From Calditrichales bacterium (GTDB taxonomy: Bacteria; Calditrichota; Calditrichia; Calditrichales; J004): a stretch of 38,567 bases of DNA. The notes beneath the pieces are model-generated. The model worked only from the letters and a program-made list of their open reading frames with translations. It was not told the origin of the DNA and did no database searches. The position numbers and the translations under genes were made by a program. The stretch's first letter is position 1; the number at the start of each line of letters is the position of its first letter. The stretch is from the NCBI GenBank assembly GCA_015493745.1, contig WGCN01000023.1, positions 1 to 38,567 on the forward strand. The letters run 5' to 3'. This document shows, in pieces, positions 1 through 38,567 of this stretch.

Positions 1-917
1 GGCTCTGATAGCCTTAAATATTCTTCACTATATGATTTAATCAAATCTATATCTGCTTTAAATGTTTCGTCAAAATATTCCTCAAGTTGCTTTCTAAAAT
101 CTGGTGTAATTGTTTTTTGTTGACAGAATGGGCATATATCGCTATCTTCTTGAATATATTTTTGTCCTTCATTTACCCAGTCATTTATATTTAATTTTTG
201 AATTAGTTTTGAAATTTCAACATCTTCTTTCCCAATTATCTTTTTTAACCATATTTTATCGGTTTCAATGTTACTTATTTGTTCATAATCGGGAATTGGT
301 AATAGGGTTAAATGTTCAGGAATACTACCAAATAAGGTATTAGCTCTTTTGTTTAGTTCTTCAAGGGAAAATACAGTTTCAGGTTGTTCTTTTTGATATT
401 CAAATAGTAATTTATCTTTAAACTTCTTTTTACTGTTTATACTCCCCTTAAAAGCTTCTTTAAATTGAGTTTCGTATCTTTTATAAATTATTTTCCAAAC
501 ATTTTCACTAAAGTCACTAACCCTATCTTCTTTGTCTTTTTCTAGTTTCTTGAGTGTTTCCTTTTTCTTAATTCCTTTTTGTTTAAGTTCTTCTAATTCA
601 ACCCGTTTTTTTTCAATTTCTTCAATTTCTTCTTTTGTAGCTTGACCTAATGTGAACACTCCATCTAAACTGCCTTTTCCAAAATTCTGTTCTCGGAATT
701 TTTTATTATAAACTAAAACGGTTTCTTGAATATCATTAACCCATTGAATAGAACAGTCTGCGAAAATTGGATTATCCGGTTCTTGAATAAAATTTGAGAT
801 TGTTGTTTTTCCGGTTCCATTCGCTCCATAAATGAAATTAATTTTCTTTAAATTAGAAATATCTATACCATCAAAATTAAATGTTGCTATGTTTTTTATG
901 GTAATTGATTTAATCAT
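1..917 (-). CDS. AAA_13-type ATPase (RloC/PrrC-like N-terminal part), 3' end outside window
   Basis: Only the first 305 codons are present; the gene reads leftward off the window edge. The start is the ATG whose complement lies at 915-917, with no Shine-Dalgarno upstream. Residues 31-39 form a Walker A loop (GANGTGKTT) in the typical N-terminal setting of SMC/RecF-like ATPases. Residues about 93-135 are a lysine/glutamate-rich coiled coil. A CPFC motif at residues 262-265 (DICPFCQQ) matches the zinc-hook-like CxxC common in the AAA_13 family. That family includes the anticodon nucleases PrrC and RloC, but also many ATPases of unknown role. The part that would decide the function (Walker B and any C-terminal nuclease domain) is missing. 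The gene is strikingly AT-rich compared with the rest of the window, which suggests recent acquisition. Defence function is inference. Confidence 0.8.
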   Translation of the reverse strand, partial: MIKSITIKNIATFNFDGIDISNLKKINFIYGANGTGKTTISNFIQEPDNPIFADCSIQWVNDIQETVLVYNKKFREQNFGKGSLDGVFTLGQATKEEIEEIEKKRVELEELKQKGIKKKETLKKLEKDKEDRVSDFSENVWKIIYKRYETQFKEAFKGSINSKKKFKDKLLFEYQKEQPETVFSLEELNKRANTLFGSIPEHLTLLPIPDYEQISNIETDKIWLKKIIGKEDVEISKLIQKLNINDWVNEGQKYIQEDSDICPFCQQKTITPDFRKQLEEYFDETFKADIDLIKSYSEEYLRLSE

Positions 918-1417
918 AATTTAGTTTTTCTTTTTTAGCTGACGCACAACATCCCGCTAAACGCATTGCCTTTTGCGCGACTTTAGGTTTAGTTTCGGTT
1001 AACACGAAATATAGCTTTGTAGAAATGCAATAACAAATCCTGCCCGGCAGGCTTGAAAAAAGCTGATAATTCTGGAATTGAAAACTATTTACATTGAAAA
1101 AGGACACTATTCCTTCTCGTTGATGAAAGGAGATGGAATACACTCTCAAATATATATTCCCGGATTTTCAACTTTTAATAGTAGCGGCATACACCATAAT
1201 TATTAGCCTCTATCTTACTAATCCCTAACATGGCACCATACACCGGCTTGTTGTATAGAAGCGACAGCTGCTTATTTTACATGTCTGAGAATAACGACTG
1301 TTTATAGCCCCGGCGTTTGGGGTGTAATATTGTAATGTGTTGTAAATAAATGAGTTATCGATAAAAAAACATAAGTGGCATAACCATTGCTTTAGCATAC
1401 TGAAAACGGAATCACCC
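918..1417. other. Gene-poor junction between AT-rich island and core genes
   Basis: About 500 nt with no convincing gene. Short frames on the minus strand have no start signal or recognisable protein. Base composition shifts here from very AT-rich (left) to about 50% GC (right). A 13-nt palindrome (CCTGCCCGGCAGG) lies near 1039-1051 without a T-run, so it is not an obvious terminator. The right end carries the sigma-54 promoter listed separately. I found no clear direct repeats, tRNA remnant or insertion-sequence ends marking the boundary. Confidence 0.6.
1376..1391 (+). promoter_or_regulatory. Sigma-54 (RpoN) promoter, -24/-12 type
   Basis: The sequence TGGCATA-ACCA-TTGCT matches the sigma-54 consensus TGGCACG-N4-TTGCW at every key position. 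GG (1377-1378) and GC (1389-1390) have the required spacing. It lies 26 nt before the ATG at 1418, so it would transcribe the receiver fragment and the lipoprotein gene at 1641. An NtrC-family activator is encoded in the same window at 22172, but a regulatory link is only a possibility. Confidence 0.75.
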
Positions 1418-1609
1418 ATGGAACAACACATTCTCATTATTGACGACAACACCAAGGAACTGCGCCGTCTGAGGGAAATTCTCTCCCGGGAGGGCTATAA
1501 CATCATGACGGCTACGGATTGGAACACGGCCGAACGTATATGTGACACGCTTTCCATTACCTTTGTTCTGGCCAATACACGGCAAATAAAGCTGAAAAAA
1601 ATAAAATAA
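1418..1609 (+). pseudogene. Truncated response-regulator receiver domain (63 aa)
   Basis: The first 50 residues read as the N-terminal half of a CheY-like receiver: a hydrophobic strand then the acidic pair (ILIIDDN, residues 5-11), helix 1, and a second strand (YNIMTATD). At the third strand, where the phosphoacceptor Asp would sit, the sequence is FVLANTRQ, with Asn in place of Asp. The frame then ends in a lysine-rich tail, so helices 3-5 and the conserved Lys are absent. No continuation is visible in other frames downstream. It is probably a decayed gene remnant. It could also be a short translated leader for the lipoprotein gene 31 nt downstream, because it sits directly behind a good sigma-54 promoter. 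The ATG has only a weak ribosome-binding site. Confidence 0.6.
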
Positions 1610-1640
1610 TCCTACTCAAGTTTTACCAAAAGGAGGTCTT

Positions 1641-3314
1641 ATGTTCAGATCAACCATAAAGCGGATAATCGTCCCGTTTTTAATTTCAATCTTGTTGCTC
1701 GGTTGCGGCGCGGTGATGAAGCAGGTGGGCAATCTGGCCGGTAGCCTGTTGACAGGCACCACCAACGATTTGAATGAGGCGGCGGTATCCGTCTATTTTA
1801 TGCGCAACGTCTATCCAAAGGCTACAAACGATGTTGCCGCGGAGTATTTTGAGGAAAGCTGGCAGGACGGCGGCAATATGGTCTATGTAAGCCTGCTTAA
1901 CCGCGATGGCGTGGGCATGCTTAAGGTGGATGGCCAGGTAATCATCGACGGCGAAGTGGTACCGCACGTGAAAAACGGATTTTACGGTAAGTGGCTGGAC
2001 CCCAATGATGTATCACCCAAAAAGGTGGTTATAAAAACCAGTACCGGACAGGAAGTATCTTTTACGGTTGCCCCGCCTCCGCCGATTAAGATAAAAAGCA
2101 TAAACGGTATGCGGGAAAACGCCGTCATCGACATTACCCAACCCCTTGATCTTGAACTGATGGCTGAAAAAAAACGCCCCGGCGAAGAAATCAGCATCGC
2201 CCTGCTCGGCGATATAATGGGTCTTCATACCTTTTTGGAATACGGTACGTTTAAATACGGAGACAGGCTGCATCTGCCCGCGGCCATGTGGAAAAATGCC
2301 CTTACACCCTACACGCCCACTACCGGCGCAAACTGGCTGAGGGTGGAACGTTTTAATGTTACGCCAACGAATGTTAAAGGCGTCGGCGCCACGCAAATCA
2401 TCGGCCAAGCTCTGGATTGCGTGCCAGTAACCGTACAGGGTGAACTGGAGAAAACCTGGGTCGGTACCGTGGATGGCCAAACGATCAATATCAATAAAAA
2501 AATAGAAAAAGATGACGGCTTTATGCAGGTGAAGTTTAATAAGCCCAACGCTTATTATGGCCGGCCCATGAGCAGCGGCAAAAAATTCGCCGTGGCTTCC
2601 TTTACCGTGCGGGCGACCAAATTGCAGCAACAAAGAACGTCAAGCAGTTCATCTACATTCGGAAATGTAACCACCACCACCACAACAACAACAGTTCGCA
2701 CCTTTCCCACACTGCCCGACGCTTACTGGGAAAATCTGGTTAATAAGCTTTACGCGGATTTTGAACGGGTGCTAAAAAATAACTACAGCATTGAACTGAT
2801 TCCCATCGAGGACGTCCTGCGCGCGCCATCCTACAAAGCGCTGCAACCCATTGAGGATAAAGTGTCGCTGGTGGAAGTGGAAAAAAGCTATAAAGGCACC
2901 AAAAACCTGATACCCACCACCCTCTCCGAAATTCTCGATGATATTTCCACCACTTTTGCCTGGGATCGCAAGGATGCGCGCCTGATCCGCGATCTGGGCG
3001 TGGACGGTCTTATCGCCGTAACCATAGACCTGGAGATGCCCTGGGAATCTTTTTCGCTTACTCCGCGTATGAGCATCCGTATTTCCGGGCCGCCCAATGG
3101 TTACAAAGCCGGCCCGACCATCTATCTGCAGGGATTGGTGCACGGCAGCGGTTTGCCGCTGGATGAAGCCAAGATGGACGCCGACTATGTGATGGACATC
3201 CTGCCCAACGTTATCCGGACAAACGAACTGATGAATGCGCTGGATCTCGGATTTAAGAAGATCAGCAAGGAAGAAAAGGACAAATCCTATGACGCTATCT
3301 GGTCATTAAAATAA
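1641..3314 (+). CDS. Large predicted lipoprotein of unknown function (557 aa)
   Basis: A strong Shine-Dalgarno (AAAGGAGG) precedes the ATG. The N-terminus is a lipoprotein signal: basic residues, a hydrophobic stretch and a lipobox LLGC with the lipidated Cys at residue 22. The mature protein begins with a low-charge helical segment (residues 25-50), then beta-rich sequence with a PPPP turn near 145. A Ser/Thr-rich low-complexity linker at about 329-354 (runs of five Ser and eight Thr) divides it into two domains. The C-terminal domain (355-557) is mixed alpha/beta and contains the phrase DLGVDGLIAVTIDLE near residue 450. I do not recognise the family. It probably lies in the outer membrane facing the periplasm or the surface. 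It likely shares the sigma-54 promoter at 1376 and ends at the terminator at 3348. Confidence 0.85.
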   Translation: MFRSTIKRIIVPFLISILLLGCGAVMKQVGNLAGSLLTGTTNDLNEAAVSVYFMRNVYPKATNDVAAEYFEESWQDGGNMVYVSLLNRDGVGMLKVDGQVIIDGEVVPHVKNGFYGKWLDPNDVSPKKVVIKTSTGQEVSFTVAPPPPIKIKSINGMRENAVIDITQPLDLELMAEKKRPGEEISIALLGDIMGLHTFLEYGTFKYGDRLHLPAAMWKNALTPYTPTTGANWLRVERFNVTPTNVKGVGATQIIGQALDCVPVTVQGELEKTWVGTVDGQTININKKIEKDDGFMQVKFNKPNAYYGRPMSSGKKFAVASFTVRATKLQQQRTSSSSSTFGNVTTTTTTTTVRTFPTLPDAYWENLVNKLYADFERVLKNNYSIELIPIEDVLRAPSYKALQPIEDKVSLVEVEKSYKGTKNLIPTTLSEILDDISTTFAWDRKDARLIRDLGVDGLIAVTIDLEMPWESFSLTPRMSIRISGPPNGYKAGPTIYLQGLVHGSGLPLDEAKMDADYVMDILPNVIRTNELMNALDLGFKKISKEEKDKSYDAIWSLK

Positions 3315-3347
3315 CAGCCAACCTCACACATACACCTCCGTGAGTTG

Positions 3348-3383
3348 ATGCGGGAGCCGGGAACAGGCTTCCGCATTTTTTTT
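3348..3383 (+). terminator. Rho-independent terminator after the lipoprotein gene
   Basis: An 11-bp stem (3348-3358 with 3366-3376, one G-T pair), a 7-nt loop and eight consecutive T residues starting at 3376. It lies 34 nt after the stop of the lipoprotein gene. Confidence 0.9.
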
Positions 3384-3456
3384 ATCCATATTCGATTGCC
3401 TGTATGCCATCGAATTGCGTATCTTGATATACATCCAATCCTGAAGGAGGTGTCCC

Positions 3457-4134
3457 ATGATTAAGCTGACTTTTTTAGGCCATTCCGCCTGGCTGATAGA
3501 AAACAACGACGTAACCATTGTCATCGATCCCTTTCTGGAGGGCAATCCGCTGGCCATTCATAAACCCGGCGATATCAAGGCCGATTACATCGTGCTCTCC
3601 CATGCCCACGGTGATCATATCGGTGACACGGAAGCGATCGCCCGGGCCAATGACAGCACCATTATCGCCAATTTTGAAATTGCCACCCATTTTGGCAATA
3701 AAGGTTTTAAGGTCCATCCCCTGCATATCGGCGGCGGGCATGATTTTGAATTCGGGCGGGTAAAACTGACCCAGGCCTTCCATGGCTCCTCCTTTCCCGA
3801 TGGCAGCTACGGCGGCATGCCGGCCGGTATATTGCTGACCCTTGATGACAAGACCATCTACCATACCGGAGATACCGGTCTTTTTTCCGATATGGGGCTG
3901 ATCGGCCGTCATCAGCATGTGGACGTGATGCTGGTCTGCATCGGTGATAATTTTACCATGGGCATCGATGACGCGGCCGAGGCCGTGGCCCTGGTTAAGC
4001 CCGATCTGGCCATTCCCATGCATTATAAAACCTTTGATATGATCGATGTGGATCCGGAAGAGTTTGCCGGTAAGGTGGCCCTGATGGATCTGAAGGCCCG
4101 GATTCTTGATTTTGGAGCAATGATTGAAATCTGA
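3457..4134 (+). CDS. UPF0173-type metal-dependent hydrolase (metallo-beta-lactamase fold)
   Basis: The 225-aa length is typical of the UPF0173 family. The N-terminus (KLTFLGHSAWLIE) and the metal motif HAHGDH (residues 49-54) are characteristic of this single-domain metallo-beta-lactamase group. Further ligands are visible: AFHGSS near 110, HTGDTG near 138 and MHYKTF near 191. The protein should bind two metal ions and hydrolyse a small ester or phosphoester; the natural substrate of the family is not established. Translation starts at an ATG behind GAAGGAGG. The gene overlaps the SprT-like gene by 11 nt, so the two are probably co-translated. It starts a transcription unit just after the terminator at 3348. 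Confidence 0.92.
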   Translation: MIKLTFLGHSAWLIENNDVTIVIDPFLEGNPLAIHKPGDIKADYIVLSHAHGDHIGDTEAIARANDSTIIANFEIATHFGNKGFKVHPLHIGGGHDFEFGRVKLTQAFHGSSFPDGSYGGMPAGILLTLDDKTIYHTGDTGLFSDMGLIGRHQHVDVMLVCIGDNFTMGIDDAAEAVALVKPDLAIPMHYKTFDMIDVDPEEFAGKVALMDLKARILDFGAMIEI

Positions 4135-4831
4135 TTTTTCCGGGATACAGACTCTGGCCGAGGAAATAAAAGAGACCTTTCAGGAAGCCCGTACCTTTCA
4201 GGTATGGGTTTCCTTTTATCCCTACCGGGGCTTAAAACATACCATCCGTCTGCGGCAGGGAACGATTTTTATCCGTCTGTCCGACCGCATGAACGGCGCG
4301 CCGCCGGAGGTATACCGGGCGCTGTTTGTCATTCTTTTTGCCAAGTTGTTCCGTTACCGCATTGATGCCGGCTGGCGACGGCTCTACGCCGATTATGTCG
4401 CCCGTCTCGAACAGCCGGCCACCGCATCCCCCCCGGCTGATTTAAGCCGTTACCAAAGCGCCGGTCGTTATTATGATCTCGATCCGCTGTTTGATGTCCT
4501 GAACCGCGACTTTTTTAGCGGCAAGCTGCCCAAGCCTCATTTGGGCTGGAGCCGGAATAACAGCACCACCCGGCTGGGTTTTTATGACGCCGACCGCAAG
4601 TTGATTGTGGTCAGTCAAAACCTGGATGGCCGGAAGGTGCCGGCCTATGTGGTGCGCTATATTCTTTATCATGAGATGTTGCATGTGGCCATTCCGGTGG
4701 AAAGGGTAAACGGCCGCCGCCGCATACATCCGCCGCATTTTAAAGCCCTGGAGCAGGCCTATCCCGATTATGAGCGGGCCCGACAGTGGCTGCAAAAGCA
4801 TTTCCGTAAAAGAGGCTGGCGATTGTTTTGA
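4124..4831 (+). CDS. SprT-like zinc metalloprotease domain protein
   Basis: A 235-aa protein whose C-terminal half is SprT-like. It has a zinc site HEMLH at residues 183-187, a likely third ligand in HPPHF (His205), and an upstream DVLNRDFFSGKLPKP segment (about 124-137), which matches the SprT opening. The first 105 residues are a basic/aromatic region I do not recognise. The start is TTG at 4124, preceded by GGAG at about 7 nt; no in-frame ATG is nearby. The 11-nt overlap with the UPF0173 gene argues for translational coupling. SprT-family proteins are putative proteases, and eukaryotic Spartan removes DNA-protein crosslinks. The bacterial role is unproven, so the function here is left open. 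Confidence 0.85.
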   Translation: MKSDFSGIQTLAEEIKETFQEARTFQVWVSFYPYRGLKHTIRLRQGTIFIRLSDRMNGAPPEVYRALFVILFAKLFRYRIDAGWRRLYADYVARLEQPATASPPADLSRYQSAGRYYDLDPLFDVLNRDFFSGKLPKPHLGWSRNNSTTRLGFYDADRKLIVVSQNLDGRKVPAYVVRYILYHEMLHVAIPVERVNGRRRIHPPHFKALEQAYPDYERARQWLQKHFRKRGWRLF

Positions 4832-4884
4832 AGCTATCCGGCGCGGAAATTTTGACTCTCCCCAAAACGGCGCCATCGGCGGGC

Positions 4885-6384
4885 TTAAAAGGATTTTAGG
4901 GCCTGGGCCCACTTGCGCCACTTATTCAGTGAAAGAGGCGGGTGCTCCCGGCGCATCAGTCTGACGGCGTCATCCACATAGGCGGTGTGCCGCATCCCCA
5001 TCAGGGTCACGTCGATCTCCCGCGTGGCCAGCAAGCTGCTCAGGGCCAGATCCTGCAACAATTCCCCGTTCAGGTGCCTGGGCAACATTTGTTGGGCCAG
5101 CCCGGCGATGCGCTCGTTGAGTCGGCTGGAGTTATAGCCGAGATAAAGCGTAAGCTGATCGAGCACCTTGTTAAAAAGCTCCACATAGCCGTCCAGCCAT
5201 TGCGATACCCCGGGCGGCACATCCTTCAATTCGTTAATCTCCTGAACACCGTAGGAGATGCTATCCGCCAGAAAACGGGCTTGTTGCTCCAGCCAGTTCC
5301 AGTAACTGCTCAGTTCCCGGTAATGCGAGGCCAGGTAGTAGCCGGTGGCAAAGAGGCCGGCCAGATGTTTTTGCTTGTCGGGATCGGCCTTGATGAAGGC
5401 GGCCACGCGCTCGGGATAATTTTTTTCATGCTCCACCAACTGTTTGAGCCTGAGGGTTAACTCCGGTTCCGGGTCGGTTTCCAAAGACTCCAGGCTAACC
5501 AGGCGCACCAGTTGGTTGCGGTGATAGGCATTCAGGGGGCGGTTGGACACGGTGGCTATTTTATCGCTGTGAACGGACAGCAGATGGTCGGTGGCGCCGG
5601 TTTCCAACAGGTTCATCGGAAACTGAATCATACGGAAGTGATGTTTTTTACCCAGAGAACGGGCCAGTTCAATAAGCTTATCCAGGTCGGTATAGGCATA
5701 GTGGGTGGGCATGACCGGCAAGGTGTTGGAACTGACGCCGTAATACTGGATGCGTCCCCGCTGAACTTCCTGTTCCAGATACATAAATGCCCGGTCAATA
5801 CGTTCATAATAGGTCTTGCGGGCCTCCTGAGGGGGAATGCCCCGGCGGCGGGCGTCAAATAAAAAATATTCCGGATTATGCAGCAGAAAATAGTCGATGG
5901 TGTCACATTGCAGACGCTCCAGGGAGAGGGTGAGCTGCTCTTCCAGAAAGTCGGGATGTATGCAATGATCCAGACCCTGCTGGTAATGGATGATTTCCGG
6001 AAAAGCGTCACCGCCCGGACGGCGCTGTTGCAGACGGCTGAGGTTTTGCCCCTGTATATAGCCGGCCTTGGATATAATGACCACCTCTTCCCGGCGTAGC
6101 TCCCCGCTTTCGGTCAATTCCCGTAAAACGCTGCCAATAAGCATTTCCGAACCACCGTCGGTATAGTTGGCGCTGGTATCGATCAGGTTGACGCCGTTTC
6201 GCAGGGCGTGTGCCAGGGCCTTGCGGTGCTCTTCGATGTTGATATGAACGCGGTAGCTGCCAAAGCCCAGCGGAGAAACGCTTAGGTCACTGCCGCTCAG
6301 TATGGCGGCCGGGAAACCGGGAAACCGCTCCAGTCTTTCCCGTGTGGCCCGGGTTTGCGCTTTTCCTGTTATGATTTTTTTCAT
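4885..6384 (-). CDS. Aldo/keto reductase with a long C-terminal extension (499 aa)
   Basis: The N-terminal 300 residues form an aldo/keto reductase barrel. The catalytic tetrad is visible as Asp69 and Tyr74 (DTSANY), Lys106 (ISKAGYI) and His169 (FLLHNPE). The opening PLGFGSYRV is the usual substrate-loop glycine motif. The enzyme should reduce a carbonyl with NAD(P)H. At 499 aa it is much longer than the usual 280-340 aa: residues about 310-440 are a mostly helical extension with no cysteine cluster, followed by a short tail containing VTLMGMRHTAYVDDAV, like the ordinary AKR C-terminus. The extension is therefore inserted near the end of the barrel. The gene converges on the SprT-like gene with a 53-nt gap. 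The ATG has only a distant GGGAGA, so initiation may be weak. Confidence 0.9.
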   Translation of the reverse strand: MKKIITGKAQTRATRERLERFPGFPAAILSGSDLSVSPLGFGSYRVHINIEEHRKALAHALRNGVNLIDTSANYTDGGSEMLIGSVLRELTESGELRREEVVIISKAGYIQGQNLSRLQQRRPGGDAFPEIIHYQQGLDHCIHPDFLEEQLTLSLERLQCDTIDYFLLHNPEYFLFDARRRGIPPQEARKTYYERIDRAFMYLEQEVQRGRIQYYGVSSNTLPVMPTHYAYTDLDKLIELARSLGKKHHFRMIQFPMNLLETGATDHLLSVHSDKIATVSNRPLNAYHRNQLVRLVSLESLETDPEPELTLRLKQLVEHEKNYPERVAAFIKADPDKQKHLAGLFATGYYLASHYRELSSYWNWLEQQARFLADSISYGVQEINELKDVPPGVSQWLDGYVELFNKVLDQLTLYLGYNSSRLNERIAGLAQQMLPRHLNGELLQDLALSSLLATREIDVTLMGMRHTAYVDDAVRLMRREHPPLSLNKWRKWAQALKSF

Positions 6385-6431
6385 GCACGAATTTAATGGA
6401 TATCTCCCTTTTTTACAATGATTATTCGCGG

Positions 6432-6462
6432 ACAGGCCTGTACCATATGGTACGTCTGTACC
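6432..6462. promoter_or_regulatory. Cluster of palindromes, probable operator
   Basis: Between the divergent AKR and lipoprotein genes lie two overlapping perfect palindromes, ACAGGCCTGT (6432-6441) and GTACCATATGGTAC (6440-6453). The half-site GTACC occurs at 6440 and 6458, with its complement GGTAC at 6449, so three half-sites alternate in orientation every 9 bp. This looks like a repressor or activator binding site, probably acting on the AKR gene whose start is 48 nt away. The binding protein is unknown. Confidence 0.45.
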
Positions 6463-6552
6463 GGAATGAACGTCTTTTTGTTGATATCCCTCCCGGATGT
6501 GTTTCTTCTTAAATCCTTAAAAAACAACAACTAATGAACTGGTATAAAACTT

Positions 6553-6568
6553 TGGCATGATCTGTGTA
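6553..6568 (+). promoter_or_regulatory. Possible sigma-54 promoter (imperfect -12)
   Basis: TGGCATG-ATCT-GTGTA fits the -24 box well and keeps the right spacing, but the -12 GC is GT. The -24 half resembles the promoter at 1376. It would give an 80-nt leader for the lipoprotein gene at 6650. Confidence 0.35.
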
Positions 6569-6649
6569 TTAGTCTGGGGAAAATCAGTCGGAATTCGAAG
6601 GGCCCAAGTAGAATTCACAATTGTAAGAACCAATCAAAGGAGAAGTAAG

Positions 6650-7612
6650 ATGAAGAAGCTCAGTTTAATTTTAAGCGCTCTGTTGTTTTTGTCCCTGGTG
6701 GCCTGTAACAACATGGCCAACTCGGATGATAACCTTGCCGCGGAAGAAGCGGCCATCAAAAGCGTTTTGGAGTCGGATGATCTGACCTATGATGAAATCG
6801 GTGATCCCGATGAAGATTCCATCGATAACGATGACCCCAACTGGCTGGGAAAAACCAGCTTTAACAAGGACGGTAAGCATCGTTTGCGTTACGGTCGTAT
6901 CATTACCGGTCGCGAAGGCAGCGTGGAGATCGTTTTTGACGGCGACACGGCAGCCACCGCTTATATTTCCCGCACCTTTACGGGGAAATTTGTAACCCAC
7001 TCCGGCACGCTTGTCAACGACACGCTGACATTGACCCGTTTCGAGAAGCCGCTACAGCACGATATCGAGCGTATTGTCACCCTGAGAAAAGTACGGAACG
7101 ATGCCGCCGTTGAGCGCCGTAACTGGCGCGTAAGCAGCGTATCCATGGCCGACGGTCTTTCCAATCCCGGTGACGTTTCCATTGAAAAGCTGGTTATTAA
7201 GCCGGCCGGTCAGGACAGCATGGTCATTACCGACCCCAACGCCACCTTTTTTGATGGCAACAACATGCTCAATCTGCCGCGTTTCAGCGAGGTAACGGTT
7301 AAGGTTTTTGTAAAGAACAACACCGCCAATCCGGTATACTTCCCCGTGGATACCCGGGCCACGGAAAGCGTTCGTTTGCACTATGGCCGCAACCGTCGCG
7401 GCGGGCGGGCTATCACCTTCTTTAAGTATATGGGTGAGGACAATGCCGGTAATAAAATCTACCAGGGCACCTGGACGGTTAAACAGTTTTCCGGTTATCA
7501 TCATGCCGTGGTCGATGTGATCGACAACGGAACCATTCTGGAGAAGGATGAGGTAACCTATCCTTACAGCTCGGCCACCTGGGGCATGCCGTATCATATC
7601 TCCCCTTTCTAA
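6650..7612 (+). CDS. Predicted lipoprotein of unknown function (320 aa)
   Basis: I place the start at 6650, not at an in-frame ATG 93 nt upstream, because AAAGGAGAAG precedes it and the protein then begins with a proper lipoprotein signal (MKKLSLILSALLFLSLVAC, lipidated Cys19). The mature N-terminus is very acidic (residues 24-60, with many Asp and Glu). The rest is beta-rich, with repeated short strands such as VEIVFDGDTAATAYISRTF and VTVKVFVKNNTANPVYFP, suggesting one or two beta-sandwich domains. No catalytic motif is apparent and I do not recognise the family. It is probably exposed at the outer membrane. It is a single-gene unit: a possible sigma-54 promoter at 6553 and a strong terminator at 7632 bound it. 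Confidence 0.85.
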   Translation: MKKLSLILSALLFLSLVACNNMANSDDNLAAEEAAIKSVLESDDLTYDEIGDPDEDSIDNDDPNWLGKTSFNKDGKHRLRYGRIITGREGSVEIVFDGDTAATAYISRTFTGKFVTHSGTLVNDTLTLTRFEKPLQHDIERIVTLRKVRNDAAVERRNWRVSSVSMADGLSNPGDVSIEKLVIKPAGQDSMVITDPNATFFDGNNMLNLPRFSEVTVKVFVKNNTANPVYFPVDTRATESVRLHYGRNRRGGRAITFFKYMGEDNAGNKIYQGTWTVKQFSGYHHAVVDVIDNGTILEKDEVTYPYSSATWGMPYHISPF

Positions 7613-7631
7613 TAGAGTGGAAAGGATAAAA

Positions 7632-7661
7632 CAATCCGCCCCGGTGGCGGATTGTTTTTTT
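7632..7661 (+). terminator. Rho-independent terminator after the 6650 lipoprotein gene
   Basis: A perfect 9-bp stem (CAATCCGCC at 7632-7640 with GGCGGATTG at 7646-7654), a 5-nt loop, then seven T residues, 19 nt past the stop codon. Confidence 0.95.
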
Positions 7662-7708
7662 GTTTTTTAAAATCGTGTATATTGAACTTTTATAAAATTA
7701 TGAAGATC

Positions 7709-9235
7709 ATGAAAAAAGTTATAAACCTGATAATTCTCATCCTGACCATGCAGAGCGTTCTCGCGGCTCAGGTGATAGATGCCGGCAAGATCGAGCGTAA
7801 TTTACGCCAGTTGGATCGTAAGATTGTCGCCGCGCAGGCTTTGGCCCGTCAGTATGATAATCCCCGGGCCATAAATCTGTTGCAGAAGGCGCGGGGTGAG
7901 TTATCGGCCGCTTATAACTTTTTTAGCCGGGCCAAAAACGCCCGTCCTTCCGAGCGTATTCCTTTATTGATCAAGGCCCGCAACCGTTTCCGGACTGCCG
8001 AATCCATAGTGGGGCAGGTAACGCGTCTGTTGTTGCTCAAGCCTGCCGCGCAAATACGGACGGAACTGGACCGCTTGATTCATCAGGCGGATTTGAAGCT
8101 CAGCCAGCAAAGCTTTAACCAGGAAAGCCGTTATTTTCTGCAAAAGGCCCGCGCTTTTTTGGAAAAGGCCAATAAGGACTTTCAAGATAATCGCTTTCTT
8201 CGCGGGCATGAAAACCTGAGAGTGGCGCGTTATTTCGCGGAAAAAGCCCTGGAGTTTGCCCGTGCCCCCGATGGGCAGGGCGGTAGCGGCGGCGACTATG
8301 AAAGCTGGTTTAAAAACCTGAAAATTTTATTAAGCCGGGTGACCGTGAAGGACAGCGAAAAAGGGGTGAACGCGGAATTGTACAACAACGCCCAAACTTT
8401 TATGCGTAAAGCGGAGGAAAACTATAAACGCGGAAACACCCGTCAGGCCCTAACGCAGCTAAAACTGGCCGAGCGTCTTGTTTACCGCCTGATCGATATG
8501 GATGAAAGCGCGCGGGATAGCGGCCGGCAGTTACAGACCAACTTACAATCCCTGTCACAATATTTAAGATCGGTCTATAACGAAGCCCGGACGGAGGATA
8601 CCCGGGGAATGCGCTGGTTGAAAAAAGCGGAGCAGCTTTACCGCGCGGCACAAAATGATTATGATAAAAAACACTACAAAAGCGCCCGGCGGAATATCAA
8701 CCTGTCACAACGGCTGGCGCTCAAGGCTTACGGATCTTTTACGCAAACGGGCCGGGAGGCCGGGGAGCAGGAGACCTTAAAAAGACGTTTTGATGATATT
8801 CAGGCCTTGATAACCCTGCAGGAACAACGCCTGAAAAGCGGCAAAAACAGCCAAATGCAATCCTTGCACGAACAGGGCCGGGCACTTTTCCGGGCCGCGG
8901 AAAAATCCTGGCAGCAGGGAGATCATGTCCGTGCCCGCTATCAACTGAACCTGAGTTTGCGGCTGCTGAACAGGGTGGAGCGTCTGAGCCGGGCGCCCGA
9001 GACGGCGGATATGGATGCCGCGGCCTTTGAACAGGATCTGCAACGTTTGCGGAATATTGTGCGCCGTTTTCAGCAAAATAACGCAGTGTCCGCGCCCAAT
9101 AAAATAAAGATTAATACCCTGGATAAACTGTTGTCCCAGGCACAAAAACAGGCCGACCGGGGTGAGAGGATCGCTGCCCGGGAAATGTTGACCGTCGTCC
9201 AAAATCAGATACGTCATTTACTCGACTCCGAATAA
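7709..9235 (+). CDS. Periplasmic helical-repeat protein (six ~82-aa repeats)
   Basis: A 508-aa protein with an N-terminal signal peptide (hydrophobic residues 4-19, likely cleavage after VLAA). The rest is almost entirely helical and divides into six units starting near residues 35, 120, 204, 279, 361 and 444. Each unit has the order L..L helix, short loop, LQKA/FMRKA/WLKKAE helix, a D/G turn, then an A.R..L..S.RL helix. A Gly/Ser linker (about 188-196) follows unit 2. The pattern is TPR-like but with a longer period, and I know no named family. ATG 7700 is an alternative start; I chose 7709 because GAAG lies just before it, but neither has a strong ribosome site. It is probably co-transcribed with the barrel gene 18 nt downstream, so it may be a periplasmic partner of that barrel. 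Confidence 0.85.
   Translation: MKKVINLIILILTMQSVLAAQVIDAGKIERNLRQLDRKIVAAQALARQYDNPRAINLLQKARGELSAAYNFFSRAKNARPSERIPLLIKARNRFRTAESIVGQVTRLLLLKPAAQIRTELDRLIHQADLKLSQQSFNQESRYFLQKARAFLEKANKDFQDNRFLRGHENLRVARYFAEKALEFARAPDGQGGSGGDYESWFKNLKILLSRVTVKDSEKGVNAELYNNAQTFMRKAEENYKRGNTRQALTQLKLAERLVYRLIDMDESARDSGRQLQTNLQSLSQYLRSVYNEARTEDTRGMRWLKKAEQLYRAAQNDYDKKHYKSARRNINLSQRLALKAYGSFTQTGREAGEQETLKRRFDDIQALITLQEQRLKSGKNSQMQSLHEQGRALFRAAEKSWQQGDHVRARYQLNLSLRLLNRVERLSRAPETADMDAAAFEQDLQRLRNIVRRFQQNNAVSAPNKIKINTLDKLLSQAQKQADRGERIAAREMLTVVQNQIRHLLDSE
7811..9223 (+). repeat. Six tandem ~246-nt coding repeats
   Basis: The six helical units of the protein starting at 7709 begin about every 75-85 codons (residues 35, 120, 204, 279, 361, 444). 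Conservation is at the level of protein pattern, with little visible DNA identity, so the duplication is old. Unit 1 is the longest and the last is trimmed at the C-terminus. Confidence 0.6.
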
Positions 9236-9253
9236 GAAGGCTGGTTCTTATTT

Positions 9254-10771
9254 ATGCAGGCCCCGCTAAAAAGAGTATGGTTGTTATTATGGATCGCCTT
9301 TGGTCCCGCCTTGCCCCTTTGGGCGCAGCAGGATGATAAGGCGGATTACGAGACCCTGCACCTGCAACTGGAGTTGCAGCAAAATTATCAGCCCGGCTCC
9401 GATGTCCGGGCGTTGCTGGACTCGGCGGAGACTTACGCCGCGCAGCAGGATTATGTGATGGCTCTTGTTTTCCTGGAAGAGGCCCGCGACAGTTTTCGCA
9501 CATCCGCCGCGGAAAGCCGTTCTCCCGCGCCCGATACCCTGCCGCCACAATACCTTTCCGCTTCCGGACCCTTTCGCTTTAGCATGCTCAGTGGCGTCGA
9601 TTTTAACCGGCAGGAATTTGAACTTGGTTTTGATCAAAGCGACAGCGTACTTTTGGATCAGGTGTCCAAACCTTATGTGGGGCTGGCCATGAAATTCGAA
9701 CCCTTTTCCCGGCCCTTCTCCATACAAAACATTCTGCGTTATGATAAAGAGAATTTCGACAATGAACTGCGCCTCGCCGGCCGCTGGTACGGAAAGGTTC
9801 ATACTTTTGAAAGCCGCCTCAGTTATTTGTTTAACCGGAACTTTGTTTATAACAATCTCGGTTATAACGAGCTGAATGCCGACTTTATATACACCTTCAG
9901 TAATGAACTCTGGTCGGGGCGGCTGCAAAATACCAGCCGCCTGAAAGCCTATCAAAGCCCGGACGCCAATGTGCCGGATTATTTCCGGAACACTTTAAAC
10001 GGCTATCTTTCCTATTATCAAGGCGCCGGTTTTAGTCTTCAGGCCTACTATGCCCTGGACTATAACGAGAGCCGTAACACCAGGAACAATGACTTTGTCA
10101 ACCAGTATCTCGGTCTTAGCGCGCATTGGAAAGCCGGTGGGGTGAGTTTGCGTATCAATCCCCAGGTGGAACAGAACCGCTTTACCTATCTTGTGGCCGA
10201 CAGTCTGCTGGACAACCGGTCGCAAACCGCGCGTCTGGAAGCGACCCTGTCTTACCGTATTTTCAATCCCCTGGAAATCCGGCTCAACGGCAGTTACCGG
10301 CAAAAAAGCTATCTTAAAAAAACAGAACAGGAACCCGACTACAAGCTGGTAAATTTTAATCCGGAAGGACGTTTTTATATAAATAATCAGTTCAGTCTGG
10401 GCGCGGGAGGTTATTGGGAAAAACGCCGGCATACGGTTTCCCCGGGACTGGACAGCGCCTATGTTGTGCAGCAGGATTATAGCGACAGGGGGCTGACCCT
10501 GAACGTGGATTACGCTTCTGCGCAGGGCCGGGTGCTTTCGCTGAGCGTGCGTTACAGCGCCCGGCGCTACCAGGGCGGGGATAGCGGCGCCAATTTTAGC
10601 CTTTATGCCGATCGTAACATATGGAGCGGTTTGCTTTTTGTGCAATGGCCGCTCTTTGATCATCTCTCCCTGCAGGCTGTGGCCATGTATGATAACGACA
10701 AAGACCTGGACAGCGCCTTCAATGATTCCAAAAGTTCTTTTTACACTTTGGAACTAAAATATGAGTTTTAG
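9254..10771 (+). CDS. Outer-membrane beta-barrel protein with N-terminal helical repeat
   Basis: A 505-aa protein with a signal peptide ending ALPLWAQ (about residue 25). Residues 33-80 are a helical hairpin (RALLDSAETYAAQQDYVMALVFLEEARDSF) resembling the repeat units of the protein encoded just upstream. From about residue 100 onward the sequence alternates aromatic/hydrophobic with polar residues in strands 10-14 residues long, rich in Tyr, Asn and Arg. The protein ends TLELKYEF with a terminal Phe, the usual C-terminal signature of outer-membrane barrels recognised by BamA. No porin or TonB-receptor motif is visible; a plug domain is absent. The ribosome site (AAGAAGG) is 13 nt before the ATG, longer than usual. 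It forms a two-gene unit with the repeat protein. Function unknown; transport or assembly is a guess. Confidence 0.85.
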   Translation: MQAPLKRVWLLLWIAFGPALPLWAQQDDKADYETLHLQLELQQNYQPGSDVRALLDSAETYAAQQDYVMALVFLEEARDSFRTSAAESRSPAPDTLPPQYLSASGPFRFSMLSGVDFNRQEFELGFDQSDSVLLDQVSKPYVGLAMKFEPFSRPFSIQNILRYDKENFDNELRLAGRWYGKVHTFESRLSYLFNRNFVYNNLGYNELNADFIYTFSNELWSGRLQNTSRLKAYQSPDANVPDYFRNTLNGYLSYYQGAGFSLQAYYALDYNESRNTRNNDFVNQYLGLSAHWKAGGVSLRINPQVEQNRFTYLVADSLLDNRSQTARLEATLSYRIFNPLEIRLNGSYRQKSYLKKTEQEPDYKLVNFNPEGRFYINNQFSLGAGGYWEKRRHTVSPGLDSAYVVQQDYSDRGLTLNVDYASAQGRVLSLSVRYSARRYQGGDSGANFSLYADRNIWSGLLFVQWPLFDHLSLQAVAMYDNDKDLDSAFNDSKSSFYTLELKYEF

Positions 10772-11246
10772 GTGACTTTTTTAAATTCCTGAGCGCTATA
10801 TTTATTTTTGAAACTCAATGGCCGGAACGGCGTAGACTGACTGTATCTATATTTTTACCGGCAAGCCCTTCGCGATTTAGCAGCAAAAAGGGGCGATTCT
10901 GTTTGTTGAAAACGGGGAAGGTGAACAAGCCCGCGGGGACGATGTCAATAATGAGTCCTCTTTTCGGCTTGACACTTGTATGATGGATTTCTAAATTCAG
11001 GTCATATAGCTGAATGAAATAAAATCTATTTCCCCTGATTTATAATTTTAGCCTTTGCATTTTTCAGTTTTTCTGTTTGAAATTTTTTTGAGTGTAACAA
11101 AGTTACCGGATATAACAGCGATATTATCATTCTGAATTCTGCAACGGTTGTATGTGTGTTTCACTTTATGGCCAAAATCTTTTGACATCTTATGATGTAT
11201 GTGGTCATGAGCGATATAAATAATATTTTCTTATGGAGTTTAAGGA
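10772..11246. other. Intergenic region, 475 nt, no gene seen
   Basis: It is AT-rich with stop codons in all frames. No tRNA or clear terminator hairpin follows the barrel gene. A candidate sigma-70-type promoter lies at 10969. A short GGAG at 11235-11238 is the ribosome site of the next gene. Confidence 0.6.
10969..10997 (+). promoter_or_regulatory. Candidate sigma-70-type promoter, TTGACA-N17-TAAATT
   Basis: A perfect -35 (TTGACA) is followed after 17 nt by TAAATT, a 4-of-6 match to TATAAT. The same -35/spacer/-10 combination recurs at 14344. It would leave a leader of roughly 240 nt before the gene at 11247. Confidence 0.4.
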
Positions 11247-12359
11247 ATGGAAGAGCAAAAGGATGTTTATCTGTTATCGTGCTATTTGAAAAAATGGTCC
11301 TATACCGAGAATAAACTAACACTAAATTATTCATTTTGTTGGGATGGGCACTACCAAAGGCGGCATAAGGAGTTCCGTCTGGGAAATCCCGTGGCCATGA
11401 CCAGCGAACTTTTGGGGCAGATTGTTAAAGACGCCCGCTATATTTTATCCCAGAGCGATGAAGAAAAACGCTGGCATATCAATATCGTCAACTATAACGA
11501 CGCCAAACCCAAAACCATTGCCTTTTTTAGTAAAATTGTCAAGGAATTCAAAAATAATAAACGCAGCAACGGCAAGTCGCGGATGATCACGGCGCGCAGC
11601 CTCGATTTTTTCTACCACGATCATGATTATGACAAGTTGCCCGAAAATATGAAGTTTTTTGTGCACCTGAATCGCGGCATGAACAAGGTCAATGGCGAAC
11701 TGTGGGCCAATGCCCTGGTGGATTTTAAGATTGCCCAAAAGATGAATCCCGAAAGTACCGTGCTGAACAAGTTCATGAGCATGGCCTACAGCAAGCTGGG
11801 CGAGTTTGATAAGGCCATCAGGCCCATGGAGCTTTACGCCCGGGCCGAACCCAGTATCGCCAGCTTAACCGCCCTGGCCCAGGCTTATATCCACCTGGAA
11901 GAGTTTGAAAAGGCCGACGCCATTTACCAACAGATCGCCGATAACTACGAAGAAAAGGAGCTGGCCTTGTTTGGAAGGGCCCATCTGGCTTATAAGCAGG
12001 GTAAGGATTATCTGCCCTTTCTCGAAGAACTCTTTGAACACGATCCCAATTGGTTGCAGGAAAAACTGAAGAGTGACTGGGAATATAAGTTGATGCCCGC
12101 CAAAAAGCGCACGGTTACCCGCTGGAATGCTTCCACCGCCGCGCGCTACATGGGGTTTGAACGGCCGTTTGACCTGACACGCAAAGCCTTCAGTCATGAA
12201 ATTCCCTGCTATTTCGATCATGAAAAAGGGACGGTACACTTTGTGAAGGAAGAGCTGGACTGCTGGATCGATTTACGCAATCATTTTAACCTGGATGGCG
12301 CCACCTATCAGGTGTATGAAGATAAGCTCCTGCCCGGTGAACGGCCGGTAAGCGCCTGA
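11247..12359 (+). CDS. TPR protein with C-terminal excisionase-like HTH domain
   Basis: A 370-aa cytoplasmic protein (no signal peptide). Residues 1-120 are an unrecognised alpha/beta region. Residues about 135-235 contain TPR-like helices (ELWANALVDFKIAQKMNPES, KFMSMAYSKLGEFDKAIRPM, AQAYIHLEEFEKADAIYQQI). Residues 291-342 follow the pattern of MerR/excisionase-type HTH (HTH_17): helix STAARYMGF, a turn, basic helix TRKAF, then IPCYFDHEKGTVHFVKEELDCWI, where the family usually has lpa.r...g...rf.kedLdaWl. I infer a DNA-binding or degenerate DNA-binding module regulated through TPR contacts. GGAG lies 8 nt before the ATG. The gene is 23 nt upstream of the RlmD gene and probably in the same unit. 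Confidence 0.82.
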   Translation: MEEQKDVYLLSCYLKKWSYTENKLTLNYSFCWDGHYQRRHKEFRLGNPVAMTSELLGQIVKDARYILSQSDEEKRWHINIVNYNDAKPKTIAFFSKIVKEFKNNKRSNGKSRMITARSLDFFYHDHDYDKLPENMKFFVHLNRGMNKVNGELWANALVDFKIAQKMNPESTVLNKFMSMAYSKLGEFDKAIRPMELYARAEPSIASLTALAQAYIHLEEFEKADAIYQQIADNYEEKELALFGRAHLAYKQGKDYLPFLEELFEHDPNWLQEKLKSDWEYKLMPAKKRTVTRWNASTAARYMGFERPFDLTRKAFSHEIPCYFDHEKGTVHFVKEELDCWIDLRNHFNLDGATYQVYEDKLLPGERPVSA

Positions 12360-12382
12360 CCCTATTTATAAGAAACCTTTCC

Positions 12383-13795
12383 ATGTCTGAAAATTTTGTC
12401 TATCCCGTAAAAAAAGGGCATGACTACACCGTAACCGTCGAGAGCCTGGCTTTTGGCGGTAAGGGCATTGCCCGGGTGGAAGAATATGTGCTCTTTATAC
12501 GCCGTGCCCTGCCCGGAGATGTGTGCCGGATACGCGTTACCAAGCGCAAGCGCAGCTTTGGTGAAGCCCGTATTCTTGCCATCGAGCAGCCCTCGCCTTT
12601 GCGCCAACAGCCCCCGTGTGAGCATTTTGAGTGGTGCGGTGGCTGCACATGGCAAAACATGAGTTATGAAAATCAACTCATGCAGAAAACCGCTATTGTA
12701 AAACAGGCATTTAAACGCCCGGATGATTTGGGGGACTTTCCCGTCCTGGATACCCTTCCCGCCGCCAGGCCTTATGCTTACCGCAATAAGATGGAATTTT
12801 CTTTTGCCGACCGTAAATGGCTTACCCCTCAGGATTTGGATAACCCGGAAATATCCAAGGCGTTTGCCCTGGGGTTGCATGTTCCTGGAACGTTCGATAA
12901 AATTTTGCATATTGAACGGTGTCTGCTGCAAAGCGACCCGGCCAATGATATTTTGAAATATGTATCCCGGTATGCGCAGGAAGCCGGCCTGCCGGCCTAT
13001 GGTATTCGCAGCCATGAGGGATTGTTGCGCTTTTTGGTGCTGCGCCAAAGCCGGGCCACCGGGGAGATTATGGTTAACCTGGTGACCTCGCGGGATGCCC
13101 GGGAAGAGCTGACTCCCCTGGCCCGCGGGCTGATGAACACATTTAAAGAGGTGGCCTCGGTGGTGAATAACGTGAACTCCCGCAAGGCTCAGATCGCCCA
13201 GGGAGAACAGGAGTTTCTGCTGGCCGGGAAAAGCAGCATCAGCGATACGATCGGTCCCTTCACTTTTGATATATCGGCCAATTCATTTTTTCAAACCAAC
13301 ACCGACCAGGCCGCGAAGTTGTATGATGTTGCCCTGGAATTTGCAGGCTTAAGCGGCCGGGAGACCGTTTGGGATCTCTATTGCGGCACGGGGACGATTA
13401 CGCTGTTCCTGGCGCGGAAAGCGAAACAGGTGTATGGTTTTGAAATTGTACCCGGCGCCATCGAAGACGCCAGGAACAATGCCCGTCGCTATAACGCCGG
13501 GAATATAGAATGGTTTGCCGGCGATGTGCGTGAACATATGAAATCCGTGGCCGAAACGCCGGATGTGTTGGTAACCGATCCGCCGAGGGCCGGTATGCAT
13601 CCGGAGGTTGTGGAAACCATATTGGAGGTAAAACCCGGGCGGATCGTTTATGTATCGTGCAACCCCACAACCATGGCGCGGGATATGAAGACCTTGCAAC
13701 AGGCATACAACGTGGTCAGGGTTCAACCGGTGGATATGTTTCCTCAGACCTATCACATAGAAACGGTGGCCCTGCTGGAGCTGAAGCCGGGATGA
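12383..13795 (+). CDS. rlmD: 23S rRNA (uracil-C5)-methyltransferase, RlmD/RumA type
   Basis: A 470-aa protein matching the RumA/RlmD architecture. An N-terminal TRAM domain (residues about 8-68, SLAFGGKGIAR) is followed by an iron-sulphur cluster site with Cys79, Cys85, Cys88 (CEHFEWCGGC) and Cys180. The C-terminal SAM methyltransferase domain shows FFQTN (about 308), the SAM loop DLYCGTGT (about 333), DPPRAG, the catalytic nucleophile Cys426 in SCNP and the general base Glu460 in HIETVALLEL. It should transfer a methyl group from SAM to a uracil in 23S rRNA. Whether the target is U1939, U747 or both cannot be read from sequence. It overlaps the next methyltransferase gene by 4 nt. Confidence 0.93.
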   Translation: MSENFVYPVKKGHDYTVTVESLAFGGKGIARVEEYVLFIRRALPGDVCRIRVTKRKRSFGEARILAIEQPSPLRQQPPCEHFEWCGGCTWQNMSYENQLMQKTAIVKQAFKRPDDLGDFPVLDTLPAARPYAYRNKMEFSFADRKWLTPQDLDNPEISKAFALGLHVPGTFDKILHIERCLLQSDPANDILKYVSRYAQEAGLPAYGIRSHEGLLRFLVLRQSRATGEIMVNLVTSRDAREELTPLARGLMNTFKEVASVVNNVNSRKAQIAQGEQEFLLAGKSSISDTIGPFTFDISANSFFQTNTDQAAKLYDVALEFAGLSGRETVWDLYCGTGTITLFLARKAKQVYGFEIVPGAIEDARNNARRYNAGNIEWFAGDVREHMKSVAETPDVLVTDPPRAGMHPEVVETILEVKPGRIVYVSCNPTTMARDMKTLQQAYNVVRVQPVDMFPQTYHIETVALLELKPG

Positions 13796-14328
13796 GCAAG
13801 GCGCGCAAACTGACCTTTGAAGAAATTTTTGCCGCTCGTCCCACCGTGGATGAGGTTAAGAATATGCCGCGCACACCGTTGGTGGCGGTGGTGGAAAACA
13901 TACGCAGCATGCATAATGTCGGCAGTATCTTTCGCAGCAGCGATGGCGCGGGTATCGGGCATCTCTATCTGACCGGTTATACGGCGGTCCCCCCGCGGCC
14001 GGAAATTGAAAAAACGGCCCTGGGCGCCACGGATTCCGTTCCCTGGAGCTATCATAAAAACGCCGCGGAAGTGGTTTCCCGCCTGAAAGGGCAGGGCTAT
14101 GAGATCGTTGTGGTGGAACAGACCACGGAAAGCAAACCCTTTTTCAAAACGGAATACAGCTTTCCCCTCTGTTTGATTATGGGAAACGAAGTGGACGGTG
14201 TTTCCGGGGAACTGGTGGCCATGGCGGATAAGGCGGTGGATATCCCCATGCTGGGTGTTAAGCACTCCCTTAATGTTTCCGTGGCCTATGGCATCGTTCT
14301 TTATGGTATACTGGCTAAGTATTTGTAA
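13792..14328 (+). CDS. SpoU/TrmH-family RNA 2'-O-methyltransferase (178 aa)
   Basis: Translation should begin at ATG 13792, which overlaps the stop of the RlmD gene (ATGA); a longer frame starting at 13657 lies wholly inside that gene and has no family similarity. The three SPOUT motifs are visible: NIRSMHNVGSIFRSSDGAG (motif 1, with the Asn and Arg typical of the family), LIMGNEVDGVS (motif 2) and IPMLGVKHSLNVSVAYGI (motif 3, knot). It lacks the N-terminal RNA-binding extension found in RlmB, so it is a compact TrmH-like enzyme. The substrate (tRNA or rRNA) cannot be read from sequence. Coupling with rlmD suggests a shared role in RNA modification. Confidence 0.92.
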   Translation: MSKARKLTFEEIFAARPTVDEVKNMPRTPLVAVVENIRSMHNVGSIFRSSDGAGIGHLYLTGYTAVPPRPEIEKTALGATDSVPWSYHKNAAEVVSRLKGQGYEIVVVEQTTESKPFFKTEYSFPLCLIMGNEVDGVSGELVAMADKAVDIPMLGVKHSLNVSVAYGIVLYGILAKYL

Positions 14329-14343
14329 AAATATAACTTATAC

Positions 14344-14372
14344 TTGACACCATTTTGACGACGATCTAAATT
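14344..14372 (+). promoter_or_regulatory. Candidate sigma-70-type promoter, TTGACA-N17-TAAATT
   Basis: A perfect -35, a 17-nt spacer and TAAATT, identical in form to the candidate at 10969. It sits 15 nt past the stop of the SpoU gene and 83 nt before the PATAN cluster, so the cluster likely has its own promoter. Confidence 0.5.
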
Positions 14373-14455
14373 GTTTGTCCATGTATCGTTTTGATAAATT
14401 TTTTCATTAAGCGGAAATCGTTCCCGGACGATGAATTTAATCAGCGGAATTTGAA

Positions 14456-16003
14456 ATGCCTCCATCAAGTTTAGCCATTTTGGATAGCGATGAAAAACGT
14501 CTTGAATACCTGAAAAGTGTTTTTAAGCGAGATGATTATAAGGTGTTTTCCTTCGTGGATATTCAGCCCCTGCTGGAGCAGTTGGCGCAAAACCCCATGG
14601 CGGCCATCCTGTTGGAGTATGGCACCCTGACGCATAGCGAACGTAACGAGATTGTCCGTATTTTCCGCCAGTATGATCACAACAATATTTTTATCTACAA
14701 TCTTCCCGATGACGCCAACCGCCGCCTGGCGTTTTATGAGTTGGGCGCCCGCCGGGTATTTGACGTCAGTTCCCCGGTGGAAGAAATCTATTACGCCTTA
14801 AAAGGCCCCTTGCAAAACTTTAGCCGGAGTACACCCGGCACCGAACTGGTTTCCACCGGCGACCTGCAGGAGATGCCCTTAAAAAACCTGTTGTCGACAA
14901 TGGGCAAGGAAGAACGCTCCGGTGTGTTACGGCTGTTTTCCAACCAGATGGCCGGAAAAATTTATTTTAAGCAGGGCTATCCCATCCATGCCCAGGTGGG
15001 GATGCATGAGGGCGAAGCAGCCCTGATGCACATGTTGTTCTGGCCCGAGGGAACCTTTCGCTTTTCCTCCAAGATGACATTCAACGGCCGGGGAAGCGTG
15101 GGCATCAGTCATGTGGCTTTGCTGATCGCCGCGGAAAAAATCCGCAAACAGTTTGCCGTCCATATCGGTAACCTGGGCAGCCTGCGGGCCACGGTCAGGG
15201 TTCAGTATGCCGGGGATTTGCAACAATCCGGACTGGCGGTGGACGAGGCTTTCGTTGAACTGATCCGCCGCCCGGTAATGATTAAAAAAATTCTGGAAAA
15301 TCCCGTTTACCCGAACTTTACTACGGTGGAAAAACTTAACCTGCTTCTGGAAAACGGCTATCTCCATGTTTATGATGAAGAGAAAAAGAAGGAAAGTTCC
15401 GCCGAGGCCATAAGCGCGGAATCTTCAACGGTGGTAACCCGTCCCGGAGAGAGCTTTGCCGCGGAGATGATCCGCTATTTTGATCTCGGGGAAAAGGCCC
15501 GGCCTTATGTGATTCCGGTCTTGTCCGTACACGGCCGTAACGGCAGCCGTTTTATCCAAACCCTGTTTGATGCCGGCGAGGAGCTTTATAAGGGGCAGAT
15601 GATACTCGACAGCCACCGCAGTTGCCTGCTGGAAAGCCTGGCCATCAATGAACAGATTATCGACGATGTGGAAGAGCGCAAGGATGACCTGATTGGCTTT
15701 GTCTATGTGCTGGGTGAAGAAGCCTATGAGCGTCTGGACTATACCCGCTATATTCTGGGAAAAATGAGTCAGCTTTATCCCCTGCCACTCGTGATTCTTT
15801 TTACCGGAGCCGTGCAACAGCCGGAAAGCCTAAAGAAAGAACTCAATATTCCCGGGAGTCATCCGGTCTTTACCGTTGCGCTGGATAAAAAAGAACAGCT
15901 GGAAGAGGTGATACTCAAAATGGCCCTCTACAGGCAGGAAGAGGAAGAAGAGGAATCCGGAGAAGACGCCCATTCCGAAGATGAGGTGACGACCGATGCG
16001 TGA
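14456..16003 (+). CDS. Pseudo-receiver / PATAN (DUF4388) / degenerate GTPase-like protein
   Basis: A 515-aa soluble protein with three modules. Residues 1-117 follow a receiver fold (LAILDSDEK at strand 1, ILLEYG at strand 3), but the phosphoacceptor position is Glu54, a possible phospho-mimic. Residues about 134-230 are a PATAN/DUF4388 domain (GDLQEMPLKNLLSTMG, SGVLRLFS, GKIYFKQGYPIHAQ, GTFRFSS). Residues 235-306 look like a helical winged module. Residues 348-492 resemble a Ras-like GTPase of the MglA/SRPRB kind by strand order (VIPVLSVHGRNG, GFVYVLG, PLVILFTG), but the P-loop Lys-Thr and NKxD are missing. The tail is very acidic. No good ribosome site is visible. The next gene overlaps by 8 nt. 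PATAN proteins work in two-component and motility signalling; a role here is inference. Confidence 0.8.
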   Translation: MPPSSLAILDSDEKRLEYLKSVFKRDDYKVFSFVDIQPLLEQLAQNPMAAILLEYGTLTHSERNEIVRIFRQYDHNNIFIYNLPDDANRRLAFYELGARRVFDVSSPVEEIYYALKGPLQNFSRSTPGTELVSTGDLQEMPLKNLLSTMGKEERSGVLRLFSNQMAGKIYFKQGYPIHAQVGMHEGEAALMHMLFWPEGTFRFSSKMTFNGRGSVGISHVALLIAAEKIRKQFAVHIGNLGSLRATVRVQYAGDLQQSGLAVDEAFVELIRRPVMIKKILENPVYPNFTTVEKLNLLLENGYLHVYDEEKKKESSAEAISAESSTVVTRPGESFAAEMIRYFDLGEKARPYVIPVLSVHGRNGSRFIQTLFDAGEELYKGQMILDSHRSCLLESLAINEQIIDDVEERKDDLIGFVYVLGEEAYERLDYTRYILGKMSQLYPLPLVILFTGAVQQPESLKKELNIPGSHPVFTVALDKKEQLEEVILKMALYRQEEEEEESGEDAHSEDEVTTDA

Positions 16004-17123
16004 AGTTTTTGTGATCAGCGAGGAGGAACGTATCTACCGCATGTTTGTGGTGGAACTAAGCGGTTTGCCGGTCCATCTTACCTGGGTGGGGGATATGGAT
16101 AAGGCCCAGGCGGCCTTTGAGCGTGAAAAGCCGGACTTCATTTTCTTTGCCGTTCGCAACAATAATCTGCTTCATAACTGGCTGGCCCGTTTTAAACGCA
16201 TGCAATTGAAGATTCCCTTCATCTGCTTTCTGGGCCATTCCAACTGGGAAAAACGCGAGCTGTTATGGATGGCCGGGGCTTCCGAGGTTATCGGCCTGCC
16301 CATCCTGCGCAAGGAATTCCGTATCATCATCGAAAACCTGATGAAACCCGCCGGACGCAATGAAAAGATCAATAAGGATATCGAAGGAGACCTGACCCAC
16401 TATTCCCTGATGGATTTGATACAATCCCTGGAGGATGGCCGGCAAAACGGTATCCTGCATCTCTATAGCGGTGAGCACCGTGGCGAGATCATCCTGGATA
16501 AAGGACGAATCGTCAATGCCCGTTACGAGAAACACGAGCCGGTCATGGCCATCCGCATGATGGCCCAGTGGAGCAGGGGACGTTTTCATTTCGAGCATGA
16601 TAAAATCCATCATAAGGAAGAGATAAAGCTGGATAATCAGCAGATTCTGAAGGAGTGCCAGCGCCATCACCGATTGTATGAAAAGGCGATTGAGGCCATA
16701 CCGGATAAGGACATTGTGTTTTATACCTCGCCGTTGCTCGATTTTGAACAGGTCGGGCCCATGGCGCGGAAGTATCTGCTCTTTTTTAAGCACGGGCTTA
16801 CTCCACGGGATTTTATGGAACAACAAGGTACCGGCTCCCTGAAAATTCCGGAAAACCTGTTGAACTGGATTCAGAAAAAGTGGCTGGTTAAGCGGTCGGT
16901 TTATAACCAGCAGGTTTCCCAGGTGGAAAAACAGCAAAGCGCCTCCGGAGTGAAAAGAATACTGGACAGGGTGCTGGCGCGGCGAAAAAACAATTATAAA
17001 ATCGACTACACGCTTTCTTCGTCCGCCGGAAAAGCGGATTCCCTGGAAGAACTGTTAAACCGCCGTCCCTATCTTTTTACACAACACCAACGTTTAAAAG
17101 CGTTGATAGACGCATTGGGTTAA
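15996..17123 (+). CDS. Pseudo-receiver with PATAN (DUF4388) domain (375 aa)
   Basis: Residues 1-115 have the strand/helix order of a receiver domain (REVFVISEEERIY, DFIFFAVRN, PFICFLG, ASEVIGLPI), but Ala52 occupies the phosphoacceptor site, so phosphorylation seems impossible. Residues about 128-205 are a PATAN/DUF4388 domain (GDLTHYSLMDLIQSLEDGRQ, GILHLYSG, GEIILDKGRIVNARY, GRFHFEH). Residues 215-300 are helical, with a possible winged-helix. The C-terminal 70 residues are basic and probably flexible. The ATG at 15996 overlaps the previous stop by 8 nt and the next gene begins 4 nt after this stop, so all three genes are likely translated together and may form one complex. Confidence 0.82.
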   Translation: MREVFVISEEERIYRMFVVELSGLPVHLTWVGDMDKAQAAFEREKPDFIFFAVRNNNLLHNWLARFKRMQLKIPFICFLGHSNWEKRELLWMAGASEVIGLPILRKEFRIIIENLMKPAGRNEKINKDIEGDLTHYSLMDLIQSLEDGRQNGILHLYSGEHRGEIILDKGRIVNARYEKHEPVMAIRMMAQWSRGRFHFEHDKIHHKEEIKLDNQQILKECQRHHRLYEKAIEAIPDKDIVFYTSPLLDFEQVGPMARKYLLFFKHGLTPRDFMEQQGTGSLKIPENLLNWIQKKWLVKRSVYNQQVSQVEKQQSASGVKRILDRVLARRKNNYKIDYTLSSSAGKADSLEELLNRRPYLFTQHQRLKALIDALG

Positions 17124-17127
17124 ACAT

Positions 17128-17613
17128 ATGCATGAAATCATCGAAATACCGTTTTTCATGGATTCTCCGTTTTGGCAGGAGCGGATTCTGGCACTAACCG
17201 ACTCGGATGAGCTTGTCCATTATCAGGGGTTTAAACAGCTCTGCTGGCAGGTGGATGACCGGGTGGAAGTCTATTTTTATCTGATCGACCGCTTAAATGA
17301 ACACATGATCCATGAATCTTTGGGGGCTATTATCCCGCGCGCACCGCTGGTTGTGTTTTGCAGTGAGGATGAGCCCGCGGCCCAAGGTGCCATTATGGAT
17401 ATGTTTGCTTTTTATGATAAACATTTTAGCACTCCCGCGGTTTGGTTTACCCGCAAGCGGGTGGATGAAGACGGGGCCTCCCCCGAAAAGGCGGACCCCG
17501 TTTCGGAAACCGGCCGTCCCGTATATATTCTGGAACAGGATACACCGGAATATTTTAAACATATTTTACGTCTGGCTCTAAAGGAAATATTCGACTCACT
17601 CTTAAAGGAATAA
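17128..17613 (+). CDS. Stand-alone degenerate GTPase-like protein (161 aa)
   Basis: I do not find a named family, but the whole protein aligns by eye with the C-terminal domain of the protein encoded at 14456. IEIPFFMDSPFWQERILALTDSDEL corresponds to VIPVLSVHGRNGSRFIQTLFDAGEEL there, APLVVFCSEDEP to GFVYVLGEEA, PAVWFTRKRV to PLVILFTGAV, and RPVYILEQDTPEYFKHILRLAL to HPVFTVALDKKEQLEEVILKMAL. The strand order matches a small Ras-like GTPase, yet no P-loop Lys-Ser/Thr and no NKxD is left. It is probably a partner or a regulatory paralogue of that domain. It follows the second PATAN gene by 4 nt and precedes the PLP enzyme by 17 nt. Confidence 0.7.
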   Translation: MHEIIEIPFFMDSPFWQERILALTDSDELVHYQGFKQLCWQVDDRVEVYFYLIDRLNEHMIHESLGAIIPRAPLVVFCSEDEPAAQGAIMDMFAFYDKHFSTPAVWFTRKRVDEDGASPEKADPVSETGRPVYILEQDTPEYFKHILRLALKEIFDSLLKE

Positions 17614-17630
17614 ATAAAGGAAACGATTTA

Positions 17631-18776
17631 ATGGGATTTCAAACCGATTCTATTCATGCCGGTCAACAACCCGACCCTTCCACCGGCGCCATCATGACAC
17701 CGATTTTTCAAACCTCAACCTTTGTACAGGAATCCATTGGCAAGCACAAGGGCTATGAATATGCCCGCACACAAAACCCGACCCGTCAGGCGATGGAAAA
17801 AAACATTGCCGTGCTGGAAAAAGGAAAACACGGTATTGCCTTTGCTTCCGGTCTGGCCGCCATTTCGGCCATTATTCAGATGCTGGAGAGCGGCGACCAC
17901 GTGGTGTGCAGTGATAATGTTTACGGGGGCACCTATCGGGTTTTCGAAACACTGTTCAAAAAATTCGGCCTCAGCTTTTCTTTTGTGGACACATCGGATA
18001 TCACCCGGGTGGAACGGGCCGTTACTCCGCAAACCCGGTTGATCTTTGTGGAGACACCCACCAACCCCATGCTTACGCTTAGCTCCCTGGAAGAGATTGC
18101 CGCCCTGGCCGCGGAAAAAAAATGTTTAACCGTGGTGGACAATACATTTATGAGTCCCTATTTTCAGAATCCCCTGGTCTTCGGTATCGATATGGTGGTG
18201 CATAGTTCCACAAAATATCTGAATGGCCACAGCGATGTTGTGGGCGGAATCGTCCTGACCCGCCGGGATGATCTGGCCGAAAAGTTGTTTTATATTCAAA
18301 ACGCCGCAGGGGCCGTGCCGGGGCCGCAGGATTGCTTTTTGATACTGCGGGCCACAAAAACGCTGGCCCTGCGCATGAGGGAGCATGAGAAAAACGCCCT
18401 GGCCCTGGCCCGTTATCTGGAAAAACACTCCGCGGTGGAGCGTGTATATTATCCCGGCCTGCCCGGTCACCCGCAACACGATCTGGCCAAAAAGCAGATG
18501 AGCGGCTTTGGCGGGATCGTAAGCATGGAACTGGGCAGTCTGGAAAATGCCCGTAAATTTGCCGAAGCGGTAAGGATATTCTCCCTGGCCGAAAGCCTGG
18601 GCGGCGTGGAAAGTCTGGTGGATCATCCGGCGATTATGACCCACGCCTCCGTACCCCGCGAGGAAAGGTTGCGCATGGGCCTCACGGACGGACTTATCCG
18701 TTTGTCCGTTGGTGTGGAAGATGAGGAAGACCTGCTGGCCGACGTGGAACAGGCTCTGGCCGCCATGCGGTCATAG
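17631..18776 (+). CDS. Cys/Met-metabolism PLP enzyme (cystathionine gamma-synthase/lyase type)
   Basis: The 381-aa length and motifs fit the trans-sulphuration family. The N-terminal TDSIHAGQQPDPSTGA is typical. YEYARTQNPT (residues 42-51) supplies phosphate contacts, Asp170 in VVDNTF binds the pyridine nitrogen, and Lys195 in SSTKYLNGHSD forms the PLP Schiff base. SLGGVESLVDHPAIMTHASVP near residue 325 is the family substrate-carboxylate region. It is cytosolic and makes or cleaves cystathionine (methionine synthesis or cysteine supply). Sequence alone does not separate MetB from gamma-lyase (MccB), so I give no symbol. It lies 17 nt after the PATAN cluster, possibly by read-through, and ends in a strong terminator at 18864. 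Confidence 0.93.
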   Translation: MGFQTDSIHAGQQPDPSTGAIMTPIFQTSTFVQESIGKHKGYEYARTQNPTRQAMEKNIAVLEKGKHGIAFASGLAAISAIIQMLESGDHVVCSDNVYGGTYRVFETLFKKFGLSFSFVDTSDITRVERAVTPQTRLIFVETPTNPMLTLSSLEEIAALAAEKKCLTVVDNTFMSPYFQNPLVFGIDMVVHSSTKYLNGHSDVVGGIVLTRRDDLAEKLFYIQNAAGAVPGPQDCFLILRATKTLALRMREHEKNALALARYLEKHSAVERVYYPGLPGHPQHDLAKKQMSGFGGIVSMELGSLENARKFAEAVRIFSLAESLGGVESLVDHPAIMTHASVPREERLRMGLTDGLIRLSVGVEDEEDLLADVEQALAAMRS

Positions 18777-18863
18777 AACCGTATCCCCGCTCTTCCTTTG
18801 AAACCGGGCTCTTTAAAACGGTCAGCGGACGGCGCCCGGAGATTTACCGGGCTACAGTATTTA

Positions 18864-18894
18864 CCCGTGCCTTGAAAAAAGGTGCGGGATTTTT
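18864..18894 (+). terminator. Rho-independent terminator after the PLP enzyme gene
   Basis: A 10-bp stem (CCCGTGCCTT at 18864-18873 with AAGGTGCGGG at 18879-18888, two G-T pairs), loop GAAAA, then ATTTTTAT. It lies 88 nt after the stop codon. Confidence 0.85.
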
Positions 18895-19071
18895 ATATGT
18901 GAAAGAGGCACTGGAACCCATAAAACGGGAAATATTAATTTGCGCTTAATTTAATTTGGGAATATTATAAAAATGTGACAAGGATGTCGGTGCTTTTCCC
19001 ATCTTTCATTTATAATTTAACTTGATGGCCAGCTACCGATAATAGGATCAGTAAACTAAACTGCGTGGGTT

Positions 19072-21279
19072 ATGAAGCATTCACTGTTAAACGGAATTGT
19101 GGGAATCCTGCTGTTAAGCAGCATCAGCGTGGGGGTTAAGAACGACCATCCGCTGCTGTTAAACCGTCACCGGGAAGCCATGGCCCTGGCCGACAGTGTC
19201 TATCATAGCGGATCCTATAGCGAGGCCGCGGAGCTTTTTTCCGGGCAGATGGCCTATCTGCCTCCCGTTTCCATACCCCCGGTGCGCTTTAAATATGCCA
19301 TGTCTCTGATGCATAATAGCCGCTATGCCCAAAGCCTCAGGCAACTGGATACCCTGGCCCAAACCCATGCCGAATATCTGCCCGAATATGTTTCCTACTT
19401 TAAAATAAAAAATTTGTGGGGCATCGATTCTTCCCGGGCGGCGGGTGCGGCGGCGGCTTTTATAAAGGCCCATCCCCGGCTTTCCCTGGCCGATAGCCTG
19501 TTGCTGCCCCTGGCGGATTACTATTTTCAACAAGGCGCCTATGCTAAAGCCCGGCCCTACTATGACCTGTTTGTTGACTGGCGCGTAAACAAGGGCCGCA
19601 CGGCCTATGCCAAAATCCAAAGTGCGTTTTGCAAATACCATCGACGTCATATTACCCGGGCGCGGGCCGAGTTTAAACAAATAATCCGCCGGCACAAAAA
19701 ATCGGATGATACCTTTAAGTTGGTACAATGGTTAAAGAAAAACGAGCCGCTCTTTTTTAAACAGCAGATATTCAACATCAGCGATGTTTATTTCGCGGCC
19801 AGGCAGTACGGGCCCCTGCGTCTGTTGCTGGAAAACTATATCCATGAAGAGAGCGATCCGCTAAAAAAGGAAAAAGCGCGTTACAATCTGATCACCATCT
19901 ATTTTAAGCGGGGGCGCTACAGTTCCGCCTTTTATGGTTTTAAGAACATGCTGAAAACGCTGCAAAATAAAAATCTGGAACCGCGCATCCGTATCTATCT
20001 GGCCCGCATCCATCTGCGCAAGGGGCGAAAACGGCAGGCCATAGAGGCATATCTGGACTATGCCGACCGTTATCCCCGCCGGCGGCTGGCGCCGGAGGCG
20101 GTCTGGAAGTCGGCCTGGATCGCGGAAGAGCTGCGCGATCTTAATAAAGCCCATGAACTCTATCAGAACATGCGTAAGCGCTGGCCGCGCAATAAGCTTT
20201 CCCGCGAGGCTTTTTTCCGGGAAGGCTTTACGCTTTACCGTCTTGGCAGGATAGATGAAGCCCGCGAGGTGTTTCTGCAAATTGCCGCCAGGCGCTGGCC
20301 CGATAAGGAACGTAACCGCGCCTCGTTCTGGGCGGCCATCTGTTACGAGCGCCGGGGCGACCGGGTAACCGCCGGTAAGATACGTGAAGAGCTGGCTGAA
20401 AATATATGGGATGACTACTATACCATAAAAAGCTTTTTAATGATTCCCAAAAAGGATAGCGTCTATCAGGCCCTGGCCGCCCTGCAAAGGCAAGCCGCGC
20501 CGGTAAAATATCAGGCCGCGGGCTACCGGGCTCTTATCGGGAAATTCGAGGATGCTTTCGAGGTGCGTGAAGTGCTGAATGAAGACTACGCCTATGCCGC
20601 CCTGGAAGACACCCGTCTTAAGATACACACGCTGGATGAGTGGATCGCCCTGGCCGAGATCTATAAAAAATTCAACGCCTATGGCAAGGCCTACCGTACC
20701 TATGATTATATCAACCGCAAGTTTTTTGCCGGTATTCCGTTTACGCAAAAGCCCTTTATTTTAAAACAGCGCTTTCCCTACTACTATGACCGTATCGTTG
20801 AAGAGCAAAGCCGTAAACGGGGATTGGAAACAGAACTGGTTCTGGCGCTGATGAAGCAGGAGAGTGTGTTTGATTTTAAGGCCCATTCCTGGGCTAACGC
20901 CTATGGGCTTATGCAACTGATTCCGGCCACGGCGCGTGAGATGGCCTCGTTTAATCGTCAAACCCTCAATCATCCGGAAAAACTGTTTGATCCCGAGTTC
21001 AATATTATGCTGGGCACCACCTACCTGCGATACCTCTCCAAGCGGTTTAACGGTGAAAAGGAGAAAATGCTGGCCGCTTATAACGCCGGGCCCCATCGCG
21101 TTATACGATGGCAAAAACTGCCGGGATCAGGAGAAGTGGATGTCTTTATCGAAAACATCGAATATGAGCAAACACGGGACTATGTACGCAAGGTGATGAA
21201 AAACTATTGGGCCTATCTGTTATTGCGGCATGACTTTGACCTCTCATCGGAAAACAGTATGCTGGGCGTCCGGGATTGA
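19072..21279 (+). CDS. Slt70-like lytic transglycosylase with TPR-type helical domain
   Basis: A 735-aa protein with a hydrophobic N-terminus (residues 5-20) that is a likely signal peptide. Residues about 40-550 are helical repeats of TPR type (for example AYLDYADRYPRRRLAPEAVWKSAW and FREGFTLYRLGRIDEAREVF), forming the ring-like scaffold of Slt70. Residues about 585-715 are the SLT catalytic domain: Glu597 in MKQESVFDF is the catalytic acid, followed by ANAYGLMQLIPATA, the family Gly-Leu-Met-Gln motif, and AAYNAGPHRV (668-677). The enzyme cleaves peptidoglycan glycan strands to 1,6-anhydro products in the periplasm. No strong Shine-Dalgarno precedes the ATG. The stop overlaps the TTG start of the DUF72 gene by 4 nt. 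Confidence 0.93.
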   Translation: MKHSLLNGIVGILLLSSISVGVKNDHPLLLNRHREAMALADSVYHSGSYSEAAELFSGQMAYLPPVSIPPVRFKYAMSLMHNSRYAQSLRQLDTLAQTHAEYLPEYVSYFKIKNLWGIDSSRAAGAAAAFIKAHPRLSLADSLLLPLADYYFQQGAYAKARPYYDLFVDWRVNKGRTAYAKIQSAFCKYHRRHITRARAEFKQIIRRHKKSDDTFKLVQWLKKNEPLFFKQQIFNISDVYFAARQYGPLRLLLENYIHEESDPLKKEKARYNLITIYFKRGRYSSAFYGFKNMLKTLQNKNLEPRIRIYLARIHLRKGRKRQAIEAYLDYADRYPRRRLAPEAVWKSAWIAEELRDLNKAHELYQNMRKRWPRNKLSREAFFREGFTLYRLGRIDEAREVFLQIAARRWPDKERNRASFWAAICYERRGDRVTAGKIREELAENIWDDYYTIKSFLMIPKKDSVYQALAALQRQAAPVKYQAAGYRALIGKFEDAFEVREVLNEDYAYAALEDTRLKIHTLDEWIALAEIYKKFNAYGKAYRTYDYINRKFFAGIPFTQKPFILKQRFPYYYDRIVEEQSRKRGLETELVLALMKQESVFDFKAHSWANAYGLMQLIPATAREMASFNRQTLNHPEKLFDPEFNIMLGTTYLRYLSKRFNGEKEKMLAAYNAGPHRVIRWQKLPGSGEVDVFIENIEYEQTRDYVRKVMKNYWAYLLLRHDFDLSSENSMLGVRD

Positions 21280-22052
21280 GCCGTCTTCATATTGCCACAT
21301 CCGGATTTAGCTATAAAGACTGGTTGGGAAACTTTTATCCCGGCAATCTCTCTCCCTCGCAAATGCTGGCGTATTACAGCAGCCATTTTGACGCGCTGGA
21401 GCTTAATGTTTCCTATTACACCATTCCCGCGCAAAGCAGTTTTGCCGCCATGGGCTCCCGGGTACCCGGGGACTTCCGGTTTATGGTTAAAGTACACCGG
21501 GAAGTGACCCACAACCGGAACCACCCCCATGAAAGCATGCGACAGCTGATACATAACACGCAACCGCTGGCCGGTCAGGGCCGGCTGGCCGGCTTTCTGG
21601 CGCAGTTTCCCTTTGGTTTTCGCAATAATTTTAACAACCGGCGTTATTTAAGCAACTTAAAGGAAATGTGTGAGGATATTCCTTTGTTTATTGAGTTTCG
21701 TCATGTAAGTTGGGCTCATCCCGCAGTGGCGCGGTACCTGTCGGAAACAGGACTGGGTTATGTTAATGTGGACGAGCCGGACTTGAAGGATTTGATGCCG
21801 CCTCAGTCCCTGGTAACCAACGGAACGGCTTATATCCGTTTTCACGGGCGGAATCGTGAAAGCTGGTGGACAGGGCAGGGTGCGCAGCGTTATGATTATC
21901 TCTATAGCGAGAAGGAACTGGAAGCCTGGCTTATACAAATAAAAGATATTTTGAAAAAAGCGGACCGGGCTTATGTTTTTTTTAACAATCATCCGGGGGG
22001 AAAAGCCCCGAAAAACGCGATGTGGTTAAAAAAAATGGTAAAAAAAATGTAA
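21276..22052 (+). CDS. DUF72 (YecE-like) family protein
   Basis: A 258-aa protein with DUF72 hallmarks: the opening IATSGFSYKDWLGNFYP, ALELNVSYYTIP, FMVKVHREVTH, FLAQFPFGF, FIEFRHVSW, YIRFHGRN and the closing VFFNNHPGGKAPKNA. The fold is a TIM-barrel; the biochemical role of the family is not established. The start is TTG at 21276, overlapping the transglycosylase stop (TTGA), so it depends on translational coupling; no better in-frame start exists before the first conserved residues. Length is normal for the family. Confidence 0.9.
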   Translation: MSRLHIATSGFSYKDWLGNFYPGNLSPSQMLAYYSSHFDALELNVSYYTIPAQSSFAAMGSRVPGDFRFMVKVHREVTHNRNHPHESMRQLIHNTQPLAGQGRLAGFLAQFPFGFRNNFNNRRYLSNLKEMCEDIPLFIEFRHVSWAHPAVARYLSETGLGYVNVDEPDLKDLMPPQSLVTNGTAYIRFHGRNRESWWTGQGAQRYDYLYSEKELEAWLIQIKDILKKADRAYVFFNNHPGGKAPKNAMWLKKMVKKM

Positions 22053-22071
22053 TAAAAAAATGAAAATTTGC

Positions 22072-22128
22072 CTTAACTCACTATTACAATTAAATTTACC
22101 CCCGATATTATAGCCGCGCTTAACTCAC
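22072..22128 (+). repeat. Direct repeat of CTTAACTCAC upstream of the NtrC-type gene
   Basis: The 10-nt sequence CTTAACTCAC occurs at 22072-22081 and again at 22119-22128, 47 nt apart, in the 119-nt gap before the response regulator gene. It may be a binding site for that regulator or another factor. A TATAAT-like AT stretch follows the second copy. Confidence 0.35.
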
Positions 22129-22171
22129 ATCCTGACTAATATAATATTATATCACTTTTTGGAGGCCATTA

Positions 22172-23527
22172 ATGAAGACCCGAATTTTAGTAGTGGAAGA
22201 CGAGCACGATACGCTGGAGCTTATGGCGGAAGTCTTTCTGAATAAAGGCTATCGGGTGGATAAAGCTTCCAACGGTATTGAAGCTCTGCGTTCGGTAAAG
22301 GTTAATGAGCCTGATATCATCCTGACGGATATCCTGATGCCGGGCATGGATGGCATGGAACTGTTGCGGAATCTGGCCAAGGATTATCCGCACATTCCGG
22401 TCATAATGATCACCGCCTACGGCACCATTGACAACGCCGTGGAGGCCATGAAACTGGGCGCCAAGGATTATATTACCAAGCCGTTGCGTTTTGAGGAACT
22501 GACTTCCAAGGTTGAACGCATCACTCAACTCAGCTCCCTGATCAAGGAAAATGAGTTTCTGCTAAACAAACTTCAGCAAAAGTATGATTTTACCAATATA
22601 ATCGGCAAAACCTCCAAAATAAAGGATCTGCTGGAACTGGTGCGTGATGTGGCCGCAACCAATGCCACGGCCCTGATACGCGGAGAAAGCGGAACCGGTA
22701 AGGAACTGATCGCCAATGCCATCCATTATAACAGCTCGCGAATGAAACGGCCGTTTATAAAAATAAATTGCGCGGTTTTGGCGGAAAGCCTGTTGGAAAG
22801 CGAACTGTTCGGTCATGTAAAAGGGGCCTTTACCGGTGCCATCAAGGATAAGGTGGGGCGTTTTGAGCTGGCAAACGGAGGAACGCTGTTTCTGGATGAG
22901 ATCGGTGATATCTCACTTAAAATGCAAAGTCAGTTGTTGCGTGTGTTACAGCAGGGTGAGTTTGAACGGGTCGGGGGAACCGAAACCCTGCGCGTGGATG
23001 TACGCATTATCGCTGCTACCAATAAAAACCTGGAAGAAGCCATGGAGCGTGGCGAATTCCGTCAGGATCTCTTTTACCGGCTTAATGTTATTCCGATAAC
23101 GGTGCCGCCGTTGAGGGAGAGAAGGGAAGATATTCAATATCTTGTGTCACATTTTATTGAAAAGTTTAATAAAATTTACGGTAAGAATATCCGTGAAATC
23201 ACACCCAAGGCCATGGCCATTCTTAAAAATTACGATTATCCCGGAAATATCCGCGAGTTGGAAAATCTTATCGAGCGTATTGTCGTCCTTAATCGTGTGG
23301 ATGTCATCGATTTGGAAAATCTGCCCTCCATTGTGCCGGCCTCTTCCGCGGAAAACGGGAATGTTAACCTGGATGGTGGTCTGACCCAGGCCGTGGAAGA
23401 GTATGAGCGTAAATTGATACTCATGGCCCTGGAAGAGAATGGCTATAATAAGGTACAAACGGCCAAGGCATTGAAGATCAACCGCAGCACTTTTAATTCC
23501 AAGTTAAAAAAATACAGCATCAACTAG
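22172..23527 (+). CDS. NtrC-family sigma-54-dependent response regulator
   Basis: A 451-aa protein with the full three-domain layout. Residues 1-120 are an intact receiver: Glu9/Asp10, phosphoacceptor Asp53 in LTDILMPG, Thr in MITAYG, and Lys in YITKPL. Residues about 138-375 are the AAA+ domain with Walker A GESGTGKE, GAFTGA (the sigma-54 contact loop), Walker B GGTLFLDEIGD and the arginine finger region FRQDLFYRLNV. The last 45 residues are a Fis-type HTH (NKVQTAKALKINRSTFNSKLKKY). It activates sigma-54 promoters when phosphorylated. TTGGAGG precedes the ATG. No histidine kinase gene adjoins it, so its partner is elsewhere. The sigma-54 promoter at 1376 shows that such promoters exist nearby. 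Confidence 0.96.
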   Translation: MKTRILVVEDEHDTLELMAEVFLNKGYRVDKASNGIEALRSVKVNEPDIILTDILMPGMDGMELLRNLAKDYPHIPVIMITAYGTIDNAVEAMKLGAKDYITKPLRFEELTSKVERITQLSSLIKENEFLLNKLQQKYDFTNIIGKTSKIKDLLELVRDVAATNATALIRGESGTGKELIANAIHYNSSRMKRPFIKINCAVLAESLLESELFGHVKGAFTGAIKDKVGRFELANGGTLFLDEIGDISLKMQSQLLRVLQQGEFERVGGTETLRVDVRIIAATNKNLEEAMERGEFRQDLFYRLNVIPITVPPLRERREDIQYLVSHFIEKFNKIYGKNIREITPKAMAILKNYDYPGNIRELENLIERIVVLNRVDVIDLENLPSIVPASSAENGNVNLDGGLTQAVEEYERKLILMALEENGYNKVQTAKALKINRSTFNSKLKKYSIN

Positions 23528-23868
23528 CCCTTTGGGCAACACACCGGCCCCCTGCTTGCGGGCTATAAGGCGATCCCGGCCGTTTGGGACTTTAGGCATC
23601 CGTTTTACCGTCCTGGTCCGTATTCGTCGAGGCCCTGTACCTCCTTCTAATTTCATTTTCACCCCGAATCATATGGCGGATTAAACTGTATTTCCGGAGC
23701 AAAATCAACTGTTTACCGAGCGCCGGGATAATGCAACACGCTTATGGTGGTTTAGCGGATTCCGTTACCGATATTGAAAACGGTTTCCGGAAATAAAAAA
23801 AGCGTGACGGTAACCCGCCACGCTTCTTCGAGCCTCCAAAAGTAAGGTACAACCCGAAGGTCAATCTC
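23528..23868. other. Intergenic region, 341 nt, between convergent genes
   Basis: No gene is seen on either strand. A short GCCC-TTT-GGGC hairpin touches the NtrC-type stop codon but lacks a T-run. The right end holds the terminator of the subtilase unit (listed separately). The rest has no recognisable structure. Confidence 0.6.
23793..23825 (-). terminator. Rho-independent terminator of the subtilase unit
   Basis: Read on the minus strand, an 11-bp stem (AAGCGTGGCGG with CCGTCACGCTT, one G-T pair) and a 4-nt loop are followed by seven or more T residues. It begins 43 nt past the subtilase stop codon. Confidence 0.93.
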
Positions 23869-26058
23869 CTACTTCATTAAAATCATCTTGCCGGACTGTT
23901 GGAAATCCTTACTGATCACCCGGTAAATATACATGCCGGAAGGCATATGGTTGCCGGCGCTGTTGGTACCGTTCCAGTTGAATTTATAAACACCGCTGGT
24001 CAGGTTGCCCGTGTAAAGGCTTTTGACTTTTTTACCCAACAGATCATAAATCTCAACCGCTACGGCCGTCGTTTCGCCGTTGAGGGCCGGAATGCTCAGG
24101 GTAAAGCTGGTTGAGGGGTTAAAGGGGTTGGGATAGTTGGCGCTCAGGGCGTAGCTCTCCGGGATTTGTCCCACAGGTGAGATATCCTGGCCGGGGCTTA
24201 CGAACACCTTGATCGGTCCATGGTCGGTGGAGATACCGTTATTGTCGATATCCTTGAGTAAATACCAGTAGGATTGTGACTCCGATACATTGCGGTCGGT
24301 ATAGCTGTAGTCCTTACCGGTGGAAGAGGTTCCCAGTCCGCGCAGACTGTTGTAGTCGTTATAATCGGCCAGTTTTTCATAGGAACCGTTTTCGCTATCC
24401 GAGCGATAGACGGCAAAACCGATATTATCGATTTCGCTGGCGGTTTTCCAGTTCAGGGTAACGACACCGTTGGCGGCGCTGGCGGTAAAGGAGCTTAGTT
24501 CAACCGGCAAAGCCTGGTCGGCGGATTGTACCGCGGCAAAGGCGTTGACCCGCCCCGCTCCCAGTTTACCGATATAGGCGGCGTTACCGGCAATACTTTC
24601 TATGTCATCGGCGGTATTGTACAGGGTCTGCTCTACTTCGGTGGCGGTGAGGGCGTTGTTATGGCTCCATACCAGGGCGGCCACGGATGCGGTTGCCGGA
24701 GTGGCCATGGAAGTACCGCTTAAAAAGGCCACCTTATCATTGGCGTCATCGTTGGGATCATGATAGGTGCTCATGATTTCATCGCCGGGAGCAGATATAT
24801 CCACGAAGGTACCGTAGGTGGAAAAGCTGGCTTTTACGTCATTGGAGTCGGTGGCGGCCACGCCGATAACATCGCTGCGATCGAGCATATAATCGGAGTT
24901 CTCATTGTCGTCATTACCGGCCGCTTTAAAGATCAGACGCAGCTGGGGTTCATTGCCGGTGGGGGTGGTGGTACCATAAAGAAAGTAGTCGATGGCTTCG
25001 CCCAGACCGCCGGTGTTGGAGGAGCCCCAACTGCAACTGGCGATTTTGGCGCCGTTGTCAGCGGCATAGATTAAGGCATTGGCGGCAAAGTCCATGCCTA
25101 CAAAGCCGAGGCCAAACAGGTCATTCCAGCCGATACGCAGGGCCATCAGCCGGACGCCGTTGCCCTGACCGCCGGTTTCACCGTCACCGCCGGCGATGCT
25201 GGTTACCGCATAGCCGTTGTTGGAGATGGCGCCGATGGTGCCCATGGTGTGGGTACCGTGGCCATTGTGGTCGCTGGGGTCGTTATCTTCCACGTCATAG
25301 TCGTCGCCCACGTCAAAGTTTTGCGGGTTGCCGGTCACAAAGTCCCAGCCGATCCAGTCGTCGATATAACCGTTACCGTCATCATCCACGTTGGCCACGC
25401 CGTTCAGCTCGGCCTGATTGATCCACATATTGCCGCGAGAGGCTTCCTTATTGGTGGAGGAGGCATTGGCGCCGCCCAGGTCTTTGTGATAATAGCGGAA
25501 GCCGCTGTCGAGATCGGCCACGATGATGCTGTTGTTACCCCGTTCGATATCCCAGGCTTCAGGGGCGTCCACATCATGATCGGAAACATGGTTAAGATAC
25601 CACATGTCCCCGGCGGCGTAGTTGGGGTCATTGGGGGTTACCACGCTAAAGGGGTGGATACCGATCACCTCCGCGTCGGTCACGCCGCTGAGCAGTTTAT
25701 ACTGCTGTACGGCGGCATAAACATCCACATCGGTGTTAAAACGTATTTTAAACCAGCCCAAAAGATTCATCGGCCGGCCGTAAATATCAACGCTTTTGGC
25801 GGTGGGGAATTGTTGCCATAAACCGGCCACGCCCAGTTGCTGTGCCAGCTGGTCTACGTCATTGATACCGGTCAGTCCCTGAGAGCGGGCTTTGTCCAAA
25901 TCAAACTGCTGCCATAATTCTTTTGAAAATTTCACGCTTATTTCCCGCTGTTTTACGCTGGGTTCGGCTTTGGCGCCCGAAGAGGCATTGGGCGGCACAA
26001 CGGCCCAGCTTACGGTAAAAGCCAGTAACAGGGTTAGTAAAATAGTAGTAATACGCAT
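23869..26058 (-). CDS. Secreted subtilisin-like (S8) protease with type A sorting domain
   Basis: I choose the ATG at 26058 because GAGGAG lies about 7 nt upstream; two in-frame starts (26073, 26064) overlap that site. The 729-aa product has a signal peptide (residues 1-19), a propeptide (about 40-137) and an S8 domain with Asp184 (DLDSGF), His267 (GHGTH), oxyanion Asn382 (AAGND) and Ser450 (GTSMATP). Next come a fibronectin-like segment beginning LPVELSSFTA (about 518) and a C-terminal domain with YPNPFNPST (642-650), GKKVK and SGMYIYRV, the pattern of type A sorting signals used by type IX secretion. It is therefore probably exported and surface-attached or released. The Asp-rich 225-262 segment may bind calcium. 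It is encoded 18 nt after the propeptide-like gene. Confidence 0.93.
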   Translation of the reverse strand: MRITTILLTLLLAFTVSWAVVPPNASSGAKAEPSVKQREISVKFSKELWQQFDLDKARSQGLTGINDVDQLAQQLGVAGLWQQFPTAKSVDIYGRPMNLLGWFKIRFNTDVDVYAAVQQYKLLSGVTDAEVIGIHPFSVVTPNDPNYAAGDMWYLNHVSDHDVDAPEAWDIERGNNSIIVADLDSGFRYYHKDLGGANASSTNKEASRGNMWINQAELNGVANVDDDGNGYIDDWIGWDFVTGNPQNFDVGDDYDVEDNDPSDHNGHGTHTMGTIGAISNNGYAVTSIAGGDGETGGQGNGVRLMALRIGWNDLFGLGFVGMDFAANALIYAADNGAKIASCSWGSSNTGGLGEAIDYFLYGTTTPTGNEPQLRLIFKAAGNDDNENSDYMLDRSDVIGVAATDSNDVKASFSTYGTFVDISAPGDEIMSTYHDPNDDANDKVAFLSGTSMATPATASVAALVWSHNNALTATEVEQTLYNTADDIESIAGNAAYIGKLGAGRVNAFAAVQSADQALPVELSSFTASAANGVVTLNWKTASEIDNIGFAVYRSDSENGSYEKLADYNDYNSLRGLGTSSTGKDYSYTDRNVSESQSYWYLLKDIDNNGISTDHGPIKVFVSPGQDISPVGQIPESYALSANYPNPFNPSTSFTLSIPALNGETTAVAVEIYDLLGKKVKSLYTGNLTSGVYKFNWNGTNSAGNHMPSGMYIYRVISKDFQQSGKMILMK

Positions 26059-26076
26059 AGACATACTCCTCAAAGA

Positions 26077-26505
26077 TTAGGTTAAACAAAAAGGGAAAAA
26101 TTTTACTTCCTCAAAAGCCAGGGTTTGGACGCCAACGATCTGTGCCTGTTCCACCACGGGCAACTGTTTAAAGTCCTCAACGATATCTCCGGCATCCAGT
26201 TCGGATTCGAAATAGAGGATCAGCCATTGTTCTTCGCTCCCGGTTCCGCTGTTAGGATCGGTAAAGGAGACAATGGATTTGGTGTTTATGGACGAGGCCA
26301 GGGCGTCAAATTTTTTATTGCCGATGGAGATATTGTGGTTCAATGATGCGCGATCGACCCGTTGTTGCATTTCCGGGGTAAGTTTAATGGCGATCATCTG
26401 TTCCTGCCAGCGGGTCATGGCTAAGCCGGAAACAGCGCTTTCCTGCGCGCGGAGCGGTAAAAAGGCAAATCCGAAAAATAAAAACAGAATTACATTCCTT
26501 TTCAT
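26077..26505 (-). CDS. Stand-alone subtilase-propeptide-like secreted protein (142 aa)
   Basis: Start 26505 is chosen because AAGGA lies about 9 nt upstream and the product then begins with a signal peptide (MKRNVILFLFFGFAFLPLRAQ); upstream in-frame codons have no such support. The mature part aligns by eye with the propeptide of the protease encoded next. IAIKLTPEMQQRVD matches ISVKFSKELWQQFD, KKFDALASSINTKSIVSF matches NDVDQLAQQLGVAGLWQQF, and WLILYFESELDAGDIVEDFKQLPVVEQAQIVGVQTL matches GWFKIRFNTDVDVYAAVQQYKLLSGVTDAEVIGIHPF. It contains no protease domain. I infer a trans-acting chaperone or inhibitor of the subtilase, comparable in idea to I9-type inhibitors. Its own C-terminus (FFPFCLT) is unusual. 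It is the first gene of the two-gene unit. Confidence 0.8.
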   Translation of the reverse strand: MKRNVILFLFFGFAFLPLRAQESAVSGLAMTRWQEQMIAIKLTPEMQQRVDRASLNHNISIGNKKFDALASSINTKSIVSFTDPNSGTGSEEQWLILYFESELDAGDIVEDFKQLPVVEQAQIVGVQTLAFEEVKFFPFCLT

Positions 26506-26767
26506 AATGAACATCCTTGCAATCATTAGGTGGGCCTCCATGCCCTGAACCCGGTGTTTTGTGTATTTGTATCCCTTAAGGCAGGAACATCTGTAGATGA
26601 ATGTCATTATAAGCCGCGCGCCTATCGGCCATTGTGACCAATGTCATTAGAAAAAAAATAATTTTTATTTTTATCCGGTCAGTTCCCGGCCATCTGTGGC
26701 TAAATTCTTTGGGATAGCGTATATTAGGCGCCTTGCATTTAACCTTGATGGAATCAAAAAGACCCGC

Positions 26768-29593
26768 ATGGCAAAAAAAAATCAGATCGTCGTAAAAGGC
26801 GCGCGTGAACATAATTTAAAAAATATAGACGTCAGCATTCCCCGGGATAAACTGGTGGTTATCACCGGACTGTCGGGCAGTGGCAAGTCCAGTCTGGCCT
26901 TCGATACCCTGTATGCCGAAGGGCAGCGCCGTTATGTGGAGTCTCTTTCGGCCTATGCCCGCCAGTTTCTGGGCCTGATGGAAAAGCCGGATGTGGACTA
27001 TATCGACGGGCTTTCCCCGGCGGTATCCATAGAACAAAAGTCCACCAGCCGCAATCCCCGTTCCACCGTGGGCACGGTTACCGAGATTTATGATTATCTG
27101 CGTCTTCTTTTTGCCCGGGTAGGAGCCCTGCATTCCCCGGTGACGGGCAAACCCCTGCAAAAGCAGACCGTGCAACAGATTGCCGATGCCATCCTCGGCT
27201 GGCAGGAGGGTACGCGTATTCAGGTGCTGGCGCCGGTGGTGCGCGGCCGTAAGGGGGAATATCTGGAGATGTTCCGTCAACTGCGCAAGGAGGGCTATTT
27301 GCGCGTGCGCGTCGACGGCACCCTGTATATGCTTGAAGATACCATTGAGCTGGATAAAAAACGCAAGCATGACATCGAAGTGGTTATCGACCGGCTGGTG
27401 ATTGATGAAACCATCGGCAAGCGTCTGACCGAATCGGTAGAGCTGGCCTTAAAACTGGGAGAGGGGATTTTATATATCCACCGCCTGGATGACGACAGCA
27501 TCGAACTGTTCAGTGAACACTATTTTGATCCGGCCACGGGCAAATCCTATGAGGAACCCGCGCCGCGGCTCTTTTCCTTTAACAGCCCCTGGGGGGCCTG
27601 CCCCCATTGCGACGGTCTGGGTTTTCTGACCGAGATCGATCCCGATCTGATCGTGCCGGATAAAAAGCTTTCCATCAGCGAAGGGGCCATCAAGGTGCTA
27701 ACGCCGCGCAGCGAAGGCTGGAACTATGAAATGGTGGAGGCCATCGCCCGGCAAAAGGGCTTTAAGATGACCACACCCTGGTATAAGCTTTCTTCCGAGG
27801 TACAACATATCTTGTTGTACGGTATGGGCGATGAAAAGATAACCTTCCGTTATAAACGCCGTACCGGCTATGTGGAGTGGTCCAGCACCTATGAGGGGGT
27901 GGTCAATAATCTGAGGCGCCGGTACCGGCAAACCGGCTCCATGAATATCCGCCGCTGGATCGAAGGTTTTATGAACAATATTCCCTGCGAGACGTGCCAT
28001 GGAGCGCGCTTACGCCCGGAGGCGCTGGCGGTGAAAATCGATGACAAAAACATCGATGAGATAACCCGTTACTCCATAGGACGGGCGGCGGCCTTTTTTA
28101 AGGAACTGCGTCTGAGCGCCCAGAAGGAGAAGATCGCCCATCAGATATTAAAAGAGGTGCGTCTGCGTTTTCAGTTTTTGATGGATGTGGGGCTGGAGTA
28201 TCTCAGTCTGAACCGGGCCGCGGGTACCCTTTCCGGTGGCGAGGCCCAGCGCATCCGTTTGGCCACGCAGATCGGATCGCAGCTTATGGGGGTCTTATAC
28301 ATTCTCGATGAGCCCAGTATCGGTCTGCATCAACGGGATAACGCCCGGCTGATTCGTACCCTTTTGCACCTGAGGGACCTGGGTAACACGGTTCTGGTGG
28401 TAGAACATGACAAGGAAACCATGGAAGCGGCCGATTATATCATTGACCTGGGGCCGCGTGCCGGACGTCAGGGCGGTGAGATTGTGGCCACGGGCAGCGC
28501 GGCGAAAATAAAAAAATCCGCTAAAAGCCTGACCGGGAAGTATCTCAGCGGCGCTTTACAAATTCCCGTACCTTCCAAAAGGCGCAAGGGAAACGGACTC
28601 TTTTTGCATTTGAAAGGGGCCCGCGGCAATAACCTGAAAAATGTTTCGGTACGTTTTCCCCTGGGGACTTTTATCGGTGTTACCGGCGTTAGCGGTTCCG
28701 GAAAAAGTTCGCTGATCAACGAAACCCTGTATGCCGCCCTGTCACGCCATTTTTACGGCGGTAAAAAAAATCCACTGCCTTATAAATCATTGCAGGGTCT
28801 GGAACATATCGACAAGGTGATCGATCTGGATCAGTCCCCCATCGGCCGTACGCCCCGTTCCAATCCGGCCACCTATACCGGCTTGTTCGGTCCCATCCGC
28901 GATCTGTTCAGTCAGTTGCCGGAGTCAAAAATTCGCGGTTACAAGCCGGGGCGCTTCAGCTTTAACGTAAAGGGGGGGCGCTGCGAGGCCTGTGAGGGTG
29001 ACGGGGTGAAGAAGATCGAAATGCACTTTCTGCCCGATGTTTATGTGCAATGCGAGGTGTGTAAGGGGCGGCGCTATAACCGGGAAACCCTGGAGATAAA
29101 ATACAAGGGCAAGTCGATTGCCGATGTGCTGGAAATGACCGTATCACAGGCCCTGGAGTTTATGCGGAATATCCCCTCGGTAAAAAGAAGGCTGCAAACC
29201 CTTGCCGACGTGGGGCTGGGCTATATCCATCTGGGGCAGGCGGCCACCACCCTCTCCGGTGGTGAGGCGCAACGGGTGAAACTGGCCACGGAACTCTCCA
29301 AGGTGCAAACCGGCCGCACCTTTTATATTCTGGATGAGCCGACCACCGGTCTTCATTTTGAGGATATCCGTTTACTGCTGGATGTATTGACTTCGCTGGT
29401 GGAACGGGGCAACACGGTGCTGGTGATCGAACACAATCTGGATGTTATTAAAACCGCTGACTGGATCATCGATATCGGCCCCGAGGGCGGCGACCGGGGA
29501 GGCGCCATTGTAGCGAAAGGCACCCCGGAGCAGGTGGCGCGGGTGGAGGAATCCTATACCGGTCAATTTTTAAAAAGGGAGCTGGAAGGATGA
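26768..29593 (+). CDS. uvrA: Excinuclease ABC subunit A (UvrA)
   Basis: 941 aa, normal for UvrA. The ATG at 26768 begins [19 protein letters not shown], the family N-terminus; the frame is open 72 nt further upstream but without similarity. It has two ABC ATPase modules. Walker A GLSGSGKS lies at residues 34-41, with a second (GVSGSGKSS) near 640; each module has an LSGGEAQR signature and a DEP Walker B ([20 protein letters not shown]). Zinc fingers are visible as CPHC with CETC and as CEAC with CEVC. UvrA is the damage-sensing subunit of nucleotide excision repair and works with UvrB. A TATATT -10-like box lies at 26720-26725, with no good -35. It overlaps plsY by 4 nt. Confidence 0.97.
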
Positions 29594-30216
29594 ACAATGA
29601 AATGATACTGTTTTATCTTCCGGTTCTGCCACTGGCCTATCTGCTGGGTTCTTTTCCCACGGCCTATATTATGATCCGTCTGTTCCGGAAAAAAGATATC
29701 CGCGCGACAGGCAGCGGCAATGTTGGCGCCCTGAACAGTTATCGCAGCAGTAAAAGCGTCCCCCTGGCGCTTACGGTGTTGCTTATCGACGCCTGTAAGG
29801 GGTACCTGCCGGTGTGGCTTTATCATCTTTACTTGCCGGCCACCGACAGCCTGTTACTGTTGTTAATCGGCATCGGCGTGGTGGTGGGGCACTCCTTCCC
29901 CGTATGGCTCGGTTTCCGCGGGGGACGGGGCCTGGCGGTTACCGCCGGTTTCTTTCTGGCCGTGGATCCCAGGGTGCCGGCGTTGTGGATTTTGGTATGG
30001 CTGGTTTACTTTTTACTGATCCGTAAGCATATTATCGCCAGCCTGGTGGCTACCTTTTTGCTGCCGCTGATCATCTTTTTTATGCAGGACAGCTACTTTG
30101 ACAAAACCGATCTTTTACTTATCTTACCTGTTTCGTTTGTAATATTTTTAAAACATCTCGAGCGGCTGCCCGAAGTGATTTCCGGCGGCGTTTCGGTAAA
30201 AAAGGAGTCTGATTAA
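29590..30216 (+). CDS. plsY: Glycerol-3-phosphate acyltransferase PlsY
   Basis: A 208-aa polytopic membrane protein. Motif 1 is [11 protein letters not shown] (near residues 38-48, the usual GSGNxGxTN with Ala for Thr), and the second is [22 protein letters not shown] (near residue 98), the acyl-phosphate and glycerol-phosphate site. Five to seven hydrophobic spans are visible. It moves an acyl group from acyl-phosphate to glycerol-3-phosphate, the first step of phospholipid synthesis, so a PlsX is expected elsewhere. GGAAGG precedes the ATG, which overlaps the uvrA stop (ATGA). It shares one base with the gcvT start. The Thr-to-Ala change in motif 1 is a small departure. Confidence 0.95.
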
Positions 30217-31292
30217 TGGATCTGAAAAAAACAGCCCTTTACGATACCCATGTAAAGCTCGGCGCCAAAATGGTGCCCTTTGCCGGATATTCCATGCCGG
30301 TACAGTATAAAGGTATACGCGAGGAACACCGCCGGGTGCGTGAAACGGTGGGCGTCTTTGATGTTTCCCACATGGGTGAAATCATCATCAGCGGTCCCGC
30401 GGCGCTGGAAATGACCGAACGGCTGACCGTTAACGACGTGGCCGGGCTGGCGGTAGGGCAGGCGCAGTATACGGCCATGTGTTATCCCGATGGCGGTATC
30501 GTGGATGACCTGCTGGTGTACCGCTACGCGGACAGGTTTTTGCTGGTGGTCAACGCCGCCAACAAGGATAAGGATTATGCCTGGATGCTGAAAAATAAAA
30601 TCGGAGACTGCACCATAGAAGATGTCAGCGACTCCTATACCCAGTTGGCGGTTCAGGGAAAAAGGGCCGAAGCGACCCTGCAGAAACTGACCGCCGTGGA
30701 TCTAAGCGCCATCCCTTTTTACTGGTTTAAAGAGGGCCGGCTGGCCGGAGCCGATATGATCATCTCACGCACGGGCTATACGGGTGAGCCGGGCTTTGAA
30801 CTCTATTTTGAGAATAAACATGCCGTAAAGGTGTGGGAGGCTGTTTTTGAGGCCGGCGCCGGGTTTGACATAGAGCCGATTGGGCTCGGCGCGCGGGATT
30901 CGCTGCGTCTGGAGAAGAAGATGTGTCTTTACGGCAACGATATCGACGAAACCACCAATCCCCTGGAAGCGGGACTGGGGTGGATAACCAAACTGGGCAA
31001 AGGCGATTTTATCGGCCGCGAGGCCTTACTGAAAATAAAATCAGAAGGGCTAAAACGCCGTCTGGTGGCCTTTACCCTGGACGCCCCCGGTTTTCCCCGT
31101 CACGGATATGCCATCCATAAGGGTGAGGAAAAAGTCGGTCATGTGACCAGCGGTACCGTTTCGCCCATCCTGGAAAAAGGCATCGGTCTGGGCTATGTTA
31201 AAAAAGAGTTTTCCAAAATCGGCACGACCATTGAAATCGAAATACGCAAGAAACGGGTGGCGGCCACAATTATAAAGCCTCCCTTTGTTTAG
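30216..31292 (+). CDS. gcvT: Glycine cleavage system aminomethyltransferase (T protein)
   Basis: 358 aa, the usual length. The N-terminus (KKTALYDTHVKLGAKMVPFAGYSMPVQY) and DVSHMGEI (about 49) are hallmarks, as are YPDGGIVDDLLVYR (near 89), SRTGYTGEPGFELY (near 184), GLGARDSLRLEKKMCLYGNDI (near 229) and the C-terminal GHVTSGTVSPILEKGIGLGYV. It transfers the methylene unit of glycine from the H-protein lipoamide to tetrahydrofolate, releasing ammonia. No gcvH or gcvP lies in this window. Its ATG overlaps the plsY stop by one base (TAATG), with AAAGGAG upstream, so it is the third gene of a tightly packed operon and is followed by a terminator. Confidence 0.96.
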   Translation: MDLKKTALYDTHVKLGAKMVPFAGYSMPVQYKGIREEHRRVRETVGVFDVSHMGEIIISGPAALEMTERLTVNDVAGLAVGQAQYTAMCYPDGGIVDDLLVYRYADRFLLVVNAANKDKDYAWMLKNKIGDCTIEDVSDSYTQLAVQGKRAEATLQKLTAVDLSAIPFYWFKEGRLAGADMIISRTGYTGEPGFELYFENKHAVKVWEAVFEAGAGFDIEPIGLGARDSLRLEKKMCLYGNDIDETTNPLEAGLGWITKLGKGDFIGREALLKIKSEGLKRRLVAFTLDAPGFPRHGYAIHKGEEKVGHVTSGTVSPILEKGIGLGYVKKEFSKIGTTIEIEIRKKRVAATIIKPPFV

Positions 31293-31306
31293 GAGAGTCT
31301 TTCCAT

Positions 31307-31339
31307 GACGGGTGGCGGTTTATCCGGCCCGTCCTTTTT
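31307..31339 (+). terminator. Probable rho-independent terminator after gcvT
   Basis: Stem GACGGG (31307-31312) with CCCGTC (31328-31333), extended inward by CGG/CCG, followed by five T residues at 31335-31339. It begins 15 nt after the gcvT stop. Confidence 0.7.
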
Positions 31340-31376
31340 ATTAAAAGTTATCACATAACCATCGGTCCCGTCGGCC

Positions 31377-32081
31377 ATGAAAACTATCGATCCCCATTAT
31401 ACCGGTTTTTATCTGGAGCAGCCCCTGGGAAATAACCGTTTTTCCTGGGAGCGGCGTTCCGTAAAAAAAATCTGGGTACCGGCGTTGGTGGAGGGCCATC
31501 CGTCTCAGTTGAAAAGCGGCAGCCGCATCGTTTTTTCCGAGTTGGAAGAGGAACGGGAGTGTAATCACACCGGGCTGGAGTTTTTTATTTTTTGGAATAA
31601 CAACGGTGTTCCCGTCTACTTTTTTGATAATCATAATCACGCCTTTTACTTCTGGCACCGCTCTCTAAACCGGGGCGACTTTTCCCCCGGCCTGCCGCTG
31701 GTTCATGTGGATCAGCACAGTGACATGCGCCGCCCGCCCGAGTGGCTGCCCGCGAACGCGGATGACCGGGAGGTGTTTGATTATACCGGCCAGGTGCTGA
31801 ACGTGGGGAACTTTATACAACCCGCTCTGCGGCTGGGTTGGTTCCGGGAGGTGGATATTGTCGACAGTTCACAAAAAATAAACAGGCGCTATGAGCAACC
31901 CCTTGTTCTGGATCTGGATATGGACTTTTTCGCGCCGGAGATGGATTACATCGACCGTGCTTTAAAAGTTGCCCAAATCAGGAAATGGCTGCGGCTGGCC
32001 CGCTGTGTTACCGTGGCCACCAGTCCTTTTTTTATGGATCAGCAGGAAGCCATCGAACTGATCGGGGAGATTTTTCGCTAA
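31377..32081 (+). CDS. UPF0489-family protein (arginase-like fold)
   Basis: 234 aa. The family is recognised by VYFFDNHNHAFYFW (near 79), the metal-site-like LPLVHVDQHSDM (near 109) and PLVLDLDMDFFAP (near 183), where Asp/His residues match the arginase/deacetylase metal ligands. Members of UPF0489 include peptide arginases that turn Arg into ornithine in ribosomally made peptides (OspR, FlmR), but most have no known role. No precursor peptide or radical-SAM partner is visible next to it, so a RiPP role is unsupported here. The ATG at 31377 has no strong ribosome site. The gene lies past the gcvT terminator and converges on the chemoreceptor gene with an 18-nt gap. Confidence 0.85.
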   Translation: MKTIDPHYTGFYLEQPLGNNRFSWERRSVKKIWVPALVEGHPSQLKSGSRIVFSELEEERECNHTGLEFFIFWNNNGVPVYFFDNHNHAFYFWHRSLNRGDFSPGLPLVHVDQHSDMRRPPEWLPANADDREVFDYTGQVLNVGNFIQPALRLGWFREVDIVDSSQKINRRYEQPLVLDLDMDFFAPEMDYIDRALKVAQIRKWLRLARCVTVATSPFFMDQQEAIELIGEIFR

Positions 32082-32099
32082 AGGCATCGCGCGCCCGTT

Positions 32100-34079
32100 T
32101 CAGTTTTTATGATAGCCGGTTTTAAAGATGACCGTCGCCTTGCTCAGGCCTTCACTGATTTCGGAAAGATTTCTGGCGCAACGGTCTACCATCCCGCTGT
32201 TCCGGATGACCTCGTCGCTCACCTGGTGTACCTGGATGATATCCGAGGCGATCATCTTGGAAACATTGGCACTTTCATTAATATTGGCGGACATCTCATT
32301 CATGCCGTCGGCGGCGGAAACGATGTTGTTGTTGATATCACGGGTACTGTAGGACTGGGCGGCCACGGCATCGGTAATTTCCGAAACGATGTTGTTGACA
32401 TCGGAGATGACCGTATGCAGCCGTTTGAAACGGTCAATGGTTTCACGGGTGGAATTCTGGATGGCCTCTATGCGCTGTGTGATTTGTTCGGTGGATTCGT
32501 TGGTTTGCCGGGCCAGTTCCTTTACCTCATTGGCGACCACGGCAAAACCTTTACCCGCTTCTCCGGCGCGGGCGGCTTCGATGGTGGCGTTAAGGGCTAA
32601 AAGTTTGGTTTGTTCGGCAATTTCCGAAATAACCTCGCTCACCTGGTTGATTTCCAATACGGAGTCATTCAGCTCCTGAACCAGACCCGAGGCGGTTTCG
32701 ATCTCTTCAACGGCATGATGGGTTACCGTTTGGGCCTGTTGCGCATTGGCGGCGATCTGACTTACGTTTTGGGTGATGTTTTCCGAGGAACCGGCCACCG
32801 TGGATATATTTGTTGTGGCATTTTGGGCCACGCTGCTGATGGTTTCCATGGTAACGCTCATTTCTTCCGTGGCGGAGGCGACATTGTTGGCCTTTTCATT
32901 CAGGTTCTGCGAATTCACACTCATTTGATTGGATACCTGCACCAGTTCCTCGGCGGCATTGTTAAGCAATTCCGTGTTTTTACTCAGTGAAAAAATAACG
33001 TTTTTCAGGTGATGTACCATGTCATTCAATGCCGTGGCCAGTTCCCCCAGTTCATCACCGCCCTGGTAGTCAATCCGCACATCCAAATCGCCTCCGGCAA
33101 TTTGCTTGGCCTTGTCCACCATTTCTTTGATGGGCCGGGCAAAGGAGCTGCCAAAGATAAAACCGGCGACTCCGACGATAATTCCGGCAATGAGAAAGAC
33201 GACTATGAACTGGCTGAGTTGGTCATTGATGGGCGCATAAACCTCATCCTGATCAATTTCCACCCCGATGATCCAGGGATATTTTTCGCTTCGCAGGTAG
33301 ACGCCAACTTTATCCCCGCCCCCGGGTGAAGTAAATTCGGAAAAAGCATGCCCCTGGCTTAGGGCGGCTTGCAAACCCGGTTGGCTCAGCCTGCCGGAAA
33401 AATCGCTTTTCTTTTCCACCACGGGCTGCAATTTTAAAGTGGCCAAAAAGAGCTTGCCGCTGTTTCCCAGTTTAAAGCCGTCATTTAAAATATGATTGAC
33501 ATAATCGATCTTGACTTCAAAGACGATGACGCCCAGGGTTTCATTGTTTTCGTTTTTAACGGGTTGCAGGTAGAGTTGATGATAATGGTCGGTTTCGGCG
33601 AATCCGAAAAAGTCGGTCACCTGCGGTTGGGATAAAGCCTTGTGGAAAAAGGGTGAGGCGCTTACATCCTGTCCCAGATGTGATTTAGCGGAATGGTTAT
33701 GACCCGGACTGAGGACAACAACACCGGCGGGGTCGGTTATAAAGATATGGTGAAAGATGCCCCAGTGTTTTTCCTGAAACTGAAGAATCACATCGTAAGC
33801 CTGGTTCATGGCCGGGTTGTTTGTTACCGCGCTTTCCGTGTTTTGCAGATAATGTTTAATGGCCGAAATATGGGCGATGGCGCCGGCTTCGTGGGCAATC
33901 ATGTTCAAATGAGCCTCCAGCGATGATTGTTTTAAGGCCGCGACATGTTTCAGCTCTTTTTGGATTTCTTCTTTTAGGATTTCCCGGTTATGAGACATAT
34001 TGTTCCATCCGGTAATGAGCAGAGGAAGCAGGGCAAAGGTCAATAATAATACTATAAGCTTACTCTTAATACTTTTCAT
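32100..34079 (-). CDS. Methyl-accepting chemotaxis protein with dCache-like sensor
   Basis: A 659-aa chemoreceptor. TM1 spans about residues 7-24. Residues 30-280 are an extracytoplasmic dCache-like domain ([41 protein letters not shown]). TM2 lies at about 286-308 ([20 protein letters not shown]). It is followed by a HAMP domain ([22 protein letters not shown]) and a coiled-coil signalling domain whose hairpin tip [35 protein letters not shown] is fully conserved for CheA/CheW binding. GGAG lies 6 nt before the ATG. A perfect TATAAT (minus strand, 34159-34164) is upstream, with a TTGACG 20 nt farther, wider than ideal. No C-terminal pentapeptide for CheR/CheB is apparent. The ligand is unknown. 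Confidence 0.95.
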
Positions 34080-34171
34080 GGGGAACTCCGTTTGTTAAAA
34101 GCTGCTCCTAATAATCGGATATAATTCAAAAAGATAATTCTTTGAAATGAATCGGTTAATTATAAGTAGGT

Positions 34172-34200
34172 TTGTGTACAAAAACGTCAATGGCTATATT
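34172..34200 (+). promoter_or_regulatory. Candidate sigma-70-type promoter of ftsK
   Basis: TTGTGT (34172-34177), a 17-nt spacer and TATATT (34195-34200) precede the ftsK start by 26 nt. The -10 matches 5 of 6 bases, the -35 only partly. Confidence 0.4.
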
Positions 34201-34226
34201 CCTTGCGCAGTTTAAAAAGGCAGATT

Positions 34227-36623
34227 ATGGCAAAAAAGAAAAATAGATCCTCCGAATCCGTTAAACCCTTTATCGGTCTCTTCCTCTCCGGAATCGCTCT
34301 GCTTCTTTTCCTGGCCATCCTCAGTTATCATGCGGATGACCCGGTGAGCCTGAACGGGGATCACCTGATTACGGTGGGCAACTGGCTGGGGCCGGTAGGC
34401 GCGGTTATCGCCTATTTCTTTATTCAGTGGACATTCGGTTATGCCGCCCTGATTATTCCGCTGATGATTTTTGGGGCCGGACTGAATATCCTGCGAAAAA
34501 CCGAATTTAAACATCCGCTGGCTACACATATAAAGGCATCGGCCTGGATGTTCTGGATTTCCATGGGACTGACCCTGCCCGCGGCTCTGCGTGAGGGTGG
34601 GAAATTGTCGGAGTACTATCCCGGAGGACTGGTTGGCGGGTGGTTTACCGAACGGTTGGTAATATATACCGGTGAAATCGGGGCGGTGTTAATCTTTATC
34701 TTTTCACTTGTTTTACTGGTTTCCCTTTCCTTTGGGGGCACGGTAGGACAATGGCTTGTGGAAGTGGTACGCTGGAAAAATGCCGTGGTGAACACCCTAA
34801 ACCAATGGCAGGCTGCTTTCCGGGAAAAACGCCGTGTGAAAAAACTGGCCCGGGAAGCTGAAAAAAAAGAAAACCTTGCCCGGAAAAAACAGCTTAAAAG
34901 CAAAAAGCCCGAGGATGTAAAACCCACCATACCCGATGTTCCGGCTACCGAAGAGTCCGTGCCCCCGCCGGAACCCTTTTCTCCGGAAATTTCCCTGCCT
35001 GATACCACGGAGAGTGAAACTGTTCCCACAGAGGAGGTTTCCCTGCCGGCAACGGAGTCCGCGCCTGCCGGCGAAACGGGTGAGGCGTTTGAGTTTAAGG
35101 AGGCGGTTGAAGAAGAAGAGGTCGATTATGACGATATGGTTCGGGACAGCATCGCCCGTTACCGTTTCCCATCCATCGACCTGTTAAACAGTCCGCCCGC
35201 CAACCGGCAAACCGTTACCCGGGAAGAATTGAAGGCCAATGCCGAATTGCTGGAGAAAAAATTGATGGATTTTGGCGTAAAGGCCAAGGTGGTGCGGGTG
35301 ACCGCCGGACCGGTTATCACCCTGTATGAGTTGCAACCGGCGCCGGGGGTTAAGGTAAGTCAGATCGTGAGCCTGGAAAATGACCTGGCCTTGGGCATGG
35401 AGGCCCGTGGCATTCGGATCATTGCTCCCATTCCCGGAAAGGCGGCGGTGGGGATTGAAATTCCCAACCGCATTCCGCAGATGGTTTACCTGCGTTCCCT
35501 GATAAAATCCGAAAAGTTTAATAAAAGTGATTTCGAACTGCCTATCGCCGTGGGCAAGGCCATCAATGGCGAGTCCTTTATTGTCGATCTGGTTAAGATG
35601 CCGCATTTGCTTATCGCCGGGGCCACGGGTGCGGGAAAAAGCGTGGGAATCAATACCATCATATGCTCCCTGCTGTATGCCGTGGATCCGGGAAAGGTGA
35701 AGTTTGTACTCATCGATCCCAAAAAGCTGGAGCTGTCTCCCTACCGCGAGTTGAAGGAACAGTATCTGTTGTACCGGCCCGATTTGGATGAGGATGTGAT
35801 CACCAAGCCCAACAATGCCGTAAGCATGCTGAACACGATGGTACTGGAGATGGAGCGCCGCCAGGAGCGCATGCATCATCTCGGGGTACGGGATATTCGC
35901 GAGTACAACCGTAAAATTTTGAACAATCCCCGGGCCTATAAAAAGACCGAACATCAACTGATGCCTTATATCGTAATCATCATCGATGAGCTTGCTGATC
36001 TGATGATGGTTTCGGCCAAGGAGATAGAGATGCCTATCGCCCGTTTGGCGCAGATGGCCCGCGCCGGAGGCATTCATATGATCGTGGCCACCCAGCGCCC
36101 CAGTGTGGATGTGATCACCGGTCTGATCAAGGCCAACCTGCCGGCCCGCCTGGCTTATCAGGTGGCGACAAAGATTGACTCACGCACCATTCTGGACGCC
36201 AACGGCGCCGATCAGCTTTTGGGCAACGGCGACCTGTTGTTTAAAATAACCGGTACGGCCAAGCCGACCAGGCTGCAAAACCCCTTTGTGGCCATCGAAG
36301 AGGTGGAAGCGGTTATTAATCACATCAAAAAGCAGCCGAAATTGCCATATTACAGCCTGCCGCAACCGACAGAGAGCCGCAAGGGGATGTACGATGACGG
36401 TGTTGGCGAAGGGGCCGATCCGTTGTATGCCGATGCCCGGGCCATTGTGGTTCAGAATCAGTCGGGTTCCATTTCCCTGCTGCAACGCCGTTTGAAAATC
36501 GGTTACTCCCGCGCGGCACGGTTGATCGACATGATGGAAGAAGAAGGGGTTGTGGGCGCGGCCGTAGGGGGCAAGCCCCGCGAAGTGTTGATGACGCTTG
36601 AAGAGCTCAACCAGATTTCATAA
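34227..36623 (+). CDS. ftsK: DNA translocase FtsK/SpoIIIE
   Basis: 798 aa from ATG 34227, which has AAAAGG 6 nt upstream; a TTG 24 nt earlier is open but unsupported. The N-terminus has four hydrophobic spans (about residues 15-170) anchoring it at the division septum. A Lys-rich then Pro/Glu-rich linker covers about 190-310. The alpha/beta motor follows: LYELQPAPGVKVSQIVSLENDLAL, Walker A GATGAGKS (near 465-472), Walker B IIIDELADLM (near 584) and ARAGGIHMIVATQRPSVDVITG. The C-terminal gamma winged-helix (SGSISLLQRRLKIGYSRAARLIDMMEEEGVV) reads KOPS-type DNA polarity signals. It pumps chromosome DNA and helps resolve dimers at division. The linker is short compared with E. coli FtsK. lolA follows, an arrangement also found in E. 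coli. Confidence 0.96.
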   Translation: MAKKKNRSSESVKPFIGLFLSGIALLLFLAILSYHADDPVSLNGDHLITVGNWLGPVGAVIAYFFIQWTFGYAALIIPLMIFGAGLNILRKTEFKHPLATHIKASAWMFWISMGLTLPAALREGGKLSEYYPGGLVGGWFTERLVIYTGEIGAVLIFIFSLVLLVSLSFGGTVGQWLVEVVRWKNAVVNTLNQWQAAFREKRRVKKLAREAEKKENLARKKQLKSKKPEDVKPTIPDVPATEESVPPPEPFSPEISLPDTTESETVPTEEVSLPATESAPAGETGEAFEFKEAVEEEEVDYDDMVRDSIARYRFPSIDLLNSPPANRQTVTREELKANAELLEKKLMDFGVKAKVVRVTAGPVITLYELQPAPGVKVSQIVSLENDLALGMEARGIRIIAPIPGKAAVGIEIPNRIPQMVYLRSLIKSEKFNKSDFELPIAVGKAINGESFIVDLVKMPHLLIAGATGAGKSVGINTIICSLLYAVDPGKVKFVLIDPKKLELSPYRELKEQYLLYRPDLDEDVITKPNNAVSMLNTMVLEMERRQERMHHLGVRDIREYNRKILNNPRAYKKTEHQLMPYIVIIIDELADLMMVSAKEIEMPIARLAQMARAGGIHMIVATQRPSVDVITGLIKANLPARLAYQVATKIDSRTILDANGADQLLGNGDLLFKITGTAKPTRLQNPFVAIEEVEAVINHIKKQPKLPYYSLPQPTESRKGMYDDGVGEGADPLYADARAIVVQNQSGSISLLQRRLKIGYSRAARLIDMMEEEGVVGAAVGGKPREVLMTLEELNQIS

Positions 36624-36737
36624 AACCCTCCGGTGATAAGATAAAATGAACCCGGAGCGCCGTGGATCGTATTTTACACTATTGATGACGGACGAAAACA
36701 TAAAGATAATTTTAATAAGTTGATGACAGGAACACCT

Positions 36738-37370
36738 ATGAAACGTTTTTTTTCACTACTCTTTCTTTTTCTTATGGTCATGCCCCTCCTGAGCCAGGAT
36801 GTGGAAGACATTATAGATGAGGTTCAGGATACCTATGAGGATATGGACAACTTTACGGCCACATTCAAGCGGGTGGAGTCTTTCAGGTTAACCGGCACGG
36901 TAAGTGAAACCGTGGGTAAGGTGTGGGTAAAGGATGGAACGAAATACCGGTTTGAGAGTGAGGAACAGCAGATTGTAACCGACGGGAAAACGGTCTGGAC
37001 CTATAACGCCATTAATAAACAGGTGATCGTGGACCGCGTGCGAAAAGAGTCCGGAGCCCTGTTGCCGCGGGATATGCTTTTTAAATATCCCAAGGAGTAC
37101 TATTCTACCTTAATCCGCACCGAAAAAAACAACGGTAAGGAAATTTATGTTATCAAACTTACGCCAAAGGGGAAGGTTACCGGTGTGGTGAAGAGTATGA
37201 AAATTTGGGTGGAAGACGGCAGTTGGTTCATAACAAAAATAGAAATTACCGATCTGAATAATAACACAACCCTTTTTGAAATATCCGATATAGACGTAAA
37301 AGCAAAGTTGAAAGACAGCCTGTTTACCTTTAAGGATATCCCCGGAGTGCGCGTTATCGATATGAGATAG
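36738..37370 (+). CDS. lolA: Outer-membrane lipoprotein carrier protein LolA
   Basis: 210 aa from ATG 36738, with AGGA 6 nt upstream; open in-frame codons before it (from 36720) would spoil the signal peptide. The signal is MKRFFSLLFLFLMVMPLLSQ. The mature protein begins DVEDIIDEVQDTYEDMDNFTATFKRVE, the classical LolA opening, followed by GKVWVKDGTKYRFE, VTDGKTVWTYN and the late KIEITDLNNNTTLFEISDI, all strands of the LolA half-barrel. It carries lipoproteins through the periplasm to the outer membrane, in keeping with the several lipoproteins and outer-membrane proteins in this window. It follows ftsK, but a 114-nt gap with an inverted repeat (CTCCGG/CCGGAG) may separate their transcription. 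Confidence 0.93.
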   Translation: MKRFFSLLFLFLMVMPLLSQDVEDIIDEVQDTYEDMDNFTATFKRVESFRLTGTVSETVGKVWVKDGTKYRFESEEQQIVTDGKTVWTYNAINKQVIVDRVRKESGALLPRDMLFKYPKEYYSTLIRTEKNNGKEIYVIKLTPKGKVTGVVKSMKIWVEDGSWFITKIEITDLNNNTTLFEISDIDVKAKLKDSLFTFKDIPGVRVIDMR

Positions 37371-37407
37371 ATTCGTACACTCAAAGCAAAATTCTATTTT
37401 TAGCTCC

Positions 37408-37416
37408 CGGTAGCTT
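37408..37416 (+). promoter_or_regulatory. Possible ops-like (RfaH/NusG-paralogue) element
   Basis: CGGTAGCTT in the untranslated leader resembles the core of the ops element GGCGGTAGCGTG found in leaders of long polysaccharide operons. It lies about 120 nt before a Wzz/GumC-like gene. The match is short and could be chance. Confidence 0.3.
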
Positions 37417-37428
37417 ACATGAGGCCGT

Positions 37429-37456
37429 GTTTCTTTTTTGTTTAAAGAAAAGAAAC
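37429..37456 (+). repeat. AT-rich inverted repeat in the polysaccharide gene leader
   Basis: GTTTCTTTT (37429-37437) and AAAAGAAAC (37448-37456) form a 9-bp inverted repeat with a 10-nt loop, 80 nt before the Wzz-like gene. It has low GC and no T-run, so it is a weak terminator at best and may be a regulatory hairpin. Confidence 0.4.
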
Positions 37457-37536
37457 GTTTAAATTCAATTTTTTCATGATTTTACCGAAAACCAGCTGAT
37501 TAATCCCAAAATAAATGAATCTCAGGAGATGTGATT

Positions 37537-38567
37537 GTGAACAATCCTTCTGTCGACATCGGCAATGAAAATGCGGTACAGAATGTTACGCTGACAGATT
37601 ATATACGTATCCTTTACCGGGGAAGATGGATTATCCTCTTTTCCTTTATCTTTGTTTTCACGGCAACGGTGTACTATACCTTTACCACCGATCCCGTTTA
37701 CGAAGCCTCCACCACGCTGATCATCGACAAATCACGGGCCATGGAAAACGCTCTTTTTGATTTTAACAGCTTTGGTAACCAGAGTACCCATATCACCAAT
37801 CAGATCGAGATTATAAAAAGCCGTACGATTGCCGAACGCGTAATTAAGCGTCTGGAGCTCTCCAATGTGCGAGATTCGCTCTCACTGTTCCATCCCAATG
37901 ATGACGGCGAATACATGACTTTGCGTCAGATGGTGAACATCGTACGGGAGAACATGGAGGTGGTCAACAAAAAAGAGACCGATATTATTGAGGTTACCTA
38001 TTCCGCCCCCAGCGCTTTTGAAGCGGCTTATACCGTAAATACCCTGGCCCAGGAATATGCCGACGCCAGCGCCGAGTTTAATCAGGGTGAAATAAAAGAG
38101 TTAAGGAAATTTCTGGAAGCACAATTGCGTAAAAAAGGCATGGAACTCTCCTCCTCGGAAGACCTGCTTAAGGAATACCAGGAACGCGAGCGGGTGGCCA
38201 GTCTGGATGAAGAGACCACGGAGTTGATTACCCGCCTTTCGCAAATCGAAGCGGAACTGGAACAGTCTCAGGTTATGTTGCAGGCCAATCTGCAAATGAA
38301 GAACTCCCTCGAAAGACAACTGGAAGGGCGCCGTGAAACCCTGGCTGCCGAGATCAGTGAGATTTCCACGCCCTATATCAAAACCCTGCAGGAGGAGCTG
38401 GCCAAGCTGGTGGCGGAAAAGACCAAGTTCGTCACCGCCGTGGAATCCCAGGCCCAGGGTGTGAACAAGGGCTTTTTCCTGGGGCAGGTGGCTCAGTATG
38501 AAAGTAAAATAAAATCCCTGAAACAACGTCTGGATCAGGAAGCCAAAAAACTTTCCACCTCCAGCAT
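37537..38567 (+). CDS. Wzz/GumC-like polysaccharide chain-length/export protein, 3' end outside window
   Basis: The start is GTG 37537 behind CAGGAGA; nearby ATG and TTG codons run straight into stops. The 343 codons present show the Wzz domain opening (TLTDYIRILYRGRWIILFSFIFVF is split here as TLTDYIRILYRGRW then one membrane span, about residues 30-50), YEASTTLIIDK, then NQIEIIKSRTIAERVIKRL, the family signature. Residues 180-343 are long coiled-coil (about 188-225 and 235-330), typical of the periplasmic arm of polysaccharide co-polymerases such as GumC, Wzc and ExoP. The second membrane span and any C-terminal tyrosine-kinase domain lie beyond the window. It probably opens an exopolysaccharide or capsule operon. 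Confidence 0.9.
   Translation, partial: MNNPSVDIGNENAVQNVTLTDYIRILYRGRWIILFSFIFVFTATVYYTFTTDPVYEASTTLIIDKSRAMENALFDFNSFGNQSTHITNQIEIIKSRTIAERVIKRLELSNVRDSLSLFHPNDDGEYMTLRQMVNIVRENMEVVNKKETDIIEVTYSAPSAFEAAYTVNTLAQEYADASAEFNQGEIKELRKFLEAQLRKKGMELSSSEDLLKEYQERERVASLDEETTELITRLSQIEAELEQSQVMLQANLQMKNSLERQLEGRRETLAAEISEISTPYIKTLQEELAKLVAEKTKFVTAVESQAQGVNKGFFLGQVAQYESKIKSLKQRLDQEAKKLSTSS

Follow-up and report, generated by a model that had tools for sequence, protein, structure and literature searches.

Judged by sequence, the genus to which the analyzed DNA belongs possesses a real, genus-restricted cis/trans pair of subtilase prodomains: a small gene for a predicted secreted, free-standing prodomain paralogue lies beside the gene of a subtilase precursor that retains a prodomain of its own. 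The window, i.e. the whole stretch of DNA analyzed here, comprises the initial 38.6 kb of a contig of 106 kb in the draft genome (3.71 Mb; G000) of an uncultured Calditrichota bacterium. The nearest public relatives of this genome are MAGs of the Calditrichota/Calditrichia; in the following, G001-G003 denote its congeners, and G004 and G005 represent the sister genus.

Architecture of the gene pair

The first gene of the pair is an open reading frame called on the window (26077..26505, minus strand, read from 26505) that encodes 142 residues. Its interpretation as a secreted free-standing prodomain paralogue draws on the reading frame, on similarity to PF16361 and to a prodomain HMM (9e-13), on dN/dS ratios, and on orthologs in G001-G003. 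By inspection of the sequence, residues 1-20 form a predicted signal peptide (26446..26505, minus strand) with a site of the LRA-QE type and without a lipobox. Residues 33-130 (26116..26409, minus strand) make up the prodomain-like core, as delimited by HMM and hhalign alignments and the tail register; it closes with a TLA tail aligned with P3-P1. The C-terminal extension FEEVKFFPFCLT (residues 131-142; 26080..26115, minus strand) is missing from the G001 ortholog, whose end is TLA. Neither Pfam nor NCBIfam assigns the small protein a type A sorting domain of the T9SS. The small gene has its own reading frame, signal peptide, SD and stop codon in four genomes; as far as gene structure tells, the small protein is a separate gene product, predicted to be secreted, and not cut from a larger precursor.

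The second gene (23869..26058, minus strand) encodes a subtilase precursor with a signal peptide, its own prodomain, an S8 catalytic domain and a T9SS sorting domain, assigned with Pfam and NCBIfam and with the start placed by SD spacing. The chosen ATG at 26058 fits the SD GAGGAG and leaves a gap of 18 nt to the stop codon of the small gene, the distance given in the initial annotation; the alternative ATG at 26064 lies too near the SD and was rejected. That the protease keeps its own propeptide was likewise claimed correctly, for the retained prodomain (Peptidase_S8_N; 25639..25962, minus strand) is recognized by PF16361 at 3e-9. The catalytic domain (24601..25533, minus strand; PF00082, 1.7e-35) carries the motifs DSG, HGTH and GTSMATP, and the C-terminus is a T9SS type A sorting domain (23881..24135, minus strand), with 40.7 bits for TIGR04183 (cut-off 23) and 27.2 for PF18962 (cut-off 27). 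Type IX export is credible because the genome encodes PorU (803 bits) and SprA (132 bits) and shows about 80 sorting-domain matches; with its type A sorting domain, the protease is a predicted cargo of this system. A PorU-type sortase, a second PorU-like protein and SprA are found on contigs C131, C13 and C1 of G000. One paper calls the type IX system Bacteroidota-only (PMC11982257); here, its genes are present in a Calditrichota genome. At least one further S8_N subtilase is encoded in the same genome (on contig C88), and the other subtilases of this genome are devoid of a small partner gene.

A promoter-like block of 44 nt (26606..26649, minus strand), composed of the dyad TGACATTGGTCA and TATAAT, is located upstream of the small gene, in the interval that separates the pair from uvrA; it was delimited by alignment with the sister genus and is conserved in the congeners. 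In both sister-genus genomes this block directly precedes the protease gene, with 31 of 44 positions matching in each (none of 500 shuffles was as good), so that the small gene is interposed between a conserved promoter-like region and the protease. The pattern has no second copy elsewhere in the genome. As a lead only, the dyad resembles CRP/FNR-type half sites and might be a control site for a member of the CRP/FNR family. Downstream of the protease, a strong terminator hairpin with a U-tract (~23795..23828, minus strand) is embedded in an 84-nt stretch with a dG of -33.7 and a z-score of -4.05; this signal, absent from the list of a simple terminator scanner, supports the view that both genes share one terminator. 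We infer that the block is the promoter and that the small gene and the protease gene are co-transcribed.

Relationship to subtilase prodomains

As evidence that the small protein is related to prodomains, a BLASTP comparison of its single sequence with the protease falls short: it yields an E-value of 0.015 and an alignment that is out of register. Profiles were used in its place and are decisive. When the four small proteins are aligned with 18 prodomains by hhalign, the probability is 98.6% (E = 6.1e-16, 102 columns), and an HMM of Calditrichota prodomains, built with the four adjacent proteases left out, finds the small proteins at E-values from 1.9e-13 to 1.5e-11, while the best unrelated open reading frame reaches 0.013 under the same HMM. 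The Pfam model PF16361 (Peptidase_S8_N) itself matches the small protein at E = 1.1e-4, under the curated cut-off. Even a gapped pairwise Smith-Waterman alignment with the adjacent propeptide, though BLASTP is weak, scores 71 against a mean of 29.6 for shuffled sequences (sd 5.5), with none of 3000 shuffles as high. The alignment proposed initially between the 142-residue protein and the propeptide of its neighbor thus stands up to pairwise statistics and profile methods alike. The aligned stretch covers the entire prodomain, and the core prodomain positions G42, D47, W74 and A101 (mature numbering) are kept in the small proteins. According to this whole-domain profile similarity, the small protein belongs to the subtilase prodomain family (PF16361-like). 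It shares 18% identity with the propeptide of its own neighbor; in sequence, it is not especially close to this propeptide, and no closer than to other prodomains.

The predicted fold points in the same direction at the level of the fold class. With the four small-protein rows as input, AF2 returns a pLDDT of 61; when prodomain rows are added, this value rises to 76, and most core blocks exceed 80. The model shows the topology of a propeptide, as described for subtilisin propeptides (PMC6993865), and its C-terminal tail is disordered. With both models, Foldseek retrieved ferredoxin-like proteins in large numbers, and its 50 best matches include no propeptide; the fold therefore speaks for the class and not for the identity. 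A fold unlike a subtilase propeptide, which would have spoken against the initial annotation, is not what the model predicts at this class level. A search of solved structures with the sequence returned chance matches and repeat-driven Pizza designs only.

The C-terminal tail was placed in register by alignment on the motif A(Q/E)xxGxH, counting as in subtilisin BPN', where we take the spacing from Glu69 to Tyr77 to mark P1. In the prodomains, P1 is most often Tyr, and His occupies the aligned P4 position in 21 of 22 Calditrichota prodomains, the remaining one lacking the motif. This His is missing in all four small proteins, whose aligned P4-P1 residues read Q/K/R-T-L-A. The protein of G001 ends exactly at the Ala aligned with the predicted P1; the other three continue with FEEVK... 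for 12 residues beyond it. The tail register fits a product-like inhibitor tail, with the cleavage position being a prediction; in the three species with the longer tail, product-like binding would need cleavage or a bypass of the additional residues.

With respect to selection, most pairwise comparisons of the small gene give a dN/dS of about 0.14-0.16 (range ~0.13-0.24, with saturated dS in the most diverged pairs); even at identities as low as 47%, its frame, signal peptide and SD are intact in four genomes. When G000 is compared with G002 and G003, the ratio amounts to about 0.06-0.07 in the adjacent propeptide region and about 0.06 in the whole protease. By these substitution rates, the small gene is under purifying selection, faster-evolving than the cis prodomain yet maintained; the cis prodomain itself is intact and strongly constrained, with no sign of relaxation. 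As to the origin of the small gene, the tree places the small-protein clade on a very long stem; its position closest to another prodomain group is weakly supported, and a local origin by duplication of the adjacent prodomain, with AU p-values of 0.18-0.23, is not rejected. The ancestral sequence may thus have been the adjacent prodomain or another one.

Distribution in related genomes

Every one of the four genomes of the genus (G000-G003) has the pair, always divergent from uvrA, and none of the 36 other Calditrichota genomes does, sister genus included; the recurrence of the arrangement in close relatives was among the checks proposed at the outset. When 40 Calditrichota genomes were searched with a profile, no free-standing relative came up beyond the genus: one marginal match in G008 (E = 0.033) lies in a frame with stops, and all others belong to precursors, of which one has a split frame. 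The frames of G017 on contig C172 (L045:1-1995), considered as a second free-standing case, were rejected as a split precursor, with 234 residues in the N-terminal frame and the catalytic part in a second frame downstream; the split is probably due to a frameshift or an assembly error. Among 84,980 species genomes, a scan that reaches close relatives only recovered just the three congeners, and plasmid records yielded no relative.

In the sister genus (G004 and G005), the orthologous protease is the neighbor of uvrA at a distance of 0.3-0.4 kb; the small gene is absent, and the intergenic regions show no recognizable remnant of it. Gain in the present genus and loss in the sister genus would both account for this pattern. 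The sister genus also has a second subtilase-like gene after the orthologous protease (L035:9919-12091 and L036:10498-12255), which is not at that position in the genus of the window.

Across 155 genomes, nearly all Peptidase_S8_N matches are situated in long precursor frames, and the only other free-standing match is a lipoprotein in G024. This 134-residue putative lipoprotein (L046:2736-3140, contig C49), with a lipobox-like FACST and no adjoining subtilase, comes from another Calditrichota family and looks unrelated to the small protein.

Proposed function and comparison with known systems

We consider it reasonably probable, from sequence comparison, that the small protein is a trans-acting prodomain paralogue which inhibits the adjacent protease, as a safety catch added to the one in cis. 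According to this model, the small gene and the type IX cargo subtilase would be transcribed as a two-gene unit with the small gene first. After predicted secretion, the mature small protein would fold like a propeptide, dock on the catalytic domain of the neighboring protease and insert its C-terminal tail (xTLA) into the S4-S1 sites in the manner of a product. Prematurely matured protease molecules would thereby be inhibited, probably in the periplasm, as the small protein is without a type IX sorting tail. On export of the protease, it would presumably be left behind, and the enzyme would then be active only outside. A more specific version, which we put forward tentatively and hold to be somewhat less than an even bet, is an immunity-like device in which a freed prodomain paralogue under the promoter of the protease serves as a periplasmic trans inhibitor, such that the compartment, and not propeptide degradation, times activation. 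In favor of the inhibitor model stand the prodomain homology, the pairing in all four genomes, purifying selection on the small gene next to an intact cis prodomain, the location within the putative transcription unit of the protease, a predicted signal peptide in combination with a missing sorting domain, the end of the G001 protein at the aligned P1, and the propeptide-type topology of the AF2 model. Several observations run counter to it, namely the missing P4 His, the tail that extends past P1 in three species, and the lack of a propeptide among the 50 best Foldseek matches. Moreover, the sister genus does without the small gene, as do the remaining subtilases of this genome, and the target could be another protease.

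Among the roles offered initially, inhibition of the enzyme and protection of the producer fit better than assistance in folding. The small protein could still be an external foldase, i.e. an intermolecular chaperone for the catalytic domain after Sec export that inhibits only secondarily. Prodomains are commonly chaperones and are able to act in trans (CspB, PMC3567191); ORF2, encoded beside ASP, is needed for ASP maturation and inhibits as well (PMC5638518); and a small gene in first position would supply a chaperone in time. But ASP is propeptide-deficient, whereas the protease studied here has a full prodomain, which is constrained in every genome that bears the pair, and the sister-genus ortholog has no small gene. 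The intact and constrained cis prodomain suggests that assistance in folding has not been handed over to the small protein, and we judge a foldase unlikely, though not far-fetched. It is quite unlikely that the small protein inhibits a different subtilase, either a cargo of the same cell such as that on contig C88 or the enzyme of a competitor, with its neighbor as a mere genomic partner. The absence of particular closeness to the adjacent prodomain, the weakly supported placement near another group, and the additional S8_N subtilase of the genome would agree with this; the strict linkage to one protease in four of four genomes and the shared upstream block would not.

Recruitment to some other periplasmic task without inhibition of the active site, for example binding the protease or guiding it to the type IX machinery, could account for the loss of a near-invariant P4 His and for models that match ferredoxin-like proteins in general. 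We rate it as very improbable, given that the roughly 80 other sorting-domain matches of the genome have, as far as seen, no neighbor of this kind and that the core prodomain positions are kept. A functionless, decaying relic of a duplicated protease gene would evolve faster than the cis prodomain and sit on a long stem branch, as the small gene does, but hardly with such dN/dS ratios and with frame, signal peptide and SD preserved in four genomes; the chance of this appears minute. Practically negligible is an artefact in which one protein is split by a stop codon, by readthrough or by misassembly: both genes share a frame in G000, G002 and G003, but each has its own signal peptide and SD, and four independent assemblies agree. 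Stop-codon readthrough is ruled out by the 47-nt gap and the different frame in G001.

The inhibitor model has its closest counterpart in Plasmodium, where the gene neighboring that of SUB1 encodes SUB1-ProM, a propeptide-like protein that stands alone and inhibits SUB1 potently and selectively (PMC6993865). Both proteins are small, stand-alone and, in the present case by prediction, secreted, and each is syntenic within its genus with a subtilase that keeps its own propeptide. The stand-alone inhibitors of the MEROPS I9 group (Pleurotus proteinase A inhibitor 1, yeast proteinase B inhibitor and Arabidopsis SPI-1) and Toxoplasma MIC5 are likewise small, secreted and propeptide-like. All of these are eukaryotic and were detected by their fold, and the I9 trio is without significant sequence similarity to prodomains; in contrast, the present case concerns a bacterium and a type IX cargo protease, descent from prodomains is visible in profiles, and inhibition is the predicted rather than the established property. 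In bacteria, the subtilase ASP of Aeromonas sobria also has an adjacent partner gene, whose product ORF2 is both chaperone and inhibitor and inserts its C-terminal tail into the active site (PMC5638518); however, ASP lacks a propeptide, ORF2 is required for maturation, and its gene lies downstream, whereas here the prodomain is kept and the small gene lies upstream. In the case of SpeB and Spi from Streptococcus pyogenes (cited in PMC2873492), a protease gene is juxtaposed and co-transcribed with that of a propeptide-analog inhibitor; that enzyme is a C10 cysteine protease of unrelated fold, from another phylum and with another secretion route, while the partner here is an S8 protease. The prodomain of Clostridium CspB acts in trans as chaperone and inhibitor and blocks the active site via its P3-P1 tail (PMC3567191), but that trans arrangement was engineered, the natural prodomain being part of the precursor. 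The domain common to the small protein and the adjacent precursor, PF16361 (Peptidase_S8_N), is free-standing here and elsewhere nearly always part of precursors. Among the open-license papers searched, we found none on a bacterial subtilase that has both a prodomain of its own and a prodomain paralogue as a separate protein, and we do not claim priority.

Stand-alone propeptide-like inhibitors have been described mainly in eukaryotes, where a convergent origin has been suggested. The pair would represent a bacterial example whose descent from subtilase prodomains can be read from the sequence and for which gain or loss can be placed, as the small gene is present in one genus and absent at the same locus in its sister genus. 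It suggests a simple way in which a cell could shield its periplasm from a protease not yet exported by the type IX system, and would offer a natural cis/trans prodomain pair for separating folding from inhibitory roles.
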